Part shown: piece after piece, positions 1 to 47,730 of the stretch | Layout of the letters: every line of letters starts with the position of its first letter | How positions within the stretch are numbered: the first letter of the stretch is position 1 | From: a virus | Virus record (IMG/VR): IMGVR_UViG_3300032046_000043 | Span: 1 to 47,730 of that record | Length of the DNA stretch: 47,730 nucleotides | Direction: 5' to 3' (one strand) | Notes under the pieces: model-generated | What the model was told of the DNA's origin: nothing | Seen by the model: the letters and a program-made list of their open reading frames with translations, nothing else | Databases searched by the model: none | Position numbers and translations under genes: made by a program

Positions 1-127
1 GGTCATGTATATACATCTATCAATACTGGAACTAATTGGACAGAAAGAAATCCCACCGGTAGCACTTCCCATTCCTATTGGCAAGGCTGTGCCATTAGTG
101 ATGATGGGGCATTTTCTATTGTAGGTG
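1..127. repeat. Terminal direct repeat, left copy (circular closure)
   Basis: These 127 bases recur exactly at 47604-47730. Both copies lie inside the tail-fibre coding sequence and the reading frame continues across the joint. The length equals a common maximum assembly k-mer, so I read this as an assembler overlap of a circular (or circularly permuted) molecule, not a biological terminal repeat. Confidence 0.95.
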
Positions 128-2178
128 GGGAGCATACAAGAGTTTGGTATTCTAGTGATACCTTTGCGACATGGAACGAAACCCAACCTAATGGTAATAC
201 TGACAGGCATTGGTGGTATGTTGATTGTGATAGTGATGCAAGCCATATCATAATAGGTCAGTCATTAGACGGCGGTGATGGAAGATTATATATCACTACC
301 GATTCAATGGCGAATTGGTCAGAAGTTCAACCAGCGGGAGCGGTTAATAAATACTGGATGGACGTAGATATTAGTAACGATGGTTCCGTAATGATGGCAG
401 GCAACACTACTAGATTATTTTTAAGTGTTAATAGTGGCGCAAATTGGTCAGAGGAACAACCTGCAGGCAATGTAGATAAGGGTTGGTATGGTTTATGTTG
501 TAGTGGTGATAATAGTATTTTATATGCGAGCATTTATACGCCTCCGGGATATGTATATAAAAAGGTTAGCGGTTCATGGTCAGATATTAATCCATTTGTT
601 CAATGGACAGATTATACAACTCCTGCGAACAATGCAACAGCAAATGATTTTAAGTTATTGGTTTTTCCACCAGGGACTACTGATGCCTTTTATATTGGTA
701 TCCCGTCAATATCTGGCAGTTCTATAATATATACTATTAATATTGGAACTGCTGGTGCGGGAACGTGGACTATAACTTGGGAGTATTGGGATGGTGATAG
801 TTGGGAAACGATACCAGTTGGTAATGTTGTTCAAAAAGACAACCAGTTTCTCGATTTTAAGACTGCAGGGACTGGAATATTTGAGATTACGATCCCTGTA
901 GGAATGGCGTCAAGTACCGTTAATGGTATAACGGAATATTGGATTAGGGGTAGGGTTTCTGCATATACAAGTATTACAGTACAACCACTCGGAACTCAAC
1001 TGTGGTATAAGTTGACAGGTGGAACATCTTATCTCTACCCAACAGAATCTCTATCTCTCTCAGAGTCCATTGTTAAAACTATTACCAAAGTTGTTCAAGA
1101 GACGGTACTTTTAACTCAGAATATAATAAAGAATATAACAATCTCTTTAGCGGACATACTAAATATAACAACGTCTGTTTCCACAAATATAGAGAAGCCT
1201 ATTATATCAGATTATATACCATTCTCAGACTCTGTTATTAAGAATATAGAGAAGCCTATTATATCAGATTATATACCATTCTCAGACTCTGTTATTAAGA
1301 ATATAGAGAAGCCTGTTAATGAAACATTACTACTAACCCAGGGTATAGTAAAGAATATAACAATCTCTTTCTTTGATTTATTACACCTAACAGATTATAT
1401 ATACAAGGGCACAAGTAAAGACATATACGCTCACGACTATCTCCATTTATCAGACTCGGTAGTAAAGCAAATAACATTATCGAAACTAGAGCACTTAATA
1501 CTAGGAGACGTTCTTGCTAAAAACATATCTTTATATCCCTATATATCACTTTATATGACAGACACGTTGGTAAAGAGTTTTAATAAGGCTCTTATAGATC
1601 CTTTTATAATTACAGACTCTATTACAAAACAGATAGTACTATCAAAGTTAGAGTACCTAATACTAGGGGACGTTCTTGCTAAAAACATATCTTTATACCC
1701 CTATATATCACTTTATCTGACAGATACGTTAGTGAAGAGTTTTAATAAGGCGCTATCTGATCCGTTTACAATCACAGACTCTATTACAAAACAAATAACT
1801 AAAACTCCAGAGGAGATACTACCGCTGGTTGATGAGATAGCCAGACGGATGTCTATGAACTTTACTTTCGCAGAGCTACTTAATCTATCAGAGAGCGTTA
1901 TAAAGAACTACAATAAACAACTAGAAACCGATTTTAATATATCAGAGTCTCTGGTTAAGAGAATGTATAAATATATATCTAGCAAGCTCCATTTAGGGGA
2001 TAGTGTTATGAAAGATATGACAAAATATATTACAGAGATATTACCCCTAGATGATACTCCAGTTATTCATCATATAATAGGTCCGCCTGAACTAAGAGAA
2101 CGGAAGGCTCCTATTGTTAAACCAGAAGAGCCAGAAGAGTGGCACGATATAACTAGCATAGAGAGGAGGAAGCCGTAA
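1..2178 (+). CDS. Asp-box tail fibre, remainder (starts at 47211)
   Basis: The frame is open from base 1, so an ATG at 307 is internal (residue 234). Further Asp boxes are SSDTFATW (residues 182-189), TTDSMANW (230-237) and SVNSGANW (273-280), giving six blades of about 45 residues and perhaps a degenerate seventh. After a beta-rich linker (about residues 325-480) comes a long array of about 20-residue units of the form LxLSDSVVKxI, with two close DNA-level duplications: a 57-bp unit from 1186 and a 162-bp unit from about 1480. The protein ends in a charged Pro/Glu tail. This is a modular host-recognition fibre: propeller plus repetitive stalk. Repeat number is probably variable between relatives. 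Confidence 0.85.
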   Translation, partial: GHVYTSINTGTNWTERNPTGSTSHSYWQGCAISDDGAFSIVGGEHTRVWYSSDTFATWNETQPNGNTDRHWWYVDCDSDASHIIIGQSLDGGDGRLYITTDSMANWSEVQPAGAVNKYWMDVDISNDGSVMMAGNTTRLFLSVNSGANWSEEQPAGNVDKGWYGLCCSGDNSILYASIYTPPGYVYKKVSGSWSDINPFVQWTDYTTPANNATANDFKLLVFPPGTTDAFYIGIPSISGSSIIYTINIGTAGAGTWTITWEYWDGDSWETIPVGNVVQKDNQFLDFKTAGTGIFEITIPVGMASSTVNGITEYWIRGRVSAYTSITVQPLGTQLWYKLTGGTSYLYPTESLSLSESIVKTITKVVQETVLLTQNIIKNITISLADILNITTSVSTNIEKPIISDYIPFSDSVIKNIEKPIISDYIPFSDSVIKNIEKPVNETLLLTQGIVKNITISFFDLLHLTDYIYKGTSKDIYAHDYLHLSDSVVKQITLSKLEHLILGDVLAKNISLYPYISLYMTDTLVKSFNKALIDPFIITDSITKQIVLSKLEYLILGDVLAKNISLYPYISLYLTDTLVKSFNKALSDPFTITDSITKQITKTPEEILPLVDEIARRMSMNFTFAELLNLSESVIKNYNKQLETDFNISESLVKRMYKYISSKLHLGDSVMKDMTKYITEILPLDDTPVIHHIIGPPELRERKAPIVKPEEPEEWHDITSIERRKP

Positions 2179-2405
2179 TGAGTAGTTTGTCTATTATGTT
2201 AAGAACATCTACTAATGATGGATATAGAGGGCAAATGATGGATAGACGGTTGGGTTCGGTTAATATGGACAACGCTCACATGATAAACTACTGCCCCCGC
2301 CATGTTAAAAGCTCTGGGTTTTGTCCTAATTGTTTGTATACTGACAGGGGAACTCCGCTAGCTTTTGAGAGAGAATTAGAATACGAAAGGGGTCTAAAAT
2401 CGTGA
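2178..2405 (+). CDS. Small Cys/His protein, unknown function
   Basis: 75 residues. The ATG overlaps the last base of the fibre stop and follows GAGGAGG. A CPRH...CPNC pattern near residues 39-52 suggests a small zinc-binding knuckle. Its position directly behind the tail fibre suggests a late virion or assembly role; I do not recognise the family. Confidence 0.7.
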   Translation: MSSLSIMLRTSTNDGYRGQMMDRRLGSVNMDNAHMINYCPRHVKSSGFCPNCLYTDRGTPLAFERELEYERGLKS

Positions 2406-2716
2406 ATATACCTGAGTCTGAAAGAATAAATTATGATGGCGCTGAGGTTGAGTTTTATCTGAAAATGGGAGCCAGAGAACTTAGCGGCTCTGGTAGAATA
2501 CTAGACTACAAAGATGGTTTCTTTATGGTAGATGGTAAAGATTCTATTACCAAGAACCGTGTATGGGTGTATCTAAGAGATACCGATATAGTAAAGATTG
2601 TAAATATGAGAGTCGGTGTTCCCGCTTTATATCAGTGGCGAGAAACAACTCTTTTAGAGTTTAAGTATATATTAGAGCAGAATGGATATTTGGTGGTGAA
2701 ACAAAGTAATGTTTAG
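2402..2716 (+). CDS. Hypothetical protein, 104 aa
   Basis: Uses a GTG start overlapping the end of the preceding gene by 4 bases (translational coupling), with a GGGG-containing site upstream. The sequence alternates polar and hydrophobic residues, as in a small beta-barrel. No recognised family. Confidence 0.65.
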   Translation: MNIPESERINYDGAEVEFYLKMGARELSGSGRILDYKDGFFMVDGKDSITKNRVWVYLRDTDIVKIVNMRVGVPALYQWRETTLLEFKYILEQNGYLVVKQSNV

Positions 2717-2801
2717 GCTTTTAGGTTCTCTTGTGACTAAATTAATAATAGGAATTGTGCGGGCGCTACTTTATCCGTTCAGACTATTTGATAAGAAATG
2801 A
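2709..2801 (+). CDS. Tiny membrane-associated peptide, 30 aa
   Basis: The ATG at 2709 overlaps the stop of the preceding gene. The peptide is one hydrophobic, Leu/Ile-rich segment (about residues 3-23) flanked by Arg and Lys, typical of a small membrane or amphipathic peptide. It could act in lysis or be an accessory peptide. The call rests only on coupling and composition. Confidence 0.45.
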   Translation: MFRLLGSLVTKLIIGIVRALLYPFRLFDKK

Positions 2802-2854
2802 ACTTGTTGACATAATGGAAAAATGATAACAAAAAAACCTTTCTATATGTCAAT

Positions 2855-2882
2855 ATAAGCAATCAATTTTATAATTGCTTAT
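2855..2882 (+). terminator. AT-rich hairpin in intergenic gap
   Basis: ATAAGCAAT (2855-2863) pairs with ATTGCTTAT (2874-2882) across a 10-base loop, followed by TTTGATAT. It is a 9-bp but AT-rich stem with a short T tract, so a weak terminator or processing signal. It sits in the 159-bp gap that separates the tail-fibre group from the ejection-protein group. Confidence 0.4.
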
Positions 2883-2960
2883 TTGATATGGTAAAGCAAA
2901 AAATGATTGAAATATGATAGTAAATTGAAAGAAATTAAGGTATTGTGAAAGGAATATAAA

Positions 2961-3128
2961 ATGCCAAAAGCATTAGAAAAACAGTTGAGAAAACAGGCTA
3001 GGAAGAAAGGTCTGACAGGGGTTAAACGAGACGCTTATATTTATGGCACGTTGAGGAGAACGGGGTGGAAACCTAGTAGAGAAAAGAATTTGCAAAATGG
3101 AAATTCGCAAAAGAAGGTGAGTAAATAA
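2961..3128 (+). CDS. Small basic phage protein, 55 aa
   Basis: ATG at 2961 after GAAAGGAATATAAA. The peptide is very basic (LEKQLRKQARKKG) and contains DAYIYGTLRRTGWKPSRE. That YGTLR-TGWKP block recalls small proteins seen in virion operons of many phages, as I remember it. Its stop overlaps the ATG of the next ejection-type protein. Function unknown; a DNA-binding or minor head protein is plausible. Confidence 0.6.
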   Translation: MPKALEKQLRKQARKKGLTGVKRDAYIYGTLRRTGWKPSREKNLQNGNSQKKVSK

Positions 3129-4183
3129 TGGCTAGTGTATCTGGAGAATCAGCCTTATCGGTTGGAACAGGAGCCGCAAGCGGGGCAGTTGTTGGTACCG
3201 CATTTGGTCCTATAGGCACTGCTGTAGGCGCTGGTCTAGGTGCTATCTATGGTGGACTTACTGGATGGTGGAGTAGATCGGCAGAAGCAAAAGAGAGAAA
3301 AAAATTAGAGGCTAACGCAAGAAAATCCGCAGGTGCGTCTGCTAAAGCTCTTGCAACTGTATCACGGACTATTAAAGAGCAAGGGTTAGCTGTTGAGAGA
3401 GGTAATGTTGCTTTACTCAATCAAGAGTGGGGTGGTGCAGGTCGTTATGCAAGTGGCGCTAGAATGAAAGCCATATCAGGTTTATCTGAAAAGACCCAGG
3501 CCGCTATAACAAATGCAATAGCAGAACATGCGCTACAAGCGTATCAGTTTAATGTATCTACAGAAGAAGAAAGGGCATGGAGACAGGCACAGCTGGACGC
3601 TAATGCTAAATCGAGTCGCGCAGAATCTGTGGGAGAGTTAGTTGGGGGAATTGCTTCTATATATGGACAAAACCCAGAATACTGGAATAAGACAATAGGT
3701 AATAAATTCGGTGGAGGGCAACCATCACAGGCAGGTATAACTCCTCCAGATATTCCTTATGCGGTAGAGCCTGAGATCCCAGAGGCGCAACTGGCTCCGA
3801 GTAACGTTGAAGCGCAGAATCAGTTAGCTCCTGCGATAGTGCCCACTAAATTAACAGAAATGCCTGCAGGACCGCCGTTACAGGAAAGAGTTAATCCATA
3901 TAAGAACCAGGTTCCTATAATACCTACTATGCCCGCTACACGAGAACCCGAACCGGTTGACATGGAGGCGTATTTTAATCAGTATTATAACGATCTGTCG
4001 ACGGGCAAAGCTACTGTATCCGAATTAGCGCATGATATATATTTTCTTCCAGCAATACAGGGGGTGTTGGGTATGTCGGAGAAACTTAATACGTCTGCAG
4101 ATTGGGCTAAAATGCTTTCAGAGTTGTGGGCTCCAAATGCAGACGTTGACGATATAATGAAAAGATATATTGGAGGTGAATAA
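3128..4183 (+). CDS. Internal virion (ejection) protein, Gly-zipper membrane segment
   Basis: 351 residues. Residues about 8-48 are Gly/Ala-rich with G-xxx-G spacing, a glycine-zipper-like segment able to insert into membranes. An Ala/Lys/Glu-rich helical middle and a Pro-rich C-terminal half follow. It is the first of three consecutive large structural-type genes. In podoviruses such sets are internal core proteins that leave the head and build a channel through the envelope during DNA ejection. Assignment is by composition and order, not a family motif. Confidence 0.6.
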   Translation: MASVSGESALSVGTGAASGAVVGTAFGPIGTAVGAGLGAIYGGLTGWWSRSAEAKERKKLEANARKSAGASAKALATVSRTIKEQGLAVERGNVALLNQEWGGAGRYASGARMKAISGLSEKTQAAITNAIAEHALQAYQFNVSTEEERAWRQAQLDANAKSSRAESVGELVGGIASIYGQNPEYWNKTIGNKFGGGQPSQAGITPPDIPYAVEPEIPEAQLAPSNVEAQNQLAPAIVPTKLTEMPAGPPLQERVNPYKNQVPIIPTMPATREPEPVDMEAYFNQYYNDLSTGKATVSELAHDIYFLPAIQGVLGMSEKLNTSADWAKMLSELWAPNADVDDIMKRYIGGE

Positions 4184-4184
4184 A

Positions 4185-5567
4185 ATGGCGGTAGTTCCAT
4201 ATAGAGTTTCTAATAGGTCAGATAAGCCTGTTGATTACGTTTTATCCATATTGCGTGGAGCGGTGGCTGGCTATGCTGGAGGACAGAAAGTAAAACAGGA
4301 AAGAGATTCTATGAATAGAGAATTTCAGTTGAAGCAAGAGCAGATAGATATAACCAACAAGCAAGTAGACCAACAGCTAAAAATGCACATAGACGATCTG
4401 GAGGAACGCAAAGCCGCTCTGGCTAGCAGCCAGCTGCACGATGTAACCATGCTGAAGATAAAGAAGGAGATAGATGAGGCAATATCCAAGAAAGAGATGG
4501 AAGCGAAAACTATACAGTTTTTCGCAGAATATCAGCAGAGAGAGCGCATAGGTATACAAAATATGAAAATGCAGGCCCTTGGATTAGCCGCAGATACAGT
4601 TATGAGTGAGAAGAAATTAGCAGAGACAGCGTCTGGCAGAATAGAAGAGACTAGATACAGAACTCAGATGATAGAATTAGAGCGTCAACGTGTATCTGGT
4701 GATATTGCAGGTAGGGCGCAAGAGGCTGAGTGGAGACACGAAGATAGAGTGGCTGCCTTAAATTTACGGATACAAGAAGCTGGCGATAAACGAGAATCTA
4801 AAGCAGTTGATGCTCTGGGGACTATACCTAAAAAATATGACGATCTTGTAGATAACCTCAGGAAGATGGGTGTTCAGGGTATATCCTCTACGGATATTGA
4901 GAATTTGAGCGGAGACGATCTCAAATTAATGGCTCTAGTAAACGAGGCAGTGGCTAATAAGGACAAATATAAAAAAGCCAGCGACGATGCAAAGAAGAAC
5001 GTTAGCAACCTAACTAAACTTTCAGGATTTACTTTGGCAAAGAAGGGCAAGAATATAGATGTATATGTTTATAAAGAAGATCTAATGAATGAGGACGGAG
5101 ACTTTAAGACCGTGAAAGATAAGTGGATGACCTATGATGAATATGTTGCTAGATTGCCAGAAAGTAGCAAAAAAGATTGGGAGGTAACCGCAACAAAGGC
5201 GCCTACCCTTCCAGTTGATAAGAGCCAGATCATATCAACGATACCGACGTCTGCGCTAGATGGAATTAAACGACAAGCAGAGGAGATTGAGAGATATAAG
5301 AAAAGTGTTTATAGAATATACGCTCCAGAGTTATTGGAGTCAGAGCCGCTGCCTGTTCTTATACCTAGAACAAACGGAACAACAGAACAGCCAACAAGAA
5401 AGGCTCCTTTGCCTGATAGTTGGAATGAATTTGGTATGTTGATTGAGAGCAAAACCGATCAAGAGGTTGTTAATATATTAAGTACTCGCACAGGAGAGAT
5501 AATGCGTAAATATGGAGTGTCTCAACAGGTACTAAAAGCCATAAGAGACAAGGCGAGGAGGCGATAG
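4185..5567 (+). CDS. Internal virion core protein, coiled coil
   Basis: 460 residues from the ATG at 4185, which sits 8 bases after GGAGG; an upstream in-frame ATG at 4170 overlaps the previous gene and is less likely. Residues about 35-215 are highly charged and Gln/Glu/Lys-rich, a long coiled coil. The C-terminal half is mixed and ends in basic residues. Its position between the Gly-zipper protein and the 1292-residue protein fits the second of three podoviral ejection proteins. Confidence 0.6.
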   Translation: MAVVPYRVSNRSDKPVDYVLSILRGAVAGYAGGQKVKQERDSMNREFQLKQEQIDITNKQVDQQLKMHIDDLEERKAALASSQLHDVTMLKIKKEIDEAISKKEMEAKTIQFFAEYQQRERIGIQNMKMQALGLAADTVMSEKKLAETASGRIEETRYRTQMIELERQRVSGDIAGRAQEAEWRHEDRVAALNLRIQEAGDKRESKAVDALGTIPKKYDDLVDNLRKMGVQGISSTDIENLSGDDLKLMALVNEAVANKDKYKKASDDAKKNVSNLTKLSGFTLAKKGKNIDVYVYKEDLMNEDGDFKTVKDKWMTYDEYVARLPESSKKDWEVTATKAPTLPVDKSQIISTIPTSALDGIKRQAEEIERYKKSVYRIYAPELLESEPLPVLIPRTNGTTEQPTRKAPLPDSWNEFGMLIESKTDQEVVNILSTRTGEIMRKYGVSQQVLKAIRDKARRR

Positions 5568-5568
5568 T

Positions 5569-8500
5569 ATGGGAGGACGATTCAGTGAGTTCTTTGATAA
5601 ACCAGAAAATACCATTGTATCGCCGACGCAGCCAACTGGAGGACGATTCAGTGAATTCTATGATAAACCAGGTGCCGTTATTCAACCAGTTACGGCAACT
5701 CCTATTGTAAAACCTAACTATAGACTAACTCAAGTCCCTAGCGCAGCAGAAATGATAGAACTGCACGACTCTATTAATACTAGGGTTACGTGGCAGAACG
5801 TTAAAGACGTAGTTAAATACGCATCTATATTGGTATCTACTGGAGACGCAATCTCCAATGCTATATACTACTCTATGTATCAGACGGACTTTCCTCTCTA
5901 TACTAGAGGCAATAAGCCGCCTACTGGTCTGCGAAAGCAGTTAGAGGAAGCGGGACCTAACCCTTTTACTTCCCTCAAAGACGCTATGGTAAAGGGATAT
6001 ACAGGAAAGGTAATGAGGCGCCCTCCTGACATCGTTGGTGCTTTTTTTATGGGTGCCCCTGCAAATGAGATTGCTAGAAGAGAAGCTAGTAAACATTTAT
6101 GTATCAATATATTTTCTACCGCTATAGATATAACGAGCCAGATGGTTGCAGAAGGAGCGGTTGCTATAGTGGTTGCAACAAAAGTTACAGGACCCATAAA
6201 AGGTCTATACAAAGCCGCTAAAATAAGAACTGGTGGTAGTTTCGTTGACAATACTACATCTGCTCTAAAGCAGTTTTTGCATATAGACCCTAAAATACCG
6301 CTAACAGAAGATGATGTCGTTAGGTTTTATTTTAAGAAATACTGGGGAGAGGTACCTGAAAATCTAGACATAGTATCGCCTATTAGACACGACCCCGCTC
6401 TAGTAAAACTGGTACAACAGGAAGTAAATGGCGCCATAGAAGAACTTAATAGGTATAATATGTTATATGATAACGCTGTTAAAAACATAGAAGAATTTAA
6501 TAAATATAATATGTTATATGATAACGCTGTCAAAAACTATGCAACTTATAGCGCTATTGACGAGACTGCTAAAAGATTTTATGGAATAGATTATCCTAGT
6601 AGGATTGAGGCAAAGACTGTTATAGAAGAAGTTGCTCCTAAAATTGACGAGACTGCTAAAAGATTTTATGGAATAGATTATCCTAGTAGGATTGAGGCAA
6701 AGACTGTTGACGAGACTGCTAAAAGATTTTATGGAATAGATTATCCTAGTAAGATTGAGGCAAAGACTGTTATAGAAGAAGTGGCGCCTGATGTTGAGAA
6801 AATTCTATCTGATGTAGACTCTAAATATATTATAAAACATACAGTCGACAATATGGTAGACGATAATACCGCCTCGTTCTTAAAGAATCAAAAAGAGTTG
6901 ATGGAGAAGCAGAGGTTTTTAGCAGAGAGTAGACTTGATAAATCTCAATGGGATCTTAAGTTGGCGGAGAGGGGGAGATACTTTGCAGATAATACGGCAG
7001 AGACCCGCGCCCTCCGAGAAGAATACGTTAGAGCGTTTTCATCGTCTTTTATGGGCAAGGAAGGTCCTATCCAGTTACAAGACGTTTTAGATCTTAAGAA
7101 GTTATCAAGAACTGTAAGCAACGGAACTACAGATGATATATCTAAACTTCTACCAGAAGAGTTTGCTGAAGTATTCGATACCGTTGAGATGATAGCGGAG
7201 AATATATCTAAAGGACGCAAGAACGTATGGCTAACTACTAAAGAGTTCTCCCCTGCTGTATATGTTCTTGAAAGGTTCGGTGCAGAGAATACATATCACT
7301 ACATGTCTAACGCTGGATGGGGGACACGTAGATATATATATGATAAAGAGGTTAAATGGGGAGGTTTTATCAAGGATGCTGGGTTAAATCCGAAAACAGT
7401 ATACCCCAAAGATAGTAGTAACTCTACCCTGCGAAATATATTTCTGGCAACCGATGGGATAGATATTCATAATCCAAATATCACCAGAGAGATGGCTCAA
7501 TCAGCGCTAGATGCACGTCCTCACGGCGGCAAGATAACTGACGACGAATGGAGGTTTATTTCTAAAACTGCAGAAGATATTAAGACAGGCAAAATTACTC
7601 CCGGGCAGATAGTCGCCGAACAGAACGCGGCTGCGTTTTTAAGACATACCTTTGATGAGTTAGCAGAGTTAGGTATTCGTCAGGGGAAACTATATAGGAG
7701 AGAGGATTATTTTGAGGGAGGCAAACTCTTCGGACAAGAGATTCCAAAGGGCGCTGTTCCTTATGAAAATAGTTATATAACTCATAAAATAGGTGTTGAT
7801 ATAACAAGCGCCAAAGATTTAGATGATGCTAAATTAGCAGCTTATCTTAAAGCAGTAGAGGGCGCTACGTCTGTAAGTGATGTTGAGAAATTAACAGCCG
7901 CTAAGGTATCAGAAGATACCGCTAAATTTTCAGAGCTAGAGGCTATAGCGAACTTTTTTGAGAAAACTGGAGCTGCCGCAGAGAAAGTAGATATAAAAGA
8001 ACTTATGCACAGAGTTGGCAAAAGAGAAGGTCTGATTGAGAACGCAGACACTGCTTTTAGAGCTGTCTTGCATAATGAGACTAACGCATTTATGATGCAG
8101 CCCGCTTATGAAGGCACTATGGAACTGGCTCGTATGACTGGTAACGATCATCTTATAGATTGGGTAACGGACTGGATTAATAGGGGCATTAGAGGCATAC
8201 CTACTAAAAAAGAAGCTGCTGTAGAAGAATGGGTTGGCAAAGGGATAGCGAAACATATATGGAATCCAGGCATAGGTAGGGTATTCAAGTCTACTAGAGT
8301 AGAAGAAGGACAGATGGCTACTCGTAAAATATTAGGCACGTATAGACGAGGAGCCAACCTTTTGGCTCTAGGAGGTAATGTGGCGTCTGCGCTCAAGAAT
8401 TCTGTTTCTATATTAAATAACATCCCAGCTATCGGATATAAGGCAACCATAGAGGGATTGAGATCCATCTCAACCACTGGCGGGAAAGAGTTAATGAAAA

Positions 8501-9447
8501 AAAGTAATATGGTCTTTGGTAAAGGACACCATGTTTACGAGTTGGATATAGATGCCTTAACCAAGATTGAAAGCGGGGCCTCTTGGATGTTCCGTTTTGG
8601 TGAGAAGTGGCTGACTACATCTACCGCTTTTAATGGAGCCATGTATAAACAAATAGCCAAGAATAAGAAGAGTTTGGAGATACTTAAAGAATTTGGATAT
8701 ACCGGTCGCGGTAGTGGTCACAATTTCTGGGAGTCCGTTAATAATGCTGTCAAAGGCGGCTACTTTAAGTATGAAATTAGACAGGCTGATGATATAGCCC
8801 AAAGAACGCAGTCTAGTTTTGCGGCGTGGGACTTACCAAAATTTTTATGGAGCCCTATGAATAAAACACTATTTCAGTATTCTAACTGGCCTCTAAATTA
8901 TTTTGCGAATTATTTGCCGTCTTTATTTAGATGGGCTCACGACGGGGTATCTCCTATGGGCAATATGAATTTTATGGAACGAACCGCTATAATGCGACAT
9001 ATAGTTATGATGGAAACAGCGGCACATCTGGCTAGAATGAATGGAGTTGATATAGGTTATTTGTCTCCAACATATACTCTAACAGAATCTGCTAGAAGAA
9101 TGGTTACTGGAGATAATAGTAGAGCTCCTTATTTATCCTCGCCGTGGCCTGGGTTATCTATGTTATCACAGGCTATAGTGTCTGAAATACAAGACGTATT
9201 AGGACCTATGGCGTCTGGACAAGGGACATCATTAACGAATCTGTTAAAGCCTTTGAGAACAGCCTTTGTGTTTAATAAGAACCCAGAAGGTCCTTTTGAG
9301 ACATGGATCCCAGGCAATGTGGCACAAAAGGTAATAGCGGTCGCAGAGGGTGAGAAGTCCCCTCTGGAGTTGTTCGGAATAAAATTTGTTAATGAGAGCA
9401 GAGCTAATCCAACGGCGGGGAAGGCGACTAGAAAGAAGAGGGAGTGA
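5569..9447 (+). CDS. Giant internal virion/ejection protein, 1292 aa
   Basis: The largest gene of the genome, one base after the previous stop. The N-terminus has a duplicated GGRFSEF[FY]DKP motif (residues about 2-12 and 24-34). Residues about 290-405 hold tandem repeats: KYNMLYDNAVKN twice and ETAKRFYGIDYPS three times. The rest is mostly helical. Such 1000+ residue proteins at the end of podoviral structural operons are ejection proteins, some with a peptidoglycan-cleaving domain; I see no clear lytic transglycosylase signature here. The stop codon TGA abuts the stop of the facing minus-strand gene. Confidence 0.7.
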   Translation: MGGRFSEFFDKPENTIVSPTQPTGGRFSEFYDKPGAVIQPVTATPIVKPNYRLTQVPSAAEMIELHDSINTRVTWQNVKDVVKYASILVSTGDAISNAIYYSMYQTDFPLYTRGNKPPTGLRKQLEEAGPNPFTSLKDAMVKGYTGKVMRRPPDIVGAFFMGAPANEIARREASKHLCINIFSTAIDITSQMVAEGAVAIVVATKVTGPIKGLYKAAKIRTGGSFVDNTTSALKQFLHIDPKIPLTEDDVVRFYFKKYWGEVPENLDIVSPIRHDPALVKLVQQEVNGAIEELNRYNMLYDNAVKNIEEFNKYNMLYDNAVKNYATYSAIDETAKRFYGIDYPSRIEAKTVIEEVAPKIDETAKRFYGIDYPSRIEAKTVDETAKRFYGIDYPSKIEAKTVIEEVAPDVEKILSDVDSKYIIKHTVDNMVDDNTASFLKNQKELMEKQRFLAESRLDKSQWDLKLAERGRYFADNTAETRALREEYVRAFSSSFMGKEGPIQLQDVLDLKKLSRTVSNGTTDDISKLLPEEFAEVFDTVEMIAENISKGRKNVWLTTKEFSPAVYVLERFGAENTYHYMSNAGWGTRRYIYDKEVKWGGFIKDAGLNPKTVYPKDSSNSTLRNIFLATDGIDIHNPNITREMAQSALDARPHGGKITDDEWRFISKTAEDIKTGKITPGQIVAEQNAAAFLRHTFDELAELGIRQGKLYRREDYFEGGKLFGQEIPKGAVPYENSYITHKIGVDITSAKDLDDAKLAAYLKAVEGATSVSDVEKLTAAKVSEDTAKFSELEAIANFFEKTGAAAEKVDIKELMHRVGKREGLIENADTAFRAVLHNETNAFMMQPAYEGTMELARMTGNDHLIDWVTDWINRGIRGIPTKKEAAVEEWVGKGIAKHIWNPGIGRVFKSTRVEEGQMATRKILGTYRRGANLLALGGNVASALKNSVSILNNIPAIGYKATIEGLRSISTTGGKELMKKSNMVFGKGHHVYELDIDALTKIESGASWMFRFGEKWLTTSTAFNGAMYKQIAKNKKSLEILKEFGYTGRGSGHNFWESVNNAVKGGYFKYEIRQADDIAQRTQSSFAAWDLPKFLWSPMNKTLFQYSNWPLNYFANYLPSLFRWAHDGVSPMGNMNFMERTAIMRHIVMMETAAHLARMNGVDIGYLSPTYTLTESARRMVTGDNSRAPYLSSPWPGLSMLSQAIVSEIQDVLGPMASGQGTSLTNLLKPLRTAFVFNKNPEGPFETWIPGNVAQKVIAVAEGEKSPLELFGIKFVNESRANPTAGKATRKKRE

Positions 9448-9720
9448 TCATTCGCAAAAAGCTAATATCATCATCCCTCTGTTTATATTTAGACAGGCAT
9501 GTAGACCTGCTATTAACTGGTCATCTATAAAGTTAGCCTCGTCAACAATAATTAGATCGTATATATGACCTCGTATCTGGCCTAACGATTGTAGATCTTT
9601 GCCAACAATATATAGCCTGTTTGCCTTGTCTGTATAGTTAGCGTCTATCAGCTTTAGTATTGTAGTTTTTCCACTACGACGACTGCCATATAGCCTTAGT
9701 GTTGTTCTTGTATCTCCCAT
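9448..9720 (-). CDS. Minimal P-loop NTPase-like protein, 90 aa
   Basis: It has a Walker A (GSRRSGKTT, residues 12-20) and a Walker B-like strand (DLIIVDEA, about residues 55-62). At 90 residues it is far shorter than usual P-loop ATPases: only the nucleotide-binding core remains. Start ATG follows AAGGAGG. It is the last gene of the leftward arm. It could be a degenerate AAA/DnaC-like ATPase or an accessory of the replication helicase. Confidence 0.7.
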   Translation of the reverse strand: MGDTRTTLRLYGSRRSGKTTILKLIDANYTDKANRLYIVGKDLQSLGQIRGHIYDLIIVDEANFIDDQLIAGLHACLNINRGMMILAFCE

Positions 9721-9751
9721 TATAACCTCCTTATGACTCTGTCATTACTTA

Positions 9752-10249
9752 TTACATAGATTTTAACGCAGACGTTAATACCTCTAACCTAGCAATATAA
9801 ATGTCGCCACATTTAATTACAGGGACATCTCTTATATCGCTAGATTTGATCGTAACTCCTTTTTGATCTTCTTTACAATGAATAACTAGAGACGCATTGT
9901 TCTCTTGAAATATCTCAGTTGACATAGTCGCTATCATGCGAGACTGAAATGTGGAGACCGAAATAACTGGTATTGAAAATATACCTTTAATCGCGTCGTC
10001 TTTTTTGGACTCATCATATAATTTCCAGTACCAATTAAAATCAAACCGAACGGTCTCTCTTTGTTTAGATGTTGACTTGTGATCAAATCGAATAGTCTTC
10101 CCATTCAGTTCCACTAGAACATCCCCGCATTTAGTATATCTACCCCCTGTTCGATCTATAATACGGTAGCCTAGCTTGGACAATTTTTTTGTCAGCCCTA
10201 TCTCTTTTTGTTTAGCATACTGGACTCTATGACTGGCTACGCTGGTCAT
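9752..10249 (-). CDS. PD-(D/E)XK nuclease, Holliday-junction-resolvase-like
   Basis: 165 residues from the ATG at 10249, chosen because GAGGAGG lies just upstream; a longer in-frame start would overlap that site. Acidic and lysine residues fit the PD-(D/E)XK pattern: E16, D43 (GDVLVEL) and D56-H-K58 (FDHKST). Archaeal-type Holliday junction resolvases show this E...D...ExK spacing. In the replication arm it would resolve branched DNA before packaging. A general endonuclease is the alternative. Confidence 0.65.
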   Translation of the reverse strand: MTSVASHRVQYAKQKEIGLTKKLSKLGYRIIDRTGGRYTKCGDVLVELNGKTIRFDHKSTSKQRETVRFDFNWYWKLYDESKKDDAIKGIFSIPVISVSTFQSRMIATMSTEIFQENNASLVIHCKEDQKGVTIKSSDIRDVPVIKCGDIYIARLEVLTSALKSM

Positions 10250-10544
10250 TAAATACCTCCTCAAACCTATCAGTCTTATTCTTGCAAAAGAAACTCTCTT
10301 GCGGATCTATTTCTTTTAGGGTATCGTAAGCTATCTTAAATTTATCGTATAGCGCCTTGAATCTAGCGCTTGCACGTCTATAGGTTATTTCTTTTATAAA
10401 AGAGCCAGCTAGCTCCATGTTAGACAGCTTACGACCCATTTTCTCTTGAATGATCCAAAGATAAAACTGGTCATCGTCTCTAATCAACTCTGAAAACTCC
10501 CTAAAAGCCACCTGAAGATCTATATCTTTACTAATCCCTTCCAT
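10227..10544 (-). CDS. Hypothetical protein, 105 aa
   Basis: A mostly helical, charged protein with no motif I recognise. It overlaps the nuclease start by 23 bases and its own start lies within the end of the preceding gene, so it is in a tightly coupled operon. Possibly an accessory to the nuclease or helicase. Confidence 0.6.
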   Translation of the reverse strand: MEGISKDIDLQVAFREFSELIRDDDQFYLWIIQEKMGRKLSNMELAGSFIKEITYRRASARFKALYDKFKIAYDTLKEIDPQESFFCKNKTDRFEEVFNDQRSQS

Positions 10545-10939
10545 TTATCATTACCCTCTCCTCCTTTATGCGCTTCGTATATGTTTAATATACTATCCAG
10601 AAACTCCTGACCGAAATGGTCGTGTATAGCTCGCTTTAATTGGCTCACAGTAGATTGAAGTTGGCTGGCTACCTGCAGGTCTGGAGACCTGTTGTTATCT
10701 GCTCTAGCCAAAAACGTCAGTAGCTGCCTTTTAGCCATGCCCTGGTTGACCCTGTATGAGAAGTCTCTGATCTTGCCATCTTCGTCTGGCGGTATTTCTA
10801 GTATATCGGAATTGACTTCTACCATAGAGTCAACCATAGATACTAGCATGTTTAAGCTCTCATGTAGAGACGATATTTGATTAGATAGTAGTTGTAACAT
10901 AACTGAATGTTGCTGGTCTAAAGTAATGGGTAGTCCCAT
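10520..10939 (-). CDS. Hypothetical helical protein, 139 aa
   Basis: Start ATG follows AAAAGGAGGTCATC. Long heptad-like helices occupy residues about 8-45 and 75-125, giving a likely oligomeric coiled coil. No catalytic motif. Part of the leftward replication operon. Confidence 0.65.
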   Translation of the reverse strand: MGLPITLDQQHSVMLQLLSNQISSLHESLNMLVSMVDSMVEVNSDILEIPPDEDGKIRDFSYRVNQGMAKRQLLTFLARADNNRSPDLQVASQLQSTVSQLKRAIHDHFGQEFLDSILNIYEAHKGGEGNDKWKGLVKI

Positions 10940-10951
10940 GATGACCTCCTT

Positions 10952-11266
10952 TTACATATTTGCTGAGGGTATTATTCTATTTCTTATATGGTCTATAATA
11001 TGTTTTTTGGTAAATATGCACCATATATTTATGGGTATTATGCCCTCGTTTGTTATTTGGTATTTTAGATAGACAGGATCGCGGACGCTAGCGTACTGTA
11101 TTATAACTGTATACCCCTTGTGAGATTTATATATAGCACTTGCGGTAGATATACCATAATATATATATGTATTATCCTCCAATAATTCAGCTACCCAGCT
11201 ATTTACCATTGTTGCATAGGCTACGGCTGTATCATAATCTGGAACATGCAAAGACGCGTATTCCAT
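10952..11266 (-). CDS. Hypothetical protein, 104 aa
   Basis: Tyr/Ile-rich small protein with alternating strands, no recognised motif. It lies two bases downstream of the radical-SAM-like gene and is probably translated with it, so a linked role is possible but not shown. Confidence 0.6.
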   Translation of the reverse strand: MEYASLHVPDYDTAVAYATMVNSWVAELLEDNTYIYYGISTASAIYKSHKGYTVIIQYASVRDPVYLKYQITNEGIIPINIWCIFTKKHIIDHIRNRIIPSANM

Positions 11267-11268
11267 TT

Positions 11269-11979
11269 TTACAATGCCCCCTTTGCCACAAATTTATCGT
11301 ATAGGTTTGTGCAGTTATTACAATCTTTGCAATATGGAGACTCTGAGGATCCGCATTGCAGAACCAGAGGGTTATATCTGAACTCGTTGAGTATTTTATC
11401 GCGGTATTCGGGTTTTAGTTGTTTGTATGTATTAGTAATACTAATTTTAGTTTCATAGCAGTCATTATAATACATATCATAAACTTCGTTAAACTCAACA
11501 GCATAGTGAAGTGGGAACTTTAAGAACGTTAAAACAACTGGTACTCTTAAACCAGTATAGTATCTAACAGCGAGCTCTCTGGTGTTATAATTGTTCATAC
11601 ACACTCTGACTCTAACATACATTAGATTAGATACATTTGTTATCGCATAAAACCAACCAGTATTTTTAGGGTTGCACGTGAAAACTACTGGAGCGGGAAA
11701 GTCCTGTATGTGATGAGGCAGACTGGTATTGTAAAACCTCTTCGGGTACTGCTTTGTTAGTTTTATTACCCGCTCAAAATCAACAGAACTGTCCCCGCCA
11801 GAATTAACACGGACAAGTTTACTGCCCACATCCTCCAGGGTGGGCAGTAAAGGTTCATTAATATCACGATAAAAACCTTCATTATAATAACAAGGTCTGC
11901 AGTTGTTGGGGCACGGGCCCCCAACAGGTATACAATCTATAAGATTAGATCCTTCTAATTTTGGATTTTGGTTACTCAT
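11269..11979 (-). CDS. Radical-SAM-like Fe-S protein
   Basis: 236 residues, with a strong GAGGAGG site. CPNNCRPC at residues 23-30 gives the C-x3-C-x2-C pattern of the radical SAM [4Fe-4S] cluster, followed by the usual aromatic (Y31). SGGDSS (about residues 60-65) occupies the place of the GGE motif that helps bind S-adenosylmethionine. Four more cysteines near the C-terminus (C209, C217, C220, C223) could hold a second cluster. Some phages encode radical SAM enzymes for base or cofactor modification; the substrate cannot be read here. The protein is short for a full radical SAM barrel. Confidence 0.65.
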   Translation of the reverse strand: MSNQNPKLEGSNLIDCIPVGGPCPNNCRPCYYNEGFYRDINEPLLPTLEDVGSKLVRVNSGGDSSVDFERVIKLTKQYPKRFYNTSLPHHIQDFPAPVVFTCNPKNTGWFYAITNVSNLMYVRVRVCMNNYNTRELAVRYYTGLRVPVVLTFLKFPLHYAVEFNEVYDMYYNDCYETKISITNTYKQLKPEYRDKILNEFRYNPLVLQCGSSESPYCKDCNNCTNLYDKFVAKGAL

Positions 11980-12274
11980 TTAACACCTCCTCAATGTAAA
12001 TCATATCCAGACTCTGGTCAGCCATTTTACCCTGCTCATTAGAGTATCTGAAACATCTATCGTCAAAATATGTTCCAACATTAGCCACCGTAATCGGTCC
12101 TCCGCCCTCAACCATGAATGTTATAGGACCGAACTCCTCGACGTAACCATCTATAAGATTACACAGAGTCTCGCACTCTTCTATAACAGCTTCATGGTCG
12201 TCATCATCTATATACATCTGTATAGCATTAATAGACTCTTGCATAGTACCAATAAGATCTTCTCTTCTAGACAT
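11972..12274 (-). CDS. Hypothetical acidic protein, 100 aa
   Basis: Start chosen at the ATG at 12274, one base after the MCM gene stop and 9 bases from a GGAG that lies inside the MCM gene end. The protein is strongly acidic with an IDDDDHEAVIEECE helix, suggesting a DNA mimic or a partner-binding protein. No known family. Confidence 0.6.
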   Translation of the reverse strand: MSRREDLIGTMQESINAIQMYIDDDDHEAVIEECETLCNLIDGYVEEFGPITFMVEGGGPITVANVGTYFDDRCFRYSNEQGKMADQSLDMIYIEEVLNE

Positions 12275-12275
12275 A

Positions 12276-14666
12276 TTAAAATTCTCCATCTACTATATCC
12301 CCCACATCAGAGGCTTTCTTATAACTAATATCCTCTAATACAGGCATTATAGTTTTTATAAACTTAACACCATTTGCCGTCAGAACCCATACATCACTCT
12401 TGATATTTTTAGCTAACATATTAGCGCCCATCCAGTTTAGGCACGTAGCAGATGAGCTGTTATCAAGACCGACAGCTGCCGCAAACACCCCCTTTTTAAC
12501 ATATATATTATGTGTAAGATATAAACCTATTGACTTCCAGTAATAACCAAAAGACATGTGAGTCTTAAATGATGATATTAGTTCTTCAATAACCTTATCA
12601 GACACTACCATTTTCGCATTAGCCATACTATACCCCAAATAATCTAACGCAGGAGATGAGTATAGTTCGTTCATAAAATTATAAGCCTCTTCCACGCACT
12701 CATTAGTTATAACTAAATCCCCGTTGTTATTAACGTTATATATCCTAGCGGCTATTGCGACTGCCAGCCTAGCCAGCTTTAGTCTTTGATCTGCAGGTTC
12801 AACAATAGGTATATCAGAGCAGTATTCTTTACACATCTGTAGTGATAAACTTAGTGTTCGTTTTTGGACAAGATGATCATATATTATTTTATCTGGAGTT
12901 AAGTTCCATATATAATATAATAGATTAGAACACTTCTCAGATGTATATTTAGTCTCTATTTTATCAACATTTAACACGTCTCTATGTATAGCCTCGTCTG
13001 GTATCTCGTTAGACATCACCCCCATAACTATATCAAATCTTCTAATATCCTCGTAGGCTGGTATAAGATTTGGTATGGATTCTACTGGAAACATAAACGC
13101 TCCCATCTTACGGCGATCTGCGGCATTGCTCATGGTTATTAGTCTCGTCTCGCACGTGGCCCTGCCGCCGACAATAGTATCAACCGATACTATACCAGAG
13201 CTTCTGGCTCTGGTCAGTAGACCGAAGTCGCCGCTCTCTATTATCTTTTTAGCTTCGTCAATAACAACTAAACGTCCAGAGTGTCTAGGCAACGCGCCCC
13301 ACATTAGAGTAGGAGGCCCTTCCCCTTTTACGTCTACTCCATAAAGTAGCCCAGCTCTGGTCATTGACTCCGCCGATGTTAAATATCCAGCCTGGTAGTA
13401 CTGCATGAATCGGTCAATAGCTTCTGACTTACCCTGCCCGCTATCGCCGATGATTAAAACGTCCAACCAGCCCTTAATGAGTCTATCCTGAAAATAAAAT
13501 CTACGAACAGAGTGGAATGTTAAGTCGACTAGTTTCAACATATTTTCTCTGCCCCATAGCCTTACTACGTTCTGGTTTAACTCGAATGATATATCAGATA
13601 GTTTGTCCTTAATAGACTGCCCTTTGCCAAGTTGAAACACTTTAGAGTCTTTTGCTTTTTGATCGTTCCACTCAAACTCTGTTAGAGAGTCCGCTAGCTC
13701 ATCTATCTTATCAAACACAAATATCACGTCCCCATCTTTATCGGATACGTGGCTGTAGCCAGACAGACGATAAGTCTGCGCTGTTTCAATACCATGACCA
13801 ATATGATAAACAGCCTGTCTTGTATATCTATCTTCTCCAATAGCCTCGTTAGTTAACCGAGGAGCTATAAAGATCGTTTCGCAATTTTGTTCTGTTATAG
13901 ACCAACTCCAGTTATTGCACTCCCTCCTACTCATTCCTACTATTTTTCCTATCCGTGCAGAAAGTGGCATATTAGAAGGCTCAACAAAATTTATTATTCC
14001 AGGAGATCCTGCCGTAACATTAAACGTTACTCCACTTGCGCTATGGTATAAAGAACACCCTACGCATTTAGCACTATCTATAGACGCATTGCACTGTGCT
14101 TTAACTTCTTTTGGAATAATTCTTACGACGTCTCGACGACCTACAACCTCAACATCTACCGCTATTCTTTTATACCTGAACTCTGCCTTGCTAGCCTCAA
14201 ATAAGGTTGTTACTCTGGTTAGCGTTACTCTCTGCTCGCAATCTGTGTCGCATTTAACCCCAGGTATCTGTTTAATGCCAGCGCAACTAAAACCGTACTG
14301 AGACGAACTATAGACCGTGTTGCATATAAAGCTATTCTGCTGTTGTATGGTTTTTAGATCTACCTGACCATTACTCAATATCTCATGTGTCTTATCGGGA
14401 GTTATATTTTCTGCCCAATTATTTAATAACCTGATTGCAACAGGTTGAGATAGATTCTGCGACTTAAAATATGCCGCTAGCCTATATTGAATAGCGTTCT
14501 TTGTTCCTAACTCATATACGCCACTTTCCAACAAACTCCTAATACAAAGCGGAGGAGTGTCGAATTTTATATTATCAGATTCAGGGTGGTATATAACATT
14601 TTCTTCTTTTGTATACGCTTCATATTTGCTCAAAGCCTCCTGCCATATTTGTTTTAGTCCAGTCAT
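12276..14666 (-). CDS. PriL-like domain fused to MCM-type replicative helicase
   Basis: 796 residues. The N-terminal 145 residues have TPPLCIRSLLESG (C41), then C115, C128, C139 and C143, recalling the Fe-S domain of archaeal/eukaryotic primase large subunits. A central OB-like part carries a possible zinc site (C192, C201, C204). The C-terminal AAA+ motor has Walker A GDSGQGKS (407-414), Walker B VVIDEA (467-472), sensor-1 N514 and RRFDIV (542-547), which matches the MCM arginine-finger SRFDL motif. It probably unwinds DNA at the fork while partnering the primase encoded two genes upstream. Bacillus cereus prophages are known to encode primase-MCM fusions (BcMCM); the arrangement here differs. 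Confidence 0.85.
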   Translation of the reverse strand: MTGLKQIWQEALSKYEAYTKEENVIYHPESDNIKFDTPPLCIRSLLESGVYELGTKNAIQYRLAAYFKSQNLSQPVAIRLLNNWAENITPDKTHEILSNGQVDLKTIQQQNSFICNTVYSSSQYGFSCAGIKQIPGVKCDTDCEQRVTLTRVTTLFEASKAEFRYKRIAVDVEVVGRRDVVRIIPKEVKAQCNASIDSAKCVGCSLYHSASGVTFNVTAGSPGIINFVEPSNMPLSARIGKIVGMSRRECNNWSWSITEQNCETIFIAPRLTNEAIGEDRYTRQAVYHIGHGIETAQTYRLSGYSHVSDKDGDVIFVFDKIDELADSLTEFEWNDQKAKDSKVFQLGKGQSIKDKLSDISFELNQNVVRLWGRENMLKLVDLTFHSVRRFYFQDRLIKGWLDVLIIGDSGQGKSEAIDRFMQYYQAGYLTSAESMTRAGLLYGVDVKGEGPPTLMWGALPRHSGRLVVIDEAKKIIESGDFGLLTRARSSGIVSVDTIVGGRATCETRLITMSNAADRRKMGAFMFPVESIPNLIPAYEDIRRFDIVMGVMSNEIPDEAIHRDVLNVDKIETKYTSEKCSNLLYYIWNLTPDKIIYDHLVQKRTLSLSLQMCKEYCSDIPIVEPADQRLKLARLAVAIAARIYNVNNNGDLVITNECVEEAYNFMNELYSSPALDYLGYSMANAKMVVSDKVIEELISSFKTHMSFGYYWKSIGLYLTHNIYVKKGVFAAAVGLDNSSSATCLNWMGANMLAKNIKSDVWVLTANGVKFIKTIMPVLEDISYKKASDVGDIVDGEF

Positions 14667-14955
14667 GGTAGCTCCTACTTAGTTTTACATTTGGTAACTC
14701 TGTTATTGCGGGACAGTACGTTGCCCGAGAGCCATTATGATTAAACTTGTCGCTCCAAGCACCAGCCTCTATGGTAAACTGCTGAGTCCAGTACGCAATA
14801 ATCCAACGTGATGTGTTATAAGTACTCATTAAATTCATCCCATATAGATCTTTTGCGCCAGAGCAAATTTGATCAAACTCGTAGTATAGGTTGTGAAGCG
14901 AGTTATTAAAAGCCTTCTTATAATACTCAGCATCGTGCACTTCTGTCTGTTCCAT
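14620..14955 (-). CDS. Hypothetical protein between primase and MCM helicase, 111 aa
   Basis: Start follows GAGGAGGTGATATAGA. Rich in Trp, Tyr and His, with no recognised motif. It sits between the PriS-like and PriL/MCM genes, overlapping the latter by 47 bases, so it is a candidate third primosome component (for instance a PriX-like factor). That role is inference from position only. Confidence 0.65.
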   Translation of the reverse strand: MEQTEVHDAEYYKKAFNNSLHNLYYEFDQICSGAKDLYGMNLMSTYNTSRWIIAYWTQQFTIEAGAWSDKFNHNGSRATYCPAITELPNVKLSRSYHDWTKTNMAGGFEQI

Positions 14956-14956
14956 T

Positions 14957-15577
14957 CTATATCACCTCCTCTAAATTCAACCACTCAGCAGGTTTTATAG
15001 CCAGTTCTCTTATTTTATCTACTTCTAAAAGAAGTTCGTCATATCGTAACGGTATCTTGTATAGATTGGTTTTGCCATGTTTGGTATTAGGCACTCGCCA
15101 TGCTCGCCGTTTGGTGTATACAGACCTATCTGCTGTTGTCAGTTTTAGCTCCTTAATAAGATGTTCAGCTACGATTCTCCACACTTTTATCATACTAACC
15201 ATAGGCTGGGCATCAAATACCTCATAGTGGATCGTAACATGAAAACCTCTATTACCGCTATAATAGACCATAATCTCATCTGGATTTATGTCTATATTAT
15301 AGACAGCTATCAGATGATCTATTAAAGACACGCACTGCTTCCTAGCCAGATCTACATCGGTAGCGCAGTCAAAATCAAACGGGAGATTACACAACTCAAC
15401 CTCATCGTCTATGTGCTCCGAACTGGCGAACTTTTGTATGGTTGTATATATATGGTCTGACTGGTCTTTTATTTTATCAACTATATTCTGAACTTGAGAT
15501 ATATTAACTCTAGACCATTTATAGTGGGTATCTCTAACGGCACGGTGCATATCTACATACTGGAAATCTTCATACAT
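14957..15577 (-). CDS. Archaeo-eukaryotic primase small subunit (PriS-like)
   Basis: 206 residues from the ATG at 15577 (a GTG directly before it is also possible); GGGAG lies upstream. Three AEP motifs are visible: DFD (about 69-71, metal-binding), YYSGNRGFHV (106-115, the S-G-x-x-G-x-H motif), and a PriS-like block of the form D-x-x-V-x-x-x-x-R...R-x-P-x-x-x-H-G-K-T-x-L (about 151-173). The protein is shorter than cellular PriS, so it is a minimal catalytic core. It makes primers with the adjacent PriL-like/MCM protein. No DnaG-type primase is present. Confidence 0.88.
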   Translation of the reverse strand: MYEDFQYVDMHRAVRDTHYKWSRVNISQVQNIVDKIKDQSDHIYTTIQKFASSEHIDDEVELCNLPFDFDCATDVDLARKQCVSLIDHLIAVYNIDINPDEIMVYYSGNRGFHVTIHYEVFDAQPMVSMIKVWRIVAEHLIKELKLTTADRSVYTKRRAWRVPNTKHGKTNLYKIPLRYDELLLEVDKIRELAIKPAEWLNLEEVI

Positions 15578-15583
15578 CACGAT

Positions 15584-15694
15584 TTACTCCCAAAGTATGG
15601 CACGTATAATATGCCCAGCTCTTTGACTAAAGATGCTATCCTGCGGCGTAGACCATTCATCATAATTAGATGAAAAAATACCCTTATTCAACAT
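15584..15694 (-). CDS. 36-aa peptide resembling a methylase N-terminal remnant
   Basis: ATG at 15694 overlaps the end of the upstream gene by 11 bases; the stop lies 6 bases before the primase start. The first half, MLNKGIFSSNYDEWSTPQD, resembles the beginning of phage N6-adenine methyltransferases (FSS-x-x-DEW-x-TP). After TPQD the similarity stops and the peptide ends. It may be a truncated remnant or an independent small peptide. Confidence 0.4.
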   Translation of the reverse strand: MLNKGIFSSNYDEWSTPQDSIFSQRAGHIIRAILWE

Positions 15695-16016
15695 TTTGCA
15701 TAGTCCTTTCAAGAAGGTCGTCGGTATCCGACTCTTCTATATCCTCTGACTCCTCTACGTCATCTAGCTCTTCTAGATCTTCTGGCTCACCTACGCTAAC
15801 AGATACCTCCTCGAAATTCCTATTAACTTGGTCTAGAATACCAACAGCCCTTAGCGTATTTTTAGCAAGCTGAACTGAAGCTCTCCTGCATAGATTACCT
15901 AAAGACGTTCTGCCTTCTCCTATATAGGGGGTGGCGGCGTTTACAATATGATATTCTTTCGCCGAAAAAGACACTAATACACGATTTGATCTTGATCGTT
16001 TCCCTTTCCGATTCAT
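15684..16016 (-). CDS. Ribbon-helix-helix-like DNA-binding protein with acidic tail
   Basis: 110 residues from the ATG at 16016, which follows TTCGGAGG; an upstream in-frame start ignores that site. The basic N-terminus (NRKGKRSRSNR) leads into VLVSFSAKEYHIV and two helices, the layout of MobC/CopG-type ribbon-helix-helix proteins. The last 40 residues are almost all Glu, Asp and Ser. A DNA-binding or recombination-accessory role is inferred. Confidence 0.55.
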   Translation of the reverse strand: MNRKGKRSRSNRVLVSFSAKEYHIVNAATPYIGEGRTSLGNLCRRASVQLAKNTLRAVGILDQVNRNFEEVSVSVGEPEDLEELDDVEESEDIEESDTDDLLERTMQNVE

Positions 16017-16062
16017 TATTATACCTCCGAAAATTTTTAATTTTTGAGTTAGCAACAACTTG

Positions 16063-16944
16063 CTAGGACTCCATTGTTGAAAATAGTTTCATTTGTGATG
16101 TTCTTTCATTAACCTGAGGGTTCCACCACAAAACCTCAGTCCTTTCTGGCTTCTCGCTTGTAGGCATATCTGTTCTGAATGAGCTGTAAGCATGAACTTT
16201 GATCTCCTTGAAGCTCCAATCAAACTCATTTATCAGTATATCCCAATATATATCCGAATGATAGCCCGATAAAATACACATGCCTTTTATATCGGCAGCA
16301 ACATTACATAACTCCACGTGATCGTCATCATCCATCTCGTAATCATATACCTCCTGAGATGATAAATTTCTTGTGCTTTGCACATAAGGCGGATCTAAAT
16401 AAAACAGCGTTTCTGGAGAGTCATATCTGCTTATAAGATCATGATAGTCCAGACATTCAATTACAACTTTTTGCAATCTCTTATGAGCTGGTTGTATTAA
16501 ACTTACCGCAGTTCTCCATGGGCTTGCTTTATTTGATGTCGACGCATAAGAAAAAGCAGAACCAGGGCAAGAGTTGAAAGACGACTTCACAAGAAAAAAG
16601 AACATAGCCGCTTTCTCTAAAACAGATAAACCTACATCCTCTCCTCTGAGAGTCTTTCCATATAGCATTTTATATTTGACAAACTCGGCCCGACTATATG
16701 GAACGCACTCTAAATAGTTAATTAAATCTGTTGGATTATCTCTTATCATTCTATAAAGAGAAACCAGCCACTCATTAATATCGTTATAAACGTCAACCTT
16801 AGATGGATCTTTTCCAAACAGAACTATACCAGACCCTCCAAAAGGCTCAACAAAACAGGTATGAGGGGGTATAAGGTCTAAGATATAATCCACGATGTAG
16901 TGCTTTCCACCGTACCACGAAATTGGCGGGCGCTCATTTCTCAA
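16063..16944 (-). CDS. dam: DNA adenine methylase (Dam, D12 class)
   Basis: 293 residues. WYGGK (10-14) and PFGGSG (34-39) form the S-adenosylmethionine site and DPPY (184-187) is the catalytic motif for adenine-N6 methylation; the order is that of D12-class (Dam/DpnM) enzymes. It starts with TTG overlapping the previous stop (GATTGAG), behind GAGGTGAT. It probably protects phage DNA from host restriction or marks the origin. The target site is not evident; GATC is usual for this class. Confidence 0.88.
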   Translation of the reverse strand: MRNERPPISWYGGKHYIVDYILDLIPPHTCFVEPFGGSGIVLFGKDPSKVDVYNDINEWLVSLYRMIRDNPTDLINYLECVPYSRAEFVKYKMLYGKTLRGEDVGLSVLEKAAMFFFLVKSSFNSCPGSAFSYASTSNKASPWRTAVSLIQPAHKRLQKVVIECLDYHDLISRYDSPETLFYLDPPYVQSTRNLSSQEVYDYEMDDDDHVELCNVAADIKGMCILSGYHSDIYWDILINEFDWSFKEIKVHAYSSFRTDMPTSEKPERTEVLWWNPQVNERTSQMKLFSTMES

Positions 16945-17339
16945 TCTTTATCACCTCGCTCTAATACCAAACCATCCTCCTCTGCATATTGAAACAGACC
17001 GTTATAATCAGGCTCAAGTGTCCCATACATCTTTCTAGCATTTTCATATATCTGAGCAGTAATGGAGACCATTACAGACCTATGAACATCTCCGTATTCG
17101 CCAACTTTGCAAGCCTCACTAAAACAGAAACAGAATGGGTAGTTAAATAAGGTTTTCTCTTTATGAGTGGCTACTACCTTGCCGTATATGATGAGATCTG
17201 GCGCATACAGTCTCATAAAAACATCGCCAACATCAATCTCCCTTTGTTTGGCAGACACTTTACTATCAGCAACCATCTCATCTTCTCTCATAGCGTTGAA
17301 CATATCATCTATACTATCAAAGGACTCTATTATACTCAC
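16941..17339 (-). CDS. Hypothetical protein, 132 aa
   Basis: GTG start with GGAG 8 bases upstream; the stop overlaps the dam start. There is a central FNYPFCFCFSEAC segment but no recognised family. Coupled translation suggests a role with the methylase. Confidence 0.6.
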   Translation of the reverse strand: MSIIESFDSIDDMFNAMREDEMVADSKVSAKQREIDVGDVFMRLYAPDLIIYGKVVATHKEKTLFNYPFCFCFSEACKVGEYGDVHRSVMVSITAQIYENARKMYGTLEPDYNGLFQYAEEDGLVLERGDKD

Positions 17340-17360
17340 TTTAATCGCTCCTTATAATAA

Positions 17361-17445
17361 AGTGGCGCCACCTGTGTTAATCGGCGCCACTTGCGGGGTC
17401 TCGGCGAGTTATATTAGTAAGCAATATAACATTATCCCTACTCGC
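17361..17445 (-). other. Intercistronic structured RNA element
   Basis: Two inverted repeats fill the gap between minus-strand genes. AGTGGCGCC (17361-17369) pairs with GGCGCCACT (17383-17391), a perfect 9-bp GC-rich stem. GTTATATT (17408-17415) pairs with AATATAAC (17423-17430), enclosed by GCGAG/CTCGC (17404-17408 and 17441-17445). The T tract after the GC stem is interrupted, so a processing or translation-control element is as likely as a terminator. Confidence 0.55.
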
Positions 17446-17448
17446 TAC

Positions 17449-18378
17449 CTAGAACTCAACGTCTCCAGTTTCAGCATCATACTCAAATTCAGGCTCTAAC
17501 TGTCGAAACTCTGAGACATAAGCTCTAACCATAGGTATAGACTTATTATGATACATCATAGGAGCAGACATCATAATAAAATCATCTTTTTTGGTATATA
17601 TACGCTCTTTACCAGATCTAGCTATATCTATCTTTATAGCGGAGTATTTGATAGACTCATCGCTTTTCATGCTAGACGGAACTGATGAGAAGGATGCCAC
17701 GACTGAATGAAAATGCTTCCCAAGCAGTCCGATATCAAACTGGTTCCAGTTTTTAAGGCTTGCTGGAGTGATCTGTAATGTAACAAAAGACTTCTCTTCT
17801 ACTAACCAGAGAAGTAGATACCTCCCCTCTTTACACGCTTGCCCAGCTCCGCTAAAGGCTGTTCCATATTCTGCCCACTGGCATTTGGCGCAGGTACAGC
17901 CACACGCTAACGGAGGTTCGATAAGATACTTTACCTGAGTTGGCTCGTTTCCATCTAGCTCCGCCACCTTGCCTCGTACACAGCCAACCTTCAGCAAACT
18001 TCCCCGTTCATCATACTCGTTCCTAGATGAACAGATAGGTCTTTTAGACCACTCACGCACCTCTTTTACAGCGCTTTCAATTCCAAAAGGCCATAAGGTT
18101 CTTTGCGGATTCATATCTATTATAATAGCCTCAACAGGAGACTCTATAGTGCCTACCGGTCCGCAATCAAAGGAAGTAGCCCCTTTATTCGGCGCCATCT
18201 TAACGAAGCCAAATTCATGTAAAGACTGTTGATCGTTCAAGAACGATAGAGCTTCTTCTGCGTAGTCTCTATTCTGTATTGTTTCTATCTTTTCTATCGC
18301 GGTATGTATCCTTTCGGCTACCGCCTCAGTAACTTTGTTGGTTACTTCCACTTCGCTTACTTCTGCTTTTCTAACCAT
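17449..18378 (-). CDS. Probable ssDNA-binding protein with zinc knuckle
   Basis: 309 residues behind AGGAGG. The middle holds CGCTCAKCQWAEYGT and QACKEGR, a Cys cluster, then a hydrophobic block of the form ITPASLKNW...GLLGKHFHSVVASF. As I recall, phage proteins with this cysteine/GQ-CK-R then P-S-x-x-x-W layout are often annotated as ssDNA-binding or hypothetical. Its place among the replication genes, and the lack of any other SSB, support single-strand binding. Acidic C-terminus (EFEYDAETGDVEF), as in SSBs. Function is inferred. Confidence 0.5.
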   Translation of the reverse strand: MVRKAEVSEVEVTNKVTEAVAERIHTAIEKIETIQNRDYAEEALSFLNDQQSLHEFGFVKMAPNKGATSFDCGPVGTIESPVEAIIIDMNPQRTLWPFGIESAVKEVREWSKRPICSSRNEYDERGSLLKVGCVRGKVAELDGNEPTQVKYLIEPPLACGCTCAKCQWAEYGTAFSGAGQACKEGRYLLLWLVEEKSFVTLQITPASLKNWNQFDIGLLGKHFHSVVASFSSVPSSMKSDESIKYSAIKIDIARSGKERIYTKKDDFIMMSAPMMYHNKSIPMVRAYVSEFRQLEPEFEYDAETGDVEF

Positions 18379-18411
18379 TTTAACCTCCTAAATTAAGATC
18401 TTTTTGAGATC

Positions 18412-19056
18412 TTATTCTTCTTTTTCTAATATAAGATCCATTAAAAACTCAGACACTTCATCAGTTGTCTTTTTCCCGCCACCTGTAGAGGCATTACGCA
18501 TGGATAAATAACTTGTAAGGCTGACTGAGACTCCAGCTGGCAGCAGGTCGTCTAGGTTCACGTCCATCTCGTCTGCCTGTTGTTTGATTTCTTTAACCAG
18601 CGCATTTAACGCCTTCTGGTTAACTCCCTCATATTTACTCCACTCCCTTCCCAAAGACTCTTTAAGAGCCTGTAAAGATATGACTTTTGCATTTGTGCGA
18701 ACCACCTTAGACAACAACTTGCCATCTGTGGATAATAATTGCTTGACAGGATTGGTTTCCATCCACATAATTAGCTCGTTCTGTATGTCCTTAATAGCCT
18801 TGTTAATAGCCTCTAAATGCGCCTCAATCAGTCTTTTGTTCTCTTTAACACTAGCGAAGTAGTCTACTTTTTCCTGCATACTAGCGTCATCGCTTGGATA
18901 ATTAACCATTATAGTGTCTGCGTTTGCGTCTATATAGGCATCTTTATCTGCGCACTGTTTAATAAGCGGCAAATATTCGTCTAATATATCAGGCTCAGTT
19001 TTGAACGTTGTGGTATATTCTCTTAACATGCTTTCTATGACCGTAGTGAGTTCCAT
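18412..19056 (-). CDS. Coiled-coil protein, possibly Gp157-like
   Basis: 214 residues behind AAGGAGGGG. Residues about 65-105 form a helical, charged region followed by LLSTDGKLLSKVVRTN. Length and layout resemble phage Gp157-type proteins found beside SSB and helicase genes, but no diagnostic motif confirms it. Confidence 0.5.
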   Translation of the reverse strand: MELTTVIESMLREYTTTFKTEPDILDEYLPLIKQCADKDAYIDANADTIMVNYPSDDASMQEKVDYFASVKENKRLIEAHLEAINKAIKDIQNELIMWMETNPVKQLLSTDGKLLSKVVRTNAKVISLQALKESLGREWSKYEGVNQKALNALVKEIKQQADEMDVNLDDLLPAGVSVSLTSYLSMRNASTGGGKKTTDEVSEFLMDLILEKEE

Positions 19057-19057
19057 T

Positions 19058-19258
19058 TTAACCCCTCCTTAAAACCAACCTGCACCATATAAAATCTATA
19101 TCCACAGGCTCACCCTCTCTTTTGATATTAGCAGCAGAAGTATTAATGCCTCTATCCTCTAACTCTTTGTAATAGTTAGACGTTCTGGCTTTATATTCTT
19201 CTGCCCATTGTTCTTGTCTCCGCGCACGGTCTGCGTCATAATTAGTTGATAAGTTCAT
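19058..19258 (-). CDS. Hypothetical protein, 66 aa
   Basis: Start at the ATG at 19258, 9 bases after a GGAG inside the end of the HAD gene. Basic, Arg/Glu/Tyr-rich helix, then a hydrophobic end. Unknown function; in the operon between HAD and coiled-coil genes. Confidence 0.55.
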   Translation of the reverse strand: MNLSTNYDADRARRQEQWAEEYKARTSNYYKELEDRGINTSAANIKREGEPVDIDFIWCRLVLRRG

Positions 19259-19916
19259 TATAATCATCTCCTACGTCGATAACAGACAATAAAGCCTGAT
19301 ACAGATCTTTAATTCCCGCTTCTGAAATGTGATCTATACGAACTATTCTGTATTGAATAGACTGCGGCACTCTAATCGGCTCCATCTCAACGATCTCAGT
19401 TTCAAGATGGTCTCGGGGCACCAATAATACCTTATCAGCGGACTCCTCTAAACAGCTGTTAGCGTCTATCCCTGCCTGTGTATCGGAGTCGTTATCGCCA
19501 ATCCATATTAGCCTAAAGTCGTTATACTTCTTTGCATCTAACAACGCTATAGCCACTAAAGCGCTTCTTTTGGCATGAGACCTTATAGGATCGTTAGTTA
19601 CGATAGTAGATACCCACCAATCTTGAATTATCTCTGCATATTCTCCCAGCAGCTGGACAACTCTACACCTTTTTAGTAGATCCACATTAAAAAGATGTTT
19701 CCTCTCTTCCTTGTTCTTACCTAAGAGAGTTATCCATGCCTGATTAGTTACAATATGGACGCTTGCATCTAAATTCCTGAGTAAAGTGAAGGCAGGGATA
19801 ACACCCGGTCTTAACTGTACGTCCTGTGGGAATATGTTAAAATACTGCTCCCCAGGCTTGCTTTCATGGTTCTCGATAATAACACCATCTAAATCTAAAC
19901 AAACTACGTGTTTCAT
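19242..19916 (-). CDS. HAD-family phosphatase
   Basis: 224 residues behind GAAAGGAG. DLDGV (8-12) supplies the nucleophile and acid aspartates, IVTNQ (about 55-59) is motif II, and IGDNDSDTQAG (about 138-148) is motif IV. The N-terminus looks like the HisB-N/GmhB group (sugar or histidinol phosphatases) or a polynucleotide 3'-phosphatase. Among DNA genes, nucleotide or DNA 3'-end phosphate removal is plausible; a sugar-phosphate role linked to the distant glycan cassette is an alternative. Confidence 0.75.
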   Translation of the reverse strand: MKHVVCLDLDGVIIENHESKPGEQYFNIFPQDVQLRPGVIPAFTLLRNLDASVHIVTNQAWITLLGKNKEERKHLFNVDLLKRCRVVQLLGEYAEIIQDWWVSTIVTNDPIRSHAKRSALVAIALLDAKKYNDFRLIWIGDNDSDTQAGIDANSCLEESADKVLLVPRDHLETEIVEMEPIRVPQSIQYRIVRIDHISEAGIKDLYQALLSVIDVGDDYNELIN

Positions 19917-20129
19917 TTAGTCTCCTTTCTTTAGCACGCCAGCGAACGTAGCCAATTCTAATATGTCCGCTGGAGATAGCACTATACCGCAAGCTGTTGA
20001 GTTATCAGTCTTTATCCTTATCCCAAAGTTTCCGTCTGGGTGTTTAGTTATTGATAATTTTAACTCAAAGTCGCTATTTGGGCACATATCACATTTACAA
20101 TCGAAATCTAAGCTCAACTCTTCATCCAT
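19917..20129 (-). CDS. Hypothetical acidic Cys-containing protein, 70 aa
   Basis: Abuts the HAD gene start and follows AAAAGGAG. Contains DCKCDMCPNSD near residue 10, a possible metal site, then a beta-rich domain. No recognised family. Confidence 0.55.
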   Translation of the reverse strand: MDEELSLDFDCKCDMCPNSDFELKLSITKHPDGNFGIRIKTDNSTACGIVLSPADILELATFAGVLKKGD

Positions 20130-20333
20130 TTAACACTCCTTTTTGGTAATTTCATAAGTGTACTCTAAGCCAGAGCCTTTCTTTCCGATATGAATAACTA
20201 CAAGATCGTTAGTCCCAAAACATAGATCCTGAATAGATATAGACACAATAATTTTTTCCAATGATAGTATGTGGTCTATTAAATCTACTTTCTTTGTTGT
20301 AGCTAAAATCTTCCTTCTGGCTGTTTGATCCAT
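20130..20333 (-). CDS. Hypothetical protein, 67 aa
   Basis: Start at the ATG at 20333 behind GGAGGGTTATC; the longer frame upstream only shadows the helicase gene. Short helix-strand protein without recognised motifs. Stop immediately precedes the next start. Confidence 0.55.
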   Translation of the reverse strand: MDQTARRKILATTKKVDLIDHILSLEKIIVSISIQDLCFGTNDLVVIHIGKKGSGLEYTYEITKKEC

Positions 20334-20370
20334 GATAACCCTCCTTAAATAGTAGACTATTATTAGTAGT

Positions 20371-22239
20371 CTATGATAGTAAGTCATATAAATCTTCCAT
20401 AGTATATGACTCAGATACGCCAACGCCATCTTCGATCTTGGCAGCGTCGGCACGCTTTTTAGGCAAAACAACAAATTCAAGCTTCTGATCTATGGTATCT
20501 TTTATAATTAAAGGCATTATAGTGCTCTCTTTAGTCTGCAACATACCAGTAACACGATCTTCGGCCTGAGTATTATCTTTTAATCCCCATACACGATCGT
20601 AAAAGAACACAAAATTACAGGGGTTAAAATCCTTTCCTTCTGCGCATACCGTATTACAAAGCATAACCCTTACCTCTGGGTCTGTCTTAAATTCCGCCAT
20701 AAAACGGGATATATCATGCTTGTAGGTCTGCCCATATATTAGTCGCGCACCATGCTTTTTATATCTTGAATAAAGTCTATCTAGCACAGGGACAAAACGA
20801 GAATAGATAACTAACTTCTCTACATCTTCAAGATACTCATCTACCCAGTTATCAATAAACTGTATCTTTGCATTAGGTATATTGAACTCAGAGTCTAGCC
20901 AAAGATATTTCTCGATAGTCCCATCTTTGCCTAATTTTGGTAGGTACCCATCCGTCAACTGCTGCAGCCTAACAATCCGAGCAAGAAAACTAGAAATAAA
21001 TAAGCTTGTCTTGTTTGTAGAAGAAGAAAGCTCTAACCTAAATTGATCTTTAGCCTGCTCGTATATTTTTTTAAGCTGTTCATTCATCTCTAGCATTTGA
21101 GGTTGTATTATCTTACCTATCTCCAAGTCAACATCTTTGCGCAAAACGCGGCATGAAACTACCGCAAGTCTACTATGTATCTCGTCAAGAGCGGATATAC
21201 AAGTCCCATTTTCTTTACGGAACCATTGTTTACGGTAGGTTCTGACGTTTCCATAAGTATCAGTATAAGCCCATGCGGACTTGAAATGCGCCTCACTAAA
21301 AGCTAGCAGGTGTGGAGCTATTAATTGAGCTGGTATAAATATATCCTGTGGTTTATTAGCTACAGGAGTGCCTGATAAAAGTATAACTTGCTCAGATGGA
21401 AACGACCTGGCTGCTCGAGATTGTTTAGTATCTGCGTTCTTTATAGCGTGGCACTCATCTAGTATGAGTAAAACCCGTTTATCTTTGAACACTTCAGTCG
21501 CAATATCAATATCTGCCCTAAAAGACTCATAATTAACTATATAGAACATCTCATAGCTGTTCCATGTATTACGCTTATTACTTTTAGTTCCTTCCACTAC
21601 TGCCGTCAAACTGGAAACCCAGTCTGGTAGTACTTTTAGTATTTCTTCCTTCCATATCCATTTGATATGATTAGGAACTACCACTAAAACACAATCTACG
21701 TTCTTTTGGACTACCTGCATATACGCATAAAGTATAGTCGGCGGTGTTTTACCAGTCCTCATCTGTCCAAAATTAGCGCACCTGCCTTGTGTTGCAATAT
21801 ACAGAGCTAACGCTTGGTATTGGTGGTCTCTGAATGGTTTGCCAGATGTTACATCTGCCGAGTTCGCTCGGACTAAGCATACAGCAGGATCAACTCCATT
21901 TTGCAATAAAAAAGAGTGGATAAAATCCATGTCCATCCTCTTTATCTTTGCTACGTTCTCGTGTCGCTCTAGGGCGCTGGTATATACCGCCCATGCCCCA
22001 GGAGTCCATTGGATCTTTTGGCTTATACCATTCCTAGCTAGCCTATAAAGTAATGGATATGGAATCTCTATATACTCATTATTATATAACTCTGGTATGG
22101 TATCTCTATATGGTCTAGATTCATAAGCCCATCTCGAGACACGCCAGCCAGAGTTATCAATAGATCTTAGAAAAGAAGGCTGCGCTCCTAAAATAGCAAT
22201 GTTAGACGTACTACCTATTGGTTTAGCCAGCGCTTTCAT
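20371..22239 (-). CDS. SNF2/SF2-type DNA helicase or translocase
   Basis: 622 residues behind AAAGGAG. FRDHQYQAL is the Q-like motif (about 136-144), GQMRTGKT the Walker A (158-165), DECH the Walker B (261-264) and SGTP motif III (289-292). The C-terminal RecA lobe has LVIYSRF and a final NTQAEDRVTGMLQTK matching the SNF2 QAxDRxxRxGQ motif with the second Arg changed. Phage SNF2 proteins act in replication initiation or recombination. It is the largest protein near the start of the leftward operon. Confidence 0.85.
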   Translation of the reverse strand: MKALAKPIGSTSNIAILGAQPSFLRSIDNSGWRVSRWAYESRPYRDTIPELYNNEYIEIPYPLLYRLARNGISQKIQWTPGAWAVYTSALERHENVAKIKRMDMDFIHSFLLQNGVDPAVCLVRANSADVTSGKPFRDHQYQALALYIATQGRCANFGQMRTGKTPPTILYAYMQVVQKNVDCVLVVVPNHIKWIWKEEILKVLPDWVSSLTAVVEGTKSNKRNTWNSYEMFYIVNYESFRADIDIATEVFKDKRVLLILDECHAIKNADTKQSRAARSFPSEQVILLSGTPVANKPQDIFIPAQLIAPHLLAFSEAHFKSAWAYTDTYGNVRTYRKQWFRKENGTCISALDEIHSRLAVVSCRVLRKDVDLEIGKIIQPQMLEMNEQLKKIYEQAKDQFRLELSSSTNKTSLFISSFLARIVRLQQLTDGYLPKLGKDGTIEKYLWLDSEFNIPNAKIQFIDNWVDEYLEDVEKLVIYSRFVPVLDRLYSRYKKHGARLIYGQTYKHDISRFMAEFKTDPEVRVMLCNTVCAEGKDFNPCNFVFFYDRVWGLKDNTQAEDRVTGMLQTKESTIMPLIIKDTIDQKLEFVVLPKKRADAAKIEDGVGVSESYTMEDLYDLLS

Positions 22240-22507
22240 TAAAAAACTCCTTTGAGCTTTCTTGAAACTCTTTATCTTCTTTTATCGCATATTGTATGAT
22301 TAGTTCCTCAAGCCGATCTTCAGGTAACGACCAGCATCTACGGCAGTTTCCTATTTGAGATATTGTTTTGCTCTGCACTAGCGCAAGTAATGCAATACCT
22401 TTGGTCGCATCGGTTACGCCTACCAGCGTAACATCATACAATATTCTATTCGCCACGCAATTAATATTTTTATCTAGCATAGCCTGTTCTATTTCTTCTA
22501 TTTTCAT
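22223..22507 (-). CDS. Hypothetical protein, 94 aa
   Basis: Start at the ATG at 22507; an upstream GTG would lie inside the tiny membrane-peptide gene. Contains VGVTDATKGIALLALVQ and NCRRCW. The stop overlaps the helicase start by 17 bases. Family unknown. Confidence 0.5.
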   Translation of the reverse strand: MKIEEIEQAMLDKNINCVANRILYDVTLVGVTDATKGIALLALVQSKTISQIGNCRRCWSLPEDRLEELIIQYAIKEDKEFQESSKEFFNESAG

Positions 22508-22526
22508 TTTTTTCTTTATCCCCTTC

Positions 22527-22607
22527 TCATGCACCGTGACCCCTTGTGCCACAATAAATTATGGCTACAAATACTATAACAAAGATAAAAAAGAATAAAG
22601 TATCCAT
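22527..22607 (-). CDS. 26-aa single-span membrane peptide
   Basis: ATG at 22607 with GGAG 5 bases upstream. Residues 4-18 (LFFFIFVIVFVAIIY) are a compact transmembrane helix, followed by a short basic tail. The good ribosome site and clean hydrophobic segment support a real peptide, perhaps a toxin-like or superinfection-exclusion peptide. The ribosome site can be buried in a hairpin (22610-22644). Confidence 0.5.
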   Translation of the reverse strand: MDTLFFFIFVIVFVAIIYCGTRGHGA

Positions 22608-22609
22608 AG

Positions 22610-22644
22610 AAACTCCTTTTTTCAAGAAAACTCAAGGAGTTTTC
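22610..22644 (-). promoter_or_regulatory. Two competing hairpins over a ribosome binding site
   Basis: AAACTCC (22610-22616) can pair with GGAGTTT (22636-22642), which buries the GGAG site of the 26-aa membrane peptide. Alternatively GAAAACTC (22626-22633) pairs with GAGTTTTC (22637-22644), freeing it. The two foldings exclude each other, the layout of a translational switch. No T tract, so not a terminator. Confidence 0.5.
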
Positions 22645-22695
22645 ATTGCCGAGGTTGCCCCGTTTCCAGCATGAAGATTCCCGTTGTTAGTAGAT

Positions 22696-22893
22696 TCATA
22701 ATATTGCAGTCTCCTTGACACAGTTCCACATGAGATAACTTATCTCATCTACTATGTCATAGTTTGCTACGCATAAAGTATAGAAGTAGTATGTGATGCC
22801 ATAAGGATGTAAGTCTTGCATATAACTTACAACCTCAGCAAGCAGGTGGATTGCCCTGCCATAGTCATAAGATATAAAAAGTCTATTTCTCAT
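22696..22893 (-). CDS. Hypothetical protein, 65 aa
   Basis: Start at the ATG at 22893 behind GGAGGAGG. Aromatic-rich (ITYYFYTLCVANYD) with no membrane segment long enough to be clear. Preceded by the conserved leader motif at 22930-22948. Unknown. Confidence 0.55.
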   Translation of the reverse strand: MRNRLFISYDYGRAIHLLAEVVSYMQDLHPYGITYYFYTLCVANYDIVDEISYLMWNCVKETAIL

Positions 22894-22929
22894 TATGCTT
22901 CCTCCTCCGTTTCTATTTCGGAAACTGAA

Positions 22930-22948
22930 AAGTTGCGAACTAAGTATA
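22930..22948 (-). promoter_or_regulatory. Conserved 19-bp leader motif, copy 2
   Basis: The plus-strand sequence AAGTTGCGAACTAAGTATA recurs with one change at 23408-23426. Each copy lies 31-38 bp upstream of a minus-strand gene start, so it may be a promoter element or an mRNA leader site recognised by a phage regulator. Confidence 0.45.
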
Positions 22949-22972
22949 CGCCAACGAAACAAGACTCGTCAG

Positions 22973-23026
22973 GACGTGCAATACACGTCGAATCGGTTAC
23001 GTCTACGCTGGTAGCCGTAACCGATT
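22973..23026 (-). other. Double hairpin between minus-strand genes
   Basis: GACGTG/CACGTC (22973-22978 and 22984-22989) and a perfect 11-bp repeat AATCGGTTACG/CGTAACCGATT (22991-23001 and 23016-23026) lie between two genes. No T tract follows on the minus strand, so RNA processing or partial termination is possible. Confidence 0.5.
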
Positions 23027-23032
23027 TTCGTC

Positions 23033-23377
23033 TTAATCTGTCATAATGTTTTTGTAAAACTCTTCTTCGTCCATAATCATCTTCGACAGTTTAAGTTCTG
23101 ACACGATAATTCTAAATATGTCTGAAACATCATCGGTTGAGTGGTTTCTGCTGTTTTTCAGAACGCACTCTAAGTTAGTTTCAACAGTATCTCGCAGCTC
23201 TTTGTTGGCTTTTTGTAAAGTATCAACTATATCTAGTAAAAAACTCTTCTCCGAAATAAGTTGACTACACATATCAAATTTTTTCTTATATTCAGTCTTA
23301 TAAGACAATAATTCTCGTCTCTGTTTTTTCTCGGTCTTCTTAACTAGGATTAGATCACTCGCTTTTTTTGTTTCCAT
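23033..23377 (-). CDS. Coiled-coil protein, first gene of leftward arm, 114 aa
   Basis: Start behind AAGGGGGAAC. Lys/Glu-rich helix throughout (residues about 10-70), typical coiled coil. As the first gene after the main leftward promoter and its operator-like array it would be expressed early; a regulator or host-takeover protein is possible. No family recognised. Confidence 0.6.
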   Translation of the reverse strand: METKKASDLILVKKTEKKQRRELLSYKTEYKKKFDMCSQLISEKSFLLDIVDTLQKANKELRDTVETNLECVLKNSRNHSTDDVSDIFRIIVSELKLSKMIMDEEEFYKNIMTD

Positions 23378-23407
23378 TTTAGTTCCCCCTTAGTTTCAGG
23401 ATTAAGA

Positions 23408-23426
23408 AAGTTGCGGACTAAGTATA
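23408..23426 (-). promoter_or_regulatory. Conserved 19-bp leader motif, copy 1
   Basis: Differs from the copy at 22930-22948 at one position (G for A). It overlaps the start of the palindromic repeat array and precedes the first leftward gene. Confidence 0.45.
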
Positions 23427-23602
23427 AAGTAATAAAATACTGTTATACAGGAATTGTATAAAGTAATAAAATACTGTTATACAGGAATTGTATAAAGTAA
23501 TAAAATACTGTTATACACATAATTGTATAAAGTAATAAAATACTGTTATACACATAATTGTATAAAGTAATAAAATACTGTTATACAGGAATTGTATAAA
23601 GT
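23422..23602. repeat. Five-copy 34/35-bp palindromic array plus partial sixth
   Basis: Units begin at 23422, 23456, 23490, 23525 and 23560, with a partial unit at 23594. Each has GTATAA at one end and TTATAC at the other around AGTAATAAAATACTG, an imperfect dyad. Units 1, 2 and 5 end in CAGGAATT; 3 and 4 end in CACATAATT. The array lies between the leftward promoter (23622-23650) and its first gene, the place of an operator cluster. Iterons for replication initiation are the alternative. Confidence 0.9.
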
Positions 23603-23621
23603 TTAACATACTGTCAACTCA

Positions 23622-23650
23622 AGTATAATTAACTATCTGCTATAAGTCAA
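23622..23650 (-). promoter_or_regulatory. Main leftward promoter (candidate)
   Basis: On the minus strand TTGACT (23645-23650) and TATACT (23622-23627) are separated by exactly 17 bases, one mismatch from consensus in each hexamer. The next genes downstream are the whole leftward replication arm. A second TTGACA lies just inside (23612-23617) without a good -10 box. Confidence 0.65.
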
Positions 23651-23670
23651 CATACTGAAAATTGACATGA

Positions 23671-23703
23671 AAAATTCCCTTGACATTATATCAAGGGAAT
23701 TTT
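23671..23703 (-). terminator. Intrinsic terminator after the 300-aa gene
   Basis: AAAATTCCCTTGA (23671-23683) and TCAAGGGAATTTT (23691-23703) form a perfect 13-bp stem with a 7-base loop, ending in T runs on both strands. It lies 22 bases after the stop of the minus-strand gene and isolates it from the leftward arm. Confidence 0.85.
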
Positions 23704-23724
23704 AACTTGTAAAATGCTATGACT

Positions 23725-24627
23725 TTATTCAGCGATAGTACAACCTGCGTCAATTAAAGCTTGCACATAAACATCATGCCCTAGACTAGCGACTGACTTT
23801 GGAGAATTGGCGTAATATGACGCGCCGCTAATGTATATGGGATTATTGACATGCTTGTCATGCCAAATTCTTAGTGGGTTATCAGCAGGAAAATCTCTGA
23901 TCACGTCGCCGACCTTTATTCTTTTTCCGTTCAGCGACACCGTCATTCTCTTGCGTGTACCGTTTTCGGATTGCACCTTTGGAGCTGAACTTGACTTTCT
24001 AGCGCTATCAGAACAATATACATCAGCAGTCCATGATGGCGCATTTTCGCCAACTTTGCCATATTTCCACGTGATAGAAATAAAGCTAGCTACTGGAATG
24101 TCAATGGACTGGAGTAATGTTTTAATTTTATCCGACATGCGCAACTCTTCAAGAATAACTTTGATCGGTGTAAAGGCAATTAATTGCTTTATACTCTCAA
24201 TTTTTTCGGCGCCGAAGTGATCGGCAAAAAACTGATTGACCTGTTTCGGGGCTCCTTCAAGTTTCTCCACCAGTCCTAGTATATCATCGCTGACATAAGG
24301 AATTGATGTTGTCTTGTTAAGAACTTCATTGATCGGTAAAGTAAGAAAATTTGACGTTCTTTCTGCTTTTGCATCCATTAAAACATGCTTAAAGGTTATT
24401 GACGTGATCACGCTAGGAATTGACTGGGGAAACTCTGATAAAACCGCATTTGCAAGCGACTGCACGCTTGCTTGCAAGGTAAGATACGCTTGCTTTTTGT
24501 CTTTTTCAAGCTTGATCAGTTGCAGTTTCTCCTGCAAGGCAAGTGGAATTTGACCCGCCATCAGCAGTGCATAATCAGCGTCAGATATGCTTATGTTTAC
24601 ACTAGGCGACACTTTGGGTTCTGACAT
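23725..24627 (-). CDS. 300-aa protein of unknown function, monocistronic
   Basis: Start behind CGGAGGATATTAAA. The N-terminal half is helical (SISDADYALLMAG then a Lys/Gln helix); the C-terminal third has Ser/Lys/Arg-rich stretches (residues about 210-240, ARKSSSAPKVQ...TRKRMTVSLNGKRIKVGD) that could touch DNA. It has its own consensus promoter and its own terminator, unlike every other gene here, and sits between the palindromic array and the repeat-rich non-coding region. A replication initiator or repressor binding those repeats is my favoured guess, without motif support. Confidence 0.7.
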   Translation of the reverse strand: MSEPKVSPSVNISISDADYALLMAGQIPLALQEKLQLIKLEKDKKQAYLTLQASVQSLANAVLSEFPQSIPSVITSITFKHVLMDAKAERTSNFLTLPINEVLNKTTSIPYVSDDILGLVEKLEGAPKQVNQFFADHFGAEKIESIKQLIAFTPIKVILEELRMSDKIKTLLQSIDIPVASFISITWKYGKVGENAPSWTADVYCSDSARKSSSAPKVQSENGTRKRMTVSLNGKRIKVGDVIRDFPADNPLRIWHDKHVNNPIYISGASYYANSPKSVASLGHDVYVQALIDAGCTIAE

Positions 24628-24721
24628 TTTAATATCCTCCGTAAAATGTTTTATTACGCTTTATACACATACTTACATAAAGCATAATAAGTAGAATTTG
24701 ATGACATGCTTCATTATGTAT

Positions 24722-24750
24722 ATTATACCATAAATACTAATGCTTGTCAA
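24722..24750 (-). promoter_or_regulatory. Consensus sigma70 promoter for the 300-aa gene
   Basis: On the minus strand TTGACA (24745-24750), a 17-base spacer and TATAAT (24722-24727) are perfect, with GG before the -10 box. The start codon lies about 95 bases beyond the -10 box, leaving an untranslated leader of about 85-90 bases. Confidence 0.85.
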
Positions 24751-25432
24751 GAGAAAAATGATTAAAAATGCTAACCTTTTAAATTTATTTTCATGGCATG
24801 TATATGATAAAGTATGTATGTCAAAAACATTTTTGATATTCCGCATATATATGAAAATGCAAGATCGTTGCACTATCAACCATTTTATTATGGGGCGTAT
24901 CGTTATGTTGACAAATTGTAAGAAAATAACAAAATGTTCCATTATGATACAGTGTAGGGTTTTACTGCTGTAAAGGCTTAAAGTTCCATTATGATACACT
25001 TTTTTCCTGATTTTAGCAAAATGTCAAGATAAAGCATACGCCCCATAATAATTTTCCTGATTACTTTCAATTACGTCAAGTAAAATCACCTGGCATAAAA
25101 CTTGTGATCGCAAGAAACATGCCAAATTGTATAATAAAGTATACTATGCGTTTACAAGACCGTTTTTAGGAAAAATGTCAAAATCTTAGACGGTCGACAT
25201 TATGTTAAAGTTTACAACTTTTTTTTAAGTAAGATATATATTTACTGTCAACATTATGTTAAAGTTATATATAAATCAGTCAAAAGTGATAAGGTTTAAC
25301 ATAATGTCTACCATGCCTTGCAAAAGTGACTTAATTCATTTTTAATTATGGGGCGTCCGGGGCAACATTTTTCCTGCGACTTGCCAACTCGATATTTTGA
25401 CTGCATCGCATTTTATCAGTATAGCATTTTTC
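24751..25432. other. Non-coding repeat-rich region, candidate origin
   Basis: No credible gene. Short repeats recur: a 16-bp inverted pair TTATTATGGGGCGTAT (24885-24900, inverted at 25036-25051) with a further direct 12-bp copy at 25345-25356; GTTCCATTATGATACA twice (24936-24951, 24983-24998); ACATTATGTTAAAGTT twice (25197-25212, 25251-25266) with an inverted copy at 25295-25307. TGTCA/TGACA pentamers are scattered throughout. Clustered iteron-like repeats in AT-rich DNA beside replication and ParB-like genes fit a replication origin or partition site. Confidence 0.55.
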
Positions 25433-25461
25433 TTGACATATCCCACTTTATAGAATATCAT
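25433..25461 (+). promoter_or_regulatory. Rightward promoter with no gene downstream
   Basis: TTGACA (25433-25438), 17 bases, TATCAT (25456-25461). The transcript would run about 140 bases through non-coding DNA into the hairpin at 25579-25608, so a small RNA is possible. Confidence 0.5.
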
Positions 25462-25573
25462 AACAAGATTTGCATATAAGGGCAATCATAATGGCATTTT
25501 AAGACATCATTTTATATTGCTATGTATTATAGCATGTATGCTTTATTGATTTATATGGCATGATTGAAGACAT

Positions 25574-25608
25574 AAAAAAAACCATGCAATAGTGATACTG
25601 CATGGTTT
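25574..25608 (-). terminator. Intrinsic terminator of the ParB-like operon
   Basis: AAACCATGCA (25579-25588) pairs with TGCATGGTTT (25599-25608); on the minus strand the stem is followed by a run of eight T (25574-25581, partly in the stem). It lies 19 bases after the last gene of the leftward small operon. Confidence 0.85.
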
Positions 25609-25626
25609 ATTGTTGAAAATCATTGT

Positions 25627-25968
25627 TTAATCGTCAAAATACGATCGCTTGTCAGTGTCGTATATCAGAAATTCTCTGCTGATTTTATGATGCAGATCCG
25701 CATCAAAATCAGAGTACATTTTTACTGCATTTTTGATAAGCAGTGTTTCTAATTCATCATTGACAACTAGCCAGTTCGCATTTATTATCGGTATAGCATT
25801 CTCAATCATGCCGATAATAAAATCGCTCTCATCAAGAGTGTTATCCCATTTCAAGCATGAGTACCCGTCAGAAATACCATCATTATTTCTAAATGATATT
25901 TCAAGGTATTTTTCACCAGCCAGTTCATCATACCCAAGCTCCAGTGTTAAAATCCCAAGTTTTTTCAT
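25627..25968 (-). CDS. Hypothetical protein, 113 aa
   Basis: Start 9 bases after GGAG in the end of the zinc-ribbon gene. Acidic, mixed alpha/beta, no known motif. Last gene of the ParB-like operon, directly before the terminator. Confidence 0.6.
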   Translation of the reverse strand: MKKLGILTLELGYDELAGEKYLEISFRNNDGISDGYSCLKWDNTLDESDFIIGMIENAIPIINANWLVVNDELETLLIKNAVKMYSDFDADLHHKISREFLIYDTDKRSYFDD

Positions 25969-25974
25969 TTCGCT

Positions 25975-26130
25975 TTACTCCTTTCCCATATATTGCTTTG
26001 GCATGATATTCCTACATGATTGACAAATGAATTTTTTGTTACTCATCACTGCAATAAATGTTTTATCACATTTTATGCACTTATTAATTTTATATCCTGA
26101 TCTGATTATAAGCCTGTCTATGTCATTCAT
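25975..26130 (-). CDS. Zinc-ribbon protein 2, 51 aa
   Basis: The ATG overlaps the stop of the previous zinc-ribbon gene (ATGA). CIKC at residues 18-21 and CQSC at about 37-40 make a four-cysteine zinc ribbon in a basic protein. It resembles its neighbour (CIIC/CKNC), so the pair looks like an ancient duplication. Probable nucleic-acid or protein-binding regulator. Confidence 0.65.
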   Translation of the reverse strand: MNDIDRLIIRSGYKINKCIKCDKTFIAVMSNKKFICQSCRNIMPKQYMGKE

Positions 26131-26291
26131 TTTACTATTCCTTTTTGTTTAAGGGTTGGTAATAATTGTAAGTAAATTGATATTACCCTATCCCCTTGTA
26201 TGCAATTTTTGCATACAAATTTTTTGACCTTGCTAAAAGTCATACTTTTCTGGTTGCAAATTATACATGTTCTTAACCTTGCTTTTTTCAT
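26127..26291 (-). CDS. Zinc-ribbon protein 1, 54 aa
   Basis: Start at the ATG at 26291, because the same GGAATAGTAAA leader precedes it as precedes the ParB-like gene. CIIC (9-12) and CKNC (about 27-30) form a zinc ribbon; Lys/Arg rich. It probably acts with the ParB-like protein or as a transcription regulator. Confidence 0.65.
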   Translation of the reverse strand: MKKARLRTCIICNQKSMTFSKVKKFVCKNCIQGDRVISIYLQLLPTLKQKGIVK

Positions 26292-26317
26292 TTTACTATT
26301 CCTTTCTTGTTTAATTG
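26292..26317 (-). repeat. 26-bp leader repeat, copy in front of zinc ribbon 1
   Basis: These 26 bases are identical to 26721-26746 in front of the ParB-like gene, and a shortened version (26131-26153) precedes zinc ribbon 2. On the minus strand each reads ...AAGGAATAGTAAA just before ATG, so the same ribosome-binding leader has been copied three times in one operon. Confidence 0.8.
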
Positions 26318-26384
26318 AAGGGGATGACTGCATCCCGTTATCTGATTTAATGTATAAAAGTTATTATACATATTAGACCCCGAC

Positions 26385-26720
26385 TTAGGGGCATTCAATC
26401 CAATCATCAAAATCCTCCTTAGTTAAATGATATGCTTCTAAATAGGCTTTTATGAGGGGACTTTCAAGCTCTATCTCCATCACGGACACAGTTCTAATCC
26501 CTAATTCCTGAGCAACGTGATATTGTGCATATCCCGCTATGATAAACCGTGATTTCTTTTCAACCATGAGATAACCCTTAAAGCCCTCTTTTTGCATAGC
26601 ACGTCTTATAAGATCACATACTTTCGGATTAAGGATAAAATTCAATTTGGGATGCGGTCTGATTGACGACAGTAGCACGTCATTAAATACATCATTATCT
26701 ATGTTCTTAAATTCCATCAT
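26385..26720 (-). CDS. ParB N-terminal-domain-like protein, 111 aa
   Basis: SIRPHPKLNFILNP (19-32) and IIAGYAQYHVAQELGIRTVSV (60-80) match the ParB/sulfiredoxin fold, where the usual text is I-x-x-GHxRYxAAxxLG-x-x-x-V-x-V. Here the His and Arg of GHxR are Tyr and Gln, so CTP or ATP handling may be lost. No HTH domain follows, so DNA binding would need a partner. It is the first gene of a four-gene operon with a consensus promoter. Confidence 0.7.
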   Translation of the reverse strand: MMEFKNIDNDVFNDVLLSSIRPHPKLNFILNPKVCDLIRRAMQKEGFKGYLMVEKKSRFIIAGYAQYHVAQELGIRTVSVMEIELESPLIKAYLEAYHLTKEDFDDWIECP

Positions 26721-26746
26721 TTTACTATTCCTTTCTTGTTTAATTG
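26721..26746 (-). repeat. 26-bp leader repeat, copy in front of ParB-like gene
   Basis: Identical to 26292-26317. It carries the GGAATAGTAAA ribosome site of the ParB-like gene. Confidence 0.8.
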
Positions 26747-26773
26747 TTAAAATTTTCTTCTTCGTATGCCTTC

Positions 26774-26802
26774 ATTATACCACAAAGTCAAACATTTGTC
26801 AA
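26774..26802 (-). promoter_or_regulatory. Consensus sigma70 promoter of the ParB-like operon
   Basis: Minus strand TTGACA (26797-26802), 17-base spacer, TATAAT (26774-26779), preceded by GTGG, the same style as the other two consensus promoters. It points away from the 42-bp array. Confidence 0.85.
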
Positions 26803-26879
26803 GGAAAATCTTTTACATAATGCTGACAGTATACTGACAGAAAACTGACGCTCTTCAATATAATGAGATTGCAATATGT

Positions 26880-27047
26880 CAACTTGTCAGAGATTAAAGA
26901 TTTTGACATACAGCGTGAACTCAACTTGTCAGAGATTAAAGATTTTGACATACAGCGTGAACTCAACTTGTCAGAGATTAAAGATTTTGACACACAGTGT
27001 GAACTCAACTTGTCAGAGATTAAAGATTTTGACAGATAGTCGAACTC
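26880..27047. repeat. Four-copy 42-bp tandem array
   Basis: Units start at 26880, 26922, 26964 and 27006. Each contains TTGTCAGAGATTAAAG followed by ATTTTGACA, so TGTCA and TGACA face each other around an AT-rich core. Copies 1-2 are identical over most of their length, copy 3 has two changes near the end, and copy 4 diverges after TTTTGACA. It lies between the leftward ParB-operon promoter and the rightward late promoter, so it may bind a regulator of both or act as a partition or origin site. Confidence 0.9.
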
Positions 27048-27163
27048 GACTTGACTATCTCATATTAACGTGAAAAGGGAGAAATACTCTCTTTCCGCCC
27101 ACTGGTGCCCCGGGGCTACCCTCGCCTCCCCTTACTCTTTACTTTCTGTCAACAAGATTTTTC

Positions 27164-27192
27164 TTGACATTATACTTTATATATGGTATAAT
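27164..27192 (+). promoter_or_regulatory. Consensus sigma70 promoter of the rightward virion arm
   Basis: TTGACA (27164-27169), 17-base spacer and TATAAT (27187-27192) are perfect, with GG before the -10. No other strong plus-strand promoter is seen before the next terminator at 35344, so this probably drives the packaging and head genes. About 85 untranslated bases follow before the first ATG. Confidence 0.88.
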
Positions 27193-27288
27193 GATAATGA
27201 AGGTATACTATGATGTTGAATTTATATGTAAAGCATTATCAAATCCACGAGATACAAAATACTTTATGCTTTCAGTGGGATGAAATAA

Positions 27289-27696
27289 ATGAAGATTTTA
27301 GAGTTAGTTCCCATCAAAAGTGCCAAATCAGCGACGCCTCCATCTGAAATTCATGATGCGGTGTCCTCTTTATCTGATCTCATTCCGTCTGAGTATAGGG
27401 ATGACATACCCGCATATCTTGAAAAAATACTCCTCGCATCCACTTTAGGCGGTTTCACTATGTCTAATCAGCAATACACATCTCTTACAGAGTTATTTAA
27501 TAAGAAAGTTGCTCCTGCCCCACGGCAGCTCGATATAAACCAAAAAGTTTCAGTTGAGCATGTTATCAAATCGTATCTTGACAAAAACGGGGACAATATG
27601 TATTCTGCGTTACTTACTTTACCTTCTCTGTTGGAGGAGGAGAGAAGACTAACAAATATGATAGAGGCTGAGTTCAAAGAGGTGGATGATGAGTAG
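27289..27696 (+). CDS. Possible small terminase subunit
   Basis: 135 residues, first gene after the rightward promoter. Helical, with an acidic C-terminus (EEERRLTNMIEAEFKEVDDE). No HTH signature is clear. Small terminases usually sit one or two genes before the large subunit, as here. Assignment is by place and size only. Confidence 0.45.
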   Translation: MKILELVPIKSAKSATPPSEIHDAVSSLSDLIPSEYRDDIPAYLEKILLASTLGGFTMSNQQYTSLTELFNKKVAPAPRQLDINQKVSVEHVIKSYLDKNGDNMYSALLTLPSLLEEERRLTNMIEAEFKEVDDE

Positions 27697-27907
27697 AATA
27701 CCGATTCGATACCGAGTACTTGACGCTTTACGTGGTAAAAAGGCTACTATATTTAGTTGTATAGGAACAGTTCTTACTTTTACAGTAGCGAAAGGATGGG
27801 TAGATCCAGCGACTGCGTTCCTTTTATCAGGGGTCGCATCTGCGTTTGGGTTTACTATAAACATTGCAGATAAAATTTGGCAAGACGGGAAAAATAGACC
27901 GAGTTGA
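27686..27907 (+). CDS. Small two-span membrane protein, holin-like
   Basis: 73 residues (a second ATG follows at 27689). Two hydrophobic helices, about residues 20-36 and 42-60, separated by a short turn (KGWVDPA), with basic ends. The size and two-span layout fit class II holins. It sits between the terminase candidates; its stop lies inside the TerL frame. An early-acting membrane protein is the alternative. Confidence 0.55.
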   Translation: MMSRIPIRYRVLDALRGKKATIFSCIGTVLTFTVAKGWVDPATAFLLSGVASAFGFTINIADKIWQDGKNRPS

Positions 27908-29456
27908 TCCATCTATCGCTCGCCAGCGCGCAGTGGCGGCGATTCGGTGGTCTTTCTTTAACGCTATAGGGTATACGCCTCATCAATATCAGGTGTGCGC
28001 TCATAATTCGTGGCATCCGGGCTGGTTGGAAGAAATAATAAAAGCCGGGTCTACAAATTCTCACCTGGAGACACAACATCCCCCGAGCCAACCAGCCCGT
28101 TATAGGGCTGCGGAAAACTCAGCAGCTCGTTATCGTTTTACTATTTCAGGACGTCGTGGAGGTAAAACGGAGTGGGCGGCGCACGAGGCAGCTGCTTATA
28201 TGATAGCAGGTCCGTATAAGGTAATGATAGGATGCCCGTCCTACGATTTAGGATACAAAGAGTTCAGAGTTATTATGGCAGATTTAATGCACGAGAACTC
28301 GCCTGTGCGCATAGTAGACGTGGGGGATAATAAAGAGGGCGGGAATCTGCATATCAAGACTGATATTGGTTCTGAGTGCGTGGTTGTATCTTTTGATAAG
28401 CCAAAAAAATCTGGGCACGGCGAAGAGTATGACTTAATTATTTTATCAGAGACCGGACTGATGGATAATATAGGTGGAGAGGACGGTATATGGAATAAGG
28501 TTATTATAGGAACTATGGCATCCAGAAAAGCAGAGGTTATATGTCCCACAACCCCGCAGGGACAGGACGACTGGTTGTATCCTAGATTTCTAGCAGGACT
28601 TCCGCTAGATAGTAAATGGCGGTCACTTTATGAAATAGATCCAAAGAAGTATCCTTACGATCCAGATTATCTTTCATTATGCTGGCCTGCTTTTGCAAAT
28701 GTTTATGGGTTTAATGAAGATGTAGTAAAAATGAAAGCGGAAACACCGCCCAGGATCTTTGAGGAGCAGGTCTTAGGTCATTTCGTTAGATGGTCTGGCG
28801 CTATATGGATCAATGATTTTTGTTTTGATCCTAGAGTGCACGTTATAGACTCGTTTGATATTCCTAGTTGGTGGAATAGAATAGAAATTATAGACCCTGG
28901 GTTCTCTGGTCTATTTGGATGGGCGGCTCTGGTAACCGATCCCGCTGGGGATCACTTTATAGTTGATGAGTATTATGTCAATAGAACACTTTATGATCAG
29001 CATATAGCAGATATATTAGCCAGAAGAAAAGCTATGTATGGAGCTGACATACCAGATTTTATTCCAGTCTATATAGACCCAGAGGATCCCAGGATAGTAG
29101 CCGAGTTCAATGCCAAAGGAATGGCATGTATCCCGGCCGATAATGATGTTTTGGTTGGATTTCAACAGGGAGCGTGGTTATTCCAGAATGATCATTTACA
29201 CATTTTTAGTAGGTGTAAAAGGACTGTGGAGTCGTTAAAGAACCATGAGTGGGCTAAACAGAGCGGCGCTTCTGCAAAACGGAAAGAAGCCAATGATAAA
29301 TGGAAGCATTTTAGCGACATTGTTAGATATGCGGCTAATGCGCCAAAGTCAGAAAGTATAGCTCCGAAGATAGAGAGTGGCGAGGTTAAAGGGTTTAATC
29401 CTATGGTAATTCTTAATGAGATGCGAAATAAGGGTATAGAAAATTGGGTGTTTTAA
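27864..29456 (+). CDS. terL: Terminase large subunit
   Basis: ATPase part: SGRRGGKTEWA (about residues 93-103) is the terminase Walker A, and YDLIILSETG (about 189-198) replaces the usual Walker B acid pair. Nuclease part: IIDPGFSG (about 340-347), YIDPEDP (about 407-413) and a late KHFSDIVRYA give the RNase-H-like metal-binding acids. It packages DNA into the prohead. The TTG start at 27864 overlaps the previous gene and has no obvious ribosome site, so the true start may be somewhat downstream. Confidence 0.9.
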   Translation: MQIKFGKTGKIDRVDPSIARQRAVAAIRWSFFNAIGYTPHQYQVCAHNSWHPGWLEEIIKAGSTNSHLETQHPPSQPARYRAAENSAARYRFTISGRRGGKTEWAAHEAAAYMIAGPYKVMIGCPSYDLGYKEFRVIMADLMHENSPVRIVDVGDNKEGGNLHIKTDIGSECVVVSFDKPKKSGHGEEYDLIILSETGLMDNIGGEDGIWNKVIIGTMASRKAEVICPTTPQGQDDWLYPRFLAGLPLDSKWRSLYEIDPKKYPYDPDYLSLCWPAFANVYGFNEDVVKMKAETPPRIFEEQVLGHFVRWSGAIWINDFCFDPRVHVIDSFDIPSWWNRIEIIDPGFSGLFGWAALVTDPAGDHFIVDEYYVNRTLYDQHIADILARRKAMYGADIPDFIPVYIDPEDPRIVAEFNAKGMACIPADNDVLVGFQQGAWLFQNDHLHIFSRCKRTVESLKNHEWAKQSGASAKRKEANDKWKHFSDIVRYAANAPKSESIAPKIESGEVKGFNPMVILNEMRNKGIENWVF

Positions 29457-31129
29457 GATTAACTAAAGAAGAAGAGTACGCATATTGGACTGAAATATAT
29501 CGGAATTGTGTGGATAGTCGTAGAGATATCGAACAGCAATGGGTTAAATATTATAACGCAGTAGATGACCAGTTGTTTGTTGGTAGAAAAAATGCAGATA
29601 AGTCTGATGTTATAGAAATTAACGAGTTATCATCTATAGTAGAGACTATCATACCAAATATAATACTGAAACCTGGATCTGTCGAGGTCAGAGCTGTCAA
29701 CGAGGAAGATATATATAGAGCGGTTATATATGAGTATATAGCGAAATATATTTTAAGGCATTATAATATAAGAGATCAGTTTATAAGAACTGTATTTGAC
29801 ACTCTTGTACTAGGTGATGGTCTAGTCAAAGTGGGCTATTGGTTACTTCCACTCATACAGGACGCCCAATGGAGGGCGGGCATGTCATCATCTTCAAGAA
29901 GCGGAGGTTTTGTTGATGTTGGCGAGTCCGCCTTCGCCCTCCATACTAAACTTTTTGAGTTTTATCCTGATTATCATATAGACGACTGGTCTCAGCAGAG
30001 GTTTTTTATACATGAGGTTTGGAAACACATTTCAGAGTTTGAGGATAATGATTTATATGATAAAAAAGTTGTTAAGAGACTGAAGCCATCGTTAGTTGAA
30101 AAAGATTTGTATTCCACCACTACTGGTAATTTTGATTTTCTGAAGAAGAAGGAATATGTTAAGGTACAGGAGATACATGATCTTATTAATGCTAAGATGA
30201 AAATAATGTCATACGATAGTGGTGCCGGGGAGTTTCTTTATGATAATGATGTTTTATATCCTATAATACCTTTTGAGAGACTGGCTTTTGGGTATAGACC
30301 TATGAAAATATGGGGTTCATCTGTATCACAAAAAATCTATCAACACGTTAAATCATTATCTAAATACCACTCAGCGTTGGATTCTTTACTAGGAAAGTTA
30401 GGAATTACGAAGGTGCTTTATAATCAAGCTCTATGGAAGGCTGATATGATAAAAAAGCTAGAGGCATCTTCAGATAGCGTTATAGGTATAGCAGGACCCC
30501 CTACTGGATCTTATGAAGTTATGGATCTTGGAATATCATCTAAGCAATTTGTATTTGATAGAGCTATTGCACTAAAAGAGGAAACTATAAGATCTATATC
30601 TGGGGTTACTAGATCTCAAATGGGGGAACATGATGTTGGCGCAAAGACCGCATTTGAGGTAAATGTTCTAAAAGGTTCAGCTGATGTTAAAATGGCTATG
30701 AGGTTAGAGCTTTTTGAGTCTTTTGCGTCTAGAGTTATGGAGAAACTATTATATATAGTATCCATAGAGTACGAACCTGCTAGGGTGGCACAAATGACTG
30801 GTATAAGAGCCGATGTTGTTGACGGATTGATGCAACCATACGATCCTTCTCGTTTCGTTTTATCGTATGGTGAATCAGCTATGGAAGCTAATAATGAGAG
30901 ATTGCAGAAATTAACATTTTTACTTAATAGCGGATTGCCTCTTAATCCAGTCGAGTTCGGTAGAATATTTATGGACGCTCTAAACTTAGAGTATACTGAT
31001 AATTTGATACTGCCGGGTATACCTATGGGTAAACCTACTCCAGCGAGAGCGCAACAGAGTGATCAAAATGTTAGTAAGCCAGGGAATAGGCAAGAACAAG
31101 GTATTGGTAACAGAGAGATTGAAGATTGA
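29444..31129 (+). CDS. Portal protein
   Basis: 561 residues; the TTG start overlaps the TerL end by 13 bases, with AGGG upstream. Position after TerL and before scaffold and capsid, length, and helix-rich sequence fit podoviral portal proteins (WTEIYRNCVDSRRDIEQQW at the N-terminus; SGVTRSQMGEHD in the C-terminal third resembles the portal stem region). It forms the dodecameric DNA channel at one vertex. Confidence 0.8.
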   Translation: MGVLRLTKEEEYAYWTEIYRNCVDSRRDIEQQWVKYYNAVDDQLFVGRKNADKSDVIEINELSSIVETIIPNIILKPGSVEVRAVNEEDIYRAVIYEYIAKYILRHYNIRDQFIRTVFDTLVLGDGLVKVGYWLLPLIQDAQWRAGMSSSSRSGGFVDVGESAFALHTKLFEFYPDYHIDDWSQQRFFIHEVWKHISEFEDNDLYDKKVVKRLKPSLVEKDLYSTTTGNFDFLKKKEYVKVQEIHDLINAKMKIMSYDSGAGEFLYDNDVLYPIIPFERLAFGYRPMKIWGSSVSQKIYQHVKSLSKYHSALDSLLGKLGITKVLYNQALWKADMIKKLEASSDSVIGIAGPPTGSYEVMDLGISSKQFVFDRAIALKEETIRSISGVTRSQMGEHDVGAKTAFEVNVLKGSADVKMAMRLELFESFASRVMEKLLYIVSIEYEPARVAQMTGIRADVVDGLMQPYDPSRFVLSYGESAMEANNERLQKLTFLLNSGLPLNPVEFGRIFMDALNLEYTDNLILPGIPMGKPTPARAQQSDQNVSKPGNRQEQGIGNREIED

Positions 31130-31200
31130 ACAATCTTCATCTCAATTAAAGGAATTGGAGATTGAAGATTGAACAATCTTCATCTCAATTAAAGGAATTG
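31115..31200 (+). repeat. Two 43-bp tandem copies with palindrome
   Basis: Copy 1 (31115-31157) covers the end of the portal gene and copy 2 (31158-31200) supplies the ribosome site of the next gene. Each holds the palindrome GAAGATTGAACAATCTTC (8-bp stem, AA loop), extended by GAGAT/TCTC. The duplication puts two hairpins between portal and zinc-ribbon genes and may tune mRNA stability or translation. Confidence 0.85.
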
Positions 31201-31207
31201 AAAATTA

Positions 31208-31573
31208 ATGCCAAATTATCTCTATATATGTAAATCTTGTGGAGAGCATTTTGAGACTTATGCTAAATATGGAGACCACTCAGCAGAGTGTCCGAAGTGC
31301 GGGTCTGTTGATAAAGATAGAGATTATAGATCTGAGTTTTCTGGTATAGGTCTTGTTATGGATTCTCTTGGAGAAGGGTTTAATGTAAGTGCAGGGGTTA
31401 GGTATAAGAATAGACAGGATTTACATAATAAGATGAGGGAAAAAGGTCTTGAACCTATGATGGGTAGTTCTGTATCAAAAGTTAGTAGGCCTTTATATGC
31501 AGATGAACAGCGTGAAAAGTATTATGAGTCTATTAAGAACACACAAGCAAAGGACGTTATAGTAGAGGACTAA
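31208..31573 (+). CDS. FmdB-like zinc-ribbon protein
   Basis: 121 residues. MPNYLYICKSCGEHFE...ECPKCGS: C8-x2-C11 and C28-x2-C31 form the rubredoxin-like ribbon of the FmdB regulator family, whose short members often start MPxYxYxCxxCG. The C-terminal part is unrelated and charged. Such proteins occur in phage head operons with unknown role. Confidence 0.7.
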   Translation: MPNYLYICKSCGEHFETYAKYGDHSAECPKCGSVDKDRDYRSEFSGIGLVMDSLGEGFNVSAGVRYKNRQDLHNKMREKGLEPMMGSSVSKVSRPLYADEQREKYYESIKNTQAKDVIVED

Positions 31574-31587
31574 ATGAGGTGGTATAA

Positions 31588-31638
31588 ATGAAGATCTCTA
31601 TGAGTCTTCTTGAAAACTCCGAAGGAGGCTTTCAATGA
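31588..31638 (+). CDS. Possible 16-aa leader peptide
   Basis: ATG at 31588 with GGTGG upstream encodes MKISMSLLENSEGGFQ; its TGA overlaps the ATG of the next gene. It contains that gene's AGGAGG, so translation of the peptide would interact with the ribosome site. It may be chance. Confidence 0.2.
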   Translation: MKISMSLLENSEGGFQ

Positions 31639-32141
31639 GTATATCTTTGAGTAGGTTAAATATTTTATGGGTTAATTTTGGGTCTGTTGGCGTTCCAGAG
31701 GTAGTTATTTATGGTGATGATGAGGGACTGCCGCCTCAATTAAGGACTTCTCAGGTTGAGTTATTTGGATCCCCTCACTATGTGGACTTTGCAGGAGCAG
31801 GAGAGACTGTGTATGCTTCTGGGTGGATTGATGTAGCTGGCAACAATAAGATTAAAATTAAGATGTCAACAACTGGAGAGGCCGGAGCTACTGGCAATGT
31901 GGTTGCAAAATTTTTGGTTGGAAATAATCTGGTAGACGTTTTATTTGATACTGTTGAGGCCTCTTTTAATATAACACTTGCGTCTAATGGAGCTAACGAG
32001 GTTAGTAGCATCAGTGAGTTTAGTATTGGCGCATGGAGATATATGAGACTGTATTCTATTACTAATGGATCTGGCAAAACTGCACGGATTTGTATTAGGA
32101 TTTTGTCTCCAGTCCAACCAGTAATTATAACTAAAATATAG
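31635..32141 (+). CDS. Beta-rich virion protein, 168 aa
   Basis: Start behind GAAGGAGG. Alternating strands, Gly/Val/Thr-rich, ending in strands (RICIRILSPVQPVIITKI). Place between portal and scaffold suggests a head decoration or head-fibre protein. No family recognised. Confidence 0.55.
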   Translation: MSISLSRLNILWVNFGSVGVPEVVIYGDDEGLPPQLRTSQVELFGSPHYVDFAGAGETVYASGWIDVAGNNKIKIKMSTTGEAGATGNVVAKFLVGNNLVDVLFDTVEASFNITLASNGANEVSSISEFSIGAWRYMRLYSITNGSGKTARICIRILSPVQPVIITKI

Positions 32142-32150
32142 GAGAGCGTT

Positions 32151-32438
32151 ATGCCAGATGAGATTGGTGTTAATAAAGATATTTGCGATGAGAGAATGTC
32201 TACTATACAAAAAACTTTATTGAATATAAAGGATGATACGGCTAATATAGTAGAAAAAATGCTGGTTATAGGGCCTTTATGTGAAAAGGTATCCAATATA
32301 GAGCGTAGAATTTCAATTATTGAGTCTAAATTTGATAGTCTATGGAAAACAGCAATGGTAACGTTGGTAGGTCTTATAGTTACTATTATATCTGGTGTTA
32401 TTGTTTTTATTATTACTAGAAATATTATTGGAGTTTAG
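32151..32438 (+). CDS. XhlA-like coiled-coil/membrane protein
   Basis: 95 residues behind AGGAG. A coiled coil (about residues 15-62) is followed by a C-terminal membrane helix (about 68-90, MVTLVGLIVTIISGVIVFII). This is the layout of haemolysin XhlA, which associates with holins for lysis. With the two-span protein at 27686 it would form the lysis membrane components. Confidence 0.6.
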   Translation: MPDEIGVNKDICDERMSTIQKTLLNIKDDTANIVEKMLVIGPLCEKVSNIERRISIIESKFDSLWKTAMVTLVGLIVTIISGVIVFIITRNIIGV

Positions 32439-32484
32439 AAATAAATTTCTGACTCAAAAATGTAAATATTGAGAGGGTATAAAA

Positions 32485-33306
32485 ATGGAAGTAGATGTAA
32501 CAGAAGTTAATACAGCCGAAGATGAGGATATTAATGACTCTGTTGAAGATGATGATAAAGAGGAGTCTTTTACCGATGCAGATCCTGGTAGTTTAACACC
32601 TGCAGAGCAGACTAGGTATAAACAAATGCAGGCAGATTATACTAGGAAAACACAGGCTTTGGCAAAAGAGAGAAGGGAACTTGAGATTATAAGAGATAAG
32701 GCAGATGCGTTTGATGAGCTGGCTAGTAGACCTGAATTTATTGATTTTTTAGGTAAGTCACGCAATCAGACGGACGAGGGTTCAGATATTAACGGTACCT
32801 CAGATGATGAAGTGTTTGCTAAATATGGCGACCAAGCGCAGGGTATGAGAGACCTGGTGGGGTTGATTACAAAGACTGTCAAGAAAGAACTCCAAATTGA
32901 ACTTGGGCCTATTACAAAGACGATGAGAACAAATATTGCAAAGGATCGTATGGATGGTCTGAAAGATTACGTTGAATCTGAGAAAGAGAGGACAGGGTTG
33001 GATCTGCCAGACCCTAGTATTTTTGCACCTGATATAGAGCGTTTTATAAAACAGGGGTTGACTCCAGAGCAGGCGTATTATGCTGCCGGAGCATTTGAGA
33101 AAATCAAAGTCAGGGCTCCACTTAAAGGTGGAATAACCGACAAGAAAAAATCTCCACTATCACCTGGAACAGGCTCTAGAGCAGATCAGCAGCAGCTTGT
33201 GTTAGATACTGATTTTGTTCTGAAGCAAAGAAGAGAGGGTAAGCCTTTGCCTAGTTTTGATGAAATAAAAACGCTTGCCTTGCAAAAACTATTAAAAACT
33301 AAATAA
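32485..33306 (+). CDS. Scaffolding protein
   Basis: 273 residues directly before the capsid gene. Strongly acidic N-terminus (DEDINDSVEDDDKEE), helical charged middle, and basic C-terminal end (LKGGITDKKK and final LQKLLKTK), the usual design of scaffolds: an acidic helical body and a basic capsid-binding tail. It shapes the prohead and is lost before DNA filling. Confidence 0.7.
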   Translation: MEVDVTEVNTAEDEDINDSVEDDDKEESFTDADPGSLTPAEQTRYKQMQADYTRKTQALAKERRELEIIRDKADAFDELASRPEFIDFLGKSRNQTDEGSDINGTSDDEVFAKYGDQAQGMRDLVGLITKTVKKELQIELGPITKTMRTNIAKDRMDGLKDYVESEKERTGLDLPDPSIFAPDIERFIKQGLTPEQAYYAAGAFEKIKVRAPLKGGITDKKKSPLSPGTGSRADQQQLVLDTDFVLKQRREGKPLPSFDEIKTLALQKLLKTK

Positions 33307-33323
33307 TATAGGGGAGATGGAAA

Positions 33324-34409
33324 ATGGCTAACGAGAATATTACGCAACTTATAACCGACGAAGCAATAATTGCCACTATGGACGGTTATCTTTCTACGCA
33401 GGTATTTGACCAGGTCGCTCTTCAATGGGGCGTGGGTCGTATGATGATGGATAACCCGTATAACGTAAAACGTAATGGTGGACGTAGAATAAAGATAGCG
33501 CTGAGAACTGGCAAGACTGATGGTCTTGTTGCTTTTGGTGATAATTCCACAGTGGATCCTCAAAGAAAACCAGTGCTGCAGTGGGCTTTTGCGACGTTCA
33601 AACAGTGTTTGGCTAATGTTAGAATAAGCTGGGTGGAAGAGAGGCAGAACACAGGTCCCGATGCTATTATATCAATTCTAAAATCGAGGGTTGATGCGAC
33701 CATACAGGACGCTAGAGAGGATTTTAGAACAATGATATGGGGAGATGGAACAGGTGGAGGCGGACTCAATATGATGGGCATTACGGGACTTATTCCTAAT
33801 GATCCAAGAACTGGAACTATTATGGGATATGACCGAAGCCTTGCCGCCTCTGGTTTCTGGAAACCTTGGTACTGGGATGGGGCTACATACGGTCCTCTTC
33901 CTACAGATACTGTTGGAGGAGCGCCTAGCGGCGTTGGGGCCTTTGGAGCTATTAATGCAGGAACAGGACGAGGTATCCCTACGGCACTCAGGATCCTTGT
34001 TACTGGGTGGAACTCTACACAAGAAGGTGAAAACGCTGGCGATTGTTTCTGGTTATCAGATCAACAGACCTACCAGTACTATGCAGTTGATTGGCCTGTA
34101 TATGGGTCTAAAGTGGAAATAGCCGTCGACGATAAGGTAATTAAATGGGGATATGGAGGAGCTACTCTTATGGGGGCTCCTTGGATCTACGATACTACTG
34201 TAAATGGAGCACCTGGTGGTGAGATAAGACTTATTAATAAGAGATATCTGCACATGGTTATTGACTCTGGGGCTTGGTGGATATGGTCTGATTGGAAAGA
34301 ACCATTTAATCAACCTTCACGTGCAAAATTTATGTTTGTTAGAGGACAGTTAATTTGCAAGAACTTTAGGAAGCAGGCAGTATATCCAACTGTAACTGCT
34401 TGGGCATAG
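33324..34409 (+). CDS. Major capsid protein
   Basis: 361 residues behind AGGGGAG. It follows the scaffold and has a capsid-like composition: an N-terminal helix (EAIIATMDGYLSTQVFDQVALQ), a long spine-helix region (SILKSRVDATIQDAREDF, about residues 112-129) and beta-rich GW-containing strands. An HK97-fold shell protein is inferred from position and size. A 94-bp gap with no gene follows. Confidence 0.8.
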   Translation: MANENITQLITDEAIIATMDGYLSTQVFDQVALQWGVGRMMMDNPYNVKRNGGRRIKIALRTGKTDGLVAFGDNSTVDPQRKPVLQWAFATFKQCLANVRISWVEERQNTGPDAIISILKSRVDATIQDAREDFRTMIWGDGTGGGGLNMMGITGLIPNDPRTGTIMGYDRSLAASGFWKPWYWDGATYGPLPTDTVGGAPSGVGAFGAINAGTGRGIPTALRILVTGWNSTQEGENAGDCFWLSDQQTYQYYAVDWPVYGSKVEIAVDDKVIKWGYGGATLMGAPWIYDTTVNGAPGGEIRLINKRYLHMVIDSGAWWIWSDWKEPFNQPSRAKFMFVRGQLICKNFRKQAVYPTVTAWA

Positions 34410-34503
34410 ATTATTATTGAATATGGGTCTATTTGGTTATCCGTGGGGGTATTAAATTGCGGTTAACACTACAATCCAGATAGATCTTTTATGGAGGATT
34501 GAA

Positions 34504-35337
34504 ATGAATAACGAGACTTACTACGTATCATCTCTTAATCTACAAGAAGAGATGCCAGTTAAGTTATGGGAAACGTATTCTGATGCCGATCTAAAGTCTT
34601 TGTCAACTCCAGGACCTGCAGGTATAGCTCCTGGGATGATGAAGTATGTAAATTGCCATTTGGCAAAATACACTGGAGAGTTGAAAAATACCGTTCTAGC
34701 GTTTGGTCCTGTTTTTGTTGCACTCCTTTGTAACAGAAGCGCGGGCGCGTTAGCTCAGGGAGCCTTTACCAGATGGTATGAACTTGGATCTATTACGGTT
34801 ACAGGTGGATCGCTAACAACCGTTACGTTTGCGGCAGGACCTACAGTTGCAAATGAGTCTGTTGGTGATTATGTTACTATTATTGATGATGGTGGCGGTG
34901 TTGGAGCTGCACCAGAGGGTGAGACTAGGCAAATTGTTAAAAATACAACTACATCAATAACCGTCCAACCTGCGTTTTCAGTCGCGCCCGCTAATGGGGA
35001 CACGGCTTATGTGTTCTCTTGTGCTAATATATTAGCGGCGGCCATAGGGACTACAAGAGCAACTGCGTCTGGTGTTGTGCTTACGCCTGATGGTATAGCT
35101 GATAACTATTGGGGTTGGTGTTTATTGAAAGGTAGAGTTGGTTTGCTGGGGAAAGCCTCAACCGCTATAACTGTAAATAAGGCACTTATTTCTGATACTG
35201 GTAGGGTCAACTATTCTGCTAACAACAATCAAGATCTGATAGTGGGTAGAGCCGTGGTCGCTCTAGCTGCAGATTCAGTTAGCGATATGTTTGTTGCCGA
35301 TATTGACGTTATGTCTATACTACAAACTCATAGTTAA
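34504..35337 (+). CDS. Capsid decoration or structural protein, 277 aa
   Basis: Start behind TGGAGG. Gly/Ala/Thr/Val-rich, beta-structured (SITVTGGSLTTVTFAAG...), a composition common for decoration proteins. It directly follows the capsid gene and is followed by a strong terminator, so it is probably made in large amounts with the shell. Confidence 0.55.
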   Translation: MNNETYYVSSLNLQEEMPVKLWETYSDADLKSLSTPGPAGIAPGMMKYVNCHLAKYTGELKNTVLAFGPVFVALLCNRSAGALAQGAFTRWYELGSITVTGGSLTTVTFAAGPTVANESVGDYVTIIDDGGGVGAAPEGETRQIVKNTTTSITVQPAFSVAPANGDTAYVFSCANILAAAIGTTRATASGVVLTPDGIADNYWGWCLLKGRVGLLGKASTAITVNKALISDTGRVNYSANNNQDLIVGRAVVALAADSVSDMFVADIDVMSILQTHS

Positions 35338-35343
35338 ACTAAC

Positions 35344-35366
35344 TAGCCCGCTTCGGCGGGCTATTT
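35344..35366 (+). terminator. Intrinsic terminator after the capsid group
   Basis: TAGCCCGC (35344-35351) and GCGGGCTA (35356-35363) enclose a TTCG tetraloop, followed by TTTCATT. GC-rich 8-bp stem with the extra-stable loop; it lies 6 bases after the stop of the decoration gene and may attenuate transcription into the tail and glycan genes. Confidence 0.9.
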
Positions 35367-35388
35367 CATTATCAGGGGGAATTTTTAT

Positions 35389-35967
35389 ATGTCAGAAACA
35401 GCTATACAAAGTATTCAAGATCTGGTTGAACAGGATCAGTATTCTACACCAGAACGTAAAATAGTAAAGATGGGATCTACTGATGTAGGAGATCTTTTTG
35501 GAGAGGAGATTAAGTTAGAAGGTCTAAAAAAGATAATAGCAATACCGCTATATTTGGAGAGACCAATTAAGGTAGGTACCGATAATGGGGTTTTGCATGT
35601 TGCTATAAATAGACCCCCACAAGAAATAGATCCAGATATATACTATCCAACAAAAAAAATGAGGGTAACTCATACAAGGTTAGATGAGTTGGATTATGCT
35701 CCGATAGACGCATGGAAAGGATTTCCTCTATTTAATAGCGACGGGTCTATTGTATATCTTAGGGGAGCAGCGATGATTCAGATGTTTTTTATACAGATAT
35801 CTGTTGAAAGTCTAACCGAACAAGAAGAGTGTCAATATGTTGATATACCCCCGATCAAAGGTTCTGTGATATTAGAGCGAATGAAAGCCAGAGAGATGGT
35901 TGGCAGTATTTATAGTTCTGCTACTCGCAGGAGAGTAGAGGAAGATGAGGACACTGTTGAGTTATGA
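35389..35967 (+). CDS. Hypothetical structural-region protein, 192 aa
   Basis: Start behind CAGGGGG. Mixed alpha/beta with an acidic C-terminus (RRRVEEDEDTVEL). No motif recognised. It overlaps the next gene by 4 bases and lies between capsid and fibre-like genes, so a head-completion or decoration role is possible. Confidence 0.55.
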   Translation: MSETAIQSIQDLVEQDQYSTPERKIVKMGSTDVGDLFGEEIKLEGLKKIIAIPLYLERPIKVGTDNGVLHVAINRPPQEIDPDIYYPTKKMRVTHTRLDELDYAPIDAWKGFPLFNSDGSIVYLRGAAMIQMFFIQISVESLTEQEECQYVDIPPIKGSVILERMKAREMVGSIYSSATRRRVEEDEDTVEL

Positions 35968-36431
35968 AACTATCTGATAGAATAAAACTTTATGGCGGTA
36001 TTGTCCTGAGAAAAAATGAGCAAGAGTTCTATGTTCCTAACGTAGTGACCACTATTGGGAAACATAGGCTTGCTAGCCACTGCGCTAATAATGCTTCTTC
36101 AAACTATTGGTTTTCTCATGTAGCGTTTGGTATTGGGACAGATATAGCATCCACCGAGGATCTTGCGCTAACTTCCGAGTTTTATAGAGTAGCATTTAGT
36201 TCTGTATTTAGTGCAGGCCCTACTGTTTTTGGAGAGGTTATTATAACTGGTAATTTAATAGACGCCTATTTAAGTGTTGTGTTAGGTTCTGGCGCTTATA
36301 GTATATATGAAATGGGTTTGTTAGATGCGTTGTCTGGCGGTAATTTGATATGCAGGCAGACGTTGCCGACGGCTTGGACTATAACTGGAAATGAGGAGTT
36401 AGAGGTATTATGGGGCGTAACAATGCTATGA
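35964..36431 (+). CDS. Fibre-like virion protein, paralogue A
   Basis: 155 residues. The pattern (VAFGIGT near residue 51, then STEDLALTSEFYR, ITGNL, YSIYEMGLLDALSGGNLI, final beta strands) is shared with the proteins at 46022 and 46564 (VAxGTG-x...-T-x-LE-x-E, I-x-EAGxFN, AMFxxxxF). All three appear to be one family of small beta-structured fibre or collar proteins. It is the last virion gene before the glycan cassette. Confidence 0.6.
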   Translation: MKLSDRIKLYGGIVLRKNEQEFYVPNVVTTIGKHRLASHCANNASSNYWFSHVAFGIGTDIASTEDLALTSEFYRVAFSSVFSAGPTVFGEVIITGNLIDAYLSVVLGSGAYSIYEMGLLDALSGGNLICRQTLPTAWTITGNEELEVLWGVTML

Positions 36432-37441
36432 TGATTAATGAGGTTGTAGAAGAAGAGCACGAGCAACTTGAAATCTTGCCTATTAGGAGACGATATAGTC
36501 AGCCTGAAGGCCCTGCTTCTCATATATACGTTAGACCTGTTTCTGGTTTTGGAGATGCAGTTATGTTACGGCCTGCTATAGTTGCGAATATGATTAAATA
36601 TCCAGATGATAAACACACTATTTTTTCAGTTAGTCCATTTTTGGATATCTACAACGATATAGATGGATTGACAATAGTTGATACGCCTGGAGCCAGGTTA
36701 GATGATAAAATACAGTGTATAGAAGATAATGCTAGGCGTGATGATATACATTATAACGTATATAATACCTGCGCTTTGTATGAGACTAAAAATCAACCAT
36801 ATTATATTATAAATAACAATGGTAGCTCTAAAGCGGTACCTAGCGGCAAGCATATTATATTGTCTCGTCAGGAGATTTGGGGGAATGTAGTCGGTGTTGA
36901 TTTTGATATTAATAACTATAAAGTGAAATTCTCGGATGAAGAACTGGAAAAGGCCGATTATTATAAACACTATGGTAGATATATGTTTTTGCACATGGAG
37001 TCGGCTGATATATGGAGGAGTTATATATACAGACAATCGTTAGTTGATTATTTTGCCAAGAGATATGATGGGTATGTATTTGTTATGGATAGAGGTTTTA
37101 AGTATTTTGGGAGGTGTAAAAATGTTGTAACGTTTGATGATATGCCTATAAGGGATATGTGGGTTATTATAAGTAACGCTACGTTGATGGTTGGTGTAGA
37201 CTCCGCCGGCGTCCATCTTGCTGGTAGCGTTGAGGTTCCCACGTTTGGATTGTTCGGGCCTACCGATCCGAAGATGCGTTTGTTATATAAGAAAGTAGGA
37301 TGGATAGATAGATTTTCTAGAATAAGAAGTTGCAGGCAACCTTGCTGGTATCTACCTTGCAAACACCTTAGTTGTTTAAGATCTATTACTCCTAGATTTA
37401 TTTATAATAAAGTCAAAAAGACTTTTGGAGACTATCTCTAA
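36410..37441 (+). CDS. Glycosyltransferase, GT9/heptosyltransferase-like
   Basis: 343 residues; overlaps the previous gene by 22 bases. GFGDAVMLRPAI (about residues 44-55) is the N-terminal GT-B loop, and MVGVDSAGVHLAGSVEVPTFGLFGPTDP (about 261-288) matches the nucleotide-sugar site of GT9 enzymes (DSGxxHLAxALGxPxxxLFGPTxP). An acidic N-terminal extension of about 30 residues is unusual. GT9 members transfer heptose-like sugars to lipopolysaccharide or similar glycans. First gene of the glycan cassette. Confidence 0.8.
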   Translation: MGRNNAMMINEVVEEEHEQLEILPIRRRYSQPEGPASHIYVRPVSGFGDAVMLRPAIVANMIKYPDDKHTIFSVSPFLDIYNDIDGLTIVDTPGARLDDKIQCIEDNARRDDIHYNVYNTCALYETKNQPYYIINNNGSSKAVPSGKHIILSRQEIWGNVVGVDFDINNYKVKFSDEELEKADYYKHYGRYMFLHMESADIWRSYIYRQSLVDYFAKRYDGYVFVMDRGFKYFGRCKNVVTFDDMPIRDMWVIISNATLMVGVDSAGVHLAGSVEVPTFGLFGPTDPKMRLLYKKVGWIDRFSRIRSCRQPCWYLPCKHLSCLRSITPRFIYNKVKKTFGDYL

Positions 37442-38124
37442 TGAGAATACATATTGTAAAAGATTCTGCTATAAACAAGAGGCTTGAAAATATAGTAGAG
37501 CCACTAGAAAAAAATGATATTCTTGATCTTGGTTCGGGGATGGATACTGGTAAATTCCTTCGTTTAGATATTGATAAGAACACTAATCCTGATTTTCACA
37601 TGGATCTTAGAGCGTTCTGCGGTATAGCTCCTTACGATAAAGACTTATATCGGTATTGTGATGTGAGATTGTTAGATCGTCAGTTTAATGTTATAAGAGC
37701 TATACACTTTTTAGAACATATAGAGTGGATATACCAAGAGACAATTTTGTCTCAACTTAAAACTATGTTAATCGGTGAGGGGTGTCTATTTATTGAAGTT
37801 CCTAGTTTGAGATACATAATTGATATGTATAATAAACAGATTGACGGTAAGTTGTTAAAGGGCAAGTTATCATCTTTTCCTGATGGTGAGTATACTTTTT
37901 CCGATAGCGATCCTATGAATATCTATAAGTGGTTAAACTTCAGGATATTCAGTGGTTGTTCGCCTGGCGATAATCATAAATGCCTGTATGATATATACTC
38001 GCTACATTACGCACTAGAAAAAATTGGGTTTGAACATATAATACTATCCAATGAATCCACTATTAAGTGTCTGGCATTTGCTCCTGAATCAGCGGAATAT
38101 CTTGATATAGAGTTGAGGAGGTAG
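37441..38124 (+). CDS. Class I SAM-dependent methyltransferase 1
   Basis: 227 residues, start directly at the previous stop. ILDLGSGMDTGKFLRLDID (about 28-46) is the SAM-binding motif I region, HFLEH (about 89-93) and GCLFIEVPSLRYI (about 115-127) are the later core motifs. Similar methyltransferases modify sugars in capsule or O-antigen clusters. A cassette partner of the neighbouring transferases. Confidence 0.75.
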   Translation: MRIHIVKDSAINKRLENIVEPLEKNDILDLGSGMDTGKFLRLDIDKNTNPDFHMDLRAFCGIAPYDKDLYRYCDVRLLDRQFNVIRAIHFLEHIEWIYQETILSQLKTMLIGEGCLFIEVPSLRYIIDMYNKQIDGKLLKGKLSSFPDGEYTFSDSDPMNIYKWLNFRIFSGCSPGDNHKCLYDIYSLHYALEKIGFEHIILSNESTIKCLAFAPESAEYLDIELRR

Positions 38125-38128
38125 AGAT

Positions 38129-38611
38129 ATGAAACTCAATCTTGGATGTGGTAAAGATATAAAAGATGGGTTTTGGAATATAGACGCCGTTTATAGTGAT
38201 GGTGTTGACGCCGTGTTGGATCTATCAGAAAATGAGATTCCATTTAATGAAGTTGATTATATAAACTGTCAAGATTTTCTGGAGCATTTGTATAAAGATA
38301 AGCAAAGATGGTTTCTTGAGTCTTGTTATAAGAAATTAAAGGTCGGAGGCAAGATATACATACAGATACCAGACATGGAGGTTCTATCTAAAAGATATTG
38401 TAAGGTATTAGAGTGTCCTACCTCCATACAACACGATCTTAATGGTCAGCAATTAGCAGAGTCTTTATATGGTAATTCGGGGATTTGGGACTCTCATAAG
38501 TGGGGATATGATAAATACACTCTCCGAGAGATTATGGAGTCTATTGGATTTGTTATTGAGTCTATAGGATCTGATGGGGGGTCTAATCTATTATGTCTAG
38601 CGATAAAATAA
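38129..38611 (+). CDS. Class I SAM-dependent methyltransferase 2
   Basis: 160 residues behind GAGGAGG. MKLNLGCGKDIKDGFWNID starts the protein, the common beginning of small predicted SAM methyltransferases in surface-glycan clusters; DFLEHLYKD and GGKIYIQIPDM follow. Probably a sugar methylase. It overlaps the next gene by 19 bases. Confidence 0.78.
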   Translation: MKLNLGCGKDIKDGFWNIDAVYSDGVDAVLDLSENEIPFNEVDYINCQDFLEHLYKDKQRWFLESCYKKLKVGGKIYIQIPDMEVLSKRYCKVLECPTSIQHDLNGQQLAESLYGNSGIWDSHKWGYDKYTLREIMESIGFVIESIGSDGGSNLLCLAIK

Positions 38612-39504
38612 AAGCCTACATTCCCTGCGGCGGTGGTCTTGGAGATGTTATTCAGGTTTATATGTCAAATCCTCATAATCATTATGAATCAATGATGAGG
38701 GATAGACCAGAAGAGTTCCCGACCTCTATAAACTTCTCGTCTTTATGGTTTCGCAGACTAGAAGATTTTAAGGAACGAAACCCGCAATCTAGTGTTATAG
38801 TTAAGGCTATGTGTCATAATCCTACTGTTGCGGAATTATTTAAGTATCATCCGTATATTGATCGTGTTGATTTAATGGATCATAACCCGACAGAGAATCC
38901 AGAATGGTGGAGAGAGGACTATGATGGATATAAATATATCTGTAATATAGAAGATGGCGAGATGTCTTATGAGAAATATACCGCATCCAAACTAAAAATA
39001 TATTTAGATTACCATGAGAAGTGCCATGCAGATCTTATAATTGGCAACGGGAAGTATATAGTAATTCATCCGTTTGCTGGATGTAAACATAGAGAGGTTG
39101 TTGGAGTTGATGTGTATAATAAACTCTCTGACAGGTTTATAGATGCTGGATATAGAGTAATAGTTGTTGGTGGTAAACATGAAAAATATCCAAGAGAAAC
39201 GTCTAATAGGTTTTGTAACCTAACTGGCTATTCTGTGAGAGTCGCTCTGTATCTTATTCTAAATTCTTTTGGTTTTGTTGGAACACACAGCTCTATGATA
39301 ATGCCTGCATGGTGGTCAAGGAGGAAGTGTGTGTGCATAGTGCCTAAAACTCATGATAACAAGCAGACGACTTGGGAAGAGTTTATTAATTCTGGTAATC
39401 CTACAACCTGGGGATTTAAGCAGTCTTTTAATAAAACTATCATAACAGAACGAAACGCTGCGCTGGATTATAACTCTATCGTGAGGTGGATAGATGTTTC
39501 CTAG
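38593..39504 (+). CDS. GT-B glycosyltransferase, GT9-like
   Basis: 303 residues. CGGGLGDVIQVYM (about 13-25) is a GT9-type N-terminal loop; YIVIHPFAGCKHREV (about 154-168) resembles the GT9 acceptor-side P-loop text, and GFVGTHSSMIMPAWW (about 232-246) the donor-site DSG...H segment with THS in place of DSG. Distant GT9 relative; donor unknown. Confidence 0.7.
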   Translation: MSSDKIKAYIPCGGGLGDVIQVYMSNPHNHYESMMRDRPEEFPTSINFSSLWFRRLEDFKERNPQSSVIVKAMCHNPTVAELFKYHPYIDRVDLMDHNPTENPEWWREDYDGYKYICNIEDGEMSYEKYTASKLKIYLDYHEKCHADLIIGNGKYIVIHPFAGCKHREVVGVDVYNKLSDRFIDAGYRVIVVGGKHEKYPRETSNRFCNLTGYSVRVALYLILNSFGFVGTHSSMIMPAWWSRRKCVCIVPKTHDNKQTTWEEFINSGNPTTWGFKQSFNKTIITERNAALDYNSIVRWIDVS

Positions 39505-40111
39505 CGATATCGAGTTTGATAGATTATATGATACTGTAAAAAACAACTCTATATTATCAAAAGACAGGTTGCTATCTCTTTATAGTGTTGCGTTATATTG
39601 TAACTCTTTGTATGGGGATTTTGCGGAAGTTGGATGCTATAAAGGAGGGACGTCTTATCTGATTGCGTCCGTTATGGACATTAGAAAACAACTCTTTGCA
39701 TTTGACTCTTTTCAGGGGTTATCTGAGCCTACAGATCATGATAGATATACAGATGGTAGATTTCAAGCTAGCAAAGGGATGACAAAAGCAAATAAAGATT
39801 TGACCTTTAATTTTTTATCTGTATTTGGTGATAGAGTTCAAGTATATGATGGATGGATTAAAGATACACTATCGAATGTCGCTAACAATAAGTTTAGTTT
39901 GGTTTATATAGACGTTGATCTATATGAGCCAACAAAATTGGCAACAGAGTTCTTCTGGAATAGAATTGTTAGTGGCGGGTATATTATATATGATGATTAT
40001 ATGTGGGGATCTACGATAGGGGTTACTAGATATATTAATGATAGTTTTCCAGACAAATTTTTGTTTAACCATTATTTTGTATATCCACAACTAGGAATAA
40101 GGAAACCATGA
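39494..40111 (+). CDS. TylF/MycF-like sugar O-methyltransferase
   Basis: 205 residues, overlapping the previous gene. GDFAEVGCYKGGTSYLIA (about 40-57) is the SAM motif of the macrocin O-methyltransferase family, LFAFDSFQGLSEPT (about 67-80) its acid loop, and VYIDVDLYEPT (about 137-147) plus GGYIIYDDYMW (about 157-167) give the metal-binding aspartates. Family members methylate sugar hydroxyls on glycans or macrolides. Confidence 0.82.
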   Translation: MFPSDIEFDRLYDTVKNNSILSKDRLLSLYSVALYCNSLYGDFAEVGCYKGGTSYLIASVMDIRKQLFAFDSFQGLSEPTDHDRYTDGRFQASKGMTKANKDLTFNFLSVFGDRVQVYDGWIKDTLSNVANNKFSLVYIDVDLYEPTKLATEFFWNRIVSGGYIIYDDYMWGSTIGVTRYINDSFPDKFLFNHYFVYPQLGIRKP

Positions 40112-40872
40112 AGGTTTTGGCAGTTATAAGATGTGCTAATAATTTTGCACCATTAGCAGAGAGATGTAGAGCGTCATTTAGGTATTTTCATCCAGACATA
40201 GAAGTAGAGTGTGCTTATGCGGAGAATTGGCGTAAGCTTATATCAACGATGAAGATTGGTGGACTTGGTATATATAAAGATTTTATGTTGACCGCTACTT
40301 TTGTCGGCTATCTCCGTATGCTGACAGAGGGATATGACCTTATAATTATGCTAGATTCAGATGTTGTTGTTACGGGCAGATTGGATGAAATGCTTGTGGA
40401 TGATTATGATATTGGCGTGAGCCACAGTATTCAACCAAAATTTTATAACGCTGGTATATGGTCAACTAGGTCGAGTCAATTTATAAAAGAGTATTATGAC
40501 TGGGATGTTAATACTCACATGGACGAAAACTGGATATTTGTTCAGTTGGTTCATTATTATGAACAATACCGTAAAGATGTCAGGATTAAGGTTCTTGATG
40601 ATAAGGATGTTTGGTATAACGAACGATCAAGACAGTGGTGGAATAGATTAAGAGTTGAAAATGATAAATTATATACCCCTGATAGAGAAGTAAAGATACT
40701 ACATTGGGCAGGTGGAATGGGTTTAGGTGTTGAGAAAAGGATGTCCTGCTCTTTATTTTCTGATGAAGCAAAACAATGGCTGAACAAAATAACTGGCACT
40801 ACCACCTTTACCGATTATGATGGAATAGAGTTTGGAGAGTTTATTAATAATACTTATAAGGGGTTGGAATAA
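40108..40872 (+). CDS. GT-A-fold glycosyltransferase, GT8-like
   Basis: 254 residues behind ATAAGGAAACC. LTEGYDLIIMLDSDVVVTGRLDEML (about 72-96) contains the DxD metal-binding motif of GT-A enzymes; AGIWSTRS (about 115-122) and KILHWAGG (about 194-201) correspond to the GT8-type NAGV and HxxGxxKPW regions. Likely transfers a nucleotide sugar, retaining type. Donor unknown. Confidence 0.72.
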   Translation: MKVLAVIRCANNFAPLAERCRASFRYFHPDIEVECAYAENWRKLISTMKIGGLGIYKDFMLTATFVGYLRMLTEGYDLIIMLDSDVVVTGRLDEMLVDDYDIGVSHSIQPKFYNAGIWSTRSSQFIKEYYDWDVNTHMDENWIFVQLVHYYEQYRKDVRIKVLDDKDVWYNERSRQWWNRLRVENDKLYTPDREVKILHWAGGMGLGVEKRMSCSLFSDEAKQWLNKITGTTTFTDYDGIEFGEFINNTYKGLE

Positions 40873-41393
40873 TGGTTTTTATACACATGACTAGACCAAA
40901 TTTGGATAATGTTGCCGATGTGGTGTTACCTGAAGGATATACTATAAGAACATACAAAGATGGCGAAGAGGATAAGTGGATATCTGTAATAAATATGACC
41001 TTTACTGATGGATGGAATAGAGATCAGTTTCGTAGAGAGATGCTTAATCCTGTTGAATATAAGGGTGATAATATATTCTTTGCGGAGTTTAATGGTGAGG
41101 TTATCGGAACTATATGCGCCTGGGTGTTGATTGACAATGAACTCGGCTGGCAGCACATGATGGGTGTTATGTGCGGTCATAATGGAAAAGGAATAGGTTA
41201 TGCCTTGGGTCTAACTGCGTTGCATTACTTTAAGGATCATGGATTTAAGAGGGTTAATGCCGTAACTTATCCAGATAGACTATCGGCTATAAAGGTTTAC
41301 CTTAGTATTGGTTTTGTGCCTATGTATCAAGAGAGCGATCAGGCGGTATGGAGTAAGGTGTTTACAGATCTAAAAAGGCGTATATATACATGA
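40872..41393 (+). CDS. GNAT acetyltransferase
   Basis: 173 residues behind AAGGGG. NGEVIGTICAW (about 75-85) and GKGIGYALGLTALHYFKDHG (about 105-124) are motifs of the acetyl-CoA-binding GNAT core; the final AIKVYLSIGFVPMYQ is the usual YxxxGF end. In this cassette it probably N- or O-acetylates a sugar. Confidence 0.82.
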   Translation: MVFIHMTRPNLDNVADVVLPEGYTIRTYKDGEEDKWISVINMTFTDGWNRDQFRREMLNPVEYKGDNIFFAEFNGEVIGTICAWVLIDNELGWQHMMGVMCGHNGKGIGYALGLTALHYFKDHGFKRVNAVTYPDRLSAIKVYLSIGFVPMYQESDQAVWSKVFTDLKRRIYT

Positions 41394-42295
41394 TCAAGAT
41401 ATTATCTGCCGCATACCACATGAATATAGGTGATCGTAAATCTGCAAGATTGTTAAAGGGATATATAGACACTATTAACAATCATGAGTCAATTTTGTAT
41501 GGATATGACGGGACCTGTCTATCAAGCAGGGAAGAGGTGGAAAAGTTTTGTGCTGATACAGACGCTATTATAATTGGCGCTGGTGGTATTTTTCATAACG
41601 CTAACTATAATCAAGTTTTTTATTTTACTGATCCAGAGTTGTATAAATATATTCCCTGCTCTTTAATAATCATGGCAACGGGATTTAATCAGGATTATGA
41701 TAGTGTAGGATTTAGTGATCATCAAGAAGAGATATTGCAAGCTGAGTTAGGACGAGCAGACTTGATAGGTATGAGAACGGAAAATGATAGATATCTAGCA
41801 ATATCTTACGGCGCGGATAAGTCTAAGACCTTTGTTTGTCCTGATCCTTTGCTTTTTATAGGTTATAATTCTGGAATCTTTGATAAAATTGTAGCGTCTC
41901 TTTGGGTAGATGACTGGAAAGAGTCTATAAAAAGAAACTTATCTGGATATGATTTTGTATTTATTAATCATGAAGATACTACATTTAGGTTTAGTCAGTA
42001 CGCTGAATGTGATTTTGTTATAACTAATAGATTTCATGGGCAGTTATTATCCTTTGCTTATAATAAACCATGTTTTAGTATAGAGTCTAATATCAAACAT
42101 AGATTTGCCAGAGAGTTTTTATATACAACAAATTTGCAACATTGGACTGAAGATGATAGCGATTTTCTATCTAGCTTCCAGAGATTTTTAATAGATAAAG
42201 AAAATATGAGATATTATATACACGGAAGATTAGTTGAGTTAAAAAATATATTCGGCAGTTTTTTATTGAAAATTGAGAAGGTATTAAATGACTAA
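41390..42295 (+). CDS. Polysaccharide pyruvyl transferase
   Basis: 301 residues, overlapping the acetyltransferase by 4 bases. NIGDRKSARLLKGYI (about 11-25), IIIGAGGIFHN (about 62-72), GMRTENDRYL (about 126-135), CPDPLLF (about 149-155) and ITNRFHGQLLSFAYNKPCFSI (about 206-226) are the motif series of PS_pyruv_trans proteins such as CsaB. They attach pyruvate ketals from phosphoenolpyruvate to glycans, giving negative charge, and in Gram-positives create anchoring sites for surface-layer proteins. Last enzyme of the cassette. Confidence 0.85.
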   Translation: MIKILSAAYHMNIGDRKSARLLKGYIDTINNHESILYGYDGTCLSSREEVEKFCADTDAIIIGAGGIFHNANYNQVFYFTDPELYKYIPCSLIIMATGFNQDYDSVGFSDHQEEILQAELGRADLIGMRTENDRYLAISYGADKSKTFVCPDPLLFIGYNSGIFDKIVASLWVDDWKESIKRNLSGYDFVFINHEDTTFRFSQYAECDFVITNRFHGQLLSFAYNKPCFSIESNIKHRFAREFLYTTNLQHWTEDDSDFLSSFQRFLIDKENMRYYIHGRLVELKNIFGSFLLKIEKVLND

Positions 42296-42449
42296 ACTTT
42301 GGGAACTAGTCCAGATTTATAGAAATAAAATAGCCTACATAGTCGGGTTTAGTTATCCGTCTATCATATCTATTTATGACTATGTGTTGAAATATGTTAA
42401 GATCGCAGGATTTAAGAGAAAACCTAGGACTAAAACGAGTTTCGGGTAG
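42288..42449 (+). CDS. Small basic protein, 53 aa
   Basis: ATG overlaps the pyruvyltransferase stop by 8 bases (coupled). Aromatic residues in the middle (AYIVGFSYPSIISIYDYVLKY) and a basic end (FKRKPRTKTSFG). It could peripherally bind membranes, perhaps tethering the glycan enzymes. Its stop lies 7 bases before the pseudoknot RNA. Confidence 0.5.
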   Translation: MTKLWELVQIYRNKIAYIVGFSYPSIISIYDYVLKYVKIAGFKRKPRTKTSFG

Positions 42450-42455
42450 AAGATC

Positions 42456-42531
42456 CTGTCGGATAGTGGTAGAGTTGCAAGCTACCACGAAAAGTAAATT
42501 CCTTATTACCTTCCGACAGTTTTATAAGGAA
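42456..42531 (+). ncRNA. Predicted RNA pseudoknot upstream of HNH gene
   Basis: Three perfect helices interlock. CTGTCGGA (42456-42463) pairs with TCCGACAG (42512-42519); a 7-bp hairpin GTGGTAG/CTACCAC (42466-42472, 42482-42488) lies inside; TTCCTTAT (42499-42506) pairs with ATAAGGAA (42524-42531), crossing the first helix. This is an H-type pseudoknot with an inserted hairpin, 10 bases before the GGAG of the HNH gene. It may be a regulatory RNA, a ribozyme-like element or an insertion-site remnant. Confidence 0.6.
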
Positions 42532-42551
42532 CTAATTAAAGGAGATTGGCG

Positions 42552-42982
42552 ATGACAACAGAAGAAAAATTTTGGCGCAAGGTTGATATTAAAGAGGAGA
42601 ACGAGTGCTGGGAGTGGACTGCGAGTAAAGACAGAAAGGGATACGGAGCTTTTGGTTTAGATCTGCGGATATTAAGGGCGCATAGGGTTGCGTATGAATT
42701 AACCTATGGACATATACCAAATGGGTTGTGTGTATTGCATAGGTGCGATAATAGGGGTTGTGTGAATCCGCATCATCTTTTTTGGGAACACAGAAGGATA
42801 ATATTAGAGATATGGTTATAAAAGGCAGACATAATTTAGCAAAATTAACAAAAGAAGATGTTATAATAATTCAGGATATGTATAGTTGCGGTATGACTCA
42901 AAAAGAGATCGGTAGAGCCTTTGGAGTATCGCATGTCGCTATTTCGTTATCGCTAAATCGGATTACATGGAATTATGAATAG
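42552..42982 (+). pseudogene. HNH homing endonuclease, interrupted by a 1-base frameshift
   Basis: ATG at 42552 behind AAAGGAG. Residues 1-77 contain AHRVAYELTYGHIPNGLC and LHRCDNRGCVNPHHLF, the HNH/zinc core. The frame then ends early (stop at 42821). In the -1 frame the family text continues directly: LGTQKDNIRDMVIKGRHN, then a helix-turn-helix (MTQKEIGRAFGVSHVAISL), to 42982. The switch falls on six T and G (42778-42784), so a programmed -1 frameshift would restore a 143-residue enzyme; a T-run deletion is the alternative. Confidence 0.75.
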
Positions 42983-43012
42983 TTTTATTAATAATAAAAG
43001 AAGGTGATTATC

Positions 43013-43711
43013 ATGCTAACCCATCAGATCGTAGATCGTGTTCAATCATTAATAGAAGATAGTGCTTATTGGACTTCTGCCCGTATTAAGACTCTAATTA
43101 ATATGTGCAAGGATAATATTTCAGAACACTTTGGAGTTCTTTGTTCTGGTTTTAACGAGTTTGATTCTGTTGTAGGGCAACAGTCTTATATGATACCTAT
43201 GGATTTTGTTAAATTGGAGTTGTTGTTTTGGAATAGCGGCGAGAAGTTGACTCCTGCTAATTATTCTGACCCTAAGAAAATAGCAGATCTGACGTCTGAT
43301 TTGGATGAGACTGGAGTTCCAGAATACTGGTATCTTTGGGGTAAATATGACGTTCCAGAGTTATGGATCTATCCAACATTTGCGTCTATTTATACAGTTC
43401 AGATGTGGTACTGGAGAACTATACCTGACATAGTTAATGATAATGACGAACCTATACTACCTAGGGGGTGGCACAATGACATAGCCGAGTATTGTAGAAG
43501 GCAAATCTGGCTGGAGGACGAGACCAGACAATACTCCCAGCAGATGTTTGATATTTGGTGGGAGTCTAGACTACTTAAAATGCAGATGGCGCAAGATTCT
43601 CAAATACCAAACGCAGAGATGTTTTCGTTTGGCAACTTTGACGATCTAATGCCCGGTGTCGGCGAAGGGATTGGTATTAGAATTAATACTAACGATGGTG
43701 TGATATGGTAG
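43013..43711 (+). CDS. Podoviral tail adaptor (head-tail connector)
   Basis: 232 residues from the ATG at 43013, placed 5 bases after AAGGTGA; an upstream GTG at 43004 lies inside that site. SLIEDSAYWTSARIKTLIN at the start, then FDSVVGQQSYMIPMDFVKLE and PEYWYLWGKYDVPELWIYPTF, resembles the phage adaptor family (P22 gp4, T7 gp11-like), which seals the portal and binds the nozzle. Confidence 0.7.
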   Translation: MLTHQIVDRVQSLIEDSAYWTSARIKTLINMCKDNISEHFGVLCSGFNEFDSVVGQQSYMIPMDFVKLELLFWNSGEKLTPANYSDPKKIADLTSDLDETGVPEYWYLWGKYDVPELWIYPTFASIYTVQMWYWRTIPDIVNDNDEPILPRGWHNDIAEYCRRQIWLEDETRQYSQQMFDIWWESRLLKMQMAQDSQIPNAEMFSFGNFDDLMPGVGEGIGIRINTNDGVIW

Positions 43712-43986
43712 AGTGTGTGCCTGTTGATAATAAGTTTATTAAGTGTGATTATGGGAAACTAAAAGATGTTGTCGGCATGATGTCTGATATACTTCCGAGT
43801 AATGTAATTCAAGACGTTAAAAACGATTACGTAGAGTTTAGGTTTAGTCCTCCGACTCCAAAACTTAATATGCAGATAGTGTCTGCTTTGATATTTTATG
43901 GGTTTACTCATATAGAGGCTTGCGTTGGGTGTATTAGGGCGTTTTTTGATGATGAGCAGTCTCTTCTAATCTGGCGGTATAATTAG
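43705..43986 (+). CDS. Hypothetical tail-region protein, 93 aa
   Basis: Starts inside the end of the adaptor gene (coupled). Alpha/beta, with CVGCIRAFF near the end. No family recognised; between adaptor and nozzle genes, so a minor tail component is likely. Confidence 0.55.
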   Translation: MVECVPVDNKFIKCDYGKLKDVVGMMSDILPSNVIQDVKNDYVEFRFSPPTPKLNMQIVSALIFYGFTHIEACVGCIRAFFDDEQSLLIWRYN

Positions 43987-44001
43987 TGTCGGGAGCGTTA
44001 A

Positions 44002-45825
44002 ATGAACTGGAAAGAGTTAAAACCATTTAATAAAGGTATGGTAACTAATAGCCAAGTCGGGATAGGGCAGGAAGCTATTGAGACTATTAGAGATGCTCAT
44101 AATATCAGACTGCGATCTGGAAATATTGTGGCTCGTGAGGGGTGGGTAACTCTCTGTGATTTTAATTTATGCGTGGGTATATCTGGCAAAACTATACATT
44201 CTTTGGGTGAGTATAAGAGAGAGTCTTATGATCCAGCTACAGAGATTTCTACTATATGGAAGGCTATTGTTTTTTCTACTGGAAACGCTTTGTGGTACGC
44301 TAGACCAGAGGACTCAACGCAGATTGCTGTAAAGATAGATGACTCCACTTTTACTAATTGGACTTTTAAGTATGTTAATTTATATGATCATCTGTGGCTA
44401 TTTAATAAAGTAGATCCTGTTTATATATGGGATGGTAGTAGTGTTAAATTAGCGGGAATACCTGCTCCGCAGAAAACGTTTCCTTTGTGTGCTGTAAATA
44501 ATCCTGGCGGTGGTTTATTTATTAGATATAAATTTGCATACTATTCTCAAGGTATTCCATATAATAAAGAGAGTGAGGTTACGGAGGCGTATACTCTATC
44601 TGGATGCGGCGGTGCAGTGCCTGGAGTTGTTACTATAAATAATAATGTAGACTGCTCCCCTGAGCTTGGAGAGACTATAGACGCACAGGTTACTCACATT
44701 AGAATATATAGAACTATATACTGGGATCCTGCTACAGACGAGACTCCTACTGGTTTTTATTTATTAGCTGAGTGGATCTTGGCGGATGCTATAGCCGCTA
44801 GTTATATATATAATGACATTGTTAGTACTGATGTGAGTCTAGGTACCCCGTTTGATGACATTGGAAAAGGCGTTCCTCCTGTATCCAGATATGCCTTATG
44901 GCACGATAGTAGATTATTCTTGGCTGGTGATCCGCAGAACCCATCTCTTATATATTATAGCGAAGCTGGTAAGCCCTGGTACTTCCCAACGCTGAATTAT
45001 GATGAAGTTAATAGAGATGATGGTGCTATTATAACTGGTATAGGAGCGATAGGCCCTACTAGGTATATCTTTAAGAACACTGTTATCTATGAATGGACTG
45101 GTAACCCAGAAACAGCAACGCCAATTCGGCAGGTTGAGAGACCAGACTCTACTATGAATATGAATAGAGTCGCTGTCGGCTGTCACTATCCTAATACACT
45201 GGTTGGATGGAAAAACTCTTTAATATTCAGAGCGCAAGATGGTGATGTTTATATGATAACCCCTGATAGGTTGGTAAATCTGAGTCAATACTATCAGGGT
45301 ACTAGAGGTTTAATAAGTGATTGTTGGGCATATATAAAAAACGACTACTACTATATAGGAGATACAGTTGAAACGTTTGTATGTTACCTACCTACGGGAG
45401 CTTGGGAATCTAATGATAGTATTGGTCTTACTGGCATCTTGGTTAGGGACGATAATAGCGTCATTGAGCCTAGGGCTGATACTCTTCGTCTTTTATTGTC
45501 TGGGACAACTGATGATGGGACACCGTTCCCTAAAATAGTTCAGACTCGTTATACCAAACTTATTACTAGCGATAGTGATATAGCCATTATAAGGGGTGTT
45601 ATGGTTCAGTGTTCTGTTAGAGTTGCTTTTACGGTTACTATATATAATGAGAAAGGTGGGTTTGTTACTGGGGTCATAGCCGCAACAGATAGAAAATATA
45701 CAGTTCCGCATAGTACTCCTCTAAGAGGTAAGTTTGCTAGTATTAGAATCGCTTGGTTCGGCGACACCGAGATATACTCTATTAGTGTTGGATATATGAG
45801 GAGGATAGACCATGTTACGCAGTAG
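44002..45825 (+). CDS. Podoviral tail nozzle protein
   Basis: 607 residues. The start MNWKELKPFNKGMVTNSQVGIGQEA with IRDAHNIRLRSGNIVAREGW resembles nozzle/stabilisation proteins (P22 gp10, T7 gp12 type), which begin with a strand arrangement around ARNxxxxxG-x-xxxRxG. The remainder is beta-rich (propeller-like), with LFLAGDPQNPSLIYYSEAGKPWYFP, frequent in this family. It forms the short tail tube tip. Confidence 0.78.
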   Translation: MNWKELKPFNKGMVTNSQVGIGQEAIETIRDAHNIRLRSGNIVAREGWVTLCDFNLCVGISGKTIHSLGEYKRESYDPATEISTIWKAIVFSTGNALWYARPEDSTQIAVKIDDSTFTNWTFKYVNLYDHLWLFNKVDPVYIWDGSSVKLAGIPAPQKTFPLCAVNNPGGGLFIRYKFAYYSQGIPYNKESEVTEAYTLSGCGGAVPGVVTINNNVDCSPELGETIDAQVTHIRIYRTIYWDPATDETPTGFYLLAEWILADAIAASYIYNDIVSTDVSLGTPFDDIGKGVPPVSRYALWHDSRLFLAGDPQNPSLIYYSEAGKPWYFPTLNYDEVNRDDGAIITGIGAIGPTRYIFKNTVIYEWTGNPETATPIRQVERPDSTMNMNRVAVGCHYPNTLVGWKNSLIFRAQDGDVYMITPDRLVNLSQYYQGTRGLISDCWAYIKNDYYYIGDTVETFVCYLPTGAWESNDSIGLTGILVRDDNSVIEPRADTLRLLLSGTTDDGTPFPKIVQTRYTKLITSDSDIAIIRGVMVQCSVRVAFTVTIYNEKGGFVTGVIAATDRKYTVPHSTPLRGKFASIRIAWFGDTEIYSISVGYMRRIDHVTQ

Positions 45826-45842
45826 GAGGATAGACCATGTTA
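45799..45842 (+). repeat. Duplicated 19-bp ribosome-site segment
   Basis: AGGAGGATAGACCATGTTA occurs at 45799-45817 and 45824-45842, 25 bp apart. The first lies in the nozzle gene end; the second provides the ribosome site and ATG of the next gene. A recent small duplication probably created the downstream start. Confidence 0.85.
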
Positions 45843-46043
45843 GCCCCTAATTTAAGACCGAGAAAAGTTCCAACTGGAAAAGAGCAGATGAGTTTGAAAA
45901 AGGTGCAGTGGGTAAGAATAAGACGGGGACCGTTGGATACTGGCGGAGACCCTTATAAGGATACACAAATGACTAAATCGCAGTCCGAAGGGATGACTAG
46001 AGCGAAACAAGGAGATATAAGATGGATATTAGAGAATACCTAG
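45837..46043 (+). CDS. Small basic protein, 68 aa
   Basis: ATG behind AGGAGGATAGACC. Lys/Arg rich with MTKSQSEGMTRAKQGD. The end overlaps the next gene by 22 bases. No family recognised. Confidence 0.5.
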   Translation: MLAPNLRPRKVPTGKEQMSLKKVQWVRIRRGPLDTGGDPYKDTQMTKSQSEGMTRAKQGDIRWILENT

Positions 46044-46561
46044 ACGAGCCAGATAAAAGATATATGGGTATGATTAAGGATATACGAGATAAGTTTGATC
46101 TAAAAGGCAAGATTGGTCTATTAATCTTTGATAAAGATCCTCGTATATATGAAGATGCAAAACTAAAACAAGATCCTGTTGATATAAGTAACACTATCAC
46201 GGTTCTTGGTGATGAGATGGTTGCCGATAAGATGTCAGGAGGGTCGCCAACTCTACCAACTCACATGGCGGCTGGAACAGGGACTCCATCGCCAAATTCT
46301 TCTGCAGCCACAACTCTTGGGACAGAACTTGTTAGAGTTGCACTAGACTCTACAGCGCAAGGAACTGGTGCAAATGATAATGATGTTATATGGACATGCA
46401 CGTTCGGCCCTGCTGTGGGAACCGGCGCGTGGACAGAGGCTGGTATTTTCAATGCTGGATCCAACGGTGTTATGTTCTGCTTTACAACGTTCCTAGTTGT
46501 CAATAAAGCCGCTGGAGATACTATTGTAATAATCTGGACACTAACCTGTGGAGCTAGTTAA
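46022..46561 (+). CDS. Fibre-like virion protein, paralogue B
   Basis: 179 residues behind AAGGAG. A helical N-terminus (REYLDEPDKRYMGMIKDIRDKF) precedes the shared domain: MAAGTGTPSPNSSAATTLGTELVRV, then AWTEAGIFNA, VMFCFTTFLVVNKAAGDT. This links it to the proteins at 35964 and 46564. Probably a tail or head fibre base. Confidence 0.6.
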   Translation: MDIREYLDEPDKRYMGMIKDIRDKFDLKGKIGLLIFDKDPRIYEDAKLKQDPVDISNTITVLGDEMVADKMSGGSPTLPTHMAAGTGTPSPNSSAATTLGTELVRVALDSTAQGTGANDNDVIWTCTFGPAVGTGAWTEAGIFNAGSNGVMFCFTTFLVVNKAAGDTIVIIWTLTCGAS

Positions 46562-46563
46562 TT

Positions 46564-47037
46564 ATGCAACTACATGATAGTTTTGATATAGTAGGTATAT
46601 TGAATATAAAACTAATAAATGAGTACGGGATCATCTTACTTGATAAGAATATTCCAAACCAAATATGTGATGGCGCCTGCGATCTTATTGCGTTCTGGGA
46701 TGCCAATAGTGGATGGGAATTTACTTCGTTTAGTTATGTCGGAATAGGAACTCTTAGTGGGGGTAAAACTCAAACATCTACTCATTTAGAGAATCAGGCG
46801 GCTAGAAAACTATGTGATACTATTGCGCAGGGATCTGCGGCTAACAGCAACGTTGTAACTAAGATAGCGGCTTTTGGTGCTTCTTATGGCGCTATAGCCA
46901 TTAGGGAAGCAGGTATGTTTAATCATATATCCGCAGGCGCTATGTTCGCATATCAAGACTTTGCAGTTGTTAATAAGGCGGCTAGTGATATATTTCAAGT
47001 TACATGGACTGTTAGATACGGGCCTGTGCAGAGTTAG
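46564..47037 (+). CDS. Fibre-like virion protein, paralogue C
   Basis: 157 residues, start 3 bases after the previous stop. SYVGIGTLSGGKTQTSTHLENQ, AIREAGMFNH and AMFAYQDFAVVNKAASD mirror paralogue B, so the two adjacent genes are a tandem duplication that has diverged. Beta-rich fold; fibre or collar role inferred. Confidence 0.6.
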   Translation: MQLHDSFDIVGILNIKLINEYGIILLDKNIPNQICDGACDLIAFWDANSGWEFTSFSYVGIGTLSGGKTQTSTHLENQAARKLCDTIAQGSAANSNVVTKIAAFGASYGAIAIREAGMFNHISAGAMFAYQDFAVVNKAASDIFQVTWTVRYGPVQS

Positions 47038-47045
47038 GAGATACC

Positions 47046-47123
47046 ATGCAAAGAGAAGTCTGGGTAAAACATAATCCTAATGAGGATATGCCTATATTTT
47101 GGGATTATCAGGATTATATATAA
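47046..47123 (+). CDS. 25-aa peptide before the tail fibre
   Basis: ATG with TAGGAG 6-10 bases upstream encodes MQREVWVKHNPNEDMPIFWD followed by five residues. The site and spacing are good, but nothing else supports it. Confidence 0.35.
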   Translation: MQREVWVKHNPNEDMPIFWDYQDYI

Positions 47124-47210
47124 TTCCCGTTCCACCCTTACTTATACCTATTCTTTCCATCTACAGGAAGTCCGTAACTGCTATAATTACTTAACAGAGC
47201 GAGGAATGTT

Positions 47211-47730
47211 ATGGGAGGGTCTATTGGCTCTGCATTATTATTTGACAGTCTCCTTACAGGAGACTGGATAGGTAGCGATACATCAACTGATGGGCAGGTT
47301 ATATGCGTCTGCCATTACTATTCACAAAATGTTTTTATATCAACAGATGGCGGTGCGACATGGACGGCAAAACGACCTGCTGGTAATACATACCTACAGA
47401 GGTGGCGTGGATGTAGTGTATCGGCAGATGGGTCGGTAATATTTGTATGTTGCGCCACGGGAAGTGGCGGCGTTGGCGGCGTTTACAGATCAATAGATAC
47501 AGGTGCGACATGGAGTGATGTTTCTCCTGTTGGAAGTGTGATTTATAAACAGGTTGCTTGCAGTAAAACAGATGGGTCTAAAGTAATTGTTACTGTATAT
47601 GGAGGTCATGTATATACATCTATCAATACTGGAACTAATTGGACAGAAAGAAATCCCACCGGTAGCACTTCCCATTCCTATTGGCAAGGCTGTGCCATTA
47701 GTGATGATGGGGCATTTTCTATTGTAGGTG
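47211..47730 (+). CDS. Asp-box tail fibre, N-terminal part (continues at base 1)
   Basis: This is the 5' end of the fibre gene that crosses the window joint. The ATG at 47211 follows a GAGG at 47201-47204. Removing the 127-base overlap (47211-47603 then 1-2178) gives an 856-residue protein. This part holds the first Asp boxes (S-x-D-x-G-x-T-W), STDGGATW at residues 44-51 and SIDTGATW at 94-101, then SINTGTNW at 137-144. Asp boxes mark blades of sialidase-like beta-propellers. In a phage tail operon this suggests a glycan-binding or glycan-cleaving receptor-recognition domain. Sialidase catalytic residues cannot be assigned by eye, so enzymatic activity is open. Confidence 0.85.
   Translation, partial: MGGSIGSALLFDSLLTGDWIGSDTSTDGQVICVCHYYSQNVFISTDGGATWTAKRPAGNTYLQRWRGCSVSADGSVIFVCCATGSGGVGGVYRSIDTGATWSDVSPVGSVIYKQVACSKTDGSKVIVTVYGGHVYTSINTGTNWTERNPTGSTSHSYWQGCAISDDGAFSIVG
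47604..47730. repeat. Terminal direct repeat, right copy (circular closure)
   Basis: This is the exact second copy of bases 1-127. Removing one copy leaves a circle of 47,603 bp. Confidence 0.95.

Follow-up and report, generated by a model that had tools for sequence, protein, structure and literature searches.

Genome features

The 47,730-nt window analyzed here covers the full virus record. It carries a direct terminal repeat of 127 nt and is therefore probably a complete, circularly assembled phage. Its virion genes form a rightward operon in which TerL is followed by a portal-like protein, the major capsid protein, structural proteins, a collar-fibre-like protein, a cassette of sugar-modifying enzymes, an HNH endonuclease gene, an adaptor, a tail protein, and two collar-fibre-like genes. 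A large fibre of 856 aa with Asp-box-like and long repeats is encoded by a gene that spans the contig ends. Ahead of the operon lies a sigma-70-type promoter-like site (27164..27192, plus strand), which is a consensus match only (12/12). A terminator-like hairpin with an 8-bp stem (35344..35363, plus strand) follows the 34504 gene and separates the head genes from the fibre and cassette part. Hairpins occupy the matching position in six relatives, which suggests that expression of the fibre and cassette genes may be lower than that of the head genes.

The cassette consists of eight open reading frames, c1 to c8, at positions 36410-42295 of the virion operon, and an earlier sequence-only reading of this DNA had their place and plus-strand orientation right. 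The genes are closely coupled, with c1 overlapping the fibre-like gene by 22 nt and the cassette genes overlapping one another by 1, 19, 11, 4, 1, and 4 nt, with one 4-nt gap. The collar-fibre-like gene (35964..36431, plus strand; phrog_5417, 7.2e-11) forms the upstream border and an adaptor-like head-tail gene (43004..43711, plus strand; phrog_399 and phrog_10775) the downstream border, both here and in relatives. These are the borders originally proposed, although c8 and the adaptor gene are not direct neighbors, being separated by an HNH endonuclease gene (42546..42982, plus strand; phrog_1872, 6.8e-28) whose frame is broken into two ORFs. Relatives have both HNH halves in a single frame. 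Late expression of the cassette is deduced from its operon position, and the GC content of much of it (32-39%) is lower than that of the major head genes (37-45%).

Enzymes of the cassette

The order of genes in the window is GT9-MT-MT160-GT9like-TylF-GTA-GNAT-PPT, and the family assignments made from the letters largely hold. Profile searches, named at the outset as a means of refuting the idea of a glycan-modification cassette, did not refute it: they and fold searches placed the members in glycan-modifying families. The GT9 (c1), TylF (c5), GNAT (c7), and pyruvyltransferase (c8) calls score above the Pfam cut-offs, the methyltransferases c2 and c3 fall below them, and c4 and c6 match no Pfam family, so that the second GT9 stands by its fold and the GT-A call by a weak structural model. 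PDB sequence searches with c8, c1, and c7 returned nothing useful.

The anchor gene, c1 (36410..37441), encodes a GT9 (heptosyltransferase-family) glycosyltransferase that matches PF01075 with 34.4 bits against a cut-off of 22 (E 1.9e-8) and NCBIfam heptosyltransferase models weakly. It is followed by c2 (37441..38124), a class I SAM methyltransferase with relatives at the matching place and a Methyltransf_23 match (2.3e-5) just under the cut-off, and by c3 (38129..38611), a small class I methyltransferase with weak, below cut-off matches to Methyltransf_12/11 and 67% identity to its G001 counterpart. An AF2 model of c4 (38593..39504; pLDDT 67) gave Foldseek matches to heptosyltransferase II (1.4e-8) and also to a GT9 protein, WaaC, and TibC. 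These matches indicate that the term GT9-like holds for c4, by fold only. Identity to the bacterial GT9 structures is about 10-14% in the fold alignments.

The c5 product (39494..40111) is a TylF-family sugar O-methyltransferase (2.9e-22; 79.6 bits against a cut-off of 23) whose nearest PDB relatives are NovP and the MycF-type mycinamicin III 3''-O-methyltransferase, with CalS11 more distant; its acidic motifs are kept, the D-x-D and DDY aligning with those of NovP. The next gene, c6 (40108..40872), is a probable GT-A-fold (GT8-like) glycosyltransferase. Its model is poor (pLDDT 54), with best Foldseek matches to the LH3 glycosyltransferase domain (8e-5) and LgtC of GT8 (5e-4) and, further down the match list, to a PBCV-1 capsid glycosyltransferase. 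A D-x-D-like motif is conserved in the alignment, and a GT-A assignment is plausible from the model but not proven. The last two genes encode a GNAT acetyltransferase (c7, 40872..41393; Acetyltransf_1, 1.6e-12) and a polysaccharide pyruvyltransferase-family protein (c8, 41390..42295; PS_pyruv_trans, 1.3e-13, 51.9 bits against a cut-off of 25.3) in which an R-F-H-G motif is invariant across three phages. By its family profile, c8 is a putative enzyme for capping a glycan with pyruvate.

No transmembrane-like segment was found in any of the eight proteins (top 19-residue hydropathy 1.44), and from their sequences the enzymes look soluble, none of them looking membrane-bound. Likewise, the cassette gave no Pfam match to a Gtr-type seroconversion set, which comprises the flippase GtrA, the bactoprenol glycosyltransferase GtrB, and the membrane protein GtrC.

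Related phages

There is no close cultivated relative of these phages. Used as a single query, the major capsid protein found no relative among viral contigs or annotated phages, and two-row profiles were needed to find any. All of the relatives are metagenomic and come from IMG/VR scans with short conserved peptides, a procedure that misses relatives. The scans yielded six core relatives, G001 (3300028176_000006), G002 (3300027863_000008), G003 (3300032797_000048), G004 (3300033991_000022), G005 (3300035698_004489), and G006 (3300024520_004530), and a distant one, G007 (3300009285_005054). The metagenome that contains G005 is the Antarctic-lake co-assembly of PMC8542988. Two loci, L015 and L016, were rejected as relatives, as they hold only a distant GT-A gene in an unrelated sugar cluster.

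Comparison of gene neighborhoods, the other means of refutation named beforehand, found that related phages keep a cassette in the matching slot and so did not refute the idea either. As in the window, the cassettes of all six core relatives are flanked by a collar-fibre-like gene on one side and the adaptor gene on the other, and a GT9 gene leads in every relative. The G001 cassette is that of the window minus GNAT, while those of G002 and G003 read GT9-MT-MT160-GT9like-PPT and GT9-MT-GT9like-MT-TylF-GTA. The G001 and G002 cassettes cross contig ends, so their continuity assumes circular genomes; an end overlap was looked for in the G001 contig and none was seen. The remaining three begin with GT9, MT, and a fusion of MT160 and GT9like, followed in G004 by a 197-aa ORF that is methyltransferase-like by eye, in G005 by TylF, MT24, two unassigned ORFs of 302 aa and 194 aa, and MT24, and in G006 by TylF, a sulfotransferase (7.4e-8), and MT24. 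That c3 and c4 are joined into one protein in G004, G005, and G006 argues for their joint action.

The 3' part of the cassette is variable, holding a pyruvyltransferase, a sulfotransferase, TylF, or other methyltransferases, and c7 is present in the window only, with no counterpart in the cassettes of relatives. Pyruvylation is not a group-wide trait, the pyruvyltransferase being found in only three of the seven core-group phages (the window, G001, and G002). Each of the two groups, pyruvate and sulfate, makes a glycan more negatively charged, and the corresponding genes sit in the variable 3' part of different phages, so they may serve as interchangeable caps.

Beyond the group, searches of annotated phages with c8, c6, and the GT9 of a relative were empty, and c1 had a single match there, weak and partial. 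A genome scan with the GT-A gene (c6) found nothing, and a plasmid search with the methyltransferase of a relative had no match. The scan of genomes with c3 kept 80 loci in many phyla, the best in Patescibacteria (38-39%), and no other cassette gene was found near any of them. For this reason no cellular donor is identified and no host is claimed.

Exchange of cassette genes

The core proteins (TerL, portal, capsid, 34504, and fibre-like) of the window share 27-41% identity with those of G001-G003, the three relatives compared in full; among G001-G003 the corresponding figure is 46-69%. Between the window and G001 core identity is 27-36%, whereas it is 68% for c3, 64% for c4, 59% for c5, and 57% for c8. 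Against its core-closer relatives, G001 reaches only 57%, 47%, 44%, and 41% for the same four proteins. The exception is c6, for which identity is 52% between the window and G001 and 65% between G001 and G003. The 46022 collar protein has an even identity of 46-61% across the group.

Phylogenetic trees conflict in the same way. A window-G001 clade is rejected by the core tree (p-AU 0.0009) and by the c1 tree (0.004), in both of which the window is a long branch whose placement is less sure. In the c3+c4 tree the window is nested inside the group of G001 and G002 (100/99), where G001 is placed as its sister at a support that is not decisive (83/86), and the path length between the window and G001 is 0.59, as compared to 3.0 in the core tree. 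Together, the identities and conflicting trees show that much of the cassette has moved between lineages; c1 looks like an anchor kept by vertical descent.

One alternative is that the cassette is a passive, moron-like or decaying insertion that does nothing for the phage. Its lower GC content and the adjoining HNH gene fit such an origin. However, the slot and leading genes are kept in highly diverged phages, all frames of the cassette are open, and c1 diverges along with the core genes, and we regard a functionless insertion as very improbable.

A possible heptose donor

The absence of sugar-nucleotide synthesis genes, remarked on in the sequence-only reading, holds for the cassette of the window but not for its relatives, several of which carry parts of a heptose-donor pathway; the proposal that the enzymes decorate an existing target without sugar synthesis therefore needs qualifying. 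Next to TerL, G004 encodes relatives of the HldE kinase (1.6e-65) and GmhB (2.4e-41) together with a cupin. An HldE-kinase-like gene (2.9e-31) is also found in G001, and just after the adaptor both G001 and G003 have a GmhB-like HAD protein fused to a mannose-6-phosphate-isomerase-type cupin. In the distant G007 the cassette slot holds a PfkB kinase and a relative of the HldE nucleotidyltransferase (2.7e-37), and a similar nucleotidyltransferase occurs in G005. None of these heptose-pathway matches reaches its curated cut-off, and no relative yielded a GmhA. Taken together with the GT9 enzymes, the partial ADP-heptose pathways of relatives suggest a heptose-type donor sugar, which phages without heptose genes would take from the host. 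The window itself has only a weak HAD-IIIA/histidinol-phosphatase-type ORF (19242..19916, minus strand), which matches the HAD-cupin protein of G001 locally and may be a remnant that ties the window to this pathway.

Comparison with described systems

Within the literature surveyed, phage-encoded glycosylation of virions is documented in few phages, mostly mycobacteriophages. The best precedent for the cassette is found in the Corndog-type (cluster O) mycobacteriophages, in which the virion operon holds an O-methyltransferase and glycosyltransferases that reportedly modify proteins of the capsid and tail tube (PMC11600133). There an O-methyltransferase of the c5 family (30% identity), followed by glycosyltransferases, lies between the portal and capsid protease genes. 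The window and its six core relatives likewise have glycosyltransferase genes inside the virion operon. The cluster O phages are unrelated, and their genes are fewer and have another place in the operon. Unlike the cassette group, the stretch of the cluster O region considered here had no pyruvyl-, acetyl-, or sulfotransferase and no GT9.

Clusters in jumbo cyanophages (PMC7824862) also combine glycosyltransferases with sugar-nucleotide genes, among them those for a PfkB kinase, a nucleotidyltransferase, and a cupin, and are polymorphic between related viruses, but they are large, whereas the set of the window is short and lies inside the virion operon. The bacterial GT9 heptosyltransferases WaaC, WaaF, and TibC share their fold with c4, and c1 matches GT9 profiles. 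In the uncultured podovirus ctKR88 (MW202524), a run of genes for glycosyltransferases and methyltransferases lies upstream of the gene for a phage stabilization protein, but the enzymes are others, and the sole match is a 32% local one to one methyltransferase. Two further papers were set aside, that on Thanatos because its subject is host LPS and that on DLP3 because the idea is unproven.

Proposed role of the cassette

We think it somewhat probable that the cassette is a modular glycan-assembly set, placed in the late virion operon, that glycosylates structural proteins of the phage itself during assembly. Host surface glycan and virion proteins had both been offered as targets, and sequence cannot separate the two, but the operon position, the coupling of the genes, the soluble enzymes, and the Corndog precedent favor the virion. 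We infer the acceptor to be a virion protein; its identity, the donor sugar, the sequence of reactions, and what the phage gains are inferred as well.

The main alternative is that the enzymes alter a glycan on the surface of the host (LPS core, O-chain, or capsule) during infection, which would block adsorption of competitors or keep released virions off debris. It counts against a virion target that GT9 enzymes and pyruvyltransferases are familiar chiefly from the envelope glycans of bacteria: bacterial GT9 enzymes act on the LPS core and pyruvyltransferases on envelope polysaccharides, and c8 has a weak match to CsaB. Also counted against it are the comparable cyanophage clusters, as a 2021 survey reads the PfkB, nucleotidyltransferase, cupin, and glycosyltransferase genes of jumbo cyanophages as a system for modifying host polysaccharide (PMC7824862). 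On the other hand, the cassette is embedded among structural genes of the virion operon in all core relatives and, unlike Gtr seroconversion systems, contains no flippase, polymerase, or membrane glycosyltransferase. We consider modification of the host surface rather unlikely.

If virion proteins are the target, c1 would start the glycan with a heptose-type sugar that is drawn from the ADP-heptose of the host or, for some of the relatives, made with help from the phage. The glycan would then be extended by c4, acting with the methyltransferase c3, and by c6, methylated by c2 and c5, acetylated by c7, and given a pyruvate ketal cap by c8. The block after c1/c2, exchanged among phages in the manner of a serotype locus, would thereby alter the exposed glycan. 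The fuller proposal, that this lineage makes a virion glycan which starts with heptose, is methylated, and ends in a pyruvate or sulfate cap, with the enzymes coupled to collar-fibre expression and the distal part of the cassette swapped between lineages, is offered only tentatively. If true, the locus would be the phage counterpart of a serotype locus in bacteria and would let virions change the chemistry of their own surface, and elaborate virion glycans would be more widespread and subject to diversifying exchange. It would also provide a defined gene set for asking what virion glycans do outside the animal immune system.

A last alternative is that the substrate of the enzymes is not a surface glycan but the bases of phage DNA or a small molecule. 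Phage glycosyltransferases can modify DNA bases, as those of T4 do, the window encodes a DNA methyltransferase (16063-16944), and the cyanophage clusters have also been read as possible secondary-metabolite systems. Such a target is nonetheless improbable, given that no base hydroxylase was found in the subset of left-arm ORFs scanned, that the cassette lies in the late operon, and that several of its products are similar to envelope-glycan enzymes or sugar O-methyltransferases.

Related contigs and virion genes

The nearest TerL and portal to those of the window among the sequences found are on contig L104 (IMGVR_UViG_3300031834_001072), with TerL at 61% and the portal at 53%; this contig is 5 kb long, a length insufficient to reach the cassette region.

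A fibre of 856 aa is encoded across the contig ends (window 47211-47730 joined to 1-2178, plus strand) and has Asp-box-like repeats toward its N-terminus as well as a stalk with long repeats. It is a candidate receptor-binding protein and possibly a glycan acceptor. Three mutually related collar-fibre-like proteins are encoded on the same strand at 46022-46561, 46564-47037 and 35964-36431. The first of these is unusually conserved relative to other virion proteins, at 46-52% between the window and the group.

After the head-protein gene lies a hairpin (35344-35363) that is terminator-like in the window, and a hairpin occupies the equivalent position in all seven phages, the window and G001-G006. 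The gap between the cassette and the adaptor gene holds an HNH endonuclease gene (42546-42982, plus strand), whose reading frame is split into two ORFs by a frame change. The HNH genes of the related phage G003 are intact, one adjoining the fibre-like gene and another lying 3' of the HAD-cupin gene.

Early/late boundary and possible replication genes

Early and late genes are separated by a gene-sparse stretch containing an AT-rich tandem array (23422-23614; 34-bp unit, ~5.6 copies), which may be an origin or a regulatory site. An ORF on the minus strand (14957-15580) with weak matches to PriS, the archaeal/eukaryotic-type primase small subunit, adjoins a helicase/primase-like gene, which in the related phage G001 is a single fused protein.
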